A stretch of 64,000 bases of DNA, taken from NCBI RefSeq assembly GCF_000744285.1, contig NZ_JQLQ01000002.1:1054001-1118000 (forward strand), written 5' to 3'. Under the pieces are notes generated by a model. That model had not been told where the DNA came from and did no database searches. It saw only the letters and a program-made list of their open reading frames with translations. Position numbers and translations under genes: made by a program. This document shows positions 1 through 64,000 of the stretch, piece by piece (positions within the stretch are counted from its first letter, which is position 1; the number at the start of each line of letters is the position of its first letter). The DNA comes from Carnobacterium pleistocenium FTR1. GTDB lineage: Bacteria > Bacillota > Bacilli > Lactobacillales > Carnobacteriaceae.

Positions 1-22
1 AGCTAGTCGGGAGGAATAATAA

Positions 23-472
23 ATGATTGGAATCATTATTGCTACACATGGAAAAATGTGTGATGGTATCGTCAGCGCAGCCGATTTGATTATCGGCAGT
101 ACTGAAAATATCAAAACAGTAAACTTATTTCAAGAAGATAATGTACAAGATTTAAATGGAAAATTTTTAAATGCAATCAAAGAAGTTGATCAACAGGATG
201 GAGTCATTATTTTCGTGGATTTAGCAGGCGCTAGTCTGTATAACCAAGCTGTTTTGGCTGTGAATTCACTTACAGCGGAACAACAAAAGATAGTTCACGT
301 GATTGCAGGTGTCAATTTACCAATGGTTATTGATGCTATCAATCAACAAATGATCAATTCTCCCATCCAAGAGGCAGTCGCCTCCGTAATCAATGAAGCT
401 CAGCGAGGAATCGTGTCATGGTCAGCTGAAGATTCTGAAGACGATGAAGACGATGAAGAAGAAGAGTTCTAG
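23..472 (+). CDS. PTS mannose/sorbose-family EIIA component (orphan in window)
   Basis: This 149-residue protein begins with the MIGIIIATHGKM signature of the EIIA-Man fold, with the phosphoryl-accepting histidine at residue 9. In this family EIIA accepts phosphate from HPr and passes it to a IIB partner at the membrane. The C-terminus, from about residue 134, is an unusual run of Asp and Glu ending EEEEF, beyond the normal domain. The start at 23 follows a GGGAGG ribosome site. No IIB, IIC or IID gene follows. The partners are either upstream of the window or encoded elsewhere, so the sugar is unknown. A strong hairpin terminator follows, so this is probably the last gene of an operon entering from the left. 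Confidence 0.88.
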   Translation: MIGIIIATHGKMCDGIVSAADLIIGSTENIKTVNLFQEDNVQDLNGKFLNAIKEVDQQDGVIIFVDLAGASLYNQAVLAVNSLTAEQQKIVHVIAGVNLPMVIDAINQQMINSPIQEAVASVINEAQRGIVSWSAEDSEDDEDDEEEEF

Positions 473-506
473 AATAAAACTTCTATAGGAAAATTATAGA
501 AAAAAT

Positions 507-553
507 AATCCCACGCTTATACGAGTAATTTGTATGAGTGTGGGATTATTTTC
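507..553. terminator. Hairpin terminator after EIIA
   Basis: Inverted arms around AATAATCCCACGC and GTGTGGGATTATT with a short loop, flanked by A-rich and T-rich runs. It can end transcription of the EIIA gene. Confidence 0.8.
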
Positions 554-584
554 TTGAAATAGACAGAATGGAAAATGAAACTTA

Positions 585-770
585 GTATCCTCTCAAGGTA
601 GAAGTTACTTTGAGTAGGAGTAATATCCCTTAGTAAGAGCGACTCAGAATTACTTTCCTTTTGAGTAGACGAAATAAGTCTTAATTCGAACAACTCATAG
701 CAATTTTTCCTTTCAGAAAGAGCAACAAGTCTTAGTTCAATCAACTCAAAATAGAAATTCAATCGAACTG
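585..770. repeat. 52-bp intergenic repeat family, locus A (diverged)
   Basis: About three degenerate units of a roughly 52-bp sequence, each with the pattern ACTCA-N(13-15)-TTGAGTAG followed by a TTAGTTCGA-like block. The same unit recurs near 8990, 21580, 26040, 44350 and 48312. The ACTCAAA and TTTGAGT blocks are inverted copies and could pair. The open frame across this stretch only reads the repeat and is not called as a gene. It fills most of the 395-base gap between the EIIA and NERD genes. Confidence 0.75.
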
Positions 771-867
771 ACCTAATTTAAATATAAAAGCTAATAAAAA
801 GCTGTAAGAAAAGACCTATTCGAGTGATATTCGAATGGTGACGAGTATCTCCTAATTAAAAAGTTTT

Positions 868-1782
868 TTATTCGTAATAGGAACCATGAGTGGCTCCGCG
901 AATGGTGTAATGTTTTAATAAGATCTTTTGAATTCTTGTCATTGGAATCATAGAATCAATCCAATTATAAATTACAGAAGTTGTTACCTTTAAATCTGGA
1001 AATAATAATTTAAAATCCTCTATTTGACGCAAAATTGTTTCTTCTACTGAAGTTCTATAACCACACGTTTTGCATGAACAGGTTCGTTGAGTAATCGTTA
1101 GGGTAGGGGAGGAGCATTCTGTACACCATAGTCCTTTTTTGAGAAAATGATAAGTGTAATTTGGAAATTTATGTTGAAAAGCTGATTCATCATGGTGTTC
1201 TTTCAGTATTTTATCCGCAAGATAGTGCTGTTTTTTCGACAATGGTAAGACACTCTTATTTATTTTGGAAAAGTGTTCCCGAATTTGTGTTGGGAAAATG
1301 ACTGGTCTATCGATTGGTGCATTGTAAAGAGTGAAAGCAGAATTTACAAAAATGAGGACAGGATCAAGCTTTAGATTACTATTTAATTTACTTAATAGTT
1401 GCCTCCTTTTGATAGAAGTTTCGTCTAATTTATTCAATGGATTCACGATTTCTTTGCCGGGAAAGGTTAAAAGATGATGCGAGTTGAATTCAAAATTCCC
1501 TGCATAATTTTTTACTTCAAATAATAAGATTTTGTCACCTGTCAGAATCAATGTATCGACTTGAAATGTGTTGCCTTTTTCTGTAAACAGTAAATCATTT
1601 AACACCAATGCGTCTAAGTCTAAAAATTCTTCTACCAGCGAATCAAAGAAAAGCTCTCCTTCAAATCCTTTTTGCATATTTAACAAATGAAGTTTTTCCT
1701 CATCTGAAAGTATCATCCGTCTATTTATAGCTTCTAAGGTGCGTAAATAATTCGATTTGTTCCGTTTTTTGACTACTATCAT
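868..1782 (-). CDS. NERD-domain (nuclease-related) protein
   Basis: This 304-residue protein carries the NERD domain in its first half: GFEGE around residue 39-43 (Glu43), QVDTLIL with Asp76, and EVK at 89-91. These correspond to the D...ExK metal-binding core of restriction-like nucleases. Near residues 218-243 four or five cysteines (CTEC, CSCKTC) suggest a small zinc-binding knuckle, and the tail may bind nucleic acid. NERD is known from stand-alone proteins and from fusions to kinases and helicases, and its substrate is poorly defined. The start at 1782 follows AGGAGGTG. The gene stands alone, divergent from the PTS operon beginning at 2084. Confidence 0.8.
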   Translation of the reverse strand: MIVVKKRNKSNYLRTLEAINRRMILSDEEKLHLLNMQKGFEGELFFDSLVEEFLDLDALVLNDLLFTEKGNTFQVDTLILTGDKILLFEVKNYAGNFEFNSHHLLTFPGKEIVNPLNKLDETSIKRRQLLSKLNSNLKLDPVLIFVNSAFTLYNAPIDRPVIFPTQIREHFSKINKSVLPLSKKQHYLADKILKEHHDESAFQHKFPNYTYHFLKKGLWCTECSSPTLTITQRTCSCKTCGYRTSVEETILRQIEDFKLLFPDLKVTTSVIYNWIDSMIPMTRIQKILLKHYTIRGATHGSYYE

Positions 1783-1914
1783 GATTTCACCTCCTCTTAA
1801 ATAATGTACGTAAAAAATAATATTGCTAACTATGAAGTTATAATAGCTACTTTTTAATAAATATTAGGTGAAATCGACATTTCGTTTTATTATTTCACTA
1901 TATTTATATTTATA

Positions 1915-1931
1915 TTGAAATAAAATTCCAA
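1915..1931. promoter_or_regulatory. Operator-like palindrome upstream of locus 1
   Basis: TTGAAATAAAATTCCAA is a 17-bp inverted repeat (TTGAAAT-N3-ATTTCAA with one mismatch). It overlaps the -35 box of the putative promoter of the 2084 operon. Near-identical sites occur at 36992-37008 and 37192-37208 by the second MurNAc locus. RpiR-family regulators are encoded at the ends of both loci and are the likely binders (inference). Confidence 0.6.
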
Positions 1932-1943
1932 TTAAGTTATACT
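1915..1943 (+). promoter_or_regulatory. Putative sigma-A promoter of the PTS/MupG/AnmK operon
   Basis: -35 TTGAAA (1915-1920), 17-bp spacer, -10 TATACT (1938-1943). It gives a 5' leader of about 135 bases before the IIB start. The -35 lies inside the 17-bp palindrome, the expected layout for repression. Confidence 0.6.
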
Positions 1944-2083
1944 CTATTGAAAGGGGATACATAATTATTTCAAGATGTTGATAAGGAGGATAGTAATAGA
2001 AGTATAAAAGGAAATAAGTTTGAAGTTAGACATAAAGTATCCTTAACAAAATTTAGTTTAATTCGATAGTAGGAGGAAAAAAG

Positions 2084-2389
2084 ATGAAAGTTATTATGGT
2101 TTGTTCAGGTGGAATGTCAAGTGCAATAGTGGTTAAAGCGATTAAAGCGGAAGCTGCAAAGCAAGATTTTGAGTTGGATATGATTGCAGTAGGATCTGGA
2201 GCAGTAGAAGAAGAATTGAAAGATGGCGACTATAAACTGTTATTAGTAGCACCTCAAGTCAAACACCAATTTGGGACATTTGAAAAATACGCAAATGAAA
2301 ACGATGTACCGATTGAAAAGGTTGAACCGATGGGCTATACCCCTATTGGAGCACCTAAAACGTTAGAGTTGATTAAGAAATACCGTTAA
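2084..2389 (+). CDS. PTS lactose/cellobiose-family EIIB
   Basis: This 101-residue protein has the EIIB fold of the lactose/cellobiose family. MKVIMVCSGGMSSA carries the phosphocysteine at residue 7, in the loop that receives phosphate from EIIA. It would relay phosphate from the IIA at 6491 to the sugar in the IIC encoded next door. The start follows AGGAGGAAAA. It is the first gene of an eight-gene unit (IIB, IIC, membrane protein, GNAT, MupG, IIA, AnmK, RpiR). The neighbours suggest a peptidoglycan-derived amino sugar rather than cellobiose (inference). Confidence 0.93.
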   Translation: MKVIMVCSGGMSSAIVVKAIKAEAAKQDFELDMIAVGSGAVEEELKDGDYKLLLVAPQVKHQFGTFEKYANENDVPIEKVEPMGYTPIGAPKTLELIKKYR

Positions 2390-2446
2390 ATTTTTTACTT
2401 AAGCTATGCACTTGTTTATTATTATGGATCATTAAGGAGAGTAAAT

Positions 2447-3769
2447 ATGACGAATTTTTTAAATTGGCTTGAAACGAAATTCATGCCACCTTTAGCTAAG
2501 CTTTCTGAGCAAAAACATTTAAAAGCCATCCGCGATGGAGTTATCTCGACATTATCTTTGATTATCATTGGGTGTTTCTTCTTAGTTATTGGAAATCCAC
2601 CGATTGCCTCTTGGGCTGAAGCGATTGCACCTTATGCAGCACAAATTGCGATTCCATTCCGGATCACAACCGGTTTGATGTCTCTCTATGCCGCTTATGG
2701 GATGGGATACAGTTTATCAAAATCATATAAGTTAGATGGGGTTACCGGTGGGGTGCTGTCGTTAGCAACCTTTTTAATGTTAACGGTTCCAGTTAACGTA
2801 GATGCATCCTTACCTGAAGGAGAAGCAATTGGTTGGGTTCTTCCAATGGGAAATCTTGGCGGATCAGGAATGTTTTCAGCTATTTTAGCTATGATCTTTG
2901 CAGTTGAAGTACTGCGTTTATTTAAACAAAAGAACTTGATGATTAAAATGCCAGAACAAGTACCGGATTCCGTTGCCAGAAGTTTTGAAGCATTGATTCC
3001 TGGAACATTTGTCATTGTGTTTGTTTGGATTATCCGTATCTTACTTGGCTTTGACATCAACCAAATTTTGATTAATATTTTTACACCATTAAACAATATT
3101 TTAGGGAATAATTTGATAGGTGTATTATTGCCAGTAGTCTTGATTACAATGCTATGGGCAGCTGGAGTTCACGGTGTGAGTGTTATTGGCTCGATTGTTC
3201 GTCCAATGTGGCTAGTGATGCTTGAAGCAAATGGGCAAGCGATGGTTAGTGGAACACCAAGCAACGAGTTGCCATATATTGCACCCGAACAATTCTACCA
3301 ATGGTTAGTATGGATCGGTGGATCAGGTGCAACGTTATCACTATGTATCTTATTGCTGTTTACAAAATCAGCATACTTAAAACAAGTTGGACGTTTTTCA
3401 ATCATTCCTTCCATTTTTAACATTAATGAACCCTTGATTTTTGGAACACCGATTGTTATGAATCCAATTTTAGCGATTCCATTTGTTGTGGCACCATCTG
3501 TGACAACAACGATCAGTTACTTTGCAGTGAAGTTTGGTGTCATTAATGGCTTTTCCGTAAATGCTCCTTGGACTTTGCCAGCTCCAATAGGCGCGTTCTT
3601 ATCAGCTGGAAACGATTGGAAAGCTGCAGCCTTGGTATTGATCAATATGACAATTGCTGGATTGATCTACTACCCATTTGTTAAAGTTTACGATAAGAAA
3701 ATGGTAGAAGAAGAGCACTCTGAAATGGAAGATAAAAAGAATATGCAAGTGGATACTGCAGCGGTTTAA
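2447..3769 (+). CDS. PTS lactose/cellobiose-family EIIC permease
   Basis: This 440-residue integral membrane protein matches the lactose/cellobiose/diacetylchitobiose EIIC family. It has about ten hydrophobic segments, the family motif INEPLIFGTPIVMNPIL near residues 325-341, and a charged cytosolic tail. It transports and phosphorylates its sugar using the IIB at 2084 and the IIA at 6491. The start at 2447 has AAGGAGAG upstream. Family members import beta-linked disaccharides, including chitobiose, which fits a disaccharide such as a GlcNAc-MurNAc derivative. The adjacent MupG and AnmK support that reading, but the substrate is inferred from context only. Confidence 0.93.
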   Translation: MTNFLNWLETKFMPPLAKLSEQKHLKAIRDGVISTLSLIIIGCFFLVIGNPPIASWAEAIAPYAAQIAIPFRITTGLMSLYAAYGMGYSLSKSYKLDGVTGGVLSLATFLMLTVPVNVDASLPEGEAIGWVLPMGNLGGSGMFSAILAMIFAVEVLRLFKQKNLMIKMPEQVPDSVARSFEALIPGTFVIVFVWIIRILLGFDINQILINIFTPLNNILGNNLIGVLLPVVLITMLWAAGVHGVSVIGSIVRPMWLVMLEANGQAMVSGTPSNELPYIAPEQFYQWLVWIGGSGATLSLCILLLFTKSAYLKQVGRFSIIPSIFNINEPLIFGTPIVMNPILAIPFVVAPSVTTTISYFAVKFGVINGFSVNAPWTLPAPIGAFLSAGNDWKAAALVLINMTIAGLIYYPFVKVYDKKMVEEEHSEMEDKKNMQVDTAAV

Positions 3770-3843
3770 AATGTGAAAGAAAGGGCTGTTTAGGCAAGAT
3801 AATAGTCAGTCCTTTCTTAGTTTGATAAAAGGAGGATCTCAAT

Positions 3844-4143
3844 ATGCGAATTGCACTCATTATTTTTCTAATTGGTTTTGTATTAGCAGGTGTCATGTTG
3901 GTCGGATTTTTGCAGAAAAAAAACATTTGCATCAATCGGTGGATTTTTGGATTTGCAGCTTTCTTAGTAGTCTTGATCCCAACGATTCTATTTCAAAACT
4001 TGCCAACAGCCGTGAATTATAGTTTGTATTTATTATCAGGATTGTGCGCTATTATGTTTTTTGAAACAGGTCGCATTATGATTGAAAAGAACCAAGTAAA
4101 AGGTTTGATTCGTGCGAACCAGTTTCCAAAAAAGAAAAAGTAG
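3844..4143 (+). CDS. Small membrane protein of unknown function
   Basis: A 99-residue protein with three predicted membrane segments (about residues 3-23, 31-50 and 57-77) and a basic C-terminus ending KKKK. The start at 3844 follows AAAGGAGG with good spacing. A longer-looking alternative frame from 3822 overlaps it but lacks membrane-protein character. I do not recognise the family. Its place between the IIC and GNAT genes ties it to the amino-sugar operon, perhaps as an accessory membrane subunit. Confidence 0.7.
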   Translation: MRIALIIFLIGFVLAGVMLVGFLQKKNICINRWIFGFAAFLVVLIPTILFQNLPTAVNYSLYLLSGLCAIMFFETGRIMIEKNQVKGLIRANQFPKKKK

Positions 4144-4177
4144 TTCAAACCATTCTTGAACAGAAGAGGGTGCAGAT

Positions 4178-5356
4178 ATGAAGTGCGATTATCGTTTGAT
4201 ACGAGAAGATGAAATCAATCAGATCGTGAAAATTAGAGACTATTGTTTTCGTCATCAATATACTGGGAATTACTTAGAAGATTTTCTTCACTGGGCTAAA
4301 ATCAGTAAGACAATTGGCGCATTTGATGGAGAAAAATTAGCCGGACAAGTGATGGTGTTCCCACTAAACATGACGATACATCATCAACCATTTGCTATGG
4401 GAGGGATATCATTCGTCGCTACATATCCTGAGTACCGAAATGCAGGAGTTATGAAGAACTTATTGACAAGAAGCTTAGAAGAAATGAGGAAACAAGACCA
4501 ACTCATATCGGTTTTAGGCCCTTTTTCAGTTTCTTTTTATCGTCATTTTGGTTGGGATTTATTCTTTGATAAAGTCGATTATACGTTTCCCTTTGATTTG
4601 TTTAACTCGAAAAAATATGATATGGGTCATTTGGAACGCTTTAGTTATACTGAGAACCGAGAACAATTGGAACTCGTAAAAGAGTTGTACCACAAATATG
4701 CTCTTCAAACGAATGGGATGATGGTTCGTAATGAAGACTGGTGGAAACGCTTGGAATTAAGACAGCCAGATGCATCATTTGCTTTAAGTATCGCTGAAAA
4801 TGGACAGCCTCAAGGATATATCCGTTACGTTATGAACGACCAAACATTTGAAGTACTGGATCAAGTTGCTCTTAACCTGACAGCCGAAAAAGCTTTATGG
4901 GAATTCATCAAAGTCCACCGTTCTAATTTCACTCATGTAACGGGTGCGGCAGCTGCTCATCAGTCTTTTGGTACTCAATGGGATGAACCGCAATTCAAAA
5001 AAGAAGTAGTGCATGACAAAATGATTCGTATTGTAGATGTTGAACGCTTTTTAACCGTTTATCTATTTCAAGGATTGACCAAGCGATTGTACCTAAAAGT
5101 GACAGATGCATTTGCACCTTGGAATGAAGGAGTCTATAGGATTGATTCAAAAGAAGTAACTAAATTGAGTGAGAAAGACGTGTCATTAGATGAGTGTTTA
5201 ATGATGGACATTTCAAGTTTGTCATCGTATTTAGTAGGCTACCACGACCTTAAGTGGTACCAGTATCAAGGGAAAGCAAGTGGTTCGAAACATGTCTTAA
5301 AAGAATGGGACAAAGTAATTCCAAAAAATCATCCACAATTTTATGGCCATTTTTAA
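4178..5356 (+). CDS. Eis-like GNAT-family N-acetyltransferase
   Basis: This 392-residue protein has an N-terminal GNAT fold with the acetyl-CoA loop in FVATYPEYRNAGVMKNLL (about residues 82-99). A second GNAT-like half and a C-terminal region of sterol-carrier type follow, which is the three-part plan and length of the Eis family. Eis proteins acetylate amines on aminoglycosides or peptides using acetyl-CoA. The start follows AGAGGG. The stop overlaps a possible upstream start of the next gene, and the two are clearly co-transcribed. Inside an amino-sugar operon it might re-acetylate de-N-acetylated sugars (inference); the native acceptor is unknown. Confidence 0.82.
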   Translation: MKCDYRLIREDEINQIVKIRDYCFRHQYTGNYLEDFLHWAKISKTIGAFDGEKLAGQVMVFPLNMTIHHQPFAMGGISFVATYPEYRNAGVMKNLLTRSLEEMRKQDQLISVLGPFSVSFYRHFGWDLFFDKVDYTFPFDLFNSKKYDMGHLERFSYTENREQLELVKELYHKYALQTNGMMVRNEDWWKRLELRQPDASFALSIAENGQPQGYIRYVMNDQTFEVLDQVALNLTAEKALWEFIKVHRSNFTHVTGAAAAHQSFGTQWDEPQFKKEVVHDKMIRIVDVERFLTVYLFQGLTKRLYLKVTDAFAPWNEGVYRIDSKEVTKLSEKDVSLDECLMMDISSLSSYLVGYHDLKWYQYQGKASGSKHVLKEWDKVIPKNHPQFYGHF

Positions 5357-5381
5357 ATTTAAAGAAATGAGGAAAGAATAC

Positions 5382-6476
5382 ATGAGAAGATTAGGCATTT
5401 CTGTTTATCCAAATCATAGTTCAGTATCAGAAATCAGAGACTATATTGATTTAGCAGCAGGTTACAACTTTAAACGGGTATTTACATGTTTGTTATCCGT
5501 AGAAGGCGATAAAGAAACAATCGTTCAAGAATTTACCGATGTGATTTCACATGCTAAAGAAAAAGGGATGGAAGTTATTGCAGATGTGAGTCCAAAAGTA
5601 TTTGGTGAACTAGGCATCAGTTACAATGATTTAACGTTTTTTAAAGAAATTGGTGCGGACGGTATTCGTCTGGACATGGGCTTTACTGGAAACGAAGAAT
5701 CGATTATGACATTTAATTCGCAAGAATTGAAAATTGAATTGAATATCAGTAGTGGAACTAAATACTTAGATAATATCATGAGTTATCAAGCGAATGCGGA
5801 TAACTTAATGGGGTGCCATAATTTTTACCCACATCGCTATACAGGGTTAAATTACGACCATTTTATCGAAACGAGTAAGCAATACAAAGCACATGGGATA
5901 GTGACAGCTGCGTTTGTCAATTCGCCTTCTTCACATATTGGACCATGGCCTGTCAACGAAGGATTATGTACGCTTGAAATGCATCGTGAGTGGCCAATTG
6001 AGGTTCAAGCCAAGCACTTATGGGCAACCGAAGTTATTGATGACGTGATTATTGCTAATGCATTTGCTAGTGAAGCTGAGCTGAAAGCCTTAAGTGAAAT
6101 TAATTCTTACCAATTAACACTTATGTGTGAATTAGAAGAGAGCGTTCCTGAACTAGAAGAAAAAATCGTCGTAGAAGAATTCCATTTTAATCGCGGAGAT
6201 GTATCGGATTATGTGGTTCGCTCGACTCAAAGCCGTGTGAAGTATAAAGGGCATGAATTTGCACCATTCAACACACCGGATATGAAAAAAGGCGATATCA
6301 TTATCGAGACATCCTTATATGCTCATTATGCCGGTGAACTGCAAGTCGCCTTGCAGCCAATGAAAAATTCTGGCAAATCGAATGTTGTTGGACATGTTGT
6401 AGAAGAAGAACAGTTCTTATTGGACTATTTAAAACCTTGGCAAAAATTTCAATTTAAACTAAAGTCAAACGATTAA
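5382..6476 (+). CDS. mupG: MupG-type 6-phospho-N-acetylmuramidase (DUF871)
   Basis: A 364-residue protein of the DUF871 family: a TIM-barrel domain beginning RLGISVYPNHSS, then a C-terminal cyclophilin-like domain. In Staphylococcus aureus MupG cleaves MurNAc6P-GlcNAc, taken up by a PTS, into MurNAc-6-phosphate and GlcNAc in the cytosol. I chose the ATG at 5382, preceded by GAGGAAAG. An in-frame ATG at 5343 would overlap the GNAT gene and lacks a good ribosome site. A paralog lies at 37258 next to murQ and murP. Two copies beside two different PTS permeases suggest different phospho-disaccharide substrates. Confidence 0.88.
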   Translation: MRRLGISVYPNHSSVSEIRDYIDLAAGYNFKRVFTCLLSVEGDKETIVQEFTDVISHAKEKGMEVIADVSPKVFGELGISYNDLTFFKEIGADGIRLDMGFTGNEESIMTFNSQELKIELNISSGTKYLDNIMSYQANADNLMGCHNFYPHRYTGLNYDHFIETSKQYKAHGIVTAAFVNSPSSHIGPWPVNEGLCTLEMHREWPIEVQAKHLWATEVIDDVIIANAFASEAELKALSEINSYQLTLMCELEESVPELEEKIVVEEFHFNRGDVSDYVVRSTQSRVKYKGHEFAPFNTPDMKKGDIIIETSLYAHYAGELQVALQPMKNSGKSNVVGHVVEEEQFLLDYLKPWQKFQFKLKSND

Positions 6477-6490
6477 AGGAGCAGACAAAA

Positions 6491-6811
6491 ATGGAAGATT
6501 TGGAAATGATTATTTTCGACATTATTGGGCACGGAGGAAATGCTCGCGCATTGGCCTATGAAGCACTCGGAAAAGCTCGTGCGGGGGAATATGAAGAATG
6601 CGACCGATTGATGGAAGAATGTAAAAATGAAATGAATTTGGCTCACAATACGCAAACAAAATTAGTACAAGACGAAATTCGTGGTGAAGATATAAAAATC
6701 AGCTTAATATTGATTCACGCTCAAGACCAATTGATGACGTCAATGGCAGAACAAACCTTGATCATGCAAATGATCGAAATGCAAAAAGAATTGAATGCGT
6801 TAAAAAACTAA
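6491..6811 (+). CDS. PTS lactose/cellobiose-family EIIA
   Basis: A 106-residue all-helical EIIA of the lactose/cellobiose family. The phospho-histidine is His76 in LILIHAQDQLM, and an early helix reads GHGGNARALAYEAL. It takes phosphate from HPr and hands it to the IIB at 2084. The start follows AAAGGAG at 6477-6482. IIA is split from IIB and IIC by three genes, but it is the only such IIA in the operon, so the three subunits should form one permease. Confidence 0.93.
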   Translation: MEDLEMIIFDIIGHGGNARALAYEALGKARAGEYEECDRLMEECKNEMNLAHNTQTKLVQDEIRGEDIKISLILIHAQDQLMTSMAEQTLIMQMIEMQKELNALKN

Positions 6812-6824
6812 AAGAGGTGATAAA

Positions 6825-7961
6825 ATGGCCTTTGCAGTCGGAATTATGTCAGGCACATCTCTAGATGGCGTTGACGCCGCATTAGTAGAGATTCATGGAA
6901 CCAATACCGATACAACTGTTCAATTAATGGAATTTACAACTTATCCATTAAGTACTGAAATTGTAAAAAAAATAAAAGATGTCTTATCGGTTGAAACCTC
7001 TTCAGTGGATAAAATTTGTAGTTTAAATGTTGAATTAGGGTATGTCTTTAGTGAAGCTGCTAAAGCAGTGTGTGAAAAAGCAGACTTCGCGCTTGATCAA
7101 GTCGATTTTGTAGCTTCACATGGTCAAACGATTTACCATTTGCCTGTTCCGGGATCTCATCAATCAGCTTCTACTTTTCAAATTGGGGAGTCAGCTATTA
7201 TAGCGGAAGAAACTAAAACAATGGTCGTATCCGATTTTAGAACACGAGACATGGCAGTAAACGGTCAAGGTGCTCCAATTGTGCCCTATTCTGAATTTGT
7301 CTTATATCGAGACGCTGAACGGACACGTTTATTGCAAAACATTGGCGGAATCGGAAATGTGACGATTATTCCTAGTGGAGCGCAAATAGAAGAAATTATT
7401 GCATTTGATACAGGGCCTGGGAATATGATCATTGATGAATTGTGCCAGTTCTTTTACCAAGAAGCTTATGATAAAAATGGTGAGCATGCTTCTCAAGGAA
7501 TAGTAGACCAAGAAATGTTAAGTGAGATGATGGCTCATCCTTATATTGAAAGAAAATATCCTAAAACTACCGGAAGAGAAGATTTTGGAGCAGAATATAC
7601 AGCAAATCTAATTGGACAATGGCAAAATAAGGTAGCACCAGATGACTTCATTGCAACAGCCACTCGATTTACGGCTCAGTCTATTGCCGTAAATATAAGC
7701 CCGTTTATTGATCAACAGACAGAACTTATTATCGGAGGTGGTGGAAGTTACAATCCTACTTTAGTTCAAATGATCAAAGAACAGTTGCCTGAAATATCGG
7801 TGCTTATCCAAGAAGAAGTAGGCTTTTCTTCTGAAGCTAAAGAAGCGATTGCGATGACTATATTAGCGAACCAGACCATTCATCATTTGCCAAGCAATGT
7901 TCCAAGTGCTACAGGCGCAATGAAACCTGTCATACTAGGAAAGATAACGTATTATCATTAG
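6825..7961 (+). CDS. anmK: Anhydro-N-acetylmuramic acid kinase
   Basis: This 378-residue protein matches AnmK: the phosphate-binding GIMSGTSLDGVDAALVEI at residues 6-23, FVASHGQTIYH, DTGPGNMIIDE and the late IIGGGGSYNP motif of the ASKHA fold. AnmK opens the 1,6-anhydro ring of anhydroMurNAc and phosphorylates O6, giving MurNAc-6-phosphate for MurQ. The start follows AGAGGTG. AnmK substrates come from lytic transglycosylases, so its presence with a PTS and MupG implies recycling of anhydro-muropeptides. MurQ itself is encoded about 31 kb away, at 38339. Confidence 0.93.
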   Translation: MAFAVGIMSGTSLDGVDAALVEIHGTNTDTTVQLMEFTTYPLSTEIVKKIKDVLSVETSSVDKICSLNVELGYVFSEAAKAVCEKADFALDQVDFVASHGQTIYHLPVPGSHQSASTFQIGESAIIAEETKTMVVSDFRTRDMAVNGQGAPIVPYSEFVLYRDAERTRLLQNIGGIGNVTIIPSGAQIEEIIAFDTGPGNMIIDELCQFFYQEAYDKNGEHASQGIVDQEMLSEMMAHPYIERKYPKTTGREDFGAEYTANLIGQWQNKVAPDDFIATATRFTAQSIAVNISPFIDQQTELIIGGGGSYNPTLVQMIKEQLPEISVLIQEEVGFSSEAKEAIAMTILANQTIHHLPSNVPSATGAMKPVILGKITYYH

Positions 7962-8014
7962 ATTGCTTTCTCTTGAAGATTCCTGTATCTTTTGATTATA
8001 CGAGGTGAAACAAC

Positions 8015-8866
8015 ATGATTAGAAATAATATTCTAGGTCGAATTAAAAGTGTCCTTGATGATTTGCCTAATTCTGAAAGAAAAATTGGCGAGTACATTCT
8101 TAAGAATCCTGAAGAGACCATTAAAATGACAACAGCACAACTGGGAATAGCCGCAGATTCAAATTCGACGGCTGTTATTCGGCTGTGTAATCGAATTGGT
8201 GTTAACGGATTTACAAAACTAAAAGTAAACTTATCTGCAGAAATCGTATCGGTGGATGAATCTGGTTATGCGGAAATAGAGGCAGAGGAAAAAAGCAGCA
8301 CGATCAAAAGCAAACTATTAGCTAATGCCTTTAAATCAATGGAAGAAACCATTTCATTGATGAATGAGTTTGATATTGAACGTGTCGTAGAATTGATTGA
8401 AGCTGCTTCTATGGTTTATGTTTATGGTGTTGGAAATTCAAGAATCATTGCTGAAAATATGGTGCAAAAGTGGAGTAAAGTAGGGAAAATATTTATTTGT
8501 CCAACTGATAATCACCAACTGGTATCCATGTTAGGTGCAACTCCAAAAAATGCTCTTTTTTTCGGTATATCTAACTCAGGAGAAACAAAGGAAATTATCG
8601 AACTGATTAAATTAGCTAAAAAAAAATCCATAAAAACTATTGGATTAACTCAATTCGGACAAAATAGTATATCAAATAGAGCCGATTACACAATTCAGAC
8701 TGTCAAAAAAATAGAAACGAATAATCAGTTTATTTCGAGTTCCCTACATGCTCAGATGATTGCAATTGATGTATTATTTTACTCATTTCTGTCTAAAAAC
8801 TATATAGCAGTTACTGAAAAAATGAAACTATCAAAGGAAGAAATGGATCAATACAAGAAGAGATAG
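8015..8866 (+). CDS. RpiR-family regulator with SIS domain
   Basis: 283 residues: an N-terminal RpiR helix-turn-helix (about 1-77, with ATAVIRLCNRIG-like recognition helix) and a C-terminal SIS sugar-phosphate-binding domain (about 125-260, with VYVYGVGNSRIIAENM and FFGISNSGETKEIIELIK). MurR, its best-known relative, senses MurNAc-6-phosphate. It is the last gene of locus 1, after an AGGTGAAAC start context. A second RpiR protein is encoded at 40881. The shared operator suggests that one or both control the two loci. A modest hairpin with a T run follows at 8889-8923. Confidence 0.9.
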   Translation: MIRNNILGRIKSVLDDLPNSERKIGEYILKNPEETIKMTTAQLGIAADSNSTAVIRLCNRIGVNGFTKLKVNLSAEIVSVDESGYAEIEAEEKSSTIKSKLLANAFKSMEETISLMNEFDIERVVELIEAASMVYVYGVGNSRIIAENMVQKWSKVGKIFICPTDNHQLVSMLGATPKNALFFGISNSGETKEIIELIKLAKKKSIKTIGLTQFGQNSISNRADYTIQTVKKIETNNQFISSSLHAQMIAIDVLFYSFLSKNYIAVTEKMKLSKEEMDQYKKR

Positions 8867-8888
8867 CAATTTTATAACAGGAAATAAT

Positions 8889-8924
8889 GGATACTTAAGA
8901 GAAAATCTTTTGTATTCTTTTTTT
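8889..8924 (+). terminator. Probable terminator of locus 1
   Basis: GGATACTTAAGA and TCTTTTGTATTC can pair imperfectly around a five-base loop, followed by seven Ts. Confidence 0.5.
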
Positions 8925-8989
8925 GAGCCATATTAGTAAATTATTTTTGGTTTTCACTTTGAACAGTGATCGAATGAGTAGTGAAGTTT

Positions 8990-9195
8990 GAAAATAATGC
9001 GTACTCAAAGCAAACTTTCTTTTGAGTAAAAGCAATAAATCTTAATTCAATTAACTCACTGTGCCTTTTCATTTGAGTTGATATAAAGAACATCTATTTG
9101 ATAAACTCATAGATTTTTTCTGTTTGAGAAAGCGCAAATATCCTTATTTTGACCAACTCAGCGGAAAAATCTAATTGAGTTGGACTAATTTAATT
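8990..9195. repeat. 52-bp intergenic repeat family, locus B (diverged)
   Basis: About four degenerate units showing the alternating ACTCA...TTGAGT pattern, such as ACTCAAAGC-N-TTTTGAGTAA. Together with the terminator it fills most of the 458-base gap before 9325. I see no gene here. Confidence 0.7.
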
Positions 9196-9324
9196 TAGAA
9201 TGCCAATAATAATCTAATCGAGTAATACTCGTCAAATGAATGTATATAGATTGAGTGTTCTATTCGTCGAGTTTCTAAAGGTGTGATATGATTTACTTAG
9301 ATACAAAACTTTGGAGGGAAGACA

Positions 9325-9615
9325 ATGGAAATGATACTTTATCGCACGATCAATGTAAAAATCCCTAAAGAAAAAGTGATCACACTGAAAAAACCATTTG
9401 AATCAATTAATATTCCGCGAAAAGGAGATTTCATCAAAGACTCTATGTTTGTAGATCCTGCTGAGATTGAAGTGATTTCAGTTGAGAAAAACAAAGCAGA
9501 AGAAACGATTGCGGTCCATTTGAGACCTCTTGAGATAAGATATGCAACGGATGAGCATAATCAGAATATGGTGAATGCTTATAAAGCGAATGGCTGGACA
9601 AGCGATACTTATTAA
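9325..9615 (+). CDS. Small protein of unknown function
   Basis: 96 residues, no signal peptide or membrane segment, beginning MEMILYRTINVKIPKEK. It looks like a compact beta-rich soluble protein. The start follows TTGGAGGGAAG. A perfect 20-bp-stem terminator follows at once, so it is a single-gene transcript. I do not recognise the family and the neighbours give no hint. Confidence 0.65.
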   Translation: MEMILYRTINVKIPKEKVITLKKPFESINIPRKGDFIKDSMFVDPAEIEVISVEKNKAEETIAVHLRPLEIRYATDEHNQNMVNAYKANGWTSDTY

Positions 9616-9622
9616 AAAAAAT

Positions 9623-9671
9623 AAATAACCTGCTAACGACCTTTATTCAATAGGTCGTTAGCAGGTTATTT
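9623..9671. terminator. Strong terminator after 9325 gene
   Basis: Perfect 20-bp arms (9623-9642 and 9652-9671) around a nine-base loop, with A-run and T-rich flanks, so it may work in both directions. Confidence 0.85.
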
Positions 9672-9699
9672 ATATGGATTTTATAGTATTGATGACTTT

Positions 9700-9878
9700 G
9701 AATTTCTGGCGGAATGGGATTTGCTTGTAGCCGTGTAAAGGATTCAATGCGAATAACAGAGCGTTAACGCTTCAGCGATTACGCCTTGTTGAGGCTTGAA
9801 AGCCTTAAGACTATGATTTTCAGGCTTAAGGTGGTCCCATGGCTTCACAAGCAAAACCGTTTATTCCATAAGAAATTC
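9700..9878. repeat. Palindromic ~178-bp element, copy 1 (full)
   Basis: The ends are imperfect inverted copies: GAATTTCT-N3-GGAAT...TTTGCTTGT on the left, with the complement on the right ending in AAGAAATTC. The core holds AGCGTTAACGCT. The second full copy is at 36057-36233, with partial copies near 27450, 43019 and 58077. It has no open frame and resembles a small non-autonomous palindromic element. It occupies the gap between the terminator and the malic enzyme gene. Confidence 0.7.
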
Positions 9879-9918
9879 TGACTCGTTATACCAATACCAA
9901 CTTTTAAACACTCTTTCT

Positions 9919-11091
9919 CTAAATACGATTGACCTGTGTCTCAATAGCGGCCTCTTTTACAGCTTTAGCCACGGCAGGACAGACTCTTGGGTCTAGAGCA
10001 TCAGGAATCACGTAGTCCGCTTTTAATTCATCACTGGTAATCAGCGAAGCAATCGCGTGGGAAGCGGCGACTTTCATGGCTTCATTGATATCAGAAGCTC
10101 GAACGCTGAGTGCGCCTTTAAATATCCCGGGAAAAGCTAACACATTATTGACCTGGTTCGGATAATCGCTGCGCCCAGTTCCTAAGACAGCGACACCAGA
10201 CATTGCTGCCAGTTCAGGCATAATTTCCGGAACAGGATTGGCCATAGCGAAAACGATTGGTTGGGGCTTCATGTCTTGGATCATAGCCGGTTTTAAAATA
10301 TTCCCAGCTGAAACACCGATAAAAACATCCGCATCCCTTAAAGCTAAAGTCAAATCGCCATGCTGATTCGTTAAGTTGGTCAGGGTCATCATGTATTGTT
10401 GTTCACTTGTTAAGTTAGGTGTATCACTAGCTAAAATGCCAGACTTATCCGATAAGATCAGATTTTGGACTCCAAAGTTCAACAAGTGTTTTGCAACAGC
10501 GATACCCGCTGACCCTGCTCCGTTAACAACGACTTTGATGCTGGCAAAGGATTTATCAACTAGTTTTAAAGCATTGATCAATCCGGCAGCAACGACAACG
10601 GCTGTTCCGTGTTGATCGTCATGAAAAACGGGAATATCCAGTGAAGCTTTTAAGCGGCGTTCCACTTCAAAACATTCAGGAGCTGCAATATCTTCCAGGT
10701 TGATGCCACCAAAACTGCCACTGATTTGTTCGATCGTTTGCACGATGATGTCCACGTCTCTTGATTGAATCGAAAGAGGGAAGGCGTCAATACCAGCAAA
10801 GGCTTTGAACAAAACACATTTGCCCTCCATCACTGGCATTGAAGCTGCTGGACCGATAGCACCTAGGCCAAGCACAGCCGTTCCATTAGTGATGACCGCT
10901 ACTAGATTGTTTTTCCGCGTCAATTTATAAGCTTCATCAGGATCTTTTTCAATAGCTAAGCAAGCTTCGGCCACGCCAGGCGTATAGGCCAAGGCTAGAT
11001 CTTCCCGAGTATCGAGTGGGACGCGGCTTGTGACTTCAATTTTTCCATTCCATTCGTAATGCTTTGCGAGCGCTTCTTTTTTATTATCCAT
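9919..11091 (-). CDS. NAD(P)-dependent malic enzyme
   Basis: 390 residues with the compact bacterial malic-enzyme plan: N-terminal domain with [21 protein letters not shown], the metal-site region [15 protein letters not shown] and [13 protein letters not shown], then a Rossmann domain with [15 protein letters not shown]. It oxidatively decarboxylates L-malate to pyruvate in the cytosol. It lies 12 bases downstream of the Ldh_2 dehydrogenase gene, so the two share a transcript. No malate transporter or two-component regulator is adjacent. Malic enzyme and malolactic enzyme are related, but this short form is the malic enzyme type. Confidence 0.92.
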
Positions 11092-11103
11092 AGTTGATCT
11101 CCC

Positions 11104-12210
11104 TTACTGCTCAAATGGGAAGCGGTAATCGGTCAATCCGGCATCGTCACGGATCGCAATCAGTTCTTTTTGAACGGGTTCACTAACGGGCAGACCCGTT
11201 TTCTTGCGTTTTTGCCAAATTAAATATTCTTTTTCTCCAGCCGTATAGATGCGTTCAGCACCCGGAGCTTTTTCAGCGGCACGCAATTCACGCATGATGT
11301 CACCAGTCGTTTTCTTGAAACTCTCTAGACCCATAAAGGCTTCCGTATCAATAGCAATGAAGAAGTGTCCTAAGTGGAATTTTATTTTCTCGCCGCTATC
11401 GCCGATGCCAGACAGCATGCTCAAAAAATTCCCTTGCTGCAGAGCAGATGAAAGAACTTCGACGATCGTAGCGTAGCCATAGCCTTTATAACCAGAAAGT
11501 TCTTCGCCGATCCCTCCCAGTGGAGCAAGAGCTGCTTCGCCAGCTTGAAGAGCTTTTAAAATCGTTGGAGAGTCAGTCATGGCAGATCCATCATGGGCAA
11601 CAACCGTTCCAGCAGGCGTATCTTTGCCTTCACGTTCGTAAAGTTCGATTTTGCCTCGTTGGATGATAGAAGTAGCACAGTCCAATGAGAATGGGAAGTC
11701 TTCATCCGTTGGAAAGCTGACCGTCAGTGGGTTGGTGCCTAATTTATTTTGCACACTGAATGTTGGCGCAATAGAAGGACGGGCGTTCGTGCCGGCCATG
11801 CCAATACACCCAGCATCTGCTGCCATATCGGTATAATAACCAGCAATCCCAAAATGGGTAGAGTTCTTGACGGCTACCATACCCATGCCGTATTTTTTAG
11901 CTTTAGCAATAGCCATTTGCATCGAACGATGGGCAATCACTTGACCCATCCCGTCATGACCATCGACTACTGCCGTTGTAGGGGTTTCGCGTACGATTTC
12001 AAACTCAGTCACTGGATTTTGGATACCGTCTTTGATGCGATCGATATAAATCGGTTTAAACCGGTTGACCCCATGACTTTCAATGCCTTTCTTATCTGAT
12101 TGCAACAAAACATCGGTACAGATTTTTGCATCTGCTTCCGGTATTCCATAAGCCATAAAAGCTTTTTCAACAAACTCGGTCAAAAATTCCCATTCTACAA
12201 AATTTGTCAT
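11104..12210 (-). CDS. Ldh_2-family malate/lactate-type dehydrogenase
   Basis: 368 residues of the Ldh_2 family (malate, sulfolactate, ureidoglycolate and diketogulonate dehydrogenases). Recognisable stretches are KKGIESHGVNRF, the substrate-histidine segment KNSTHFGIAGYY, NKLGTNPLTVSFP and GGIGEELSGYKGYGYA. These enzymes reduce 2-keto acids or oxidise 2-hydroxy acids with NAD(P). I chose the ATG at 12210, preceded by AAAGGAGGAG; the open frame extends to 12294 but without a ribosome site. Pairing with malic enzyme suggests 2-hydroxy-dicarboxylate metabolism, but the substrate cannot be read from sequence alone. Confidence 0.88.
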   Translation of the reverse strand: MTNFVEWEFLTEFVEKAFMAYGIPEADAKICTDVLLQSDKKGIESHGVNRFKPIYIDRIKDGIQNPVTEFEIVRETPTTAVVDGHDGMGQVIAHRSMQMAIAKAKKYGMGMVAVKNSTHFGIAGYYTDMAADAGCIGMAGTNARPSIAPTFSVQNKLGTNPLTVSFPTDEDFPFSLDCATSIIQRGKIELYEREGKDTPAGTVVAHDGSAMTDSPTILKALQAGEAALAPLGGIGEELSGYKGYGYATIVEVLSSALQQGNFLSMLSGIGDSGEKIKFHLGHFFIAIDTEAFMGLESFKKTTGDIMRELRAAEKAPGAERIYTAGEKEYLIWQKRKKTGLPVSEPVQKELIAIRDDAGLTDYRFPFEQ

Positions 12211-12258
12211 TCTACCTTCTCCTCCTTTTTTGTGAAAAACCGAACAAAAAACGAAATA

Positions 12259-12272
12259 AGTAAGCGTTTTAT
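12259..12272 (-). promoter_or_regulatory. cre-like catabolite control site
   Basis: On the minus strand ATAAAACGCTTACT resembles the CcpA cre consensus TGAAAACGCTTTCA. It sits just downstream of the predicted start of the Ldh_2/malic enzyme transcript, where CcpA would block elongation. A 13/14 match to it lies at 61141 by the glucitol genes. Confidence 0.5.
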
Positions 12273-12284
12273 TTATACTGTTTA

Positions 12285-12313
12285 AGTCTAGCATAAAAGC
12301 CTAAAGAACTCAA
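12285..12313 (-). promoter_or_regulatory. Putative promoter of Ldh_2/malic enzyme operon
   Basis: Minus strand -35 TTGAGT (12313-12308), 17-bp spacer, -10 TAGACT (12290-12285). Confidence 0.45.
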
Positions 12314-12434
12314 TTTTAGACTAAAAAAAAGCAGTGAAACCCCATTAACTTTATCAGTCTTACCTGAATGGTGAAAAAAGTTGTCCGTGTGACCTGCTAA
12401 GTCAGATTGAGGTAAGTTAAACTAGCGTATCTCT

Positions 12435-12462
12435 TTGTATAAAAATCATTTGCCGGTATACT
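12435..12462 (+). promoter_or_regulatory. Putative promoter of the Mg2+ ATPase gene
   Basis: -35 TTGTAT, 16-bp spacer, -10 TATACT (12457-12462). It leaves a leader of about 110 bases. The 367-base gap holds only this and the divergent Ldh_2 promoter with its cre-like site. Confidence 0.45.
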
Positions 12463-12577
12463 TTATTTAAAGCTTCAAATCGTCTAAATCAATTGAGAAA
12501 TAACTGTTAAAAAAGAAAAACTGAATCGTTTTATTTGATCTTTTGTTGTGAAAAAATAGAGCAAAGAAGGGGAATTC

Positions 12578-15106
12578 ATGAAAAGAATAACAGATGTGCC
12601 GTATTGGAGCTTAGACTCCTCAGAAGCGTTGGATCAAGTTCAGTCTAGTACAGATGGACTGAGTTCTAAGGAAGCTGCCACTCGACTGACCGCCTATGGT
12701 GAAAACGTCATAAAACCAAAGAAAAGACTTTCGCAGGTTGCACTGTTTTTGAATCAGTTCAAGAACCCTATTATTCTGATCTTAATTTTTGCGACGAGCA
12801 TTTCTGCAGTGACTGGTGATTGGTTCGATGCACAGATCATTCTTCTAATCGTGATGGGTAGTGCGTTATTAAGCTTCTATCAGGAGTACAGCGCTGGACA
12901 AGCTATCGAAAAATTAAGGTCAAAGGTTCAAATTACGTGTTCCGTGAAACGAGATGGGAAATTCAGCGCTATCTCTTCGCAGTTTGTAGTGCCAGGCGAC
13001 ATCGTTCAACTATCCGGGGGCAATATGATCCCAGCAGATGGTCGCATATTGGAGAGTGATGATCTATATGTAAATCAATCCTTGTTGACCGGGGAATCAA
13101 TGTCGGTCCAAAAAATAGCAGGAGTGGTTTCAGAAGACAGCGAAGTAGGAGAGCGACAAAACTGTGTTTTTATGGGAACGAGCGTATTTAGTGGCCATGC
13201 GATCGAGCTTGTGATGGGGACCGGAACGGCAACCCATTATGGTAGGATTGCCGAACAGCTGACGTTGCGTCCACCAGAAACAGACTTTGAGAGAGGGATC
13301 TGACATTTTGGTTTTCTCTTAACACAAATCATGTTGATCCTTACGCTGACGGTATTCGCGATCAACGTTCTGTTGGATAAACCAGCCATTGATTCATTGC
13401 TTTTTTCAGTCGCTCTAGCAGTGGGGATCACACCGCAATTGTTACCGGCCATTATCAGCATCACCTTATCAAAAGGAGCGCGAGTGATGGCTAAAGGTGG
13501 CGTTATCGTACGCCGGTTGAATTCTATCGAAAATTTTGGCAGCATGGATACTTTGTGTACCGATAAAACGGGGACACTCACGAATGGAGATATCCAATTA
13601 GATGGTGCACTGGATTGGAACGGTCAAGACTCGGAAAGGGTCTTTCGTTTGGCTTATTTGAATGCCGTTCTGCAAAAAGGAATGCGAAATAGTCTAGATG
13701 AAACCATCCAAAAAGTTAAAAAGTTGGACATTGCAACGGTTCAAAAATTAGATGAGGTGGCTTTCGATTTCACTCGTCGCCGGTTGAGTGTGCTTTATCG
13801 TGAAGAGGGTCAAGCTAAACTGGTAGTAAAGGGAGCTTTTAACAGCGTGTTCGAGGTTTGTCGTTTTATCGAGATCGATGGCGTGAAACGGGACAAGGGC
13901 GACGATCTTGTAGCGGAATTAGAACAACGCTATAAATCCTGGAGCGAGCAAGGCATACGCGTACTAGGTATTGCTCAAAAAACCGAAGCACTCCCAGAAA
14001 AAGTGACCGTAGCTGATGAGAAAGACATGATATTTATGGGGTTCCTTCTTTTCTCCGATCATCCTAAAGAGGATGCAATTTCAATGATACAAGAATTATC
14101 AAGAAAAGGAGTAGCCTTACGGATCATTACGGGGGATAACAAGCTGATTGCTCTACACACGGCTCAAGCGGTAGGGATAGAGATAACCGGAACGGTAACA
14201 GGCAAAGAATTAAGAGTGATGACTGAAGATACGCTTTGGAGAAAGATTGAACACATCAATCTTTTTGCTGAAGTGGACCCTAACCAAAAAGAACGCATCA
14301 TTTTGGCCTTAAAGAAAAAAGCACATGTAGTAGGCTACATGGGAGATGGCATCAATGATTTGCCAGCTTTGCATGCCGCTGACGTGAGTATCTCAGTCGA
14401 TAATGCTGTGGATGTAGCAAAAGAATCGGCAGATATCGTGCTGATGGAAAAAAGCCTCTCCGTATTGAACCGAGGAATCGAGGAGGGACGGACTACTTTC
14501 AGCAATACCTTAAAGTATATTTGGGTAACAACGAGCGCTAATTTCGGCAATATGTTCAGCGTAGCGGGAATTTCCCTGATTTTGAACTTTTTCCCATTGT
14601 TGCCAAAACAGATCTTACTGCTTAATTTTTTGACCGATTTTCCTGCGCTTAGTCTTTCTGGAGATTCAGTCGATGAAGAGATGGTGCAAACCCCACGTAA
14701 ATGGGATATTAAATTTATTCAACATTTCATGTTTACTTTTGGCTTGGTTAGTTCAGTATTTGATTACCTTATTACATTCATCCTATTTAGTATCTTTCGG
14801 GAGTCTCAAGGGCTTTATCAAAGCGGGTGGTTCACTTTCTCCATTTTGACGGAATTAGCTACATTGATGGTCATACGGACGCAAAAACCTTTCTTCAAGA
14901 GTAAACCGGCTCCTTTGCTTACCGGTTCAACGGTGATCATAGGAGTCATCACCATGCTGCTTCCCTATACTCCATTAGCTTCCTTATTTGCACTTGAACC
15001 GATTCCGTTCAATGTAATTGCCATACTCATACTGCTGATTGGTTTTTACATTGCTGCTATGGAAGGGACTAAGTATTTTTTCTATCGGCACCACCGCAAT
15101 CGCTAG
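12578..15106 (+). pseudogene. MgtA-type Mg2+ P-type ATPase, interrupted by an in-frame TGA
   Basis: The frame encodes an MgtA/MgtB-like P3B ATPase of about 842 residues. It has an N-terminal cation-ATPase domain, LLTGESMSV in the actuator domain, the phosphorylation motif CTDKTGTLTNG, GDGINDLPALHAADV in the hinge, and C-terminal membrane helices. A TGA at 13301-13303 splits it after FERGI. The reading frame then continues unchanged (HFGFLLTQIM...), and relatives have Arg at about this point, so a single C-to-T change (CGA to TGA) explains the break. The first 241 residues end before the phosphorylation site. The second part could start at ATG 13331 but lacks a ribosome site. Activity therefore requires readthrough or a sequencing error. 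Confidence 0.85.
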
Positions 15107-15130
15107 ATCCGAACTCATTTAATACTAAAA

Positions 15131-15167
15131 AGACAGCCAAGAGCGTTTCCTCTTGGCTGTCTTTTTT
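15131..15167. terminator. Bidirectional terminator between the ATPase and Rgg genes
   Basis: AGACAGCCAAGAG and CTCTTGGCTGTCT pair perfectly around a six-base loop, with A and T runs on the two sides. It serves both convergent genes. Confidence 0.85.
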
Positions 15168-15191
15168 GTTGGTGGTTGCTAGTCTGATCTG

Positions 15192-16112
15192 TTAATGGGC
15201 TAAAAGTTCGTTTTGTATTTTATCGAGAGGGTAATTTGAATAAAGATTGAAAAAGTTCTCTGGATCAGTCTCAACTAATTCTTTTAAACTCTGTTTCCCT
15301 AAACTATCAAAAATACGAATCGCACGGTCAATAAGTCCCGGCTCAGAAGTATCACCGATTTTTGTCATGCAAACTTCTTTGCGGACTAATGCAACTGCAA
15401 ACATCACCGAAAAGTCCATACGAGAACTTTCTACTTCTAATTGCTTGATGTAAAACAAAGCTCGTTCGTATTTTTGGTCCATCATCAGTAGATTTGTTAA
15501 ATGCAGTAAAAAACTGATTTTTAAGTTTTTAGCTTCTTCAAGATGGTAGTATTGATTTAACGTTACAAGAGCTCTTTCCGTTAATAAAGCCGCTGTTTCA
15601 CTGTCGAATAGATACAAAATACTATTGATAATGTGCAATTCAGCTAAATACCACTTATCCAACGTTTCCATCCGATCCCACACTTTTTGAGCATAGACCT
15701 TTGCTTTAGTTAAGTCTTGTTCCTCGAATAAAACGAGATAGCCACGACAAGCATTCAGCATGTCTAAAATCAATTGATCATAACGTTCCTTTGCTAATTT
15801 TTCGCCTTTTTCGAGGATTTCTTTGACCAATTCACGCGTTGGATTTCTTTCTAATTGTTTGAATAAATAAGAAATCGTTTCTTTCTGTCCTAATTCAAAG
15901 TCATTTAAAAGATAAATAAATTCTTCATGGGACATATCCATATGATCTAATATGGCGAGATATTTGGAAAGCGTAGGTGTGATATCATCATTTTCAAATT
16001 TCGTATACGTTGAACGAGCCATCGTATGGTCTGAAATTTCTTTTTGCGTATACCCTTTATTTTCTCTGATTTTCTTTAGTGTTGAACCAATGGGTACGTT
16101 TATTTCCTTCAT
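15192..16112 (-). CDS. Rgg/MutR-like XRE-family regulator
   Basis: 306 residues: an XRE helix-turn-helix in the first 65 residues (IGSTLKKIRENKGYTQKEIS, then MARSTYTKFENDDITPTLSKYL), and a long all-helical C-terminal part of the TPR-like type found in Rgg, MutR and PlcR. Such regulators often sense short exported peptides. The start follows AAAGGAGGCAGTC on the minus strand. No convincing short hydrophobic pheromone gene is visible in the 214 bases before the divergent small protein at 16327. The target is unknown. Confidence 0.85.
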   Translation of the reverse strand: MKEINVPIGSTLKKIRENKGYTQKEISDHTMARSTYTKFENDDITPTLSKYLAILDHMDMSHEEFIYLLNDFELGQKETISYLFKQLERNPTRELVKEILEKGEKLAKERYDQLILDMLNACRGYLVLFEEQDLTKAKVYAQKVWDRMETLDKWYLAELHIINSILYLFDSETAALLTERALVTLNQYYHLEEAKNLKISFLLHLTNLLMMDQKYERALFYIKQLEVESSRMDFSVMFAVALVRKEVCMTKIGDTSEPGLIDRAIRIFDSLGKQSLKELVETDPENFFNLYSNYPLDKIQNELLAH

Positions 16113-16326
16113 TTTGACTGCCTCCTTTAAAAATTAGTCCAGTTATTATTGTAACTTTTGGTCATAAAGTCACTAATACTCGTTATACTGTTTAGATAAC
16201 AAACTTAAGTTGAGAGCAAAAAAAATTTTTAACTTAACCTTGTTTGTACAAGCTACACACTGAAAGTAGGGGTTAAACATTATAAAAGAAGCGAAATCAA
16301 CCAAACCAGATCTTCAACAAGAATAT

Positions 16327-16557
16327 ATGTATGTGATTAAAGCAAAAAATCAAACGATTCGGCTAGATGTGGAAATAAATGACGTTTTAATCAATGCCGA
16401 TGGTGCGATAGATTGTCCAATCGATACAGTCTTGCGTAAAAACAATTATACCTTTGATGATCTGAATAGTTGGTCAGCTAAAGAGATTTATTTTGTCATC
16501 ATTAAAGATGATGAGGAACAAATTCTCCATACCATTCATTTAGATGTAAACCTTTAA
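16327..16557 (+). CDS. Small acidic protein, uncertain start
   Basis: 76 residues from the ATG at 16327, acidic and soluble, with no recognised domain. The ATG lacks a ribosome site. The frame stays open upstream and a good AGTAGGGG lies just before an ATT codon at 16279, so the true product may start there with a rare initiator and be 16 residues longer. It is divergent from the Rgg-like regulator and could be its target (inference). Confidence 0.45.
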   Translation: MYVIKAKNQTIRLDVEINDVLINADGAIDCPIDTVLRKNNYTFDDLNSWSAKEIYFVIIKDDEEQILHTIHLDVNL

Positions 16558-16634
16558 ATGAATTCAAATTATTTTAGCATAGAATTTCTAAAAAAGAATT
16601 AAAAATTTTAACAGAATAGTTTGAAATTTAGTGA

Positions 16635-16813
16635 GTCATGAATAACTTATGACAAATTTAAACAATCGCTTGTTATCGATTGTTAAATAAGAGCTACAAA
16701 AAATAAAAAAAGCACGATATCAATCAAATCAAGGGACGTGGGATGAAATTTTAATTCATTCTACACTTCATTAAAAACAAAACTGTTTTTAATAAAGTGC
16801 AGAAATTAAAATT
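16635..16813. other. Cluster of hairpins in a 354-base gap
   Basis: Three inverted repeats are visible: GTCAT...ATGAC (16635-16653), AACAATCG...CGATTGTT (16661-16684), and a long AT-rich stem (16747-16813) whose arms of about 30 bases pair with few mismatches around a short loop. T-rich sequence follows the last. It could end the 16327 transcript or form a leader of the amidase gene. I see no gene in 16558-16911. Confidence 0.5.
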
Positions 16814-16920
16814 ATACATACCTTTCCTTTTTTTTTCGTCTTTTTTCTGCCAATAAGGTCAATTTTTGTTTTCAATGATACACTGGAAGATAGAATCAGC
16901 AAGAGAGAAGGTTGAAAAGA

Positions 16921-18375
16921 GTGGATCGAACAAAAGACGGCTTGTATTATGCAAAACAAGTACAGAACAAACAAATATCTTCGAAAGAATTGATCGAGGA
17001 ATCTTTTCGAATCATTGAAGGTGAAAATCCGCTGCTGAATGCAGTAACGCATATGCGAAAGGAAAAAGCATTGGCTGAAGCAGAGAAACGTGATTTTTCC
17101 CATCAGCTATTTGGGGGAGTCCCATTACTAACAAAGGGGATTGGCCAAGCGCTAGCTGGTGAGCCGGATACAGCTGGATCACGGTTGTTAAAAAAAGATG
17201 TTGCACAATCAACAAATCATTTTGTGACCGCCTTAGAAAAAGCTGGTTTTGTCGTGATTGGCCAAACGAATATTCCTGAATTTGCGTTTAAGAATATAAC
17301 GGAGTCCGAATTGTATGGACCAGCACGCAATCCTTGGAATTTAGATCACACACCAGGCGGTTCAAGCGGTGGAGCAGCTGCTAGTGTAGCGTCTGGTATG
17401 GTACCCATCGCTGGAGCAAGCGATGGTGGTGGATCGATTCGTATTCCTGCTTCATTTACGGGGTTAGTTGGTCTAAAACCAACTCGCGGCAAGACACCGA
17501 TTGGACCGGGTGTCGGTAGAAGTTGGCAAGGAGCAGCGATTAGTTTCGCTTTAACAAAATCGATGCGAGACACTGCAGCGATGTTGGATGTTCTACAAGT
17601 GGTTCAACCGGCTGCTGCGTTTCAAACGCCTTTATTTGAAGCGGGTTATTTAAATCGATTACTTGATCCACAGCGCAAAATATTTCGGATTGCATTCTCA
17701 CTTGATTCACCCGTTCAGACTCCGGTAAGTGCAGAAGCTAAAAAAGCCGTGTTGAAAACCGTTAAATGGTTGGAAGCAAATGGGCACCAAGTAACCGAAA
17801 AGACACCAGAAATTGATGGGATCCAATTGATGAAATCTTACTATGCCATGAATTCGGGTGAAACTACGGCGATGATGGAAGGTATTGAAAAAAAATTGCA
17901 GCGGTCAGTGACTATTGAGGACATGGAGCTGGTCACGTGGGTCTTGTATACGGCTGGAAAATCGATTTCAGCAGCCAGTTATTCCAATACATTAACAACG
18001 TGGGACCAAGCTGCAGAAGTGATGGCGAACTTCAATGACTCGTACGATCTGTATTTGACCCCAGCAACAGCGGAGGCTGCTCCAGAAGTCGGTGTGCAAT
18101 GGCAGGATAAAGTTATACTTGACCAGATGCGGCATATCGAAGACTATTCAATGGACCAACAACAGGAAATTGTTTGGAACATGTTTGATAAAAGTCTGAC
18201 TGTTACACCATTCGGAGTGCAGGCCAATTTAACTGGCCAACCAGCGATCAGTTTACCAGTCCATGTAACTCAGAACGGGTTGCCTTTAGGTGTCCAGTTT
18301 ACTGCACCAAAAGGCAAAGAAGAATGGTTATTAGAGATTGGACGATCATTGGAAGCCGACGGACAATTTAGTTGA
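16921..18375 (+). CDS. Amidase signature family hydrolase
   Basis: 484 residues with the amidase signature core. The catalytic lysine region is PLLTKGIG, and the GGSSGGAAASVASG block is followed by GASDGGGSIRIPASFTGLVG, giving the Ser-cisSer-Lys triad. Relatives include GatA and 6-aminohexanoate-type amidases. No gatB or gatC is nearby and the C-terminal part is not GatA-like, so a stand-alone amide hydrolase is likely. I prefer GTG at 16921, about ten bases after AGAGAAGG; TTG at 16912 is too close to that site. The substrate is unknown. Confidence 0.87.
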   Translation: MDRTKDGLYYAKQVQNKQISSKELIEESFRIIEGENPLLNAVTHMRKEKALAEAEKRDFSHQLFGGVPLLTKGIGQALAGEPDTAGSRLLKKDVAQSTNHFVTALEKAGFVVIGQTNIPEFAFKNITESELYGPARNPWNLDHTPGGSSGGAAASVASGMVPIAGASDGGGSIRIPASFTGLVGLKPTRGKTPIGPGVGRSWQGAAISFALTKSMRDTAAMLDVLQVVQPAAAFQTPLFEAGYLNRLLDPQRKIFRIAFSLDSPVQTPVSAEAKKAVLKTVKWLEANGHQVTEKTPEIDGIQLMKSYYAMNSGETTAMMEGIEKKLQRSVTIEDMELVTWVLYTAGKSISAASYSNTLTTWDQAAEVMANFNDSYDLYLTPATAEAAPEVGVQWQDKVILDQMRHIEDYSMDQQQEIVWNMFDKSLTVTPFGVQANLTGQPAISLPVHVTQNGLPLGVQFTAPKGKEEWLLEIGRSLEADGQFS

Positions 18376-18705
18376 GAATTGAGCCAAGAGCACTGTAGGC
18401 TAAACCCTTTTTATTGCTTGACCAATACTTTAGAAAACAAGTTTAACGTGATTTCGCATCTAATTACTCTATTTGGTCACCCTCCCAATTAAAGTTGTAC
18501 CATATGCGACCAAATTTGATAAAAAGCTGCGATTTGATCCTCAATCAGCTAAAGATGACCTATCGATAGTTAGGAGGGTTGTTTCCCGATTATTGGTGGG
18601 GAATTGCAACTTATTTAAGGCTTCCAGCAGCACCTGGTATTTTATAAGCTGTTTCGCTCATTCCAGAAAGGTTTCTTTTTTGAAGATAAACCCCTTTATT
18701 AAACA

Positions 18706-18746
18706 GCCCCAAAGTCTCTCATTGGTGAGATTTTGGAGGCTTTTTT
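18706..18746 (+). terminator. Imperfect terminator-like hairpin
   Basis: GCCCCAAAGTCTCTCA and TGAGATTTTGGAGGC pair with a few mismatches, then TTTTTT. It lies between the amidase and sigma-factor genes. I see no other recognisable structure or convincing gene in 18376-18750. Confidence 0.55.
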
Positions 18747-18761
18747 GGCTAGTTTGGTTGA

Positions 18762-18790
18762 TTGTCGGTTTCACAAGAACTGAGTATGCT
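18762..18790 (+). promoter_or_regulatory. Putative promoter of the sigma-factor gene
   Basis: -35 TTGTCG, 17-bp spacer, -10 TATGCT (18785-18790). Confidence 0.35.
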
Positions 18791-18837
18791 GTAAGAGTAC
18801 AAGGCCTTGTAACACCACGAAAAAGGATTTGAAACAG

Positions 18838-19383
18838 ATGATAAGAACCTTAAGCGAAGACAAAGAACGAGCTTTTTTTGATCAACATTCAAAAATCGTC
18901 CACGGGGTACTGAAGAAATTAAATGTAAGCTGGAGGCATGCAGATTACGATGATTTCGTGCAACAAGGATTGTTAAAACTTGTAGAAGCTTACGAAACAT
19001 TTCCGGAAGATTTGGAACAAGAAGAATTCTTGTATCAATTCACTGGTTTTGCCTACACAAAAGTCCGCTGGCATATGCTTGATCTATTGCGAAAACAGCA
19101 GCGAAAATGGGAGCGCGAAATGCCTTGGCCAGAACATTTAGAGTCCAATCGACCAGATACGCAAGTGCCATTTGAACAAGCGTATCAAGAAATGGATCTA
19201 TTGAAAGAAATGCTGCCGCTGTTAACTAAAAATGAACAAGCGTATTTATTAGATGCTGTTGTCAATCAGTTATCGGTCACCGAAATTGCCAAAAAACAAG
19301 CAGTGAGTCGAAAAACCGTTTACCAATGGAAAAAGCGAGTAGCTGAGAAGCTGAACCACTTTTTACTTATTCTGAAAAACTAA
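18838..19383 (+). CDS. Alternative sigma-70-family factor (ComX/SigH-like)
   Basis: 181 residues: region 2 is seen in DYDDFVQQGLLKLVEAYETF and the following KVRWHMLDLLRKQQRKWE, and region 4 in LSVTEIAKKQAVSRKTVYQWKKRVAEKL. There is no region 1.1 or region 3. Size and layout match the competence-type sigma factors (ComX/SigH-like) of lactic acid bacteria. I chose the ATG at 18838 after AAAAAGGA; a TTG at 18829 is too close to that site. It converges on a ComK-like gene across a shared terminator, which supports a competence role. That role is inferred. Confidence 0.75.
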   Translation: MIRTLSEDKERAFFDQHSKIVHGVLKKLNVSWRHADYDDFVQQGLLKLVEAYETFPEDLEQEEFLYQFTGFAYTKVRWHMLDLLRKQQRKWEREMPWPEHLESNRPDTQVPFEQAYQEMDLLKEMLPLLTKNEQAYLLDAVVNQLSVTEIAKKQAVSRKTVYQWKKRVAEKLNHFLLILKN

Positions 19384-19400
19384 AAAAATCCATCAATTAA

Positions 19401-19449
19401 AAAACAAGCATACGCCAGAAATATTTAATTTCTGGCGTATGCTTGTTTT
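19401..19449. terminator. Perfect 22-bp-stem bidirectional terminator
   Basis: Arms 19401-19422 and 19428-19449 are perfect complements around a five-base loop, with AAAA and TTTT ends. It separates the convergent sigma-factor and ComK-like genes. Confidence 0.9.
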
Positions 19450-19451
19450 GT

Positions 19452-20384
19452 CTATTTATTAAAAGAAGAAGGCTTATTTTTCAAAGTGAAGGTAAAATCT
19501 TTTCTGATCTCATCGATATAAGGATTTCCTGCTCCAAAAACCGTTTCGAGTATGTCACTTACCTGATAGCTTGACATGAAATGCAAAACTTTTTCTAGTG
19601 GTTGAGGGACTGCAGTAAAAGTAGAAGCTTTCAATCGTCTTTGAACGATATTTAGTTCTTCTGTAAAGTAAGGTGTACGGGTATAGTGTAAAAGCCCAAC
19701 GAGTTCGTCGATTACCAAGTGCTGAAGAAAAGAAAGGTTAGCTGAACGCTCTACTTGTTCATTAAAACTGCGCGCGGAAACAAGCAGTTCCAATTCATGC
19801 CCTTCACGAAAATACACGTGCATATGATTCCCCTTTTTATCTTCCTCTGAATCGACGATATGGTGCAGTCCATACCAACTGGTTGAATCGTTAGAAGATC
19901 CTTTTTCAGGCACAAATAGTTCATAACCTGAAACGAAAGGACAACGGTGATGATACCCTAGACTTTTTCCGATAGACTGAATGAACTGATAATTCAACGG
20001 TTTTTTATCGAAATAGCGGTTCATGATCGTACGTGAATCTTCTTTGGTTTTTAGTGGCGGTGCACCTAATTGGAAAACAATCGTATTAAAGGGTGTATCT
20101 GCTACATCGTGGATATCTTTTATATAAAAGGTTTTTGAATTCACTAAAATATGGGACTGCTCAAAACTAATGGCAAGCAAAGAAGGAATCATGTTATCCG
20201 TGATCAATAAAGGGGTGATTGGTTTTCGAATAAAGGTCGTTTCATAATAGTAATTCGATTCGTAAACTTCGCCTAAATGAGTTGGAGCTTTTCTAACACG
20301 GGATTGTTCATTAAATTGATAATAACTCTTCCGCCAGTTTTTATAGTAGCCATGCTGCTGATCACGTTCAAAATCTTCTTTCAT
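19452..20384 (-). CDS. ComK-like competence transcription factor, extended
   Basis: 310 residues. The middle resembles Bacillus ComK: a CPFVSGYELFVPEKGS segment aligns with the ComK region before its conserved WISHVHV, matched here by SWYGLHHI. HELELLVSARSFNEQV aligns with MELPISYNSFENQV. ComK is a minor-groove DNA-binding activator of DNA-uptake genes. At about 190 residues the Bacillus protein is much shorter. Here there is an N-terminal extension of about 50 residues rich in Tyr and charged residues, and a longer C-terminus. The match is by eye and moderate. Its convergent partner is a ComX/SigH-like sigma factor. Confidence 0.68.
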   Translation of the reverse strand: MKEDFERDQQHGYYKNWRKSYYQFNEQSRVRKAPTHLGEVYESNYYYETTFIRKPITPLLITDNMIPSLLAISFEQSHILVNSKTFYIKDIHDVADTPFNTIVFQLGAPPLKTKEDSRTIMNRYFDKKPLNYQFIQSIGKSLGYHHRCPFVSGYELFVPEKGSSNDSTSWYGLHHIVDSEEDKKGNHMHVYFREGHELELLVSARSFNEQVERSANLSFLQHLVIDELVGLLHYTRTPYFTEELNIVQRRLKASTFTAVPQPLEKVLHFMSSYQVSDILETVFGAGNPYIDEIRKDFTFTLKNKPSSFNK

Positions 20385-20646
20385 GCTTTCGTCTCCATTT
20401 CAACTAATGATTTGTTAATAAAATAACATATCATTAGTGTAAACGTTATCTTTTTATATAACACTCATTTTTTTATTTTTAACATTAAATTATAATTGTT
20501 TTTTAATTAATTCCCTTTAATTCTAATCATCCATAGATGAAAGGTAATGTGTAGAAAACTTAGTCATATTGATAGGTGGGATATTTTTACAAATACCGAT
20601 GCGTAACGTATACTGAACTAAAAGATAGCGATAAGGGGGACTTATT

Positions 20647-21528
20647 ATGCAAAAAATTGTTCCGTATTTTTGGTGTAATCAGGAAGCAGCCGAAGCAGCC
20701 GAATTTTACTCGTCGTTATTTGACTATTCTTCAATCACTAGTCGTATGGAAATTGATGATACGCCTTCAGGAACTGTAGAAACCGTCAATTTTACACTAG
20801 CTGGCCAATCATTCATGGCTATTTCCGCTGGCCCCCGATTCAAATTCACACCAGCTATTTCCTTTCAAATCTTTTGCGATACTATAGAAGAAGCAGAACA
20901 TTTATGGCAAGAATTGTCTAAGGATGGCCATGTTTTGATACCACTTGGCGCCGATAAAATTAGCGACAAATACGGTTGGACAGAAGATAGATACGGTCTT
21001 TCTTGGCAAATTTTGCATTTGCCTAACCAATTGATTGCTCAAAAAATTGTCCCAACTTTGTTGTTTTCTGGTGAACAATGCGGCAAGGCCAAAGAAGCGA
21101 TGGCGTTTTATACTTCGGTATTTGATAATGCAGCCATTGATGGACTTCATTACTATGGTGAGGGCGATGAGCAAAATCAATTGGGTACAGTCATGTATGG
21201 CTTGTTCGATTTAGAAGGACTAGGTTTTGTAGCGATGGATAGCGGCAAATTAAATGGTTTTACATTTAATGAAGCTGTTTCCTTCATGGTAAATTGCAAT
21301 ACGCAAGAAGAAATCGACTATTACTGGGAAGAACTATCTGCTGTACCTGAAGCGGGACAGTGTGGCTGGTTAAAAGATAAGTATGGCGTATCTTGGCAAA
21401 TTATTCCTACGATCATGAAGAAATTGACAACAACAAAAGACCCCGACCAGCTGAAACGAGTAACACAAGCCTTCCTTAAAATGAAAAAAATCGATATCGC
21501 TGAATTGAAAAAAGCTTATGAGGGGTAA
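20647..21528 (+). CDS. Two-domain PhnB-like VOC-superfamily protein (copy 1)
   Basis: 293 residues made of two tandem VOC (glyoxalase/bleomycin-resistance fold) modules of the PhnB-like type. Each opens with PYFWCNQEAAEAAEFYSSLF or PTLLFSGEQCGKAKEAMAFY and ends with a KYG(W/V)...SWQI motif (residues about 115 and 250). Members are often annotated as 3-demethylubiquinone methyltransferase-like, but their activity is undefined. The start at 20647 follows AAGGGGGAC. A close paralog is at 26455. The last 25 bases are duplicated at 21681-21705, past an inserted repeat block. Confidence 0.85.
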   Translation: MQKIVPYFWCNQEAAEAAEFYSSLFDYSSITSRMEIDDTPSGTVETVNFTLAGQSFMAISAGPRFKFTPAISFQIFCDTIEEAEHLWQELSKDGHVLIPLGADKISDKYGWTEDRYGLSWQILHLPNQLIAQKIVPTLLFSGEQCGKAKEAMAFYTSVFDNAAIDGLHYYGEGDEQNQLGTVMYGLFDLEGLGFVAMDSGKLNGFTFNEAVSFMVNCNTQEEIDYYWEELSAVPEAGQCGWLKDKYGVSWQIIPTIMKKLTTTKDPDQLKRVTQAFLKMKKIDIAELKKAYEG

Positions 21529-21574
21529 AAGTCAATCTTATAAGAAAAATATTTTTAAGTGGTCCGAACTGAAG

Positions 21575-21682
21575 CTTGTAGAGGTAACTCAAATAGAAAG
21601 TGACTAGTGAGTTGCACGAACTAAAGCTCGTTACGCTTACTCAAATGAAAAAGTGCCTTTGAGTCGCATGAACTGGGGCTCG
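21575..21682. repeat. 52-bp intergenic repeat family, locus C
   Basis: Two units (ACTCAAATAGAAAGTGACTA-GTGAGTTGC and ACTCAAATGAAAAAG-N-TTTGAGTCGC). The block is bracketed by two copies of the 25-bp end of the VOC gene (21498-21522 and 21681-21705, one mismatch). Confidence 0.75.
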
Positions 21683-21732
21683 CTGAATTAAAAAAAGCTT
21701 ATGAGAGCTAGCATAAAAAGGAGCAAATAAGA

Positions 21733-22254
21733 ATGAGAAAAATCATAATGAATTTAGCGATGAGTTTAGATGGCTTTATTGCTAATGAAGATGGCAGTTA
21801 CGAATGGATCAAAGGGTACGAAGACGATTCATTAAATACGAAAAATCAGTACAATTATGAAACTTTGTTAGAAGACATCGATATCGTGGTGATGGGGAAA
21901 AGATGCTATGAGCAAGATATGCATCTGGAATTCAAAACAAAGACCGTTTATGTAGCTACCCATGCGCCAATCACTGCTTATGATAACATCAAATTTTGCG
22001 GGAGTGACATTATTGAGGTTATCCAAAAAGAGCAGCAAAAAGCTGGAAAAGATATTATGCTATTTGGTGGCGGTCAGTTGATCAATACTTTTTTAAAAGC
22101 GGATTGTATTGATGAGTACATTATTGGACTGATCCCAATCGTTCTTGGAGCCGGTCGACCATTATTTTATGACAATCACCCGCCAATTGAATTGAAATTG
22201 GAAGAATACATTGTAGATAATGGAATTGTCATTTTGAGGTATGTGAATCGTTAA
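21733..22254 (+). CDS. Dihydrofolate reductase family protein (RibD C-terminal type)
   Basis: 173 residues with the DHFR/RibD reductase fold: MRKIIMNLAMSLDGFIA at the N-terminus, IVVMGKRCYE, and the nucleotide-binding GKDIMLFGGGQLINTFL near residues 108-124. These stand-alone proteins reduce unidentified substrates with NADPH; yeast-like or trimethoprim-targeted DHFR is more divergent. The start follows AAAAGGAGC. It lies 200 bases after the VOC gene and ends in its own hairpin terminator. Confidence 0.87.
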   Translation: MRKIIMNLAMSLDGFIANEDGSYEWIKGYEDDSLNTKNQYNYETLLEDIDIVVMGKRCYEQDMHLEFKTKTVYVATHAPITAYDNIKFCGSDIIEVIQKEQQKAGKDIMLFGGGQLINTFLKADCIDEYIIGLIPIVLGAGRPLFYDNHPPIELKLEEYIVDNGIVILRYVNR

Positions 22255-22261
22255 AGATAAC

Positions 22262-22311
22262 AAAAATCCAATAGTCAATCAAATGAAAATTTGAGTGACT
22301 GTTGGATTTTT
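22262..22311. terminator. Terminator after DHFR-like gene
   Basis: AAAAATCCAATAGTCAATC pairs with the TTGAGTGACTGTTGGATTTT side with two mismatches, closing a short AT-rich loop. Confidence 0.75.
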
Positions 22312-22427
22312 AGTGTGGATAACTAACTGAAGCAAAGTTCGTCTATTCCAGAAAAAATTTTATCTGAGAGCATCCACACCATTTGACCATCGAGCAGAAG
22401 CACATGAAATAAACTTATTAAGATCCA

Positions 22428-22456
22428 TTGACAAAAAATGATGGGGCTGTTATAGT
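22428..22456 (+). promoter_or_regulatory. Promoter of the T-box operon
   Basis: Consensus -35 TTGACA (22428-22433), 17-bp spacer, -10 TATAGT (22451-22456). Confidence 0.8.
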
Positions 22457-22462
22457 GATTTC

Positions 22463-22802
22463 AATGATAAATTGATTAGAGTAACATTAAAATTGATTTT
22501 ATAAACACGAAGAAAAGAAGAGTACATTTTAAGCGATACTTGTAGAGAGCCTTGGTTGGTGAAAAGAGGCAGTAGAACTGAAATGGAAGATGGTCTTGGA
22601 GTGGAATGATCGAAAGTTTATGGACTTTAGATGATTACGGGTACACCCGTTACAGTGTCACAGTATTAATAGGTTCTCTTTGAACTAAACGTACTGGTTA
22701 AGGTAAGAGCTGCGAAGCTTTTATAAAACAAGGTGGTAACACGAGAGAATTTAACTTTCCGTCCTTGCACAAAGATTTTTTGTGCAGGGGCGGATTTTTT
22801 TT
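22463..22802 (+). promoter_or_regulatory. T-box riboswitch, probably methionine-specific
   Basis: The leader shows a Stem I with base pair block ATAAAC/GTTTAT (22501-22506 with 22616-22621), an AGTA loop-E segment and the conserved GAGAGCC-TTGGTTGGTG region. It then carries the T-box sequence AAGGTGGTAACACG (22730-22743) and a terminator hairpin with TTTTTTTT (22758-22802). The best specifier is ATG at 22606-22608, followed by A, in GGAATGATCG. Uncharged tRNA-Met would stabilise the antiterminator and allow transcription. The genes below (aminotransferase and MetQ) fit methionine. The specifier assignment is an inference by eye; ATC is a less likely alternative. Confidence 0.9.
22758..22802 (+). 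terminator. T-box regulatory terminator
   Basis: TCCGTCCTTGCACAAA pairs with TTTGTGCAGGGGCGGA, followed by eight Ts. Confidence 0.85.
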
Positions 22803-22843
22803 ATCTTTTTTTAAAGCGAGTTTTAAATTTGGAGGGATAGCAC

Positions 22844-23944
22844 ATGTCATTAATTGCCAGAACAGGTCCACAAGAATATGAGTGTCGAGTAGGCGTTTTA
22901 GCTACTTTAACAAATAAATTGACCTTACGCGGTATCCAAAAAGCCGTGATTGTCCATGGAGCACGTTCTTGGGAAAAAGCCGAAAGTTATCTAGCCGATT
23001 TGATAGCAAGTGACCTAGCATTAGAATTTGTGGCATTCAATGGCGAATGCACGTATGAAGAAGTGGATCGAATCGCAGAACGCGCTAGGCAAAGCGGTGC
23101 AGATGCCATTATTGGGGTAGGCGGCGGGAAGCTGATGGATACGGTCAAATATGCAGCAGCAAAATCTGCTGCGGGCGTTCAATCGATTTTGATCCCAACC
23201 CTGGCTAGCAATTGTGCTCCGTGGACACCATTAAGTGTCATGTATAATGTTGAAGGTGTTTGTCTGGGATTTGATCTACATACGAAACAAGCAGCACTGT
23301 TAGCTGTTGAACCGAACTTGCTACTGGACGCACCGGTCAACTATTTTATAGCTGGGGCAGCGGATACGCTGGCTAAATGGTATGAATCGGACATCATTTT
23401 ATCCCAACCTAAACATCAAACAAATGCGCTCTTGTTGGTGTCGCGGGCAGCGGCTTTAACTTGTAGAGATACGATTCTCAACTATGCCCCGCAGGCAGTG
23501 ACAGATAGCCAATCCCATACGCTTACGCAGGCTTTTACGCAAGTGTGTGAAACTATTATTGCCGTCAGCGGTTTAGTGGGCGGTCTAGGAGACGGCTATG
23601 CACGTTCAACCATCGCGCATGCTGTTCATGACAAATTAACGATCTTTCCTGAAACACATGCATTTCTGCACGGTGAGAAAGTGGCTTATGGCATACTGAT
23701 CCAGTTATCAGTTGAAGAAAATTGGGCAGAAGTCGATCAGCTAGCGGCCTTTTATGACAAATTAAATTTACCAAAAACGTTAGCTGATTTGAATTTGAGC
23801 TATCTAACGGATGACCAAATTGCTGAATTGGCAACGAACATTTCAGTGGATGCGAACCTCAGTCAATCGGAGTACACAGCAACAAAGGAAACGATTCAAC
23901 AAGCGATTCATGCGTTAGAAAATTATTTAACCCTAAAAGTATAG
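22844..23944 (+). CDS. Iron-type alcohol/glycerol dehydrogenase family (HcxA/YbdH-like)
   Basis: 366 residues of the glycerol-dehydrogenase branch of the iron-containing alcohol dehydrogenases. IIGVGGGKLMDTVKYAA binds the NAD phosphate. Metal-ligand positions are AGAADTLAKW, TIAHAVHD and AFLHGEKVAYG. In E. coli the related YbdH (HcxA) reduces 2-oxo acids and neighbours the methionine aminotransferase gene ybdL; the same pairing occurs here. It would reduce the keto acid made by the next gene's product (inference). The start follows GGAGGGATAGC, 41 bases past the T-box terminator. Confidence 0.82.
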   Translation: MSLIARTGPQEYECRVGVLATLTNKLTLRGIQKAVIVHGARSWEKAESYLADLIASDLALEFVAFNGECTYEEVDRIAERARQSGADAIIGVGGGKLMDTVKYAAAKSAAGVQSILIPTLASNCAPWTPLSVMYNVEGVCLGFDLHTKQAALLAVEPNLLLDAPVNYFIAGAADTLAKWYESDIILSQPKHQTNALLLVSRAAALTCRDTILNYAPQAVTDSQSHTLTQAFTQVCETIIAVSGLVGGLGDGYARSTIAHAVHDKLTIFPETHAFLHGEKVAYGILIQLSVEENWAEVDQLAAFYDKLNLPKTLADLNLSYLTDDQIAELATNISVDANLSQSEYTATKETIQQAIHALENYLTLKV

Positions 23945-23959
23945 CTAGGAGGATGCAAT

Positions 23960-25165
23960 ATGACCACATTTGAACCATCAGATACGCTGAAACGACTCCC
24001 TGTTCAGTTCTTTGCTCATTTGCGGGCCAAAGCAGCTCCACTGATTGAAGCAGGTTACGATGTGATCGATTTAGGCATTGGAAATCCAGATCAGCCGACG
24101 CCGACCTTCATTGTGGAAGAATTAAAAGCAGCAGCTGATGATCCACAGAATGATAAATACGGACCTTATAGAGGGTATCGTTATTTAAGAGAAGCAGTTG
24201 CTGAATATTACTTACGGGAATACGGAGTAACGCTAGATCCTGAAACGGAAGTAGCGGTTTTACATGGATCAAAAGCGGGCATTGTAGAGATCAGCCAGTG
24301 TTTGCTGAACGCAGGAGACACAGTCTTGCTGCCAAATCCTTCTTACCCGGATTACTTATCGGGAATTGCGTTGGCAAATGCTAAAATTGCCTCATTGCCT
24401 TTATTGGCTGAAAATGACTTTTTACCTGAGTATGATCTGGTCGAACCAACCGTTGCGGCCAAAGCGAAATTATTGTTTCTAAATTACCCAAACAATCCAA
24501 CAGCGGCAACAGCAACGGCAGAGTTCTTCGCTGAGACGGTTGCATTTGCTCAAAAGAATAACATTTGTGTCGCTCACGATTTTGCATATGGCTCGCTCAC
24601 ATTTGACAATAAGAAGTCCTTAAGCTTTTTACAAACGCCAGGCGCAAAAGACACGGGGGTGGAATTCTTCACTTTATCAAAGTCACATAATATGGCCGGC
24701 TGGCGCATTGGATTTGCAGTAGGAAATGCTTCGGTCATCGAAAGTATCAATTTGATGCAAGACCATACCAATGTTAGTCTGTATGGCGGCATTCAAAGAG
24801 CTGCAGCAAAAGCTTTATTGAGTGATCAGACTTCTGCAAAAGAATTAGCGGCCGTTTATGAGCGACGTAGAAATGCGTTTATCTCTGAATTGGAACCAAC
24901 AGGATTAGAGATACATAAACCAAAGGGCTCGTTTTATGTATGGATCAAAGTACCAGATGGCTTTACGTCAGAGGCGTTTTTTGATGTCTTGTTGCTTCAA
25001 GCGCATGTCATTGTAACAACCGGCAATGGATTTGGCACATTAGGCGAAGGGTACATTCGCGTTGGGCTATCCCAACCAGACGAGCGGCTGTTAGAAGCAG
25101 CCAAAAGAATCGCTGGGTTAGCACTATTCAACTCAATAAAAGCAGAAAAAATACTAAACAACTAA
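23960..25165 (+). CDS. Class I/II PLP-dependent aminotransferase (methionine-type?)
   Basis: 401 residues with the fold-type I aminotransferase pattern: VIDLGIGNPDQPTP, NDKYGPYRGYRYLREAV, LFLNYPNNPTAA, and the PLP lysine in TLSKSHNMAGWRIGF, with a late Arg in YIRVGLS. It exchanges an amino group between an amino acid and a 2-oxo acid. The T-box and MetQ context suggests methionine or its keto acid 2-oxo-4-methylthiobutanoate. Start follows TAGGAGGATGC, 15 bases after the dehydrogenase. Substrate is inferred, not shown. Confidence 0.88.
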   Translation: MTTFEPSDTLKRLPVQFFAHLRAKAAPLIEAGYDVIDLGIGNPDQPTPTFIVEELKAAADDPQNDKYGPYRGYRYLREAVAEYYLREYGVTLDPETEVAVLHGSKAGIVEISQCLLNAGDTVLLPNPSYPDYLSGIALANAKIASLPLLAENDFLPEYDLVEPTVAAKAKLLFLNYPNNPTAATATAEFFAETVAFAQKNNICVAHDFAYGSLTFDNKKSLSFLQTPGAKDTGVEFFTLSKSHNMAGWRIGFAVGNASVIESINLMQDHTNVSLYGGIQRAAAKALLSDQTSAKELAAVYERRRNAFISELEPTGLEIHKPKGSFYVWIKVPDGFTSEAFFDVLLLQAHVIVTTGNGFGTLGEGYIRVGLSQPDERLLEAAKRIAGLALFNSIKAEKILNN

Positions 25166-25180
25166 TAGGGGGAAATAAAC

Positions 25181-26008
25181 ATGAAAAGAAAATTAGGAAT
25201 CATTACAACAGTCGCAATTGGGGCCATTTTAGCAGGATGCAGTGTGAATGAAGCAGAGTCTTCAGAAGGAGCAGGATTATTGAGTGATGACGTTTTGACT
25301 GTAGGCGTAACAACGGGACCACATGAAGACATTTTGAATGAAATCAAAAAAATAGCCGCTGAAGATGGCTTAGAAATTGAGGTCGTTGCGTTTTCCGATT
25401 TTGTCCAACCTAATACCGCACTAGCAGATGGCGAAGTAGACATCAATTCCTTCCAAACAGGTCCTTTTTTAGAAACTGTAATAGAAGAAACTGGGTATGA
25501 GCTGACCAAAATAGTTTCAACGGTTTCTATTCCGATGGGGATCTATTCTGAAGCATATACCGACGTCAGTGAAGTTAAAGAAGGCGACGTGATTGGCATT
25601 CCAAATTCGCCAACGCAAGAAGGACGTGCGTTGCAACTCTTTGAAGAAGCCGGATTGATTACTTTACCAGAAGGTTCAGGGCAAGAAGTTACAACGAGCG
25701 ACATCATTGAGAACAACTTGAATTTAGACTTTATTACTTCTGAGGCGGCACAATTGCCATCCCAATTGCAAGATTTAGGAGCTGCAGGTATCAACTCGAA
25801 TTTTGCCCTTGACGCTGGTTTAAATCCACAAGAAACCGGAATCTTCATGGAAGATGTTTCGGATCTAAAACAAGCAAACTACATTGTTTCTCGTACCGAA
25901 GATAAAGATGACGAAGCGATTGCGCAATTCGTAGACTACTACCAAACAGATGAAATCAAACAATATATTGAAGAAGAGTTCAAAGGAGCACTTATTCCAG
26001 CCTGGTAA
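25181..26008 (+). CDS. metQ: MetQ/NlpA-family methionine-binding lipoprotein
   Basis: 275 residues. A lipoprotein signal peptide ends in the lipobox ILAGC with Cys20. The mature part has the NlpA/MetQ binding-protein fold, for example SDFVQPNTALADGEVDINSFQ (around residues 87-107) and DFITSEAAQLPSQLQDL. It would capture methionine (or a derivative) outside the membrane for a MetNI transporter. No metN or metI gene lies beside it, so it must work with a transporter encoded elsewhere. It is the third gene of the T-box operon, 15 bases after the aminotransferase. Confidence 0.9.
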   Translation: MKRKLGIITTVAIGAILAGCSVNEAESSEGAGLLSDDVLTVGVTTGPHEDILNEIKKIAAEDGLEIEVVAFSDFVQPNTALADGEVDINSFQTGPFLETVIEETGYELTKIVSTVSIPMGIYSEAYTDVSEVKEGDVIGIPNSPTQEGRALQLFEEAGLITLPEGSGQEVTTSDIIENNLNLDFITSEAAQLPSQLQDLGAAGINSNFALDAGLNPQETGIFMEDVSDLKQANYIVSRTEDKDDEAIAQFVDYYQTDEIKQYIEEEFKGALIPAW

Positions 26009-26039
26009 AAAACTGGATCTATTAGAAGGCTTTGTTGCA

Positions 26040-26351
26040 GTTACTCAAAGTCGGAAATGCCTTTGAGTCGTTCGAACTGAGGGTAGTAATGGCAACTCAA
26101 AGTCGGAAATGCTGTTGAGTCGCCCGAACTAAAGCTAGTAAAGGTAACTCAAAGTCGAAAATGCTGTTGAGTAGCCTGAACTAGAGCTCGTATCGGTAAC
26201 TCAAATAGAAAGTGCCTAGTGAGTAGCATGAACTAAGTCTGGTAGCGGTAACTCAAATAAAAAGTTCCTAGTGAGTAGCATGAACTAAGGCTAGTAGCGC
26301 AATCTCAAATCAGAAATGCCTTTGAGTAGCCTGAACTGAGGCTCTTTATCA
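26040..26351. repeat. 52-bp intergenic repeat family, locus D (six units)
   Basis: Six head-to-tail units of 52 bases, each with ACTCAAA-N13-(T)GAGTNG followed by a CNGAACTAAAGCTNGTA block. This is the best-preserved array in this orientation and fills most of the 446-base gap before the second VOC gene. Confidence 0.85.
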
Positions 26352-26454
26352 CAAGTTTGAGAATAGTTTTAAGAGTGGAAAATGACAAGCAAGATGTTTT
26401 TACAATATTTTTTGTCAGGCGTATACTTAATCAAAAGGAACGAGGAGGTATACC

Positions 26455-27345
26455 ATGCAAAAAATTGTTACGCATCTATGGTATGACAAAGAAGCTCTTG
26501 AAGCGGCCGAATTCTATGTTAGTTTGTTTGATTATTCTTCTATCGACAGTATCGTAACCCTTAATAACACTCCTTCAGATACACCTTCCGGATCTGCAGA
26601 CAGCATCGTGTTTACTTTGGCTAACAAAACTTTTATGTCCATTTCTGCTGGTCCAACTTTCAAGTTGAATCCATCCGTTTCTTTACAGGTCATTTGCAAT
26701 ACCTTGTCAGAAGTCGATCGTTTATGGAAGCAACTATCCAAAGATGGTTCAATCCTTATGCCACTTGATGCGTATCCTTTTAGTGAGAAATATGGCTGGA
26801 CAGAAGATAGGTTTGGCCTTTCTTGGCAAATTATGTATCTACCAGATCAGTTGATCTCACAAAAAATTACTCCAGTTATGTTGTTTACTGGTGAACAGTA
26901 TGGTAAAGCAGAAGAGGCAATCCAATTTTATACCTCAATTTTTGTTAATTCCGCCATTGATGGGTTGAGTTATTACGGTGATGATGAGCTAAAACAAGGT
27001 GGGAAATTGATGTATGGAGCATTTAATCTAGAAGGACAAAATTTCGTAGCGATGGATAGTGCTATGGCTCATGATTTTAAATTTTCTGAAGCTATTTCAT
27101 TTTTAGTAAATTGTGATACGCAAGAAGAAATTGATTACCTTTGGGAAGAATTATCTGTTGTACCGGAAGCTGAACAATGTGGCTGGTTGAAAGATAAATA
27201 TGGATTCTCATGGCAAATTTCACCTACAATCATGAATGACATAATGAATACCAAAGACCAAGAACAATTGAATCGTGTAGTACAAGCCTTTCTTCCAATG
27301 AAAAAAATGAATATTGCCGAATTGATAAAAGCTTACGAAGGATAA
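26455..27345 (+). CDS. Two-domain PhnB-like VOC-superfamily protein (copy 2)
   Basis: 296 residues, collinear with the protein at 20647 over its whole length. Both share QKIV at the start, KYGWTEDRFGLSWQI in the first module, CGWLKDKYGFSWQI in the second, and a MKKMNIAELIKAYEG tail. The main difference is a short insert near residue 40 (NTPSDTPSGS). The start follows GAGGAGG. The two copies bracket the T-box operon and both sit beside 52-bp repeat arrays, which suggests duplication by recombination. Confidence 0.85.
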   Translation: MQKIVTHLWYDKEALEAAEFYVSLFDYSSIDSIVTLNNTPSDTPSGSADSIVFTLANKTFMSISAGPTFKLNPSVSLQVICNTLSEVDRLWKQLSKDGSILMPLDAYPFSEKYGWTEDRFGLSWQIMYLPDQLISQKITPVMLFTGEQYGKAEEAIQFYTSIFVNSAIDGLSYYGDDELKQGGKLMYGAFNLEGQNFVAMDSAMAHDFKFSEAISFLVNCDTQEEIDYLWEELSVVPEAEQCGWLKDKYGFSWQISPTIMNDIMNTKDQEQLNRVVQAFLPMKKMNIAELIKAYEG

Positions 27346-27350
27346 AAGTA

Positions 27351-27384
27351 AAAAAGCCTATCTTACAGGAGATAGGCTTTTTTT
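27351..27384. terminator. Terminator after VOC copy 2
   Basis: AAAAAGCCTATCT and AGATAGGCTTTTT around a six-base loop, followed by Ts. Confidence 0.85.
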
Positions 27385-27449
27385 CGCGAAAAATTTAGAT
27401 GCCTGAAAACAGATTTTTGTATTGGTGAATTGTTTCAACTACTTACCTG

Positions 27450-27576
27450 GAATTTCTGACGGAATAGGGGTTGCTTGTAGACCTGCATTGTATTCAGTGC
27501 GAATTATAGAGCGTTAACGCCTCATCGATTAAGCACTGTTTGAGGCTTGAAAGCCAAGAAGACCTAAGAAAATTTT
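27450..27576. repeat. Palindromic element, copy 3 (right end missing)
   Basis: It begins GAATTTCTGACGGAATAGGG and keeps the left arm and core (AGAGCGTTAACGCCTCA...) but lacks the right terminal arm. It matches the elements at 9700 and 36057. Confidence 0.65.
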
Positions 27577-27597
27577 CAACTAATTAAAAAAACATAA

Positions 27598-27611
27598 AGA
27601 AAACGCTTGCA
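27598..27611 (+). promoter_or_regulatory. cre-like site of the ribose operon
   Basis: AGAAAACGCTTGCA matches the CcpA consensus TGAAAACGCTTTCA at 12 of 14 positions and overlaps the -35 box of the rbs promoter. Confidence 0.65.
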
Positions 27612-27635
27612 TATAAAAACAAGCCATGTTAAGAT
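27607..27635 (+). promoter_or_regulatory. Putative rbs promoter
   Basis: -35 TTGCAT, 17-bp spacer, -10 TAAGAT (27630-27635). Downstream, GTAAT-N9-ATTAC at 27642-27660 is a candidate RbsR operator. Confidence 0.6.
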
Positions 27636-27683
27636 TCATGTGTAATCGGTTCCATATTACTTTTAAATTAAGCGAGGGATGAC

Positions 27684-28664
27684 ATGACAACGATAAAAGA
27701 AGTAGCAAAATTAGCAGGTGTATCGGTCGCTACAGTATCGAGGGCGCTAAACCATAGCGGCTATGTCAGTGAAGCAGCTCGCAAAAAAGTAGAGGCAGCC
27801 GTCAAGGAATTGAATTTTTACCCTAACGAAGTAGCCCGGTCATTGTATCAAAAGAAATCAAAGCTGATTGGCCTATTATTGCCAGATATTGCGAATCCGT
27901 TTTTTCCTTTGATTGCTAAAGGAGTAGAAGATGGAGTGAATCAACGAGGGTACAGTTTGCTGTTAGGCAATGTAGAAGATGATTTGGAAAAAGAGAAAGA
28001 CTACTTGAAAATTTTCTTGCAAAATAACATTGCCGGTGTGATCTCTGCTGTTCAAGGAGATGTCAACAAAATAAAAAAAATGCCGTTCGTCACGCTAGAC
28101 CGCGTCGAAAGCGACCGAGATCTGGCAGTCCATTCCGACGACTACACTGGTGGGATGCTCGCTGCAGAAGCGATTGCCGATAGAGACCCAAAAGAAATCG
28201 TGATCATGGTGGGACCAAAAGACGTCCCAAGTTCAGCATTGCGATTAGCGGGTAACGAAAAAATTCTACAAGCACGTCAGTTAGACTACCAGTTGTTTCA
28301 AACACAAAGTTTTAAATTTGAATTAGCCGAGCAAACAGCTGAACAATTTTTTGAAGCTTATCCTTTGGCTGATAGTGTCATCGCTTCAAACGATGTGTAT
28401 GCAATCGCGTTGATGAAAGAAGCCATCAAAAAAGGAAAGCACATCCCAGAAGAGTTTCAAATCATTGGCTATGATGATATGCCGTTTAGCAGAATGATGT
28501 ATCCAGGTTTATCGACGATTGCGCAGCCTGCTTATGAGATGGGCTATAGAGGAGCAGAATTATTGTGCGACATTCTTGAAAAAAAACCGGTCGAGAGTAG
28601 CCGGATTCAATTGCCCGTAACCTTAAAAATTAGAGAATCAGTCAGAGAGAAGGATAAAAAATGA
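27684..28664 (+). CDS. rbsR: LacI-family ribose operon repressor
   Basis: 326 residues. The LacI-type headpiece is TIKEVAKLAGVSVATVSRAL with a hinge helix near residue 50, followed by a periplasmic-binding-like ligand domain (IGLLLPDIANPFFPLIAKGV, QIIGYDDMPFSRMMYPGLST). It should repress the rbs operon it heads and release DNA on binding ribose or a ribose derivative. The stop overlaps the start of rbsK by four bases (ATGA). The start follows AGCGAGGGATG. Confidence 0.93.
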   Translation: MTTIKEVAKLAGVSVATVSRALNHSGYVSEAARKKVEAAVKELNFYPNEVARSLYQKKSKLIGLLLPDIANPFFPLIAKGVEDGVNQRGYSLLLGNVEDDLEKEKDYLKIFLQNNIAGVISAVQGDVNKIKKMPFVTLDRVESDRDLAVHSDDYTGGMLAAEAIADRDPKEIVIMVGPKDVPSSALRLAGNEKILQARQLDYQLFQTQSFKFELAEQTAEQFFEAYPLADSVIASNDVYAIALMKEAIKKGKHIPEEFQIIGYDDMPFSRMMYPGLSTIAQPAYEMGYRGAELLCDILEKKPVESSRIQLPVTLKIRESVREKDKK

Positions 28665-29566
28665 GTAAAATAGCAGTGATCGGCAGTATTTCAACAGATT
28701 TCGTAGTAACTGCTGATAAAAGACCAGTAGTCGGAGAAACCATTACCGGTAACGGATTTACGACCACTTTTGGTGGCAAAGGAGCGAACCAAGCGGTAGC
28801 GAGTGCTCGTTTAGGCGGAGACGTTTATATGGCTGGAACGGTTGGAACGGATCTATTCGGGAAAGAATTGATCCAAAACTTGACCGTAAATAAGATTCAT
28901 ACGGATTATGTGGAACCCGTTACACAAGTACCATCTGGATCTGCTCATATCACGGTTGTAGATGGCGATAACACCATCATTTATATTCCCGGAGCGAATA
29001 ACGCGATTGGCAACGAGCGCATGGCAAAACTAAAGGAATTGATCCAAGCAAGCGATATTGTAGTGGTCCAAAATGAATTGCCGCAAGAAGTAGTGGAACA
29101 AATTATTACTAGTTGTTTTGAGCAGCACGTCAAAGTCATTTATAACCCAGCTCCAGCTAGACAAGTAAGCCAAAATCTTTTAGCAAAAGCAACGTATTTG
29201 ACACCCAATGAAAGTGAGTTTAAATTGCTGTTTCCAGACATGACGGTTGCTGAAGGGGTAGCAAAATTTCCAAATCAATTGATCGTGACCATGGGATCAA
29301 AAGGCGTTTATTACCATGATGGAACAAGTGAAAAACAGGTTTCTTCTTATAAAGTGAATCCAGTAGACACAACAGGTGCTGGAGATACGTTTAACGGAGC
29401 CTTCGCAGTAGCACTTACAGCTGGCTTGGATATGGAATCTAGTATTCGTTTTGGCAATTTAGCTGCATCGTTATCGATTCAAAAATTTGGTGCTCAAGGC
29501 GGAATGCCTACACTAGCAGAGATGAAAGAGAGTGAACAGTATGAAAAAACATGGAATATTAAATAG
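28661..29566 (+). CDS. rbsK: Ribokinase
   Basis: 301 residues of the PfkB carbohydrate kinase family. [17 protein letters not shown] near the N-terminus is PfkB signature 1. The signature 2 region [17 protein letters not shown] near residues 239-255 contains the catalytic Asp. The order of motifs and the length match RbsK, which phosphorylates ribose to ribose-5-phosphate in the cytosol. It overlaps rbsR by 4 bases and rbsD by 26 bases, so the three are translationally linked. Confidence 0.95.
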
Positions 29567-29939
29567 TGAGATCGCTAAAGTGTTAGCCGATTTAGGACAT
29601 ACAGATAAAATTGCGATCGGAGATGCGGGTCTGCCTGTACCGGATGGTGTGAAAAAAATCGATTTAGCGTTGACTTTATCCGAACCATCATTCTTATCCG
29701 TCTTAAAAGTTGTCTTAAGCGATATGAAAGTCGAAAAAGTGATCTTAGCAGAAGAAATCAAACAACAAAATACTAGTCAGTTGGCAGCAGTTGAAGCAGC
29801 TTTAATCGAAAATGAAGAAATCACATATGTCAGCCACGAAGACTTCAAAGACCAGTTGAAAGACGTTAAAGCTGTGATCCGTACCGGCGAAGCAACGCCA
29901 TATTCCAACATTATCTTGCAATCAGGTGTGCTATTTTAG
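29541..29939 (+). CDS. rbsD: D-ribose pyranase
   Basis: 132 residues beginning [22 protein letters not shown], with the catalytic-His region [17 protein letters not shown], the RbsD hallmark. RbsD converts beta-pyranose to beta-furanose ribose for the kinase. I chose ATG 29541, which gives the normal family N-terminus. A GTG at 29532 in frame adds three residues. It overlaps the end of rbsK by 26 bases. Confidence 0.94.
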
Positions 29940-29951
29940 GAGGTGTATCAA

Positions 29952-31433
29952 ATGGAAGTGAAAATGACGGGCATTAGAAAGAGCTTTGGCAGCAATTCGG
30001 TCCTTAGAGGAGTCGACTTTGATATCCAAGCTGGAGAAGTTCATGCCTTAATGGGTGAAAATGGTGCTGGAAAATCAACGCTAATGAATATCTTGACCGG
30101 AATGCATAAAGCAGACGCGGGCGAAATTGTTATTAACGGCGAAAAGAAACGTTTTGATAATCCAAAGGAAGCAGAAGAACATGGGGTAAGTTTTATTCAT
30201 CAAGAAATGAATACCTGGCCAGAAATGACGGTGTTGGAAAATTTGTTTATTGGGAAAGAACTTAAAAATAAAATGGGTTGGGTCAAAACCAAAGAAATGA
30301 GAACGTTAGCAGAAAAGACATTTGCTGATTTAGGTGTCCATATCGAGTTGGATCAAGACGTTAAACAATTATCTGTAGGTCAACAGCAAATGATTGAAAT
30401 CGCCAAATCTTTGATGACTAACGCTCAAGTGATCATCATGGACGAGCCAACAGCGGCTTTGACGGAAAGAGAAATCGAGATGCTGTTTAAAATCATCTAT
30501 ACGTTGAAAACAAAGAATGTTGCTATTATTTATATCTCTCATCGGATGGAAGAAATTTTTAAAATCAGCGACCGGATCACCGTCATGCGAGACGGGGTAT
30601 CGATCGACACTTCGTTGACAAAAGAAACCACGAATGATGAAGTGGTGCGTAAAATGGTTGGGCGTGACTTGGAAGATTATTACCCAAAGAAACACTCAAA
30701 AATTGGTAAGGTTGTCTTTGAAACAAAAGGGCTGACGAAAGAGAATCGCTTTGAAAACATTTCTTTCACGGTCAAATCCGGTGAAATTGTTGGATTCTCC
30801 GGTTTGATGGGAGCAGGAAGAACCGAAATCATGCGCAGCCTATTCGGGATCGATGAATTGGATCAAGGGGAAATTTACCTTGAAGGGGAAAAGATAATCA
30901 TCAAGAATCCAAGTATGGCTATTGCACAGGGCATCGGTTTCTTGACTGAAAACCGTAAAGAAGAAGGTTTGATACTCGATTACTCCATTCGAGATAATAT
31001 CAGCTTACCGTCGATTGATGGTTTTAGTAAAAAAGGACTGATCGATACACATGCTGAATCCGATTTTGCCAAATTATTGATGGAACGGTTGCATGTGAAA
31101 GCCGAAGACCAATTTGATAGTGTATCAAGTTTGTCAGGTGGAAATCAGCAAAAAGTCGTGTTAGCTAAATGGATCGGAATCGGCTCAAAAGTGTTGATTC
31201 TCGACGAACCAACACGAGGAGTAGACGTTGGAGCCAAGCGTGAAATCTATCAACTGATGAATGAGTTAGCCGATAGGGGTGTGGCTATCATCATGGTATC
31301 CAGTGATTTACCTGAGATTTTAGGAGTCAGCGACCGCGTGATCGTGGTTCATGAAGGTCATGTCGCAGGTGAACTCGCTAAAGCAGCAGCAACCGAAGAA
31401 AAAATAATGAAACTCGCAACAGGAGGGTACTAA
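29952..31433 (+). CDS. rbsA: Ribose ABC transporter ATPase
   Basis: 493 residues with two fused ABC ATPase domains, as in all RbsA/MglA proteins. First: Walker A GENGAGKST, signature LSVGQQQ, Walker B region IIMDEPTAAL. Second: the degenerate Walker A GLMGAGRTE, signature LSGGNQQK, and LILDEPTRGVDVGAK. It drives ribose import with RbsC and RbsB. ATG 29952 follows AGGAGG with eight bases between, so it is preferred to GTG 29943. Confidence 0.95.
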   Translation: MEVKMTGIRKSFGSNSVLRGVDFDIQAGEVHALMGENGAGKSTLMNILTGMHKADAGEIVINGEKKRFDNPKEAEEHGVSFIHQEMNTWPEMTVLENLFIGKELKNKMGWVKTKEMRTLAEKTFADLGVHIELDQDVKQLSVGQQQMIEIAKSLMTNAQVIIMDEPTAALTEREIEMLFKIIYTLKTKNVAIIYISHRMEEIFKISDRITVMRDGVSIDTSLTKETTNDEVVRKMVGRDLEDYYPKKHSKIGKVVFETKGLTKENRFENISFTVKSGEIVGFSGLMGAGRTEIMRSLFGIDELDQGEIYLEGEKIIIKNPSMAIAQGIGFLTENRKEEGLILDYSIRDNISLPSIDGFSKKGLIDTHAESDFAKLLMERLHVKAEDQFDSVSSLSGGNQQKVVLAKWIGIGSKVLILDEPTRGVDVGAKREIYQLMNELADRGVAIIMVSSDLPEILGVSDRVIVVHEGHVAGELAKAAATEEKIMKLATGGY

Positions 31434-31434
31434 G

Positions 31435-32406
31435 ATGATACAAACAGATACAGTAGAAACGAAAAAGAAGAAAATAAGCTCGAAAGACTTTATGGGAAAG
31501 CTTGGTCCATTGCTTGCACTGATCGTCTTAGTCATTTTGGTCACAGTCGTCAATCCAGGTTTTATCTCACCGAATAATTTATTGAATCTATTGCGACAAG
31601 TATCAACAAATGCACTAATCGCTTTCGGGATGACTTTCGTTATTATCACCGGGGGGATCGATTTATCCGTTGGGTCAACCTTAGCTTTAAGCAGTGCGTT
31701 GATGGCAGGTGCAATTGCCTCTGGTTTGGATCCGATACTGGCTATGGTACTAAGTTTATTTGCCGGAACAGCTTTTGGAGCGGTCAATGGTTTGTTGATC
31801 ACTAAAGGCAGGATGGCACCGTTTATTGCAACACTTGCAACAATGACGATTTACCGTGGATTGACATTGGTTTATACGAATGGAAATCCAATCACAGGGA
31901 TTGGCGACAGTTTTATTTTCAAATTTGTCGGACGCGGCTATTTATTCGGTATCCCATTCCCAGTTGTATTGATGATCATTAGTTTTATCTTATTGTATAT
32001 CCTGTTACACAAAATGACTTTTGGTAGAAAAACATTTGCGATAGGGGGAAATGAAAAAGCAGCATTTATTGCGGGGATCAAAAACGACCGAATTAAAACA
32101 GGAATCTATGCTATTTCTGGTTTGATGGCTTCTTTAGCCGGAATCATTATTACTTCTCGATTGGATTCTGCACAACCAACTGCTGGTACGTCTTATGAAA
32201 TGGACGCGATTGCTTCTGTGGTATTAGGTGGAACCAGTTTATCAGGCGGACGTGGAAGATTAGTTGGAACTTTGATTGGGGCATTGATCATCGGGACATT
32301 GAACAATGGAATGAACTTATTAGGTATTTCAAGTTTCTATCAACAAGTTGTTAAGGGTATTGTTATCATCATCGCTGTATTATTAGACAGAAAAAACAAA
32401 AAATAG
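31435..32406 (+). CDS. rbsC: Ribose ABC transporter permease
   Basis: 323 residues, eight or more membrane segments, with GMTFVIITGGIDLSVGS (about residues 61-77) and the late AGTSYEMDAIASVVLGGTSL motif of the RbsC/BPD_transp_2 family. It forms the channel of the ribose importer. It starts one base after the rbsA stop. Confidence 0.94.
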   Translation: MIQTDTVETKKKKISSKDFMGKLGPLLALIVLVILVTVVNPGFISPNNLLNLLRQVSTNALIAFGMTFVIITGGIDLSVGSTLALSSALMAGAIASGLDPILAMVLSLFAGTAFGAVNGLLITKGRMAPFIATLATMTIYRGLTLVYTNGNPITGIGDSFIFKFVGRGYLFGIPFPVVLMIISFILLYILLHKMTFGRKTFAIGGNEKAAFIAGIKNDRIKTGIYAISGLMASLAGIIITSRLDSAQPTAGTSYEMDAIASVVLGGTSLSGGRGRLVGTLIGALIIGTLNNGMNLLGISSFYQQVVKGIVIIIAVLLDRKNKK

Positions 32407-32420
32407 GAGGAATTACACTT

Positions 32421-33356
32421 ATGAAAAAAATCATTGGATTAGCAACAGCAGCAGCGTTATTTATTGCAGGATGCGGAGCAGCAACTTTAGAAGGCGAAAA
32501 TGCAACGGAGAGTGGCCCAGTTGAAGAAAAAGATACGGCAGAATTAGTGGTCGGTGTTTCAATCTCGACATTGAATAATCCGTTTTTCGTTTCTCTTGAA
32601 GAAGGCATTACCGATTTAGCAGATGAACAAGGCACATCGGTCAAAAGTGTCGACGCGCAAGATGATACGGCTAAACAAACAAATGACATAGATGATTTGA
32701 TCCAACAAGGGGTAGATATTTTACTGATCAACCCAGTAGATTCATCGGCTATCACACCAGCTGTTGAATCAGCAAATGCAGCCGGAATTCCGGTTATTAC
32801 GATCGATCGTTCAAGTGATGGCGGACAAGTGGTAACATTGGTAGCTTCAGATAATATTGAAGGTGGAGAAATGGCCGCTGAATATATCGAAGAAATTTCA
32901 GGAGCAGATGCAAATACGGTTCAATTAGAAGGAGTCCCAGGAGCATCAGCTACAAGAGAACGTGGCGAAGGGTTCACGAATATAGCAGAAGCATCATTAA
33001 ATGTAGTGGACAGCCAAACAGCTAACTTTGACCGTGCAGAAGGATTAACGGTTATGGAAAATATGTTGCAATCAAACCCAGATATCCAAGCGGTTTTTGC
33101 CCAAAATGATGAAATGGCTTTAGGAGCGATCCAAGCTATTCAATCAGCAGGAAAAACAGGTGAGATCCAAGTTGTCGGTTTTGATGGAACAGAAGACGGA
33201 ATCAAAGCGGTTGAAGCAGGAACACTAAGCGCAACGGTTGCTCAACAACCTAGCGAAATGGGTAAATTAGCAATGCAAGCAGCTTTTGATTACTTTGCTG
33301 GCGAAACAATTGAAGAATACATTGCATCACCATTAGAATTAGTTAAAGGCGAATAA
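32421..33356 (+). CDS. rbsB: Ribose-binding lipoprotein
   Basis: 311 residues. A lipoprotein signal peptide ends LFIAGC with Cys18, and a short acidic linker leads to a type I periplasmic-binding fold: VGVSISTLNNPFFVSLEEG, VDILLINPVDSSAITPAV, FAQNDEMALGAIQAIQ and VVGFDGTEDGIKAV. It captures ribose for RbsAC. It is the last rbs gene, 14 bases after rbsC, and a strong terminator follows. Confidence 0.95.
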   Translation: MKKIIGLATAAALFIAGCGAATLEGENATESGPVEEKDTAELVVGVSISTLNNPFFVSLEEGITDLADEQGTSVKSVDAQDDTAKQTNDIDDLIQQGVDILLINPVDSSAITPAVESANAAGIPVITIDRSSDGGQVVTLVASDNIEGGEMAAEYIEEISGADANTVQLEGVPGASATRERGEGFTNIAEASLNVVDSQTANFDRAEGLTVMENMLQSNPDIQAVFAQNDEMALGAIQAIQSAGKTGEIQVVGFDGTEDGIKAVEAGTLSATVAQQPSEMGKLAMQAAFDYFAGETIEEYIASPLELVKGE

Positions 33357-33367
33357 TAAACATAAAA

Positions 33368-33408
33368 AATAATCTTGAGGGAATATGACCTCAAGATTAT
33401 TTTTTTTA
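33368..33408. terminator. Terminator of the rbs operon
   Basis: AATAATCTTGAGG and CCTCAAGATTATT around an eight-base loop, then a run of Ts. Confidence 0.88.
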
Positions 33409-33451
33409 GTATTTTTTACTGCAAGTTGTCTTTTAGAATTAAATGGATTTT

Positions 33452-34972
33452 TTAAAGAAATTTCAAAGCGGTTTCTCTCAATTTATAATGTTCTTCAATA
33501 GCTTGACGAATACTGGATATATTTTGTTTAGTTGGAATATTTTGAATACAGATACTATTTTCTGCAAGAGCCAAATTTTCTGTTTCCAATGAGAAAGTGG
33601 TAACCAAAAAATCATGTGGCTGTTTTTTGATTTGTTCGATTGAAACAGTTGGTTTCATATAAATTTCAGTTGTGATTTCTTGTTTAAAATAGTGATGCAA
33701 TAAGTATTGAATCATTCTAGCATGTTCAAAATCAAGATCGCTTATAATCAATAAGTGGAATTTTCCTTTTTGGTTATAGAGATCGGGTAATAAGTGATCC
33801 CAATGAATGAGCAGGGTGTAGATGATTTCATAGCGGGCAGATTCGCTATAGGTTTCATGCATTTTCTGTTCATACATGTCTAAAGTTGTAAAAGCAGCAG
33901 TTATAAAATGAGGAAACAATTCTTCCATCGATTGGATGAATTGTTTTTTTGGATCAAATAAAATAAACGGAAGCGGATAGTCACCTTGCTTGGTTTTAAA
34001 TGCAAAATGCGAGATATTGTACATCTCTTTTATCAAATGATTGCGATTTGGTATAGAGATTTGTACCTGATCAGATAGATAATCGAGCAATGTAGCATGA
34101 TAAGAGACCTTTTCATTAATGACTGGATCATTTTTTGCCGCTTCAATTAAGAAATCATAGCTTAGTGCAAAGTCATTATTGATAAAGATGGAAAAGAGTT
34201 GTTCAATAAAAGCAACATTTAACGTATCACCAGTCCTTTTTTTAATTGCCCGTGCTAAATGCTGAAAATTAGTAAAATCTGGAACCATGTTTGAGTAGCG
34301 GTCAGATTTGATAGTGACGTAATGTCCTTGTTGAATACGTAAATAAGGAATAGCTGTCCAATTTTTTAACCGTTTAAAATCGGCAAAATCTAAAGGGAAA
34401 TCTAACGCATTTGCTAAAAATAGTAATAATTGTTCAAAAAAACTTTGATCAATTGTTTTATAAGGCCAATCAAAATTACTGTACCGTTCAGAAAAGTAGC
34501 TGATATAAAAATAGCGAATGTTTTCTTCGCTTTCACTGATCATTTTGCAAGGTTTTGTCTGTACTTGTACACAATAGGATTTTTTTAATGAAACATTGAT
34601 TTTTTTTATTAACCGGGTCAATGTGGATTGACTGACAAATAATTCTTCTGCTAGTTTAGCAACTGTTTTTGTTTCATCATAAATTAATTGTTCAATAAAA
34701 TTAAAGGCTAGACTATTTTTTAAAATATGACGATAAATGTCATCAATATCTTTGTTTGAAGGCAAGACCAATCTAATGCCACGATGAGATGTTTGTAAAA
34801 CTTCTCTAGAAAATTGTTCACGCAGTAGAGTCATGTCTTGTTTTAAAATTCGTTCGGAACTAGCTATATTTTGAGCAATTTCTCTTAGGGTCAACCATCT
34901 ATTACTTGTATAAAGGTATTCGATAACTTCTAATCTTCTGCGCTCATTTGCCTCTAATACATCACGCATCAA
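33452..34972 (-). CDS. Mga-type helix-turn-helix transcriptional regulator
   Basis: 506 residues: two N-terminal winged helix-turn-helix modules (about 9-65, LTLREIAQNIASSERILKQD; about 95-140, KTVAKLAEELFVSQSTLTRLIKKI). A long helical middle with PRD-like character and a C-terminal EIIB-like fold (HLLIISDLDFEHARMIQYLL) follow. This is the plan of Mga/AtxA regulators, which are controlled by PTS phosphorylation. It is monocistronic and divergent from the VanZ gene. There is no obvious virulence or surface-protein target nearby. Confidence 0.83.
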   Translation of the reverse strand: MMRDVLEANERRRLEVIEYLYTSNRWLTLREIAQNIASSERILKQDMTLLREQFSREVLQTSHRGIRLVLPSNKDIDDIYRHILKNSLAFNFIEQLIYDETKTVAKLAEELFVSQSTLTRLIKKINVSLKKSYCVQVQTKPCKMISESEENIRYFYISYFSERYSNFDWPYKTIDQSFFEQLLLFLANALDFPLDFADFKRLKNWTAIPYLRIQQGHYVTIKSDRYSNMVPDFTNFQHLARAIKKRTGDTLNVAFIEQLFSIFINNDFALSYDFLIEAAKNDPVINEKVSYHATLLDYLSDQVQISIPNRNHLIKEMYNISHFAFKTKQGDYPLPFILFDPKKQFIQSMEELFPHFITAAFTTLDMYEQKMHETYSESARYEIIYTLLIHWDHLLPDLYNQKGKFHLLIISDLDFEHARMIQYLLHHYFKQEITTEIYMKPTVSIEQIKKQPHDFLVTTFSLETENLALAENSICIQNIPTKQNISSIRQAIEEHYKLRETALKFL

Positions 34973-35212
34973 TATTCCTCTTTTCTTTAAGGATTTTAAT
35001 AACTAATAAGTAAAAAAGCTAACTAATTACGCAAATTCGGTTATCAAATTTATTATCCTTATTTTACCGATTAAATCGAAAAAAAGATATAGAAAAACAA
35101 ATGTTTTTGAAAGTGGTTTATATATTGTTCTAGCGCCTCATTGTCCTTACAAAGAAGGTATTCTAGCGTTGAATGAAGGGTAATCAAATGGGTTGAAATA
35201 AATGAGTTTTAT

Positions 35213-35241
35213 TTGAAGTGCCAGTTGCTTAAAGGTATACT
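35213..35241 (+). promoter_or_regulatory. Putative promoter of the VanZ gene
   Basis: -35 TTGAAG, 17-bp spacer, -10 TATACT (35236-35241). The rest of the 332-base gap between the Mga-like and VanZ genes shows no gene. Confidence 0.55.
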
Positions 35242-35304
35242 AGAAAAATCAGACCAAGTAGCGAAAAAGATTGAATCAATGAATGGATATAAGGGAAGTG
35301 TGAA

Positions 35305-35925
35305 ATGAAAGTAGAGAAGAATAGATTGGCAAGAGGGTGGCCTTGGATACTGGTAGTATTATGGATGGGTTTGATTTTTTATTTTTCTCAGCAGCTCCAA
35401 CAACAGTCTTGGAATTTGAGCTATACTGTTTTAGGAATCAGTATCCAAGCGATTAAAATTGGACAAGTAATCATCACGATCGGTTTAGCTGGAGTTGTGA
35501 TCATAAAATTGAAAAAACGTGGCATGACCATTGGGGCAAAAGAACTCATCTTAGTTCTTATCGTAGCTTATCTGCTCTATAACTGGTCTATTGGAGTACG
35601 TCAAGCGCTCGTTCCGACAGACTTGCATCACTTTATTCGAAAAAATGCTCATTTTTTTATCTATCTCATTTTAGGTGGGCTAGTAAAATACGCTTTGACC
35701 AGCACGGGTATCAAGGGAGTTAAAGCAATCGGGATTGGCTTGCTGATTTGTATCGTGTATGCTATTTCAGATGAAGCTCATCAATTATTGGTACCGGGAA
35801 GAGGCGGCCAATTAAGCGATGTGGTGATTGACAGCTGGGGTGCGGGGTTAGGGATATCTTTACACATCTTAGCAGTCAAATTTTTGTCGTTGAGAGCAAA
35901 AAATAAACTACTAGAAACAAATTGA
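35305..35925 (+). CDS. VanZ-family membrane protein
   Basis: 206 residues with four to five membrane segments and the VanZ signature: LHHFIRKNAHFFIYLILGGL and SDEAHQLLVPGRGGQLSDVVIDSWGAGLG. VanZ of Enterococcus raises teicoplanin resistance slightly; most genomic VanZ-like proteins have no proven role. It starts after AAGGGAAGTG. No van ligase genes lie nearby, so a resistance role is not implied. Confidence 0.88.
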   Translation: MKVEKNRLARGWPWILVVLWMGLIFYFSQQLQQQSWNLSYTVLGISIQAIKIGQVIITIGLAGVVIIKLKKRGMTIGAKELILVLIVAYLLYNWSIGVRQALVPTDLHHFIRKNAHFFIYLILGGLVKYALTSTGIKGVKAIGIGLLICIVYAISDEAHQLLVPGRGGQLSDVVIDSWGAGLGISLHILAVKFLSLRAKNKLLETN

Positions 35926-35945
35926 AAGATGAATCGACCGCAAGA

Positions 35946-35983
35946 AAGAAGCTATGCAAAAACCGCATAGCTTCTTTTTTTAC
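35946..35983. terminator. Terminator after VanZ gene
   Basis: AAGAAGCTATGC and GCATAGCTTCTT around seven bases, then Ts. Confidence 0.88.
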
Positions 35984-36056
35984 GTTGTCTGATAAAAATA
36001 GTGGTATAACAAACTAAAATTTTTTGATGTTAATAGATCAGTTGGATCACTCACTT

Positions 36057-36233
36057 GAAATTTCAGGCGGAATAGGAGTTGCTTGTAGCCATGTAAAGAA
36101 TTCAATGCGAATTATAAAGCATTAACGCTTAAGCGATTAAGCTTTGTTTGAGGCTTGAAAGCCTGGAAGACCAAAGGCTTCAGGCGCTTCCGTGGCTCTC
36201 CACAAGCAAATCTGTTATTCCAGCAGAAATTTC
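36057..36233. repeat. Palindromic ~178-bp element, copy 2 (full)
   Basis: GAAATTTCAGGCGGAATAGG at the left and the inverted TTATTCCAGCAGAAATTTC at the right bracket the same core as 9700-9878 (GCATTAACGCTT...GAGGCTTGAAAGCCT). It lies between two convergent terminators and has no coding potential. Confidence 0.72.
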
Positions 36234-36281
36234 TTTTAAAAGACCAACACCATTTTTCAAACAATCAATATGTATAGAAAA

Positions 36282-36320
36282 AAAGGGTCCGTTCATCAGT
36301 TTTCTGATAACAGACCCTTT
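36282..36320. terminator. Terminator of the histidine phosphatase gene
   Basis: AAAGGGTC...ATCAG and CTGAT...GACCCTTT form a nested stem with A-rich flank on the minus-strand exit side. Confidence 0.8.
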
Positions 36321-36352
36321 GGCTTATTCTCAGCTAGTCCGCTGCCAATCAT

Positions 36353-36976
36353 TTATTGCAAATGACCGATCTGGTTCCAAGTAGTCAAGGTGAATTTCCC
36401 ATCAGCGTAACCGAGTTCAGAAATACTCGTATTTGCCAGCGGTTCTTGAGAACGAAGATCTTTCAGATCCATTCCAATCAGTGACAAAAGTGTCATTGTC
36501 CAGATGATGCTGTGTCCAACAAACAATAAATCAGTATCAGGAAATTGTTCAATAGCTTGATGGATCGCTTCGCTTCCTCTAGCAATCAACGCTGGATACG
36601 TTTCTCCATTAAAGTCACTAGGGTCATACAAATCTGGCCGATTACGCAAATTATAAAAAGTGTCAGGTGATGTTTCATGCCATTGAGTCGTAAACGTTCC
36701 TTCCCGTGAACCATAGCCAAATTCCTTGAGATCATCTAGGTAATGCATAGTGAAATCTTGATCAAATTGTGAAGTGATCAGACGAGCAGTTTCGGCCGCC
36801 CGTTCCTGAGGGCTAGCGAAAATATGTTCAAATCCATAATCTTTAAGGTGCTGGCCCGTTTTCTTAGCATCTTCTAAACTTTGCGGCAATAAGGGAGAAT
36901 CAATACTCCCACCCTGGATCCGAGCCGCTAAATTGTATTCGGTCATTCCATGACGGATAAAAAATAGTCGTTGCAT
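36353..36976 (-). CDS. Histidine phosphatase (phosphoglycerate-mutase-like)
   Basis: 207 residues with the RHGMTEYN motif (catalytic His9), DDLKEFGYGSREG, and the second catalytic histidine in LLFVGHSIIWTM. It belongs to the branch-1 histidine phosphatases that remove phosphate from small metabolites. The start follows AGGAGGAC. The gene is divergent from mupG of the MurNAc locus. Its upstream region carries the same 17-bp palindrome (36992-37008), so it may be part of that regulon, perhaps acting on a sugar phosphate (inference). Confidence 0.85.
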   Translation of the reverse strand: MQRLFFIRHGMTEYNLAARIQGGSIDSPLLPQSLEDAKKTGQHLKDYGFEHIFASPQERAAETARLITSQFDQDFTMHYLDDLKEFGYGSREGTFTTQWHETSPDTFYNLRNRPDLYDPSDFNGETYPALIARGSEAIHQAIEQFPDTDLLFVGHSIIWTMTLLSLIGMDLKDLRSQEPLANTSISELGYADGKFTLTTWNQIGHLQ

Positions 36977-36991
36977 AATCGTCCTCCTATA

Positions 36992-37008
36992 TTGAAATAT
37001 AATTTCAG
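36992..37008. promoter_or_regulatory. Operator-like palindrome by phosphatase gene
   Basis: TTGAAATATAATTTCAG, the TTGAAAT-N3-ATTTCAA motif with one mismatch, lies just upstream of the phosphatase ribosome site, exactly 200 bp from the sister site at 37192. Confidence 0.6.
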
Positions 37009-37191
37009 TTTAACATAAACAAGTTACTAAAAAAAGAAAGGATAAAAACAATAATTTAAGCATAAATTAAAAAAAAACCTATGAAATAGAATTTAAATGT
37101 AAAGGTATACATTTATTTAATTAGATATCATATGGGCTAAAGGATGTTTTAGTGCTAGGTGGTCTAATTTTATAAAAATAAAGAAAAGGTA

Positions 37192-37208
37192 TTGAAATTA
37201 TATTTCAA
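37192..37208. promoter_or_regulatory. Operator-like palindrome by mupG-murQ-murP
   Basis: TTGAAATTATATTTCAA has perfect 7-bp arms around TAT. It covers the -35 and spacer of the mupG promoter. Matching sites are at 1915 and 36992. Confidence 0.68.
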
Positions 37209-37219
37209 CATGTTATGAT
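37192..37219 (+). promoter_or_regulatory. Putative promoter of the MurNAc operon
   Basis: -35 TTGAAA, 16-bp spacer, -10 TATGAT (37214-37219) preceded by TGT. It overlaps the palindrome, so a bound RpiR-type regulator would block it. Confidence 0.6.
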
Positions 37220-37257
37220 TAGTTCAGTAAATAAAACGATTTCAAAGGAGGGGTGCT

Positions 37258-38334
37258 ATGTTTGGAGTATCTGTCTTTCTGGGCGAGGCGTTAACGATTG
37301 AGACAAAAGCTTATCTGCAAGCAATGAAAGACAGTGGTTTTGAAGGTGTGTTTACTTCCGTGCATATCCCAGAAGAAGACGCATCTCAATATGTGAAACG
37401 TTTAAAGACGCTAGGGGAATGGACCAAGGAATTGGGCATGCAACTAGTGGTTGATAGTTCAGGAGAAGCTTTGCGGAAAATTGGTTTTTCATTTGAGCGA
37501 CCTGAAGAAATGCTGGCTATTGGGATCACTGGTTTAAGAATGGATTATGGCATCACAAACCAAATCAGCGCTCAAGTCAGCCAATCGATGATGGTGGCGT
37601 TCAATGCGAGTACGATTACGCAAGAAGATGTAGAAGAGTTGCAGCAATTTCATGCAAACTTCGATCAAATGGAAGCGTGGCACAATTACTATCCGCGGCC
37701 AGAAACAGGTTTAGAAAAAGAATCGTTTAGCCGTAAAAATCAGTGGCTGAAAGCACTAGGATTCAAGGTAATGGCTTTTGTTCCCGGAAATGAAACTTTA
37801 AGAGGTCCTTTATTTTCTCGATTGCCAACGTTGGAAAAGCACCGCGGACTACATCCATTGGCCAGTACGATCGAGTTGTTAGAAGACTGTGCAGTTGATG
37901 CTGTTTATATTGGAGATCCAACCATTGATGATCGAACAAAACAGCAATTTTTTTATTATATCAAAAAACAAACGCTCTTATTTTCAATTGAAGAAGTTCC
38001 AGAAACAAACTATCTAGCTGCCGTTGTTGGAAACCACCAAAATCGGTGGGATGCAGCAAGAGATGTCATCCGAAGTGCCGATGCACGATTCAAAACCATT
38101 TCGACAATTGAACCACAACACACGAATGATCGTGTACAAGGAAGCATTACACTAGACAACAAGTTATACGGGCGATATATGGGCGAAATTCAACTAGTCA
38201 AGCGACCGCTGTTTAAAGATGAAAAGGTAAATATTGTAGCGCATGTTATCCCAGAGGACCTTTCATTAATAGACTGGTGCAAAGCAGGACAACTATTTGA
38301 ACTTCAACCGATACAGAACAACGAAAGAGGTTAA
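37258..38334 (+). CDS. mupG: MupG-type 6-phospho-N-acetylmuramidase (second copy)
   Basis: 358 residues of the DUF871/MupG family, from MFGVSVFLGEAL through a TIM barrel to a C-terminal cyclophilin-like domain (about residues 240-355). It should split MurNAc6P-GlcNAc made by the MurP permease into MurNAc-6P and GlcNAc. The start follows GGAGGGGTG. It heads mupG-murQ-murP-rpiR, the order seen for MurNAc catabolism in Firmicutes. It is clearly diverged from the copy at 5382, so recent duplication is unlikely. Confidence 0.9.
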   Translation: MFGVSVFLGEALTIETKAYLQAMKDSGFEGVFTSVHIPEEDASQYVKRLKTLGEWTKELGMQLVVDSSGEALRKIGFSFERPEEMLAIGITGLRMDYGITNQISAQVSQSMMVAFNASTITQEDVEELQQFHANFDQMEAWHNYYPRPETGLEKESFSRKNQWLKALGFKVMAFVPGNETLRGPLFSRLPTLEKHRGLHPLASTIELLEDCAVDAVYIGDPTIDDRTKQQFFYYIKKQTLLFSIEEVPETNYLAAVVGNHQNRWDAARDVIRSADARFKTISTIEPQHTNDRVQGSITLDNKLYGRYMGEIQLVKRPLFKDEKVNIVAHVIPEDLSLIDWCKAGQLFELQPIQNNERG

Positions 38335-38338
38335 CGAA

Positions 38339-39229
38339 ATGAATTTAGCTAAATTAACGACTGAGACGAGAAACAGTCAAACCATGAACTTAGACGAGCT
38401 TTCGACAAGTGAAGTCATAACTTTGATGAATCAAGAAGACCAAAAAGTGGCTTTAGCTGTGGAAGAAGCAGTGCCAATGATCACAAAAGTAGTTGAAGTT
38501 ATTATTGAAGCCTTTAGCAAAGGCGGACGCTTGATCTATATGGGTGCTGGAACAAGTGGACGATTAGGTGTTTTAGATGCAGCTGAATGTGTGCCAACGT
38601 TTAGTGTGGATCCAAGTATGGTCCAAGGATTGATTGCTGGTGGAATGAAAGCCATGACAGTGGCTGTTGAAGGCGCGGAAGATTCAAAAACGCTGGGTGC
38701 AGAAGATCTAGCAGCGATCCAGTTGAGCGATAAAGATGTCGTTGTCGGTATTGCCGCAAGCGGCCGTACACCCTATGTTATCGGTGGGTTAGACTATGCG
38801 ACTCGTGTCGGAGCAAAAACCGCGACGATTTCATGCAACAAGCAAGCTGAAATCAGCCAATTTGCGCAAATGCCGATCGAAGTAGATGCTGGTCCAGAAG
38901 TGCTGACGGGTTCTACTCGCTTAAAAGCGGGCACTGCTCAGAAACTAATTTTAAATATGTTGTCAACGGGTGCAATGATCGGTTCAGGCAAAGTTTACCA
39001 AAACTTAATGGTAGACGTGAAACCGTCTAATAAAAAATTAGAAGAACGGTCAAAACGCATTATTATGCAAGCGACAGAATGTACGTATGAAAAAGCTAGT
39101 GAAATATTTGAAGCAGCTGATCAGCAAGTGAAATTAGCCATCGTGATGATTTTAACGGATTCAGATAAAACGACAGCAGCACAAAAATTAACAGCAGCTA
39201 AAGGGTTTATTCGCGAAACCTTAGCCTAA
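38339..39229 (+). CDS. murQ: N-acetylmuramic acid 6-phosphate etherase
   Basis: 296 residues of the MurQ family: LTTETRN near the start, a SIS domain with YMGAGTSGRLGVLDAAECVPTF (contains the conserved catalytic Glu), TVAVEGAEDS and VVGIAASGRTPYVIGGL. A helical C-terminus carries TGSTRLKAGTAQKL. MurQ removes lactate from MurNAc-6P to give GlcNAc-6P. ATG 38339 follows GAAAGAGG and gives the normal N-terminus; the open frame begins earlier, inside mupG. It is the only etherase in the window and would also serve the AnmK product of locus 1. Confidence 0.95.
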   Translation: MNLAKLTTETRNSQTMNLDELSTSEVITLMNQEDQKVALAVEEAVPMITKVVEVIIEAFSKGGRLIYMGAGTSGRLGVLDAAECVPTFSVDPSMVQGLIAGGMKAMTVAVEGAEDSKTLGAEDLAAIQLSDKDVVVGIAASGRTPYVIGGLDYATRVGAKTATISCNKQAEISQFAQMPIEVDAGPEVLTGSTRLKAGTAQKLILNMLSTGAMIGSGKVYQNLMVDVKPSNKKLEERSKRIIMQATECTYEKASEIFEAADQQVKLAIVMILTDSDKTTAAQKLTAAKGFIRETLA

Positions 39230-39246
39230 AATAGGAGGAGAAAAAA

Positions 39247-40743
39247 ATGGCCGAAACTAAAGAGCAGCGTATAGCTAGACAGGTTTATGAACAAGTTGGT
39301 GGGATGGGGAACGTCGACTCTGTTATTCACTGTATGACACGTGTTCGGATGGACATCAAAGACAATGCTAAAGTGAACTTAGCAGGACTGAAGAAAATTG
39401 ACGGCGTGATGGGTGTTGTGGAAGATGATACTTTGCAAGTCGTTGTTGGACCGGGTACGGTAAATAAAGTAGCGAATCAAATGGTTGAAATGGCGGGTGT
39501 TCGTTTAGGCGACAAGATTCCGGCTGGCAAATCAACTACACCAGTATCTGGCCGTTCGGAAGCCGAAAAAAAAGCTAATGCAAACAAAGCTGAATTAAAA
39601 AAGAAAAACAATACGCCATTCAAGCGTGTCTTAAAAGATATCGCGAACATCTTCGTTCCCTTGATTCCTGCATTTGTAGGAGCTGGGATTATCGGTGGGA
39701 TCGCATCTATTTTTGGGAATATGTTAATTGCTGAACAAATTAGTGGCGCAAACTGGGAGAATAGTATTGTTGTATTGAACATCATTAAAAACGGCTTATT
39801 CTTATACTTGAATGTCTATGTAGGGATCAATGCAGCCAAAGTATTTGGCGCGACAGAAGGTCTTGGTGGGGTCGTTGCTGGGATTATTTACCTTCCAGGA
39901 ATGAATGTTGAAGCACCACTGACCAATATCTTCACTGGTGCTCCAATGGTTGCTGGACAAGGCGGGATTATCGGCGTTATCTTGGCTGTTTACCTCTTGT
40001 CAGTAGTAGAAAAAAACTTGCGTAAAGTTATTCCAGATTCAATCGATATTATTGTAACACCGACAATCTCTCTGTTAGCAATCGGATTAGTCACGATCTT
40101 CTTGATCATGCCGATCGCAGGGGCTGTATCAACTAGTTTAGTTGGAGCCATCACCTGGGTCTTAAATGTGGGAGGAGCTTTTGCTGGATTTGTTTTAGGG
40201 GCCTTGTTCTTACCAATGGTTATGTTTGGTTTACACCAAATTTTAACACCGATCCATATCGAAATGATTGCTTCTCAAGGGATGACACTGTTATTGCCCA
40301 TTTTAGCAATGGCTGGTGCTGGTCAAGTGGGGGCTTCAATCGCTCTTTGGGTAAAATGTCGTAAAAACAAACAATTAACAAATATGATCAAAGGATCCTT
40401 GCCAGTTGGTATTTTAGGCATTGGCGAACCATTGATTTATGCTGTCACCTTGCCTTTAGGTCGTCCGTTCATTACGGCATGTATCGGTGGCGGTATTGGC
40501 GGAGCTGTTATTGGATTATTTGGTGGCATCGGTGCAACTGCGATCGGACCAAGTGGAGTTGCCTTGATTCCGTTGATTGCAAATGGTCAATGGTGGGGCT
40601 ACGTTGTTGGATTATTAGCAGCTTATGCTGGTGGATTCGCAGCAACTTACTTCTTTGGCGTTCCTAAATCAGCTATGGAACCAACAGAATTAGTAACGTA
40701 TGATGAGGAAGAAGAATTCGCATCAGAAAGTATTGTTGGCTAA
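39247..40743 (+). CDS. murP: MurNAc-type PTS EIIBC permease
   Basis: 498 residues: an N-terminal glucose-family EIIB domain (about 1-85, phosphocysteine Cys29 in [11 protein letters not shown]), a basic linker, then an EIIC domain (about 125-480) with [20 protein letters not shown]. There is no IIA domain, as in E. coli MurP, so a IIA of the glucose type must be borrowed. Placement between murQ and an RpiR regulator supports MurNAc or MurNAc-GlcNAc as substrate. The start follows AGGAGGAG. Confidence 0.92.
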
Positions 40744-40787
40744 TTGGATTTATAAACTGTAAACTAATACTATAGCAATAGCGTTTG

Positions 40788-40826
40788 AAAAAGACATGTG
40801 AGTCTAATGATTTGCATGTCTTTTTT
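40788..40826. terminator. Terminator after murP
   Basis: AAAAAGACATG and CATGTCTTTTT with a 16-base loop, then Ts. It would separate murP from most rpiR transcription. Confidence 0.75.
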
Positions 40827-40880
40827 CAGCTCAAAATGAAATAAAATTGCGTTTTTCAATAAATATGGAGGTTGCAGTTT

Positions 40881-41738
40881 ATGCAAAATAATGTCTTGTT
40901 GACCATTAGAGAAAAAATGATTGCTTTGCCGCAATCAGAAAAAAAAATTGCCGAAACGATTTTAAAAAATCCAGTGAGGATTATCCAAATGAGTGCGACA
41001 GAGCTGGCAACTGAAGCAGGGTCCAGTTCAGCTGCTGTGATTCGCTTTTGCCGGTCGATCGGCATAAAGGGCTTTACCGAGTTGAAGCTGCAATTATCTG
41101 CCGATTCGCAGGGGATCAAAGATAACTTATACACAGATATTCTATCAGACGAAAGTTTAGAACAGGTGAAAAAAAAGTTGCTGATCAATACCAATCATTT
41201 GTTTAGAGAAACCAATAATGTGTTGAACACAGAACAAATCGAGCGCGTTACAGAACTGTTATATCAAAGTTCGGTGATTTATTTGTACGGTTTAGGTGCC
41301 TCACACATTGTGGCTTCAGATATCCAACAAAAATTTAGCCGCACGGGGAAAATAGCGGTTTGTTCCCTTGATCAACACTTGTTAGTCACTTCAATGGCAG
41401 TCGCTTCTAAGGATGCAGTATTTTTTGGTATTTCAAATAGTGGGGAAAAGAGAGAAGTCTTGGCATTAATGAGGATTGCAAAAGAGTTGGGACTGAAAAC
41501 AGTGTCACTCACAAGTAATACAGAGAATGCCTTGAGTCTTGAAGCTGATCTTCCTTTAAAAACGGCTTTTGCTCATGAAGCTCCTTTAAGAAGCGGAGCC
41601 ACGATTTCATTGTTGACTCAAATGTATGCTGTCGATATTTTATTTTACAGCTATGCCTCTAAACATTTTGAGTTGACCGTCACAAATTTAGAAAAATCAA
41701 AGGCGGCTATTCAACGCTACAATCAGAATTTTAATTAA
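40881..41738 (+). CDS. RpiR/MurR-like regulator with SIS domain
   Basis: 285 residues: an RpiR helix-turn-helix (about 1-75, AAVIRFCRSIGIKGFTELK) and a SIS domain (about 120-255; VIYLYGLGASHIVA, FFGISNSGEKREVLALMR). It is a good MurR candidate, sensing MurNAc-6P and binding the 17-bp palindromes (inference). ATG 40881 is nine bases after GGAGG; the in-frame TTG at 40872 touches the ribosome site. It is similar along its length to the protein at 8015. A long hairpin follows at 41742-41810. Confidence 0.9.
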   Translation: MQNNVLLTIREKMIALPQSEKKIAETILKNPVRIIQMSATELATEAGSSSAAVIRFCRSIGIKGFTELKLQLSADSQGIKDNLYTDILSDESLEQVKKKLLINTNHLFRETNNVLNTEQIERVTELLYQSSVIYLYGLGASHIVASDIQQKFSRTGKIAVCSLDQHLLVTSMAVASKDAVFFGISNSGEKREVLALMRIAKELGLKTVSLTSNTENALSLEADLPLKTAFAHEAPLRSGATISLLTQMYAVDILFYSYASKHFELTVTNLEKSKAAIQRYNQNFN

Positions 41739-41741
41739 AAA

Positions 41742-41810
41742 AAATGAAAGAAAATAGAGTGGAAATCAGCTGACTATAGCCGGATTTCCATTCTGTTTCT
41801 TGTTTCATTT
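41742..41810. terminator. Long terminator hairpin after the RpiR gene
   Basis: AATGAAA...GAGTGGAAATC pairs with GGATTTCCATTC...GTTTCATT over about 28 bases with a few mismatches; T-rich on exit. Confidence 0.75.
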
Positions 41811-41911
41811 GACCTAAATCGTGGAACAATCCTACTGATTTCACTGAATGAGTGGTATAATAAGATAAATCATTTGTCTGGTAGTTAAGGCAGTCTAGGA
41901 GTTGACTTATA

Positions 41912-42172
41912 GTGAAAAAAAGAATCATTTCTACTTATTTTAGTGTTTATATAAATGAAAAAGAAGTCGTTCTGCACTATGCAAACTCAAAAGAGCTTGC
42001 TCAAGAATTTCAATTTAAAGTTCAAGAAGATGCTGAGCATTTTTATCGAGCTTGCTTAGCTATTGAAAAATCAATTGAAAATGTATCAGAGTCTAAACAA
42101 GAAGTGACTCATAATCAATGGGTCAAACAAACGTTGAAGGGTGTAGACTATGAGTACGCAGAATACCACTAA
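41912..42172 (+). CDS. Small protein of unknown function
   Basis: 86 residues from a GTG start ten bases after AGGAG. It is soluble, with a YFSVYINEKEVVLHY N-terminal strand region and an acidic helical middle. I do not recognise a family. It lies 45 bases before the HAD phosphatase gene and is probably co-transcribed with it. Confidence 0.6.
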   Translation: MKKRIISTYFSVYINEKEVVLHYANSKELAQEFQFKVQEDAEHFYRACLAIEKSIENVSESKQEVTHNQWVKQTLKGVDYEYAEYH

Positions 42173-42217
42173 AAAAGCATTTGTTAATATGGAATCGTTA
42201 ATTGGAGGAGAATAAAA

Positions 42218-43030
42218 TTGATCAAGTTAATCGCAATCGATATGGATGGCACATTATTAAATGAACATCACCTGGTGACCGATAAAGTGAAAAAAGCCAT
42301 CAAAGAAGCAAGTAATGCAGGAATCAAAATTGTTTTATGCACGGGTAGACCGGTACAAGCCGTTTACGATTACTTGCAAGACTTAGATATGCCTCAAGAT
42401 GAAGAAGACTATGTTATTTCACTAAATGGTACGGTTGTTCAAAAAACAACGACTTGGGAGATTGTGTATTCACATGAATTGGACCATAAGCAATTGGAAG
42501 CGGCTGGAAAACTGATTGAATCATTCGAAATGAATTTCACCTATTTCGATGAAAAAAATTACTATTACATAGGTGATCCAACTGAAATGTTGCATTTCGA
42601 TGTTAAATTATTAGGCATGGAAGCTAAACACATGCCAATCAACGAAATTCCTAAAGAAATGAAAATTTTTAAGGCTATGTATGTAGCAAAAGAAGCTGAA
42701 CTCGATCGATTAGCTGCGTCTTTGCCCTCTTTTATCGCTGAGAATTTTTATCCGATCAGAAGCTTGTCATACGTTTTAGAATTGTTGCCTCAAAAAGCTA
42801 ATAAAGGTGAAGCGTTAACTGGTTTAGCTGAAAAATTGGGCTTTTCTATGGATGAAGTAATGGCTATTGGTGATGGAGAAAATGATTTAGATATGATGAA
42901 GGTTGCGGGTACAAGTATAGCTATGGGAAATGCAGTAGATTCAATTATAGACACAGCGACGCACGTAACTAAATCAAATCAAGAAGATGGTGTTGCACAT
43001 GCCATTTATGAATGGGCGCTGAAGCGTTAA
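42218..43030 (+). CDS. Cof-type HAD-superfamily phosphatase
   Basis: 270 residues: the nucleophile motif IDMDGTLL at the N-terminus, CTGRP, a type IIB cap, then KGEALTGLAEKLG and GDGENDLDMM near the C-terminus. These enzymes dephosphorylate sugar phosphates or flavin phosphates with broad specificity. The start is TTG at 42218, backed by a strong GGAGGAG. The final codons and TAA lie inside a partial copy of the palindromic element, so the C-terminal residues (ALKR) are repeat-derived. Confidence 0.9.
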   Translation: MIKLIAIDMDGTLLNEHHLVTDKVKKAIKEASNAGIKIVLCTGRPVQAVYDYLQDLDMPQDEEDYVISLNGTVVQKTTTWEIVYSHELDHKQLEAAGKLIESFEMNFTYFDEKNYYYIGDPTEMLHFDVKLLGMEAKHMPINEIPKEMKIFKAMYVAKEAELDRLAASLPSFIAENFYPIRSLSYVLELLPQKANKGEALTGLAEKLGFSMDEVMAIGDGENDLDMMKVAGTSIAMGNAVDSIIDTATHVTKSNQEDGVAHAIYEWALKR

Positions 43031-43094
43031 TGCTTTGTAATTCGCATTGAATACTTCACATGGCTACAAGCACACCTTATTCCGCCAAAAATTC
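43019..43094 (-). repeat. Palindromic element, copy 4 (one half, inverted)
   Basis: Read on the minus strand, it is GAATTTTTGGCGGAATAAGG followed by the core through AAAGCATTAACGCTTCAGC, as in 36057. It joins the 3' end of the HAD gene. Confidence 0.68.
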
Positions 43095-43141
43095 TAAGTA
43101 AGTGATTCAACTAGCAGAGATTTATCTATCGGTAAAAAACT

Positions 43142-43187
43142 AAAAAAGAGCCACTGAAGATTATTCTTCAAGTGACTCTTTTTTAGT
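43142..43187. terminator. Bidirectional terminator between HAD and SorC genes
   Basis: AAAAAAGAGCCACTGAAGA and TCTTCAAGTGACTCTTTTTT pair with one mismatch around four bases. Confidence 0.88.
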
Positions 43188-43188
43188 T

Positions 43189-44127
43189 TTAAAGTTCATC
43201 AGCGGCAGTTTGATCGATGACTAACACGTTTATCACTTTTTGCGCTAACAATGCTTTTAAGCTATCGCTTTTTTCTTTGCCCGTAGCTAATGCTATGACA
43301 CAAGGAATGTTTTTTAAATCTTCCAATTCGATTCCCATCATCCGACTTGAAACATCTGTATCAACGGGTCGACCATCTTTATCAAAGAAAGTAGCTGCAA
43401 CATCACCTATTGCTCCTTTTTCTTCAAGTTCTTTAATATCGCGATTGGTAAAATACCCTAAATCACGATAAGTGGAAGAATGAACAGGATTACCAACGCC
43501 AACAATAGCTACATCTACGTCTTTGCCTTCTGATAAAGCAACGGAAATCATCTTCGATTCCAATAAATTTTCTTTTAATTTTTTTGTATCTGCTAAAGCT
43601 GGAGCATAGAAATAAGTACTGGTTGTATTCAATTTTTGGGCCAACAAAAAGGCTAAATGATTAGAATGGTAAAGCACATTCAAGTAACCAACGCCACCCA
43701 TTATAGGAATAACCGTCACGGTAGGGTATTGAAGAAAAGGCATTTCATCAACGAATTCAGCTAAGGTTGTGCCCCAGGAAATACCGATTTTTTTTACTTT
43801 TGGAAGAATAGAAGTAAGATAAGAAGCAGCAGCCCTGCCAACATTCTTTTTAGAAATTTCTTCAGTAGCACTTTTTTGACTAGGCACAATAATAACTTCA
43901 GTCAGGTCGTATTTTTTGGCAATTTCCATCTCAAGAGCGATGGAGTAAGCATCTTCATCTTTAATATAAATTTCGACTATGCCCGTTCTTTTTGCTTCTT
44001 GTAAAATTTTTGAAACTAAGGGTCTGGAAATCCCCATTTTTTTTGCAATTTCTGCTTGTGTTAATCCTTCATTATAATATAGGGTAGCGATTTTTAAAAT
44101 AGACCGCTTATCTTCCCATTTTTTCAC
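43189..44127 (-). CDS. SorC-family sugar-binding transcriptional regulator
   Basis: 312 residues: N-terminal helix-turn-helix (about 8-50, LTQAEIAKKMGISRPLVSKIL) and a SorC/DeoR-type phosphosugar-binding domain (about 55-310; IGISWGTTLAEFVDEM, VDVAIVGVGNPVHSSTYRDLGYF, GIELEDLKNIPCVIALATG). It is monocistronic between a terminator and a 485-base gap. A second SorC protein begins at 63212. The controlled genes are not obvious; the E1/E2 dehydrogenase operon upstream is possible but unproven. Confidence 0.88.
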   Translation of the reverse strand: MKKWEDKRSILKIATLYYNEGLTQAEIAKKMGISRPLVSKILQEAKRTGIVEIYIKDEDAYSIALEMEIAKKYDLTEVIIVPSQKSATEEISKKNVGRAAASYLTSILPKVKKIGISWGTTLAEFVDEMPFLQYPTVTVIPIMGGVGYLNVLYHSNHLAFLLAQKLNTTSTYFYAPALADTKKLKENLLESKMISVALSEGKDVDVAIVGVGNPVHSSTYRDLGYFTNRDIKELEEKGAIGDVAATFFDKDGRPVDTDVSSRMMGIELEDLKNIPCVIALATGKEKSDSLKALLAQKVINVLVIDQTAADEL

Positions 44128-44252
44128 AGTTTCTCAACTCCTAGAAGTGTCAGTATTCGTTTATTGTACCATAATTTCAATATAGAAAGAAAAGGGAATA
44201 GGATAAAACATTGGGGTTATAATTTTCAGTGGTGATAAATGAATTAGATCGT

Positions 44253-44275
44253 GTTTTAAAACTATCTTGTTAAGA
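44253..44275. repeat. 23-bp direct repeat, left copy
   Basis: A 23-base sequence starting GTTTTAAAAC and ending TTGTTAAGA is identical to 48287-48309. The two copies bracket the E1/E2 dehydrogenase operon. Confidence 0.75.
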
Positions 44276-44339
44276 TAACAATCACCTCGACTGCTTCGGA
44301 AATAAATCGGTTTAAGAGCGAAAAAGGAAATAGAAAAAT

Positions 44340-44455
44340 TCACTCAAAATAGACTATCATTTAAGTTTGTTAAACGAGCTTTAGTTCGAGTAACTCAAAG
44401 TCGTTATTCTGTTTGAGTAGCAACAATGAGCGTTAGTTCGAGTAACTTGAAGCCA
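44340..44455. repeat. 52-bp intergenic repeat family, locus E
   Basis: About two units (ACTCAAAGTCG-N-TTTGAGTAGC and GAGCNTTAGTTCGAGTAACT). The 485-base gap 44128-44612 otherwise holds the hairpin at 44464-44525 and no gene. Confidence 0.75.
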
Positions 44456-44463
44456 AAGCAATT

Positions 44464-44525
44464 AGACCCGAATTACTTTACGACTAGTTTTAAGGATTAG
44501 TAGTCGTAAAGTAGACATCGGGTCT
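44464..44525. terminator. Large hairpin downstream of the dehydrogenase operon
   Basis: AGACCCGA and TCGGGTCT form the outer stem, and TACTTTACGACTA with TAGTCGTAAAGTA the inner one, with small internal bulges. It may end the minus-strand operon, although the exit side lacks a clean T run. Confidence 0.55.
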
Positions 44526-44612
44526 GCTTTTGAAGTATGGTTTAGAATAGTTATTCAACTCTAAAAAGAGATTTGAAGTTTTGATGCTTGGCTATAATAG
44601 AAATGCTTCTGT

Positions 44613-45977
44613 TTATAAAAGAAGCAGTCTAGGGTCTTCTAGAATTTCAATTAGTGTATTCAAAAATTCTGCAGCGGGAGCACCATCGATAGCTCTGTGA
44701 TCAAAAGAAAGACTTAAAGTCATCGTAGGCTTTTTAAAGACATTTCCACTCTCGTTTAGATCAAGTACTTCTGTAAGTGTGCTGACCCCTAAAATAGCAA
44801 CTTCCGGTTGGTTAATGATTGGATTAAAGTTTTCAACGCGACTTTTTCCTAGATTGGAAAGAGTGATCGTACCACCAGTCATCTCTTCAGAAGTTAATTT
44901 CCCAGTACGGGCTTTTTCAGTAAGTTCTTTAAAGTCATTAGTCAGTTCCGCTAACCCTTTGTGATTGGCAAATGTTAGGACTGGAACGAGTAGACCCTCA
45001 GCTACTGAAACAGCAAAGCCAATGTTCATATCTTTAAATTCATGAATACCGTCATCTAAAGTATGAGCATTCAACCGAGGGTGTTGTTTTAAGGCAACGG
45101 TCATCGCTTTGATAATAATCTCATTATAGGAAATTCTTTTACCTGTAGTTTTTTCGATAAGCGGTAGCAATTCTTGACGAAGTTTAATCATTTCTCGAGC
45201 ATCAAAATTCGCATTCAAGGTAACGTGAGGAATAGTTTGTTTGCTTTTAGTCATGCGATCAGCGATAACTTTACGTATGCCTTTCCAAGGAATGATTTTT
45301 TCTCCAGCAGGAAGAGTAGAAGTCACTGGTTTTGATGGTGGAATATTTTCTGGTGGTGCTTCATTTACTGTAACTTCAGGAGTTGTCTCTTTTCTTTCAA
45401 GATAAATTTTTACATCCTCTACATGGATTCGTCCTTTTCTCCCAGATCCGGTTACTTCATGTAATAAAAGATCGTGTTCACGCGCTAAGTGTCTAGCAGC
45501 AGGAGTAGCACGTACTTTTTCGCTTAGATTTGCTTGTTCAGTTTCTGAAATTTCCTCTGTTCCAGTATATTTTAAAGGATCCGGGCGTTGCGAACTCTCT
45601 TTATCAGATGTGACAGCTTCTTTAACAGTTTCTTTGTTGAATTTTGGGGTATCGGTTTGATCTGTTTTTGGAGATGGAGGGGTAGCTTCTTCGCTTGTTG
45701 AGCCACTTTCTCCAGGAGGTGCATCTGGAACTTTTTCACCTTTTTCACCAATATATCCAATCACATGATTGATTGGAACAGGTTCGTCTACATCAAAATA
45801 TTTTTTCAATAAGATCCCTTCATCATAAGACTCAACTTCAATCGCAATTTTATCGGTCATGACTTCAAAGATTGCTTCACCGATTTCAACTGGATCTCCT
45901 TCTTCTTTGTACCATTCCGTTATACTTCCTTCAGCCATAGTAGAGCTTAATTTGGGCATAAATATTTCGTGAGCCAT
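44613..45977 (-). CDS. 2-oxoacid/acetoin dehydrogenase E2 (dihydrolipoyl acyltransferase)
   Basis: 454 residues in the usual E2 order: one lipoyl domain (1-80, lipoylated Lys43 in VMTDKIAIEVES), a Pro/Glu/Thr-rich linker, a peripheral-subunit-binding domain (about 160-195, KVRATPAARHLAREHD), a second linker, and the catalytic acyltransferase core (about 225-454) with SFDHRAIDGAPAAEFL. It passes an acetyl or acyl group from lipoamide to CoA. It is the last of three genes (E1alpha, E1beta, E2). No E3 gene follows, so lipoamide dehydrogenase must come from elsewhere. Confidence 0.92.
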   Translation of the reverse strand: MAHEIFMPKLSSTMAEGSITEWYKEEGDPVEIGEAIFEVMTDKIAIEVESYDEGILLKKYFDVDEPVPINHVIGYIGEKGEKVPDAPPGESGSTSEEATPPSPKTDQTDTPKFNKETVKEAVTSDKESSQRPDPLKYTGTEEISETEQANLSEKVRATPAARHLAREHDLLLHEVTGSGRKGRIHVEDVKIYLERKETTPEVTVNEAPPENIPPSKPVTSTLPAGEKIIPWKGIRKVIADRMTKSKQTIPHVTLNANFDAREMIKLRQELLPLIEKTTGKRISYNEIIIKAMTVALKQHPRLNAHTLDDGIHEFKDMNIGFAVSVAEGLLVPVLTFANHKGLAELTNDFKELTEKARTGKLTSEEMTGGTITLSNLGKSRVENFNPIINQPEVAILGVSTLTEVLDLNESGNVFKKPTMTLSLSFDHRAIDGAPAAEFLNTLIEILEDPRLLLL

Positions 45978-45991
45978 TAGTTCTTCACCTC

Positions 45992-46975
45992 CTAATTTTT
46001 TTTCATCATGTTGCGAGCAGCTGCGACAATATCATCGACTTGTGGAACGGCTAATTTTTCTAACTCTGGTTGGTATGGAATCGGGATTTCTTTGCCAGCT
46101 AACCGGATAATAGGAGCATCTAAAAAATCAAATGATTCACTTTCAGCGATCACACTCGCTAATTCAGCACTGAAGCCGCTACGTTTGACAGCTTCTGTGA
46201 CTATGATTGCTTTTCCTGTCTTTATGACTGATTTGATAATCGTTTCTTTATCAAGTGGCACCAAGGTACGAGGATCGACGACTTCAATGTTGATGCCATC
46301 CTTGGCTAAAATTTCTGCAGCTTCTAGCGCTTTATGGACCATAATTCCGGTAGCAACGATGGAGATGTCCGTTCCTTCACGCTTAATGTCTGCGACCCCA
46401 ATCGGGATAAGGTATTTTCCTTCAGGGACATCGCTAGACGTTTTGTAGCATAATTTATGCTCGTAAAACATAACAGGATTATTGTCTTCAATGGCTGAGT
46501 GCAATAATCCTTTTGCATCATAAGCAGTAGCAGGCTGGATAACTTTTAAACCAGGAATATGAGCAGTAATGTTTTCTAGGCTTTGCGAGTGTTGAGCAGC
46601 TGCACCCGTTCCAGATCCGCTTGGCGTACGCATCACTAAGGGAATCTGAGCTTTCCCACCATACATATAACGGATTTTCCCAGCTTGGTTGACAATATTA
46701 TCTAAGGCAATCGTAATAAAATCTGAGAATTGCAATTCGAAAATAGGACGCATACCGGTAATAGCAGAACCAATGGCAGCGCCAGAAATGGCCGCTTCAG
46801 AAATAGGTGTATTTCGGACACGCTCGCCACCGAATTCTTCGTACATTCCTCTAGTGACACCAAATCCACCACCATATATTCCGATATCTTCTCCCATAAT
46901 ATAAACGTCTGGATTTTCGCGCATTTGTTCGCTCATTGCTTCTCTAATAGCTTCTAAATAAGTGATTTCACGCAT
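45992..46975 (-). CDS. 2-oxoacid/acetoin dehydrogenase E1 beta
   Basis: 327 residues of the transketolase-like beta subunit: [78 protein letters not shown], and the C-terminal domain from about residue 200 with [12 protein letters not shown]. It forms the TPP-binding E1 with the alpha subunit. The overall look (short beta subunit, [10 protein letters not shown]) is closer to acetoin dehydrogenase AcoB than to PdhB, but sequence alone does not decide. It lies 14 bases upstream of E2 and 12 bases after E1 alpha. Confidence 0.9.
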
Positions 46976-46987
46976 TAATAATTCCCC

Positions 46988-47977
46988 CTAGTCTGAGTAA
47001 ACGTCCGTATACAGTTCACTAATATCTGTAATGGGACTTTCTTCGGCAAATTTTACAGCTTCTTCAATAGATAGACGCGCACTGTTTTGAAGTTCGTCAG
47101 CTTTTTCTTCAGTAAAGACACCTGCATCAATAAACCGTTTTCTAGCTAACTTGATTGGATCTTTGTTGGTTTTCCATTCTTTTTCTTCTTCTTTCGTCCG
47201 GTATTTTTTAGCATCTGATTTTGAATGGCCTTTCCAACGATAAGTTAAAGCTTCTATTAAAGTAGGTCCTTCACCACGACGTGCACGTTCGACAGCATCG
47301 TAAGTAGCGTTGATCACTTCAATGATATCGTTTCCATTTATAGTTATACCTGGAATTCCATAAGAGGCAGCACGATCCGAAATATGAGGAATGTTCATCA
47401 TCTCTACAACAGGACCACTCATACCATAAAAATTATTTTCAATGAAGAAGACCACCGGTAAGTCCCAGATCGAAGCGAGATTTAAAGATTCATGAAAACT
47501 TCCTTCATTTGTTGAACCGTCACCAGCATAAGCTAAAGCAACTTTACCTTCATTTCTCATTTTAGAGGTTAAAGCGGCACCTGTAGCGATGGCATAACCA
47601 CCACCTACGATAGCATTAGCGCCTAGATTCCCATTTGCTAATTCTGCAATATGCATGGAACCACCTTTACCTTTATTCGTACCCGTTTGACGCCCAAACA
47701 GTTCAGCCATCATCGGTTTTACATCTGTGCCTTTAGCAATCGTATGTCCGTGACCTCTATGTGTTGCAGTGATCCAATCTGTTTTTTTCAATACGGCCCC
47801 GCTACCAGCAGCAGATGCTTCTTGTCCGACAGCCAAATGTGTGGTTCCGTGAATCATTCCTTTAGCGAAGAATTGATCGACTTTTTCGTCAAAATAACGG
47901 ATCGTCCACATTGTTTGATAGATTTCCTGTAACTTCTCATCATCTAGGCCCGCATGATTTTCAATTGATTGTGTCAT
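46988..47977 (-). CDS. 2-oxoacid/acetoin dehydrogenase E1 alpha
   Basis: 329 residues with the TPP fold: MIHGTTHLAVGQEAS, MAELFGRQTGTNKGKGGSM, GNLGANAIVGGG, and the TPP/Mg motif GDGSTNEGSFHES...NN. The combination resembles AcoA (acetoin dehydrogenase). It decarboxylates or cleaves its substrate and transfers the two-carbon unit to lipoamide. ATG 47977 sits after AGGAGGATTC on the minus strand; the frame opens earlier at 47998 without a ribosome site. It is the first gene of the operon. Confidence 0.9.
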   Translation of the reverse strand: MTQSIENHAGLDDEKLQEIYQTMWTIRYFDEKVDQFFAKGMIHGTTHLAVGQEASAAGSGAVLKKTDWITATHRGHGHTIAKGTDVKPMMAELFGRQTGTNKGKGGSMHIAELANGNLGANAIVGGGYAIATGAALTSKMRNEGKVALAYAGDGSTNEGSFHESLNLASIWDLPVVFFIENNFYGMSGPVVEMMNIPHISDRAASYGIPGITINGNDIIEVINATYDAVERARRGEGPTLIEALTYRWKGHSKSDAKKYRTKEEEKEWKTNKDPIKLARKRFIDAGVFTEEKADELQNSARLSIEEAVKFAEESPITDISELYTDVYSD

Positions 47978-48025
47978 AGTTGAATCCTCCTTTAACATTT
48001 GTGTATAACTGTATCATATGTAAAT

Positions 48026-48054
48026 AGTATATATCTAACATTAGTTACGGTCAA
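48026..48054 (-). promoter_or_regulatory. Promoter of the E1/E2 dehydrogenase operon
   Basis: Minus strand -35 TTGACC (48054-48049), 17-bp spacer, -10 TATACT (48031-48026), about 50 bases before the start codon. Confidence 0.65.
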
Positions 48055-48075
48055 GAACAAATGTTAATAAAATGA

Positions 48076-48231
48076 AAACTATTAAATGTAATTGGTATCA
48101 AAAATAATTGGATTATTTTTTCTTCAATTCTTTTAAGGTTAATATCAGCAGCAATAAAAATTGCATCAATCTTAAGTTTTGTGAGTACACCTACTACAAT
48201 AATTTTTGTAATAGCATTAGAAGCAACTTAA
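48076..48231 (+). pseudogene. Possible C-terminal remnant of a membrane transporter
   Basis: An open stretch of 51 codons without a start encodes WIIFSSILLRLISAA, then IASILSFVSTPTTIIFV and a stop at 48229. It is hydrophobic and looks like the last membrane helix of a carrier, perhaps of the auxin-efflux (AEC) type. No upstream part exists because the dehydrogenase promoter begins there. This is a weak call by eye. Confidence 0.25.
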
Positions 48232-48286
48232 ATCATCGTACATAAAGATCCTAGTTCTGGATTTATCATAGAATAAACTAGAACGG

Positions 48287-48309
48287 GTTTTAAAACTATC
48301 TTGTTAAGA
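48287..48309. repeat. 23-bp direct repeat, right copy
   Basis: Identical to 44253-44275. It runs straight into the 52-bp repeat array that starts at 48312. Confidence 0.75.
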
Positions 48310-48311
48310 AT

Positions 48312-48632
48312 GAGTAGCCAGAACGAGCGTTAGTTCGAGTAACTGAGACCCCAATTTGCACTTGAGTAGCCCAATTTGCACTTGAGTAGCTGTAACGAGC
48401 TTTAATTCGAGTAACTGAGACCCCGATTTGCACTTGAGTAGCCGTAACGAGCGTTAGTTCGAGTAACTGAGACCCCGATTTGCGTTTGAGTAGCCGCAAC
48501 GAGCGTTAGTTCGAGTAACTGAGACCCCGATTTGCGTTTGAGTAGCCGGAACAAGTGTTAGTTCGAGTAACTGAGACCTCGATTTGCGTTTGAGTAGCCG
48601 GAACAAGTGTTAGTTCGGGTAACTGAGAGTCG
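48312..48632. repeat. 52-bp intergenic repeat family, locus F (six units plus a truncated one)
   Basis: Head-to-tail units of 52 bases, consensus GAGTAGCCGNAACGAGCGTT then AGTTCGAGTAACTGAGACCC and CGATTTGCGTTT. The second unit is truncated to about 21 bases. Neighbouring units are nearly identical, so the array has been homogenised or expanded recently. There are no spacers, so it is not a CRISPR array. Confidence 0.9.
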
Positions 48633-48711
48633 TGTGCTTTGTTTCGTTTATGCAATTACTTTGTACTCGTTACTTGTTTTGCTTCAATTCTCCAAGCTGC
48701 TAATCCTTTTG

Positions 48712-49032
48712 TTAGGGAATCAAAATTTTTGGGCACACTATTCTACTATATAAAGCTAGTCTATTTAAAAAATTTGATATAGGCATAAGCGGTATTATTT
48801 GGAATTTAAAACAGGATGAGCTCATCGCAAGGGCTTTTCTTCTAATCCCAATCGTGTACAAAATAAAATGTAAACAAATGGGATATAGAAAAAAATACTG
48901 CTTTTTCATATAAAAATCGGGATAAGCTTTGCTTGAATAGAATATATAAGCTAAAATAAGTAATAAGAAAAAAAGGCCGAGCACAATTGTGTACAAAGGC
49001 ATGAGCAAAAGTTGCGCTGGAAACGGATTCAT
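48712..49032 (-). CDS. Possible small membrane protein
   Basis: 106 residues from ATG 49032. The first part has two to three hydrophobic helices (LLLMPLYTIVLGLFFLLLIL and FFLYPICLHFILYTIG). The last 35 residues are less membrane-like, which could mean a frameshifted tail. There is no ribosome site before the start and I do not recognise the family. It could be a remnant. Confidence 0.3.
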   Translation of the reverse strand: MNPFPAQLLLMPLYTIVLGLFFLLLILAYIFYSSKAYPDFYMKKQYFFLYPICLHFILYTIGIRRKALAMSSSCFKFQIIPLMPISNFLNRLALYSRIVCPKILIP

Positions 49033-49081
49033 TTTTGTAGCATCGAGCGGTATAATAAAAACAGAAAGAGGTTAGTAAATA

Positions 49082-51178
49082 ATGTATTTGGATGAAAGGG
49101 GCAATAAATTATTAGAAGAGGTATTGCGCAATCCTAGTATCACGAATAAAAAGTTGCAAGAGGATTTTAGTCTTTCTAGAAGGCAAGTTGATTATAGTTT
49201 CAAAAAAATAAATGAGTGGTTAAAAGATCAGGGTAAAAAAGAAATTCAAAAAGTGAATGGGCAGTATCGAATAAATAGTAGGGACCTTGAACTTTTTGAA
49301 ATAAAACGAGAAGCATCTCAATTTAATTCTTATATCCCCTCAGAAAAAGAACGGTCTTACTTGATTGTCATATTGATTTTACTTAGAAATGAAGAACTTT
49401 CTTTAAATCACTTTATATACGATTTAGAGGTTAGTAAAAATACAGTACTACAAGATATGAAGGCAGTTCAAAAAATTCTTGATTTATTTGATCTTCGAAT
49501 TGTGTATTCCAGAAGTGAAGGGTATCACTTCGAAGGAAGTGAATGGGATAAACGGTCAGTCATGCTAGAAGCCATAAAATATATTCTTGATAGTTTTGGT
49601 GGTGAAATATTTTTACAAAAATTTATGAAGATCAATCATGAGAGAATCACTTCTCTTCAAAATTCGATCATGAAAATTGAAAAGCAATTAGGTCTTAATT
49701 TTGTAGATTCAGAAATGAATGTATTGCCTTATTCTTTTGAAGGGATCTTTAAAAGAATTGCACTTGGAAAAACGCTTAATACTAATTTCTTGATTGATTT
49801 CAATGAGTTATCAGATACACGTGAATATGAAGCCATTCGAATATTGATTGAATCAGAAGATCAAAAAATAGTTTCTACAGATGAACGATTATACATTACA
49901 CTGCAATTATTAACTTCTAAAGTTGTTAAAAAAAGCACTTTAAGTGGGGAAGAAATTCCTAAATTGAAAAATGCATTAAAAGAATGTTTGATTCAATTTG
50001 AGAAAAAATCGGTTGTATACCTGGCAGATAAAGAAGGACTGCTAGAAAAATTATTTGCCCATTTTAAGCCAGCATACTACCGGATAAAATACAATTTAAC
50101 GACTGACTATAGTATCTTAGATAAAATTGGTAAAGAATTTGATATTTTACATTATATCGTTAAACAATCGATAGATCCTTTACGTGAGTGTTTAAATAGT
50201 GAAATACCAGAAAAAGAATCGATGTTCATAACTTTATTCATCGGTGGTCATATTATAGACAATCAAGAAAAGATTACTACAAATGCAAAATTAAAAGCAG
50301 TAGTTGTTTGTCCGAATGGTTTATCTGTTTCGAAATTAATGAAGCAAACCTTTGATCAACTTTTTCCAGAAATTTATTTTCATTCAGCCTTATCTATTCG
50401 AGAATTTAATCAAAATAAGCTGAACTATGATCTAGTATTTTCTGTTACACCAGTTGAAACGGACAAAAAACTCTTTATTGTTAATCAAATGATGGATCAC
50501 GATGAAAAAATAGCATTGAGAAAAAGAGTTATAAATGAAGGATTTCTCCTTGAAATGCCAAGTTTAAATATTGATGCTTTAATGAGAACAATCAATGATT
50601 TCTGTGATATCAAGGATGAAAAAGGATTGATTGAATCATTAAAAGGGTTGGTTAAGGCTGAGCCTGTGACGAACATTCCTATAAAGCTGACTCAAGCAAA
50701 AAAAGAAATACAATTAAATGAATTGCTTGATAGTAAAATGATTCAGCGTGTGAAATCTGTTTCAAGTTGGTATGAAGCAATCGAGCTTGTATCGATACCT
50801 TTAATAGAAAAAAATATAATCACCATAAACTATGTTGAAGAGATGAAAAAACAATTTCCAACGATTTCTGATTACATTATCTTACGAAGAACCATCGCGA
50901 TCCCGCATGCCGAGGTCGAAGAATCGGCGAAAAAAATTGGAATGAGCATGATTTATATTGAAGAAGGCTTGCCAACTATTAATGGCACATCTATTCACTT
51001 TGTTGTTGTCATAGCAGCAATCGATAAAAAAACTCATTTTACATCTTTGTTACAATTAATGGAACTAGCTGGCAATCAAGAACAATTGGATAGACTGAAA
51101 CAGTCTAAAAGTCACTTAGAAATGGCTGACTTAATTGTTGAATTTATCCATGAAACAAATAGTATTCACGAGAAATAG
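49082..51178 (+). CDS. PRD-type PTS-controlled transcriptional activator
   Basis: 698 residues in the order of MtlR/LicR-type activators: N-terminal helix-turn-helix domains (about 5-120), two PTS regulation domains (about 180-400), an EIIB-Gat-like domain (about 410-490), and a C-terminal EIIA domain of the fructose/mannitol type (about 555-698, phospho-His in AIPHAEVEESAKKIGMS). Phosphorylation by HPr and EIIB tunes activity. It heads the pentitol operon 16 bases before the IIA gene and is expected to activate it. Confidence 0.9.
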   Translation: MYLDERGNKLLEEVLRNPSITNKKLQEDFSLSRRQVDYSFKKINEWLKDQGKKEIQKVNGQYRINSRDLELFEIKREASQFNSYIPSEKERSYLIVILILLRNEELSLNHFIYDLEVSKNTVLQDMKAVQKILDLFDLRIVYSRSEGYHFEGSEWDKRSVMLEAIKYILDSFGGEIFLQKFMKINHERITSLQNSIMKIEKQLGLNFVDSEMNVLPYSFEGIFKRIALGKTLNTNFLIDFNELSDTREYEAIRILIESEDQKIVSTDERLYITLQLLTSKVVKKSTLSGEEIPKLKNALKECLIQFEKKSVVYLADKEGLLEKLFAHFKPAYYRIKYNLTTDYSILDKIGKEFDILHYIVKQSIDPLRECLNSEIPEKESMFITLFIGGHIIDNQEKITTNAKLKAVVVCPNGLSVSKLMKQTFDQLFPEIYFHSALSIREFNQNKLNYDLVFSVTPVETDKKLFIVNQMMDHDEKIALRKRVINEGFLLEMPSLNIDALMRTINDFCDIKDEKGLIESLKGLVKAEPVTNIPIKLTQAKKEIQLNELLDSKMIQRVKSVSSWYEAIELVSIPLIEKNIITINYVEEMKKQFPTISDYIILRRTIAIPHAEVEESAKKIGMSMIYIEEGLPTINGTSIHFVVVIAAIDKKTHFTSLLQLMELAGNQEQLDRLKQSKSHLEMADLIVEFIHETNSIHEK

Positions 51179-51194
51179 AGAGGAGAACGATTAG

Positions 51195-51659
51195 ATGTAT
51201 TTTGAAGATTTTTTAAAACCTGAACTGATTTGGACAAACTCAGATGCTTCAACACATCTAGAGGTGTTCGAACTAATTGCTGCAAAAGCACATAAAGAAT
51301 TGTTTGTTGAAGATAACTTTTTAGAAAAAATTAAAGAGAGGGAAGAAACTTTCCCAACTGGATTAGAATTGGAGGGGTATGCAGTAGCCATTCCCCATAC
51401 AGATCCTGAATGTGTTAAAGAGCAATTCATAGCGGTTCTGACTTCTAAAGAAGGCATCCCTTTTAAACGGATGGACGACGCTAGTAAAGAGGTAAAGGCA
51501 AACATCATCTTTATGTTAGGGCTTAATGAACCTCATAGTCAATTAGAAGTTCTTCAACAATTAATGGGTGTGCTTCAGAATAAAGAAACGGTTGAAAAAT
51601 TGCTTTCTTTTGATAATGAAAGCGATATTTTAGAATATTTAAAGGGTGTTACTAAATAG
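51195..51659 (+). CDS. PTS EIIA, fructose/galactitol type
   Basis: 154 residues of the EIIA fructose/mannitol/galactitol fold, with the phospho-histidine in GYAVAIPHTDPECV (about residue 66). It feeds phosphate to the IIB at 51706. The start follows GAGAGGAG. Together with IIB and IIC it forms a galactitol-family permease. Confidence 0.93.
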   Translation: MYFEDFLKPELIWTNSDASTHLEVFELIAAKAHKELFVEDNFLEKIKEREETFPTGLELEGYAVAIPHTDPECVKEQFIAVLTSKEGIPFKRMDDASKEVKANIIFMLGLNEPHSQLEVLQQLMGVLQNKETVEKLLSFDNESDILEYLKGVTK

Positions 51660-51705
51660 ATTTGTTAATTTATTAATAAAAAAAAAGAGAAAAGAGGAAA
51701 ATATT

Positions 51706-51993
51706 ATGAGTATCGAAAAGAAAAAAGTATTAGTAGCATGTGGCGCTGGGATTGCAACTTCAACGGTGGTAACTAACCGGGTTGAAAGAATTTTAAAAGA
51801 AAATGGGATCAATGCTGAAATCGAACAAATCAAAATTTCGGAAGCTAAAGGAAAACAAAAAGGTGCAGATTTATTAGTTTCTACTACAATTTTGCCAACA
51901 ACGTATGATATTCCCGTAGTCATTGCCGTATCTTATATTTCTGGTATCAACCAAGAGGGTACTGATAAAAAAATTATTGACGCTTTAAAATAA
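51706..51993 (+). CDS. PTS EIIB, galactitol type
   Basis: 95 residues: MSIEKKKVLVACGAGIATST has the phosphocysteine at residue 12. The open frame extends upstream to 51646, but ATG 51706 has AGAGGAAAA before it and gives the normal EIIB-Gat length. Confidence 0.93.
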   Translation: MSIEKKKVLVACGAGIATSTVVTNRVERILKENGINAEIEQIKISEAKGKQKGADLLVSTTILPTTYDIPVVIAVSYISGINQEGTDKKIIDALK

Positions 51994-52040
51994 TAGGAGT
52001 TAAATTTTAAAAAAAGCTGGTAGGAAAAGGGGAGAAAAGA

Positions 52041-53318
52041 ATGCAAACGTTTATAGATGGTATTAATTATATCTTAGCACTTGGGCCAACAGTTATCCTT
52101 CCAATCACAATGTTGTTTGTTGGATTGATTTTTGGAACAGGTTTTAAAACAGCCTTTAAATCGGGTATCACAATTGGTATCGGTTTTGTAGGAATAAATT
52201 TAGTTATTGGTTTGTTAACAGATAATTTAGGTACAGCAGCACAAGCAATGGTTGAGCGATTCGGTTTATCGTTAAATGTCATTGATGCAGGTTGGCCTGC
52301 AGCAGCTGCAGCCTCATGGGCAATGCCTATCTCAGTTCTTTTAATTCCGATTCTTTTAGTAGTGAACTTATTAATGATCGTATTCAAAATGACTAAAACA
52401 TTAAATGTAGATATTTGGAATTATTGGCACTTTATTGCAGCTGGTGCAACGGGTTATATCGTTACCGGCGGAAGCGTATGGTTCGCCATATTATGTGCTG
52501 TCCTTTATGAAGTAGCTGTTTTGATTATTGCAGATAAAACGCAACCTTTGGCAGAAAACTTCTTCGGTTTAGAAGGAATTTCATTACCAACTGGTTCAAC
52601 AGCAGCATTTGCTCTTTTAGGTATTCCAATTGGTAAAGTAGTTGGAATGATTCCGGGAATCAAAAATCTAAATGCTGATCCTGAGTCAATCCAAAAACGT
52701 TTTGGTATTTTTGGTGAACCGATGATGGTTGGATTGATCCTTGGTACTTTTATCGGTCTATTAGCTGGTTACGATGTTGGTGCTGCTTTCCAAGTTGGTA
52801 TCGCAATGGGAGCAGTTATGTTACTAATGCCTCGTATGGTTAAATTGTTAATGGAAGGTTTAATCCCAATCTCTGAAGCAGCTCGTGAATTTATGAAAAA
52901 ACGTTTCCCAGGCCGCGATTTGTATATTGGTTTAGATGCTGCTTTAGCAGTAGGACATCCCGCAGTTATGTCAACTGCATTACTACTAACACCTATTACA
53001 CTTTTAATTGCCGTTTTATTACCAGGAAACAGAGTATTACCATTCGGTGATTTAGCTACAATTACATTCTATGTTGCCTTTATCGTTGCATCTCGTAAAG
53101 GAAATATCGTCCAATCTGTTATTACTACATCAATTATCTTAGTATTTTCATTATGGATGGCTACTGACTTTGCTGAAGTTCATACAGCAATGATGGCTAA
53201 CGCTGACTTTACAGCTCCAGGAAATGTTACAGAAATATCTTCTCTAGATATGGGTGGTAACTTCCTTAACTGGGCAATCTTGAAATTCTCACAATTTTAT
53301 CAATCTATTGTTGGATAG
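52041..53318 (+). CDS. PTS EIIC, galactitol type
   Basis: 425 residues, about ten to twelve membrane segments, with the GatC-family hallmarks FGLSLNVIDAGWPAAAAASW and GRDLYIGLDAALAVGHPAV. Members import galactitol or pentitols. The operon content (two polyol dehydrogenases, RpiB, transaldolase, two epimerases) points to a pentitol such as D-arabitol. A similarly organised Listeria monocytogenes locus has been linked to D-arabitol and D-xylitol use. Confidence 0.93.
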   Translation: MQTFIDGINYILALGPTVILPITMLFVGLIFGTGFKTAFKSGITIGIGFVGINLVIGLLTDNLGTAAQAMVERFGLSLNVIDAGWPAAAAASWAMPISVLLIPILLVVNLLMIVFKMTKTLNVDIWNYWHFIAAGATGYIVTGGSVWFAILCAVLYEVAVLIIADKTQPLAENFFGLEGISLPTGSTAAFALLGIPIGKVVGMIPGIKNLNADPESIQKRFGIFGEPMMVGLILGTFIGLLAGYDVGAAFQVGIAMGAVMLLMPRMVKLLMEGLIPISEAAREFMKKRFPGRDLYIGLDAALAVGHPAVMSTALLLTPITLLIAVLLPGNRVLPFGDLATITFYVAFIVASRKGNIVQSVITTSIILVFSLWMATDFAEVHTAMMANADFTAPGNVTEISSLDMGGNFLNWAILKFSQFYQSIVG

Positions 53319-53395
53319 TATATGAAAATAGAGCGTACTGTTCAATGAAAAATGAATAGTGCGCTTTTATTTGAAAAAATGGAGGGTGAAAAATA

Positions 53396-54445
53396 ATGCG
53401 TGCAGCAGTATTGTATGATAATAAAGTTATCAAAACAGAAGAAGTAAAGGAAAAATTAGTCCAGAAAGATGAAGTCCGTGTTAAAGTGATGTCTGCTGGT
53501 ATTTGCGGTTCGGATACGCATAAAATGCAAGCAGTATGGAAATACCCACTGCCGGCTGTAATGGGGCATGAATTTTCGGGAGTGATAAGTGAAATCGGCA
53601 CAAATGTAACCGAACACAAAATTGGAGATAGAGTTGCAGTAGCACCGCTGATTCCTTGTCGTAAATGCCTTTACTGTCAAAAAGGGGAATTCTCATTATG
53701 TGAAGATTACACAATGATCGGTTCTCATCGTTATGGAGGATTTGCCGAAAATGTTGTTGTACCTGAAGCAAATGCTCTTCCGATAGGTGATTTAAGTTTT
53801 GAAGAAGGAGCAATGATTGAACCGTTAGCCGTTGCTATGCATGCAGTGCGTGGCATTGAGCCTAAACTAGGGGATACGGTAGTTGTTTTTGGTATTGGAA
53901 CAATTGGATTGCTTGTTGTGCAAGCCTTGCAAGTAGCGGGGGTAAAGGATGTTATCGCAGTTGATATCAGTTCAAAAAAATTAGAAGAAGCAAAATCTTA
54001 TGGTGTCCGCTATACAATCAATTCTTTAGAAGAAAACCTAGAAGAAAAAGTACTCGAATACACAAATGGTTTAGGTGCTGATATTGCTCTTGAATGTGCT
54101 GGATCAAAAATCACACAAGAGCAATGTTTGCGGGTCACAAGTAAACGCGGGAAAATTGGGTACATCGGAATTGCTTATCAAGATGTATTATTGCCTGAAA
54201 AATCATTTGAGAATATTTTTAGACATGAATTAACGATTAAAGGTTTTTGGAATTCTTACAGTGCACCTTTTCCTGGTAAGGAGTGGACCGATGGTATTGA
54301 GTTTGTAGAACAAGGACGGATTAAATTGAAACCAATGGTATCTCACCGCTATTCACTTGATCAAACGAAAGAAGCTTTTGACATGATGCTTGGCAGAAAA
54401 GAAGACTTTAACAAAGTGATTATTCAACCAAATGGAGAGGAGTAA
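53396..54445 (+). CDS. Zinc-dependent polyol-phosphate dehydrogenase (GatD-like)
   Basis: 349 residues of the medium-chain dehydrogenase family. Catalytic zinc ligands are in AGICGSDTHKM and MGHEFSG, structural-zinc cysteines in PCRKCLYCQKGEFSLC, and the Rossmann part is VVVFGIGTIGLL. It is closest in look to galactitol-1-phosphate 5-dehydrogenase. It would oxidise the polyol phosphate delivered by the PTS. The start follows GGAGGG. The second dehydrogenase starts four bases after its stop. Confidence 0.9.
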   Translation: MRAAVLYDNKVIKTEEVKEKLVQKDEVRVKVMSAGICGSDTHKMQAVWKYPLPAVMGHEFSGVISEIGTNVTEHKIGDRVAVAPLIPCRKCLYCQKGEFSLCEDYTMIGSHRYGGFAENVVVPEANALPIGDLSFEEGAMIEPLAVAMHAVRGIEPKLGDTVVVFGIGTIGLLVVQALQVAGVKDVIAVDISSKKLEEAKSYGVRYTINSLEENLEEKVLEYTNGLGADIALECAGSKITQEQCLRVTSKRGKIGYIGIAYQDVLLPEKSFENIFRHELTIKGFWNSYSAPFPGKEWTDGIEFVEQGRIKLKPMVSHRYSLDQTKEAFDMMLGRKEDFNKVIIQPNGEE

Positions 54446-54449
54446 TAAA

Positions 54450-55481
54450 ATGAAAGCAGTTAGAAAGTTAGAACCTGGATACGATAAGATGGAATTACAA
54501 CAAGTGGAAGAACCAAATGTAACCGGTACCCTAGTAAAAATAAAAACGGCGTTTACTGGAATCTGTGGGTCAGATATTCATACCTTTAAAGGTGAATATA
54601 AAAATCCTAAAACTCCAGTAACCTTAGGACATGAATTTTCTGGAACAGTCGTTGAGGTTGGTCCAGAAGTGAAAAAAGTAAAAGTTGGCGATCGTGTAGT
54701 TAGTGAGACAACCTTTGAAACATGTGGGAAATGTCGCTACTGTTTGGAAAAAGATTATAATTTATGTAGCAATCGTCGCGGTATCGGGACGCAACAAGAT
54801 GGCAGTTTTGCTGAATTTTTAGTTTCTAAAGAAGAAAGTGTTCACATCATCCCGGATAATGTAACATTTGAAGCTGCAGCTTTAACAGAACCACTTGCTT
54901 GCTGTGTTCATGCGGCATTAGAGAAAACAACAATTAAAGCTACAGACACTGTTTTAATCGTAGGCCCTGGTCCAATTGGTCTTTTACTTGCACAAGTTGT
55001 AAAAGCGCAAGGTGCAAAAGTCATTATATCAGGAATTACAAAAGACAAACCTCGGTTAGATTTAGCAAAAGAGCTAGGCATTGATGTGGCTGTCGATTCA
55101 ATGACTGAAGATCTTACAAACATTGTTCTAGAGTTAACAGATGGGTATGGAGCAGATAAAGTCTTTGATTGTTCAGGCTTTGCCCCGGCAGTAAACCAAG
55201 CGTTAGCTGTAACAAGCAAAAAAGGAACATTTGTACAAGTTGGATTGTTTGTTGACAAATTCAATAAATTTGATCAAGAGTCAATTATTCAACGAGAAAT
55301 TCAATATGTTGGTAGTCGTTCTCAAAAACCAACGTCTTGGGTCATTGCGTTACAACTGTTGTCTGATGGAAAAATCGATGCAGACAAAATGATCACTAAA
55401 GTAACTGATTTAGACAATTGGCGTGAAGCCTTTGAAGCCGTAATGGGTGGAGACGAAATTAAAGTACTAGTAAAATCATAA
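54450..55481 (+). CDS. Zinc-dependent polyol dehydrogenase (sorbitol dehydrogenase-like)
   Basis: 343 residues, medium-chain dehydrogenase: TGICGSDIHTF, LGHEFSGTVVEVG, structural cysteines TCGKCRYCLEKDYNLC, and LIVGPGPIGLLLAQV. ATG 54450 follows AGAGGAG; the frame opens at 54432 inside the preceding gene. It is clearly diverged from the 53396 protein, which suggests a second substrate or a second step for different pentitol phosphates. Confidence 0.9.
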   Translation: MKAVRKLEPGYDKMELQQVEEPNVTGTLVKIKTAFTGICGSDIHTFKGEYKNPKTPVTLGHEFSGTVVEVGPEVKKVKVGDRVVSETTFETCGKCRYCLEKDYNLCSNRRGIGTQQDGSFAEFLVSKEESVHIIPDNVTFEAAALTEPLACCVHAALEKTTIKATDTVLIVGPGPIGLLLAQVVKAQGAKVIISGITKDKPRLDLAKELGIDVAVDSMTEDLTNIVLELTDGYGADKVFDCSGFAPAVNQALAVTSKKGTFVQVGLFVDKFNKFDQESIIQREIQYVGSRSQKPTSWVIALQLLSDGKIDADKMITKVTDLDNWREAFEAVMGGDEIKVLVKS

Positions 55482-55566
55482 GAATACCACAAGTGGATAT
55501 GCGTAATTATACGCATATCTATTTGTCTATTAAAATTAATCAAACTAAAAGACAGGAGTGGGGAGA

Positions 55567-56016
55567 ATGAAATTAGTTATTGGGAGTGATCATGGTGGTA
55601 AAAGGTTAAAAGATGCTATCGTAGCTCATTTGAAAAATAAGCAAATAGAGATAGAGGATATTGGTCCATTTGATTTAGAAAGTGTTGATTATCCGTCTTA
55701 TGCAAGTGAAGTTGGAACAAGAGTTGCAAAAAAGAAAGCAGACTACGGTATTCTGTGCTGTGGAACAGGAATAGGAATGTCGATTGCAGCAAATAAACTA
55801 AATGGCGTTCGTGCATCAGTTGTATCCGATTGTTTTTCAGCTGAAGCTACTAAAGCACACAATAATAGTAATGTACTTTGTTTAGGAGAACGCGTAATTG
55901 GTGAAGGATTAGCTTTGAAGATCGTTGACACTTGGTTAGCAACTGAATTTGAAGGTGGAGAACGACATGCAAGAAGACTGAAAAAAGTAGCAGAATTAGA
56001 GCAAATCAATAACTAA
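55567..56016 (+). CDS. rpiB: RpiB/LacAB-family sugar-phosphate isomerase
   Basis: 149 residues: MKLVIGSDHGGKRLKDAI at the N-terminus and the active-site LCCGTGIGMSIAANK at about residues 64-78, as in RpiB. It interconverts ribose-5-phosphate and ribulose-5-phosphate, or related aldose/ketose phosphates. ATG 55567 follows GGAGTGGGGAG. As a single subunit it is more likely RpiB than half of a LacAB pair. Confidence 0.88.
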   Translation: MKLVIGSDHGGKRLKDAIVAHLKNKQIEIEDIGPFDLESVDYPSYASEVGTRVAKKKADYGILCCGTGIGMSIAANKLNGVRASVVSDCFSAEATKAHNNSNVLCLGERVIGEGLALKIVDTWLATEFEGGERHARRLKKVAELEQINN

Positions 56017-56033
56017 TAAAAAGAGGTGTTGGA

Positions 56034-56684
56034 ATGTATCTAGATACGGCAAATACTGAATTGATCAAGAAATATATACTGTTTGATTGGGTAACAGGAG
56101 TAACAACGAATCCAACTTTATTAAAGACGGAATCAACTCAAAAAAGAATTGAAAGCATTCAAGAAATTCTTGCGATTATTAAAGAACGTCAATTGTTCGT
56201 CCAGATTGCAGGAGAAACGGTACAAGAATTAATCGAAGATGCAGAAACTATTTTAGCTTTAGAAGATGATCGAGTTGCTTTGAAAATCGCTGCAGATGAG
56301 GATGGCTTCAAAGCTATTCAAAGTATCAAGAATCGTTATCCAAAAGTTATTATTTTGGCGACCGCTATTTTTTCAGTCGAGCAAGCTTATCTTGCTGGTT
56401 TAGCTGGCTGTGATTGGGTAGCACCTTATGTTAATCGAATGGAAAATCAAAGTTTGGATGGCATAGAAATCATTTCTAAAATTGCTGAAGTATACGCAAA
56501 CCAACGAATAAAAACAAAGATCTTAGGAGCAAGTTACAAAAATACTTCTCAAGTTATCAATAGTTTATTAGCGGGTGCGGATGATGTTACGATCCCAACA
56601 GCGCTAATTGAAGTGATGATGAAAAATAAGTTAGCTGCGGATAGTATTCAAGTTTTTAATCAACATGCGGCTGAAAAGGAGTAA
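56034..56684 (+). CDS. Transaldolase-like protein (FSA/TalC type)
   Basis: 216 residues of the short transaldolase family: MYLDTANTELI, VTGVTTNPTLL, and the Schiff-base lysine Lys84 in RVALKIAADEDG, with a late GADDVTIPTALIEVM. It shifts three-carbon units between sugar phosphates, or acts as a fructose-6-phosphate aldolase. It starts 17 bases after rpiB. Confidence 0.88.
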   Translation: MYLDTANTELIKKYILFDWVTGVTTNPTLLKTESTQKRIESIQEILAIIKERQLFVQIAGETVQELIEDAETILALEDDRVALKIAADEDGFKAIQSIKNRYPKVIILATAIFSVEQAYLAGLAGCDWVAPYVNRMENQSLDGIEIISKIAEVYANQRIKTKILGASYKNTSQVINSLLAGADDVTIPTALIEVMMKNKLAADSIQVFNQHAAEKE

Positions 56685-56691
56685 ATTTAAA

Positions 56692-57369
56692 ATGACGTAT
56701 ATGGCGGCTTCTCTAATGTGCGGTGACCAGCTTCATATTGGTGATGAACTCGACAAATTAGAAAAAGCTAATTGTGATCTGCTACATTTAGATGTTATGG
56801 ACGGAATATATGTGAATAATTTAGCATTAGGACCTGAATGGATAGACGCTGTAAAAAAAACGACAACGATACCTATAGATATTCATTTAGCAACGATCGA
56901 TCCGATTAAATATATCGACATGTTTGCTCCTCTTCAACCTGAATTTCTATCCTTTCATGTAGAAGAAGCAAGGAATGTTGCAGAAACGATTGCTAAAATT
57001 AAAAGCTATGGAATAAAACCTTCTATTGCGTTGAATCCTGAGACGCCGCTTTCTGCTATTATGCCATTTTTAGATGATGTCGAAATGGTTTTAATGATGA
57101 CTGTAAATCCAGGTTTTTCAGGTCAAAAATTTAATAAAAAGGTACTTAAAAAAATTGAAGAGCTGAGTGAATTACTATTGGGACAAGCGCATCGACCTTT
57201 AATAGAGGTTGACGGCAATATTAAATCGGAAACGATTGAATGGATGAATCATGCTCAACCCGATATTTTTGTATTAGGAACATCTGCATTATTTCATGAA
57301 AATGATAATGAAAGCTATGGCACACGTATGAGCAAGCTGCGTCAACAAATTGAACGCTATAAAGCTTAA
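56692..57369 (+). CDS. Ribulose/allulose-phosphate 3-epimerase family (copy 1, diverged)
   Basis: 225 residues with the RPE TIM barrel: CDLLHLDVMDGIYVNN, IPIDIHLATIDPIKYIDMF, LMMTVNPGFSGQKF and IEVDGNIKSETI. Unlike true Rpe it starts AASLMCGDQLHIGDELD. It may epimerise a different ketose phosphate, as AlsE does for allulose-6P. ATG 56692 follows AAGGAG, which overlaps the end of the transaldolase gene. Confidence 0.85.
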   Translation: MTYMAASLMCGDQLHIGDELDKLEKANCDLLHLDVMDGIYVNNLALGPEWIDAVKKTTTIPIDIHLATIDPIKYIDMFAPLQPEFLSFHVEEARNVAETIAKIKSYGIKPSIALNPETPLSAIMPFLDDVEMVLMMTVNPGFSGQKFNKKVLKKIEELSELLLGQAHRPLIEVDGNIKSETIEWMNHAQPDIFVLGTSALFHENDNESYGTRMSKLRQQIERYKA

Positions 57370-57387
57370 CGAAAGGAAGATAAAACA

Positions 57388-58035
57388 ATGACAATTATTG
57401 CCACTTCAATCCTCTCTGCTGATTATATGAACTTAGGAGCGGAACTAGAATCTATTGAAAAAGCTGGAGTAGATTACTTACATTTTGACGTTATGGATGG
57501 ACATTTTGTACCTAATTTGACATTCGGGCCAGAGATGGTTGCACAAATGAATAAAAAAACTCGATTACCACTAGATGTTCATTTAATGATTGAAAAACCA
57601 GAACAAAGCATCGCTCAATATGCTAAAGCAGGTGCAATGATCATTACAGTTCATTATGAAGCGTGTACTGATTTAAAAAAAGTTGTAAATTTAATTAAAG
57701 AAAATGGCTGTAAAGCAGGAGTTGTGATCAATCCCGATACTCCGGCAGAAAAGATCAAAGAATTTTTACCGGATGTTAGTATGGTGCTACAAATGACAGT
57801 AAAACCAGGGTTTGGTGGACAAAAGTTTATTGATTCCACACTAAATAACATTAAAAAATTGACTAAATGGAGAGAAGAAGAAGGCTATGACTTTTTGATT
57901 GAAGTTGATGGTGGGATAAATAAAGATACTGCAGCAGTCTGTGTTGAAAATGGAGTAGATGTATTAGTAGTTGGTTCTTATTTTATTGATTCACCAGATA
58001 GAGTTAAATTAGTAGAGGAACTTCATTCTCTATAA
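57388..58035 (+). CDS. rpe: Ribulose-phosphate 3-epimerase (copy 2)
   Basis: 215 residues, typical Rpe: ATSILSADYMNLGAEL, DYLHFDVMDGHFVPNLTFGP, LPLDVHLMIEKPEQ, MTVKPGFGGQKFI and LIEVDGGINKDTA. Metal ligands are the His/Asp pairs in FDVMDGHF and LDVHLM. It converts ribulose-5-phosphate to xylulose-5-phosphate. It is the last gene of the pentitol operon, 18 bases after its paralog. Confidence 0.92.
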   Translation: MTIIATSILSADYMNLGAELESIEKAGVDYLHFDVMDGHFVPNLTFGPEMVAQMNKKTRLPLDVHLMIEKPEQSIAQYAKAGAMIITVHYEACTDLKKVVNLIKENGCKAGVVINPDTPAEKIKEFLPDVSMVLQMTVKPGFGGQKFIDSTLNNIKKLTKWREEEGYDFLIEVDGGINKDTAAVCVENGVDVLVVGSYFIDSPDRVKLVEELHSL

Positions 58036-58076
58036 TTTATTAAAAATTTTGTTGATATTGTGGCTGTTTCAAAAAA

Positions 58077-58113
58077 AATTTCTTCTGGAATAGACGGGTT
58101 TGCTTGTGGAGCA
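58077..58113. repeat. Palindromic element, copy 5 (single terminal arm)
   Basis: AAATTTCTTCTGGAATAGAC followed by GGGTTTGCTTGTGGAGC matches the inverted right end of the 36057 element. Only this arm remains. Confidence 0.55.
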
Positions 58114-58170
58114 ATGAGATTTTGAATAAGTTATTTAGCACCACTAAAAATTATAAATCCTATATTTTAT

Positions 58171-58201
58171 AAGAGCTCGAGTGACTTGGGCTCTTTTTTA
58201 T
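58171..58201 (+). terminator. Terminator of the pentitol operon
   Basis: AAGAGCTCGAG and CTTGGGCTCTT pair around TGA, followed by TTTTTT. Confidence 0.85.
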
Positions 58202-58238
58202 TGGGTATATTTACTACGAGTAAAGGGGAGATATAGAA

Positions 58239-58988
58239 ATGAAACAAAAAATTGTCGTTATTACCGGGTCCGCAAAAGGTATTGGCAAAAGCATTGCTGA
58301 AAAGTTTATAGCTAAAGGGGCTTATGTCGTTTTATTAGATTATGATAAAGAAGCGGGTGAAGCGACGGAGAAGTCAATGCAAGAGTCCGGTGGCAATGCT
58401 TTGTTTATTCAAACGGATGTTTCAAATTATCACTCTTTACAAGCAGCAAGAAAAACAATTTATGACAAGCTTGGAGAAATTGATATTTTAATTGTCAATG
58501 CTGGTATAAGCTATTTGCATTCTCTAAAAGACATTAGTGTGGAAGAATGGGATAGGGTCATTAAAATCAATCTAAGTGGTTCTTTTTATACTATAAAAGT
58601 CTTTTATGAAGATTTTTCTAAAAAATCTGCTATTGATGAAGGCAAAATTATTTTTATTTCTTCAGGTTCTGCTATCACAGGTACTGGTGGAGGAGCTCAT
58701 TATGCAGCGTCAAAAGCTGGTCAACATGGTTTGATGCGTAATTTAGTTAAAGAGTTTGGACACAATGGAGTGAACGTCAATGCGATTGCGCCAAGGGTAA
58801 TTCAAACAGATATGTTAGCTAAACTGTATCCAACGGCTAATAGTAAAGAAGAACTAATAAAAAAGATACCGATAGGCCGTATTGGAAATCCAGAAGATAT
58901 CGCTAACTTAGCAGTCTTTTTAGCTAGCTCCGAAAGTTCGTATATTCATGGTCAAATCATTTTATCAGATGGTGGAAGAACCTACTAG
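58239..58988 (+). CDS. Short-chain dehydrogenase/reductase
   Basis: 249 residues of the classical SDR family: nucleotide motif ITGSAKGIGKSIAE, NAGIS, catalytic ISSGSAITGTGGGAHYAASKAG (Ser...YxxxK), then a C-terminal HGQIILSDGG. Such enzymes oxidise polyols, sorbitol-6-phosphate or 3-hydroxyacyl groups; the substrate cannot be set from sequence. It has its own start after AAAGGGGAG. It is convergent with the glucitol PTS genes, so it might supply the polyol-phosphate dehydrogenase that this PTS cluster lacks (inference). Confidence 0.85.
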   Translation: MKQKIVVITGSAKGIGKSIAEKFIAKGAYVVLLDYDKEAGEATEKSMQESGGNALFIQTDVSNYHSLQAARKTIYDKLGEIDILIVNAGISYLHSLKDISVEEWDRVIKINLSGSFYTIKVFYEDFSKKSAIDEGKIIFISSGSAITGTGGGAHYAASKAGQHGLMRNLVKEFGHNGVNVNAIAPRVIQTDMLAKLYPTANSKEELIKKIPIGRIGNPEDIANLAVFLASSESSYIHGQIILSDGGRTY

Positions 58989-59018
58989 CGGTAAGATTAG
59001 AAGAAAAATCAACAAAAT

Positions 59019-59107
59019 AAAAAAGCTGATTAACGGAGAGAAATAATTACCGAAACTTTTCGTTGATCAACGAAAAGTTTCGGTAATTAACGTTAATGAG
59101 CTTTTTT
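59019..59107. terminator. Bidirectional terminator enclosing a 44-bp perfect palindrome
   Basis: An outer 17-bp stem (59019-59035 with 59091-59107, one mismatch; A run and T run ends) surrounds a loopless perfect palindrome at 59045-59088, arms 22 bp each. It separates the convergent SDR and SrlE-like genes. Confidence 0.85.
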
Positions 59108-59115
59108 TTATAAGT

Positions 59116-60102
59116 TTAATAAAGTCCAAAACTAGCTAACCATGCAAGCAATACGGCTGCTGGTCCTGTAATCATTCTAGAGAAGAGGACAGCTGGAACA
59201 CCCACTTCAACTGTGTAAGGTTCAGCATCAGCAAGAGTTAAACCAACGGGTATAAAGTCTGCACCAGCTTGAGCATTGATTGCAAAGAGGGCCGGTAATG
59301 CTAGAGCAGGTGCAATATTTCCATTGCCGATTTCAACTCCTAACAATACTCCAACAACTTGAGCAATTACTGCCCCAGGTCCTAATACTGGAGAGAGAAT
59401 CGGAATGGAACAAATAAGTGCCAAAACAAGCATTCCGACAACATTTCCAGCAAGTGGTTTAACGGCTGTGGCAATTAAATCCCCAATACCTGTGTAAGTG
59501 ATCAAACCAACCAACATACTAACGAATGCCATGAAAGGAAGAATGTTTTTAATAACCATATCGATCGTGTCACGTCCAGCTTGATAAAAAATACCAACTA
59601 CACCACCAATTCCACGACCTAGACGTGTAACTATGCTTCCTTTAGCAGGTTCAGGCTGGTCATGTACGGAAGAAATCTTTTTCTCATCTTCTTTATATGG
59701 AACTCGCATGTCCTCTATTGTTTCTGAACCGGTAGAGTCACTTATCGAAATTTGTTTGACGGTAACACCAGATACATAAATATCTTCAACAATATATTTT
59801 GCTAACGGTCCTGAAGGAGTAGTAGCGTGAAGATTTAACGTCATAACACCTAGTTTTGGATAAACACCAGCACGAGCAGTTCCTCCACAATCGACTACAG
59901 CACAAATCATTTCTTCAGGAGCAACTTTTTCTTTAAAGCCATCTTTAGCTTGTACGCCCAACTCATCAGCGATTTTTTGAGCTACAGGATGGATGCCGCC
60001 TCCAGTTATAGAAGCAACAATTTTTCTTGATTCAGTTTCTTTTAAAATTAGGGGTCCTCCCCAACCATTTGGTCCTTTAACTACTTTAACGGATTGACTC
60101 AT
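59116..60102 (-). CDS. srlE: PTS glucitol/sorbitol-type EIIB
   Basis: 328 residues: a cytosolic EIIB half with [19 protein letters not shown] (phosphocysteine Cys72), a linker, then a membrane half (about 170-328) with [16 protein letters not shown] and the [19 protein letters not shown] region. This is the GutE/SrlE plan, in which IIB carries part of the channel. It pairs with the IIC at 60125 and the IIA at 62820. It is the last of three minus-strand genes (SrlM-like, IIC, IIB). Confidence 0.93.
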
Positions 60103-60124
60103 TGATAAACCCTCCTATTCATAT

Positions 60125-60664
60125 TTAAGCTTTAACTGATGAAGTTGCTCTATCTTCTTTCCACATAGCTTTCGTGATAAGTTCGGTAACAATTCCTCTT
60201 AATAAAATTACTACAAGTCCAACTAAGAAGTAACGAACAGCTAGCGGTGTAATGGAAAGACCTAATGTTGTGAGTCCAGAAGATATACCGGTCCAAACAA
60301 ATAATTCACCAGCATTCGCATGGGGAAATAGTCCCGTGATCGGGTGAACAAAAGAAACGGCTGAATCATAAAAAGCAGGTTTTTGTTTTTCTGGTAAAAA
60401 ACGTCCAAATGAGTAACACATCGGGTTGGTTAAGAAGAAAACAGCTAGTAGAGGGAAAAGGGTGTAGCGTAAGATGAAACTTTTAGTGGTTTTTTGAGCG
60501 AAATTCGTTACTCTTTCCTCTCCTATAATGGCCACTAAGGCATTTACAAAAGTTAACAAAACAATCAAAGCAGGTAGAATACCAACAATTAATCCAACTA
60601 GGTTTTGGCCTCCAGCATTAAAAATACCTGAAAAACCTTCAGCAAGTCTAACCAAAAAATCCAT
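60125..60664 (-). CDS. srlA: PTS glucitol/sorbitol-type EIIC
   Basis: 179 residues, four or more membrane helices, matching SrlA/GutA: LAEGFSGIFNAGGQNLVG, TNPMCYSFGRFLPEKQKPAFYD, HPITGLFPHANAGELFVW. It forms the channel with SrlE. The start follows AGGAGGAAAT on the minus strand, 26 bases after the GutM-like gene. Confidence 0.93.
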   Translation of the reverse strand: MDFLVRLAEGFSGIFNAGGQNLVGLIVGILPALIVLLTFVNALVAIIGEERVTNFAQKTTKSFILRYTLFPLLAVFFLTNPMCYSFGRFLPEKQKPAFYDSAVSFVHPITGLFPHANAGELFVWTGISSGLTTLGLSITPLAVRYFLVGLVVILLRGIVTELITKAMWKEDRATSSVKA

Positions 60665-60690
60665 TTTATTTCCTCCTTATAGTATCTTTT

Positions 60691-61095
60691 TTATGAAAAA
60701 GTTAGCTCGTTTAAATTTCCTTTTCTCCTTTCTGAGTTTATAAAGGTCAATGCTTCTAATATAGCTCTTTTTTGGGTCTTTTTAAAAGAGGTAAGAGATA
60801 AAGAGCTAACAGATTGACCAATTATTTTTTTGTCAGGTTTAAAACGGGCAAAAACAGTGATTCCAGACATTTTACGAAGATCAATAATGATACCTTCTTC
60901 ATTAGTAACGACAATCATAACGGTTCCGGGTCCAAAATTAAATTTTGTTCGTGCAATACCAACTCCTAGATGCCCCGACTTATATTGTTTCATTTCTCCA
61001 ATCACACGATTGTAATCTTTTGTTTGTCTAATAGATAAATAGAATTGCATTAACCAGAAGCTGACCAACAAAATTATTAACCCTGAATATTGCAA
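60691..61095 (-). CDS. GutM/SrlM-like protein
   Basis: 134 residues: one N-terminal membrane helix (LIILLVSFWLMQFYLSI), then a cytosolic part with GHLGVGIARTKFNFGPGTVMIVV, as in GutM/SrlM, the accessory activator of the E. coli glucitol operon. It is the first gene of the minus-strand glucitol group, after GGAGGAGAAT. Confidence 0.88.
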   Translation of the reverse strand: MQYSGLIILLVSFWLMQFYLSIRQTKDYNRVIGEMKQYKSGHLGVGIARTKFNFGPGTVMIVVTNEEGIIIDLRKMSGITVFARFKPDKKIIGQSVSSLSLTSFKKTQKRAILEALTFINSERRKGNLNELTFS

Positions 61096-61140
61096 ATGGA
61101 TTCTCCTCCTTTTTTTATTTCTATTAACCTTACCATAATG

Positions 61141-61154
61141 ATAAAACGCTTACA
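61141..61154 (-). promoter_or_regulatory. cre-like site before the GutM-like gene
   Basis: ATAAAACGCTTACA matches TGAAAACGCTTTCA at 11 of 14 positions, upstream of the minus-strand glucitol genes. Confidence 0.45.
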
Positions 61155-61156
61155 TT

Positions 61157-61215
61157 CATATGTCAAATTTTTATTGACATATGATAACAACTTTCACATA
61201 TGTCATAAATGTGAA
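61157..61215. promoter_or_regulatory. Cluster of CATATGTCA operator-like motifs
   Basis: Three copies of the 9-mer: CATATGTCA (61157-61165), TGACATATG (61175-61183), CATATGTCA (61197-61205). A longer inverted pair TTCACAT/ATGTGAA spans 61193-61215. A fourth 9-mer, TGACATATG, lies at 61407-61415 before the forward genes. Likely binding sites for the SorC regulator at 63212 (inference). Confidence 0.6.
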
Positions 61216-61350
61216 GTTAAAAACAATCTTTTAGAATTAGACTAGTTATTAAGCATCCATTATTTTAGCTAAAAAGATTTTGTTATGTGAACAAACTAAG
61301 TATCTAATGGAAAAGGTTAAAATAGTAAGAGATAAGTTATTTTTAATTAT

Positions 61351-61379
61351 TTGACAACGCTTTCGTAAACGGTTAACAT
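61351..61379 (+). promoter_or_regulatory. Promoter with cre-like overlap for the SAF-oxidoreductase operon
   Basis: -35 TTGACA (61351-61356), 17-bp spacer, -10 TAACAT (61374-61379). TGACAACGCTTTCG (61352-61365) matches cre at 12 of 14 positions and overlaps the -35. The 384-base gap 61096-61479 thus holds divergent control regions and no gene. Confidence 0.55.
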
Positions 61380-61406
61380 TAAGAATGTAAATTAAGTTAC
61401 TGCCTT

Positions 61407-61415
61407 TGACATATG
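61407..61415 (+). promoter_or_regulatory. Fourth CATATGTCA motif
   Basis: TGACATATG between the -10 box and the start of the 61480 gene, an operator position. Confidence 0.5.
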
Positions 61416-61479
61416 TTCCAAACAGGAAATGGGTCAAAGTAGCAGCGTCAAAATAAAAATAGGAAAGAGATGGTTTGGA

Positions 61480-62736
61480 ATGACAATATATAATCAATTA
61501 CTAGAACGAGAAAAAGAAGGCAATCGCATTAAAGTTGGGATTATCGGAGCGGGTCAAATGGGCTCAGGCATGATTTCTCAAATTGCTACGATTCCAGGTA
61601 TGGCTGTTAAAGGCATTAGTGATATTTATCTTGAGTCTGGCAAACGGGCAGCTGATGCTTACAACGCTTCTGCTAATGTAAAAGAGGAAATTTTAGTTTC
61701 AACTGATTTTAAAGAGGTTATTAACTCTTCTTACGTAGAAGTGATCGTAGATGCAACCGGGTCAACAGAGATTGGTGCTAAAATTGCTTTAGAGACGTTG
61801 ATCGCAAAAAAACATTTGGTCCTACTAAATGTAGAGGTTGATATTACGATTGGGCCTTTAATGCATTCACTATATCAATCTGCTGGGTTAGTCTACACTG
61901 GATCAGATGGAGATGAGCCAGCCGTTACAACAGCTCTGTATGAATCTGCTAAATCAATGGGGATGGAGGTTCTTGTTGCAGGTAAAGGAAAGAATAATAA
62001 ACTTCGTCCGCAAGCTAATCCTGATTCTGTTAAACAAGAAGCTACTGATCGTGGAATGTCTCCACATATGTTAACGTCATTTGCAGATGGTACTAAAACA
62101 ATGGCCGAAATGAATTTATTATCAAATGCGATTGGCTTTTTACCAGATACTGTCGGAATGCATGGTATTGCAGCTGATTTAAATGGGACCGTTGAAAAAT
62201 TAAGAACAAAAGAAGACGGTGGCATATTAAATCATTATGGAGTTGTAGAGTACGTAGATGGAATTGCACCTGGTGTTTTTGTAATCGTAAAAGGTCAAAA
62301 TGAAGGTGTGGTAGATGAACTAAATTATATGATGAAGAAAGTCGATGATCATCATATTTTATACAGACCTTATCATTTAGCAAGTCTGGAAACCCCTCTA
62401 ACAATTGCTAAAGCAGTGTTGAATCAAGATCATGCAATTGTTCCATTAGGAGCTCCAATTTCTGAGACTGTTGCTGTTGCAAAAAAAGATATTAAAGCAG
62501 GAGAAAAAGTTGATGGAATAGGTGGCTATTGTGTTCGTGGAGTACTAGAAACGCATGCAGACATGTCGGGAAATGGGCATATACCAGTTGGATTATTTAC
62601 GGGAAATATTATCGCAAGAAAAGATATCAAAAATGGAGCATTTGTCACGGAAGATGACGTTGAACTAGACAAAAATACAACAGTATGGAAATTAAGACAA
62701 TTACAAAATGAAACATTTGCTATAAAAGTATCATAA
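61480..62736 (+). CDS. NAD(P)-dependent oxidoreductase with C-terminal SAF domain (COG4091-like)
   Basis: 418 residues: a Rossmann fold with IKVGIIGAGQMGSGM near residues 15-29, a homoserine-dehydrogenase-like body (VDATGSTEIGAKIAL, GSDGDEPAVTTALY, GKGKNNKLRPQANPDS), and a C-terminal SAF domain (about 325-418). Members of this family have been labelled homoserine dehydrogenase or FlgA, neither of which fits here. The gene sits between the glucitol PTS subunits and probably oxidises the imported polyol derivative. ATG 61480 gives a normal N-terminus; the frame opens at 61429. Confidence 0.8.
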   Translation: MTIYNQLLEREKEGNRIKVGIIGAGQMGSGMISQIATIPGMAVKGISDIYLESGKRAADAYNASANVKEEILVSTDFKEVINSSYVEVIVDATGSTEIGAKIALETLIAKKHLVLLNVEVDITIGPLMHSLYQSAGLVYTGSDGDEPAVTTALYESAKSMGMEVLVAGKGKNNKLRPQANPDSVKQEATDRGMSPHMLTSFADGTKTMAEMNLLSNAIGFLPDTVGMHGIAADLNGTVEKLRTKEDGGILNHYGVVEYVDGIAPGVFVIVKGQNEGVVDELNYMMKKVDDHHILYRPYHLASLETPLTIAKAVLNQDHAIVPLGAPISETVAVAKKDIKAGEKVDGIGGYCVRGVLETHADMSGNGHIPVGLFTGNIIARKDIKNGAFVTEDDVELDKNTTVWKLRQLQNETFAIKVS

Positions 62737-62819
62737 GAAAACTCTATTATGGTAGTTGAAGAAGGAGATGAACAAACGCTATGTTTAAAAACTATTTTTC
62801 AAAAGCTAAGGAGGTAACC

Positions 62820-63179
62820 ATGGTTAAATCAAAGGTAATTGAAATTGGAGAATTGTCTACTTTCGAGGATGAGCCGGTAATTATTTTATTCAATAATACT
62901 GCTCCAATAGGGTTAAGAGAAGTTTGTATTATTCATGAATTTGAAGAAACTCCTCCAAAAGATTTCTTGAAAAAAGGCAGCAAGATGATCTTTGCTGGGG
63001 AAGAATACACTATTGAACAAATTGGACATGTTGCCAATGACACTTTTCACGAATTAGGCCATATATCATTGTATTTTGATTATGATGAAGAGTCTGAAGT
63101 TTTACCGGGTTCTGCCTTTCTATCGCCTAAAAACAAACCAATCCTAAAAGAAGGCGATAGTATAGAATTTATAGCCTAA
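62820..63179 (+). CDS. srlB: PTS glucitol/sorbitol-type EIIA
   Basis: 119 residues, similar in layout to GutB/SrlB: VIEIGELSTFEDEPVIILF, the phospho-His region CIIHEFEETPPKDFL, EEYTIEQIGHVANDTFHELG and a LPGSAFLSPK end. It phosphorylates the IIB at 59116. ATG 62820 follows AAGGAGG and matches the family start; an ATG at 62781 has GAAGGAG but would add 13 residues. Confidence 0.93.
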   Translation: MVKSKVIEIGELSTFEDEPVIILFNNTAPIGLREVCIIHEFEETPPKDFLKKGSKMIFAGEEYTIEQIGHVANDTFHELGHISLYFDYDEESEVLPGSAFLSPKNKPILKEGDSIEFIA

Positions 63180-63211
63180 TAAACTTTTTTTGACCAAGAG
63201 GGTGAGCTGAA

Positions 63212-64000
63212 ATGAACAATAATAAGGATCTAAGTCTTTTAGCGGAGATCGCACATATGTATTATGAAGAAGGAGCAAAGCAATCAGAGGTTGCAGAAGC
63301 GTTTAATATCAGTCGTTCTCTCGTTTCAAAATATTTATCAAGAGCTCGGGAATCGGGAATTGTAGAAATTATCATACATGATGATTTTCTTCATCCTCAT
63401 AGAAATCTTGAGAAAAAATTAAAGGTGAAATTCGATTTGACTAATGCTATCGTCGTTCCAGCGCAAGAGGATAAACAAGTCCAGAAAAAGCGAGTAGCTA
63501 ACGCAGCAGTTAAATTTTTGTTGAGAAAGATGGAAGATAAAGCTATTGTAGCAGTTGCTCCAGGTACGACTATTTATTCAATGATATCTTCTATTCCTTC
63601 AACTGCAAAAAATCATGATGCTTTATTTGTTTCTATTACAGGTGGACTTGGAAACAAGCAAATGGATATTCAATCAAACGTTCTATGTGACCTTTTTGCA
63701 CAAAAATTAGAAGCAAAAAAATTAGAATTGCACGCCCCCGTAACGCTAGACTCTGAAGAAGCTAAAAATATCATGATGAGTCAAACATCGATAAAAAAAG
63801 TATTGAATAAAGCCAAAACAGCTGACATTGCAATAGTTGGTATAGGAGGGAATCCGGTTTATAGTACAATGGCTAATTCCTATATGGGGCAAATGAATGC
63901 TGAGGATGAGTTGAACCATCCTGAAATTGTTGGAGATATTTGTTACAATTTTATCGATAAAAATGGAAAATTAGTTGATTGTGAATGGAATAAAAGAGTC
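63212..64000 (+). CDS. SorC-family regulator (truncated by window end)
   Basis: The frame from ATG 63212 (after AAGAGGGTG) stays open to the last base, giving 263 residues so far. The N-terminus has a helix-turn-helix (IAHMYYEEGAKQSEVAEAFN, then ISRSLVSKYLSRARESGIV), followed by the sugar-phosphate-binding domain (AIVAVAPGTTIYSMIS, ADIAIVGIGGNPVYSTM). It resembles the regulator at 43189 and is probably the glucitol cluster regulator, with CATATGTCA sites as candidate operators. The C-terminus lies beyond the window. Confidence 0.85.
   Translation, partial: MNNNKDLSLLAEIAHMYYEEGAKQSEVAEAFNISRSLVSKYLSRARESGIVEIIIHDDFLHPHRNLEKKLKVKFDLTNAIVVPAQEDKQVQKKRVANAAVKFLLRKMEDKAIVAVAPGTTIYSMISSIPSTAKNHDALFVSITGGLGNKQMDIQSNVLCDLFAQKLEAKKLELHAPVTLDSEEAKNIMMSQTSIKKVLNKAKTADIAIVGIGGNPVYSTMANSYMGQMNAEDELNHPEIVGDICYNFIDKNGKLVDCEWNKRV

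Follow-up and report, generated by a model that had tools for sequence, protein, structure and literature searches.

A putative PTS–GH170–AnmK recycling route for the lytic-transglycosylase product GlcNAc-anhydroMurNAc in Carnobacterium pleistocenium FTR1

The genome of Carnobacterium pleistocenium FTR1 contains an eight-gene operon that, judged from its sequence and gene neighbourhoods, probably serves to recycle GlcNAc-beta-1,4-anhydroMurNAc, a product of lytic transglycosylases. The operon occupies positions 2084-8866 of the window, i.e. the whole 64,000-nucleotide stretch of DNA that was analysed. Its genes, identified from the open-reading-frame list and by family searches, are tightly packed and run in one direction, as the first-pass annotation had proposed; the core of the gene set was found again near AnmK in many genera, which places it beyond chance. 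The order is as follows:

2084..2389, plus strand: PTS Lac-family IIB (PF02302), with a VCSGGMSS stretch that presumably contains the phosphoryl-Cys
2447..3769, plus strand: PTS Lac-family IIC (PF02378, TIGR00410; homologous to PDB 3qnq)
3844..4143, plus strand: small membrane protein, 99 aa, hydrophobic, no family match
4178..5356, plus strand: Eis-like GNAT acetyltransferase (PF13527, PF17668, PF13530)
5382..6476, plus strand: GH170 glycosidase, termed GH170a (frame opens at 5343; PF19200, 329 bits; PF05913)
6491..6811, plus strand: PTS Lac-family IIA (PF02255; HAQDQLM stretch)
6825..7961, plus strand: AnmK, anhydro-N-acetylmuramic acid kinase (PF03702, NF007142)
8015..8866, plus strand: RpiR/MurR-family regulator (PF01418, PF01380)

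In the proposed route, the Lac-family PTS (IIA, IIB and IIC of the Lac/cellobiose class, encoded as separate genes) would import GlcNAc-anhMurNAc with phosphorylation at O6 of GlcNAc to yield GlcNAc6P-anhMurNAc; the phosphorylated sugar cannot be anhMurNAc, since the latter has no free 6-OH. The GH170 enzyme (5382) would then split the product into GlcNAc6P and anhMurNAc, AnmK would, by its family function, convert anhMurNAc to MurNAc6P, and MurQ would, likewise by family function, generate GlcNAc6P and D-lactate. An MltG-family lytic transglycosylase is encoded in the genome; an SLT-domain enzyme was also considered as the source of anhydro ends and was discarded (the one match lies in a frame of 1632 aa and may be a phage protein).

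The MurQ gene is located within the operon in many relatives, and in C. pleistocenium FTR1 in a second cluster of the window (37258-41738), listed here after the neighbouring minus-strand gene:

36353-36976, minus strand: histidine-phosphatase gene
37258..38334, plus strand: mupG proper, a MupG-type GH170 enzyme by sequence type, motifs and gene order with MurQ-MurP
38339..39229, plus strand: MurQ, MurNAc-6P etherase, above the model cut-off
39247..40743, plus strand: MurP-like PTS IIBC; best NCBIfam match PRK09586 (MurNAc IIBC), 338 bits, under the cut-off of 516
40872..41738, plus strand: MurR/RpiR-family regulator of the mup cluster, by family match

A separate MurP locus at 39247 had been claimed before, and the MurP-like IIBC gene does lie in this distinct MurP/MupG-type cluster.

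The neighbourhood of AnmK was surveyed by tblastn at 90 loci of Bacilli, i.e. 50 in Lactobacillales (all 50 genomes with AnmK over the cut-off, among 246 genomes) and 40 in other Bacilli (from 57 further matches over the cut-off, 17 loci being left aside). Weak AnmK matches under the cut-off (G144, G151, G304, G318, G351) were excluded, as were a NagZ-like match of 24% identity (L052) and an ABC match at 8 kb (L047); in one genome (G244) AnmK is split in two pieces. PTS plus GH170 and ABC transporter plus NagZ replace each other at these loci: a Lac-family IIC gene was found within 9 kb at 52 loci, ABC permeases within 6 kb at 30, and both at none, and GH170 was found at 48, NagZ at 14, and both at none, an exclusion that is not significant when counted by genus (Fisher p = 0.13). 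GH170 is present at 47 of the 52 IIC loci and at none of the 30 ABC loci, NagZ at none of the former and at 13 of the latter; the other 17 ABC loci have no nearby NagZ. Two genera (g28 and g112) contain both solutions, each in different species. Among the Lactobacillales loci, IIC occurs without nearby GH170 at 5 of 50, and neither at 2 of 50. NagZ over the cut-off is encoded in 5 of the 246 Lactobacillales genomes; among the 50 that carry AnmK the count is 4. These numbers depend on the strict cut-off, as 170 of the 246 match at some strength (mostly weaker GH3-type); in the genome of C. pleistocenium FTR1 there is no NagZ match over the cut-off, and its single GH3 sits in a 733-aa frame. Through this exchange pattern and the tie to AnmK, import of an anhMurNAc-ended disaccharide, as suggested in the first-pass annotation, is the best reading of the Lac/cellobiose-family PTS.

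The same survey, together with the contig search for GH170 relatives described below, served as the synteny check that had been proposed earlier for PTS, GNAT, GH170 and AnmK: PTS-GH170-AnmK recurs, and GNAT falls outside the general pattern, yet is not confined to close kin of the operon. Speculatively, the acetyltransferase could possibly re-N-acetylate deacetylated GlcN. A small hydrophobic reading frame adjoins IIC at 40 of the 52 AnmK loci with IIC, and MurQ lies within 9 kb of 21 of the 48 AnmK loci with GH170. In many AnmK-PTS operons, further genes encode a phospho-glycosidase (GH4 or GH1) and a BadF/BadG kinase, and this points to a broader range of substrates. In the genome of C. pleistocenium FTR1, no kinase of the BadF/BadG (MurK/NagK-like) type passes the cut-off, hence AnmK is the sole operon-linked kinase.

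A palindrome, TTGAAATNNNATTTCAA, stands before both the operon and the mupG operon, and the following sites were located in the window:

1915..1931, plus strand: operator-like palindrome TTGAAATAAAATTCCAA, 1 mismatch to TTGAAATNNNATTTCAA
1915-1943, plus strand: promoter-like site TTGAAA-17-TATACT, its first hexamer overlapping the palindrome
36992..37008, plus strand: operator-like palindrome, 1 mismatch, before the minus-strand histidine-phosphatase gene
37192..37208, plus strand: operator-like palindrome, exact; upstream of mupG, sharing bases with the first hexamer of a promoter-like site at 37192-37219

Promoter-like sites do not exceed their number in shuffled sequence (28 versus 27.6, and 11 versus 12.7), so the promoter reading derives from position and not from number; loose patterns for CcpA cre-like sites matched only with one or two mismatches. 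Usable promoter regions were available for 47 of the 50 Lactobacillales AnmK loci and 35 of the 40 others, with all 139 rearranged half-sites as controls. The palindrome, which was chosen after inspection of the two window promoters, occurs with up to one mismatch in 20 of the 47 Lactobacillales AnmK operon promoters (controls: mean 0.02, maximum 1) and with up to two in 30 (mean 0.60, maximum 6); counted by genus, the values are 7 of 18 (mean 0.02, maximum 1) and 10 of 18 (mean 0.52, maximum 4). Outside Lactobacillales it was found in 1 and 4 of 35 promoters, respectively, and some controls score as high as 2 and 7 there. Around GH170, at a distance of up to 4 kb, the palindrome is present at 19 of 42 AnmK-linked versus none of 31 other loci (up to one mismatch) and at 31 of 42 versus 9 of 31 (two mismatches); within 6 kb, it is present at 21 of 42 versus 2 of 31 (one mismatch). 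This computed enrichment suggests that the palindrome may join both recycling routes in one regulon, in which an RpiR-type repressor would bind the shared site and respond to an inducer.

A different substrate for the operon, i.e. N-acetylhexosamine disaccharides in general and chiefly N,N'-diacetylchitobiose, and with AnmK uninvolved or active on a minor substrate, appears rather unlikely to us. This explanation draws on the IIC protein, which is homologous (311 bits) to the cellobiose-specific IIC component of PDB 3qnq, a protein that we take to be a diacetylchitobiose permease, and on ChbE of Lacticaseibacillus paracasei, which belongs to GH170; a Lac-family PTS with a GH170 of the Lac-linked clade, as in ChbABC/ChbE-type systems, is also what the operon contains. 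Further, GH170a relatives were collected in a contig search with an alignment of 11 GH170a proteins (a search with a single AnmK sequence as query found no relative). Among the best 80 of 531 relatives, 63 have a BadF/BadG kinase at their loci and 29 have no AnmK within 8 kb, some of these on short contigs. Close relatives without AnmK nearby include L126, L131 and L133 (GH170 about 73-76% identical, with a distant IIC alongside), a DUF3284 gene is present at L126 and L142, as in the chb operon. The loci lacking AnmK count against the anhydro-disaccharide route, as does the linkage of GH170 to AnmK, which is not confined to one clade (nine changes needed on the tree). However, the chitobiose explanation accounts neither for AnmK nor for MurQ, which is found at 37 of the same best 80 of 531 loci, nor for the exchange with ABC plus NagZ; nor does it fit a palindrome that this operon has in common with mupG-murQ-murP and that other GH170 loci seldom have, as counted above at up to one mismatch. 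No DUF3284 match was found among the operon proteins, their gene order is not of the chb type, and at the chb-like locus L142 a range of 4 kb holds no palindrome, even with two mismatches allowed.

The genome encodes two GH170 enzymes, both inside the window, and the one at 5382 was labelled MupG before. In that case it would convert MurNAc6P-GlcNAc to MurNAc6P and GlcNAc, the same substrate as in the mup cluster, with AnmK serving another import route, an explanation to which we give little credence. Membership in GH170 is clear (PF19200 and PF05913), and Pfam names both genes MupG; however, the two proteins share 27% identity and differ in their motifs. In a tree of 82 of 83 rows (one row of up to 330 aa excluded), in which the MupG type is defined by gene order with MurQ-MurP and the alignment does not contain S. 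aureus MupG, the 5382 enzyme groups with Lac-PTS-linked, ChbE-like GH170, and the MupG type lies across a 100/100 branch. AnmK-linked GH170 have a mean identity of 26.6% to MupG-type enzymes (17 of 30 loci after strand (plus) and length filtering, with the second gene of L054) and of 51.6% to other Lac-clade GH170. Two motifs, FTSxHIPE and YPRxETG, occur in 18 of 18 MupG-type and in 0 of 46 AnmK-linked sequences; the protein at 37258 shares grouping and motifs with the MupG type, the one at 5382 neither. Each type is represented by a solved structure (2p0o with the MupG motifs, 1x7f of the other type). A MurP-like gene lies within 1.5 kb at 28 of 30 MupG-type loci (30 of 35 matches, window included), and an operon with MurQ-MurP is present for 37258 and absent for 5382, which has another transporter partner. 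A second MupG would also be redundant with 37258 and would leave AnmK unexplained. The label was thus rejected on tree, identity, neighbourhood and motifs, and mupG is the gene at 37258. For the GH170 at 5382 we propose, from sequence comparison, a function as 6-phospho-N-acetylglucosaminidase: the chemistry of the proposed route requires a cut behind phosphorylated GlcNAc, thus not a MupG-like cut behind phosphorylated MurNAc. In L. paracasei, ChbE and a cellobiose-class PTS are genetically required for diacetylchitobiose use (PMC12791066), so GH170 is probably able to cut behind GlcNAc6P.

The kinase passes the curated AnmK models (NF007142, 529 bits with a cut-off of 435; PF03702, 351 bits), in agreement with its first annotation. 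Action on another 1,6-anhydro sugar, such as levoglucosan from cellobiosan, is highly improbable: the top match among solved structures is levoglucosan kinase (235 bits; AnmK 3cqy next, 229 bits), but the protein lies above the AnmK equivalog cut-off and carries AnmK-like stretches (LPSNVPSATGA, GQGAPIVP) that are absent from the aligned levoglucosan kinases, and MurQ occurs within relatives' operons.

Gram-negative bacteria recycle their cell wall mainly by way of lytic-transglycosylase products; for the recovery of such products by Gram-positives, and for a PTS/GH170/AnmK anhydro-disaccharide route, no description was found in the searchable open-access literature. The operon provides a concrete candidate pathway in many Bacillota, with PTS uptake where others use a different transporter and enzyme, and it could explain why genomes that lack NagZ over the cut-off encode AnmK; furthermore, the name MupG is corrected for one GH170 subfamily, and a palindrome is named that may link two recycling routes. 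The odds are about even for the full picture, i.e. a widespread anhydro-disaccharide PTS of Bacillota, a GH170 6-phospho-N-acetylglucosaminidase in place of NagZ, the small membrane protein as PTS accessory, GNAT repairing N-deacetylated sugars in some genera, and one regulon with the MurNAc-GlcNAc route.

Four known systems were compared. The MurP-MupG-MurQ system of S. aureus (PMC6262408) is alike in importing a peptidoglycan disaccharide through a PTS, in having a phospho-glycosidase of GH170 with MurQ acting downstream, and in its MurR-like regulator, but has a PTS of the MurP IIBC type, cleavage of the bond behind MurNAc6P and an operon without AnmK; its counterpart in the window is the separate cluster at 37258-41738. 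The L. paracasei chb operon (PMC12791066) shares the cellobiose-class PTS, GH170 and the proposed product GlcNAc6P, and differs in its substrate, chitobiose, and its DUF3284 accessory protein, with AnmK and MurQ going unmentioned in the text seen. The CELO2 operon of Bacillus coagulans (PMC6271610) also combines a cellobiose-type PTS with a DUF871/GH170 gene, but is tied to cellobiose uptake, and the term AnmK does not appear in that text. In Gram-negatives, NagZ works with AnmK on anhydromuropeptides (PMC5061867); this AmpG/NagZ/AnmK pathway and the ABC/NagZ/AnmK clusters of other Bacilli share with the proposed route the splitting of GlcNAc-anhMurNAc to give anhMurNAc, followed by AnmK and MurQ, whereas they use import without phosphorylation and NagZ (GH3), in place of the PTS and GH170 of the operon described here.

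The genome of Carnobacterium pleistocenium FTR1, a relative of Carnobacterium jeotgali, encodes one AnmK, two GH170 glycosidases (both inside the window) and an MltG-family lytic transglycosylase. The PTS components IIB, IIC and IIA, the small membrane protein, the Eis-like GNAT, AnmK and the RpiR regulator listed in the first-pass annotation were all found:

1915-1943, promoter-like site ahead of the operon
2084-8866, eight-gene operon: Lac-family PTS IIB, IIC and IIA, 99-aa hydrophobic protein, Eis-like GNAT, GH170, AnmK, RpiR

Nearly all of the IIC (2447-3769) aligns to PDB 3qnq, and the sugar-binding stretches of 3qnq (His, Glu and Trp) are conserved. The GH170 at 5382 is 94% identical to its best match among named genomes. 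Ahead of the operon stands a minus-strand gene for a NERD-domain protein (868-1782), with an EIIA-man gene on its far side, and a T-box leader (101.6 bits) is located at 22501-22769.

Downstream of the second GH170 gene (37258) lie MurQ, then a MurP-like IIBC and finally a MurR-like regulator. A search of 200 Bacilli genomes gave 35 matches, 30 of them loci of this MupG type, and in 28 of these 30 a MurP-like gene lies no more than 1.5 kb away. The two GH170 proteins of the window share 27% identity. In a comparison of 46 AnmK-linked, 32 other and 18 MupG-type sequences, the last not including S. aureus MupG itself, mean identity of the AnmK-linked type was 26.6% to the MupG type and 51.6% to the other GH170 proteins. 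The motifs FTSxHIPE and YPRxETG are present in 18/18 MupG-type and 0/46 AnmK-linked sequences, the latter carrying YPHRY (41/46) and CLLSV (42/46); the MupG motifs are present in PDB 2p0o and absent from PDB 1x7f. In a tree of 82 rows, the four MupG-type rows are separated by a branch with 100/100 support, and the protein at 5382 falls on its other side. Identity, motifs and tree argue that the name 'MupG', which the first-pass annotation gave to this gene, is a family label rather than a mark of orthology.

AnmK was detected over the cut-off in 50 of 246 Lactobacillales genomes and in 61 of 299 Bacilli genomes (57 outside the Lactobacillales set); all 50 loci of the former and 40 of the 57 further Bacilli were examined (n=90). 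A Lac-type IIC was found near AnmK in 52 loci (within 9 kb), ABC permeases in 30 (within 6 kb), and both in none; the glycosidase was GH170 in 48 and NagZ in 14, again never both. Loci with IIC contained GH170 in 47/52 and NagZ in 0/52 cases, and those with ABC permeases GH170 in 0/30 and NagZ in 13/30. In two genera (g28 and g112) both solutions occur, in different species. Exclusion of GH170 and NagZ at genus level is not significant (41 genera; GH170 20, NagZ 9, both 2; p = 0.13), so the argument is one of transporter-glycosidase pairing and within-genus swaps and does not depend on a p-value over loci. NagZ passed the cut-off in 5/246 Lactobacillales genomes, four of these with AnmK, and in 105/299 of the Bacilli sample; the two sets are rich in weaker GH3-type matches. 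All 50 Lactobacillales genomes with AnmK, and 191/246 overall, carry a GH170 of one type or another. One Lactobacillales genome (G101) has the ABC alternative gathered in a single locus (L033), with ABC transporter, NamZ, small GNAT, NagZ, AnmK, RpiR and MurQ clustered. Weak AnmK-like matches within frames of about 410 aa were seen in genomes G144 and G151.

AnmK requires cytosolic anhMurNAc, which in peptidoglycan is the strand terminus, preceded by GlcNAc, and whose 1,6-bridge leaves no 6-OH for PTS phosphorylation. It follows that any PTS supplying AnmK has to place its phosphate on the GlcNAc of GlcNAc-anhMurNAc, and that its partner glycosidase needs to cut behind GlcNAc6P. For the operon at 2084-8866 we infer from this chemistry that the PTS would import GlcNAc-anhMurNAc with phosphorylation of its GlcNAc, and that the GH170 at 5382 would cut behind GlcNAc6P, unlike the MupG reaction; AnmK and then MurQ would process the product, both reactions being taken from family knowledge. 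The GH170 family seems capable of such a cut, because diacetylchitobiose use in Lacticaseibacillus paracasei genetically requires ChbE, together with a cellobiose-class PTS, and the proposed ChbE products are GlcNAc6P and GlcNAc (PMC12791066).

Among the best 80 of 531 named relatives of the GH170 at 5382, selected by the glycosidase alone (Carnobacterium, Enterococcus, Vagococcus, Clostridium, Bacillus, Peribacillus, Rossellomorea and others; overlapping the AnmK survey in part of its species), a Lac IIC lies within 8 kb in 69 loci, a BadF/BadG kinase in 63, AnmK in 51, MurQ in 37 and NagZ in none, with some loci cut by contig ends. Since many of the 29 loci without AnmK are clostridial and carry a BadF/BadG kinase, the data suggest that the reducing-end sugar varies among these operons and that each holds the matching kinase: AnmK would act on anhMurNAc, and a MurK/NagK-like (BadF/BadG) kinase on MurNAc or GlcNAc. 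No kinase of the latter type exceeded the cut-off in the window's genome (three weaker matches). A GH4-type match was present in 43 of these best 80 loci. In AnmK-PTS operons GH170 is often accompanied by a GH4 phospho-glycosidase (L202, L232, L239 and others), elsewhere by a GH1; the extra enzyme may serve N-deacetylated disaccharides. Enterococcus cecorum strains have been compared by k-mers, and AnmK had a strain distribution there (85 of 113; 14 of 33) close to that of a 'lichenan permease IIC' (84 of 113; 14 of 33); the two are not connected with each other in the text available (PMC13391275).

No family matched the small membrane protein (3844-4143). Small hydrophobic ORFs, falling into two or more sequence types, adjoin IIC in 40/52 AnmK loci with IIC versus 6/19 other GH170 loci and may encode an accessory subunit of the PTS. 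The synteny that the first-pass annotation proposed to look for recurs as PTS-GH170-AnmK, without the GNAT as a general member; among AnmK loci the GNAT adjoins GH170 in the window and four loci of its kin (L034, L039, L043, L044). Eis-like GNATs also lie directly beside GH170 at four loci without AnmK (L133, 44% identity; L134, L137 and L139, 23-25%), so the GNAT is tied to GH170 rather than to AnmK. GlmA of Clostridium acetobutylicum re-acetylates GlcN in deacetylated fragments, and our guess is that the GNAT might act likewise.

The palindrome TTGAAATNNNATTTCAA has an exact copy at 37192-37208 and one with a single mismatch at 1915-1931; both overlap a promoter-like site at its first hexamer. 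The pattern was chosen from these two promoters, and its four matches in the window (up to two mismatches) are unremarkable, being equalled in 20/100 shuffles. Across relatives, it is surprisingly frequent in AnmK operon promoters: with up to one and two mismatches it was found in 20/47 and 30/47 usable Lactobacillales promoters (all 139 rearranged half-sites: means 0.02 and 0.60, maxima 1 and 6), in 19/43 and 28/43 without the window's genus, and in 7/18 and 10/18 counted by genus (controls: means 0.02 and 0.52, maxima 1 and 4). Outside Lactobacillales the best controls reach 2 and 7, and the palindrome itself no more than 1/35 and 4/35. Within 4 kb of GH170, AnmK-linked versus other loci gave 19/42 versus 0/31 (one mismatch) and 31/42 versus 9/31 (two), and within 6 kb 21/42 versus 2/31 and 33/42 versus 12/31. 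Even the window's genus does not have the motif throughout: two of its loci (L039, L044) lack a palindrome within two mismatches. A repressor binding the palindrome could place the AnmK operon and the 37258 cluster under shared control. A further site (36992-37008) lies directly ahead of a divergent histidine-phosphatase-like gene (36353-36976), perhaps another member of this regulon.

A search limited to open-access literature found neither a PTS for GlcNAc-anhMurNAc nor a 6-phospho-N-acetylglucosaminidase described. All enzyme classes are known, so the PTS/GH170/AnmK route would be a variant element of peptidoglycan recycling. In gene order, the cluster at 37258 matches the mupG operon of S. 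aureus (PMC6262408). A chb-like locus (L142), with a GntR-like-looking regulator, IIC, DUF3284 and a GH170 46% identical to the enzyme at 5382, and with IIB and IIA divergent, resembles in layout the L. paracasei chb arrangement (PMC12791066).
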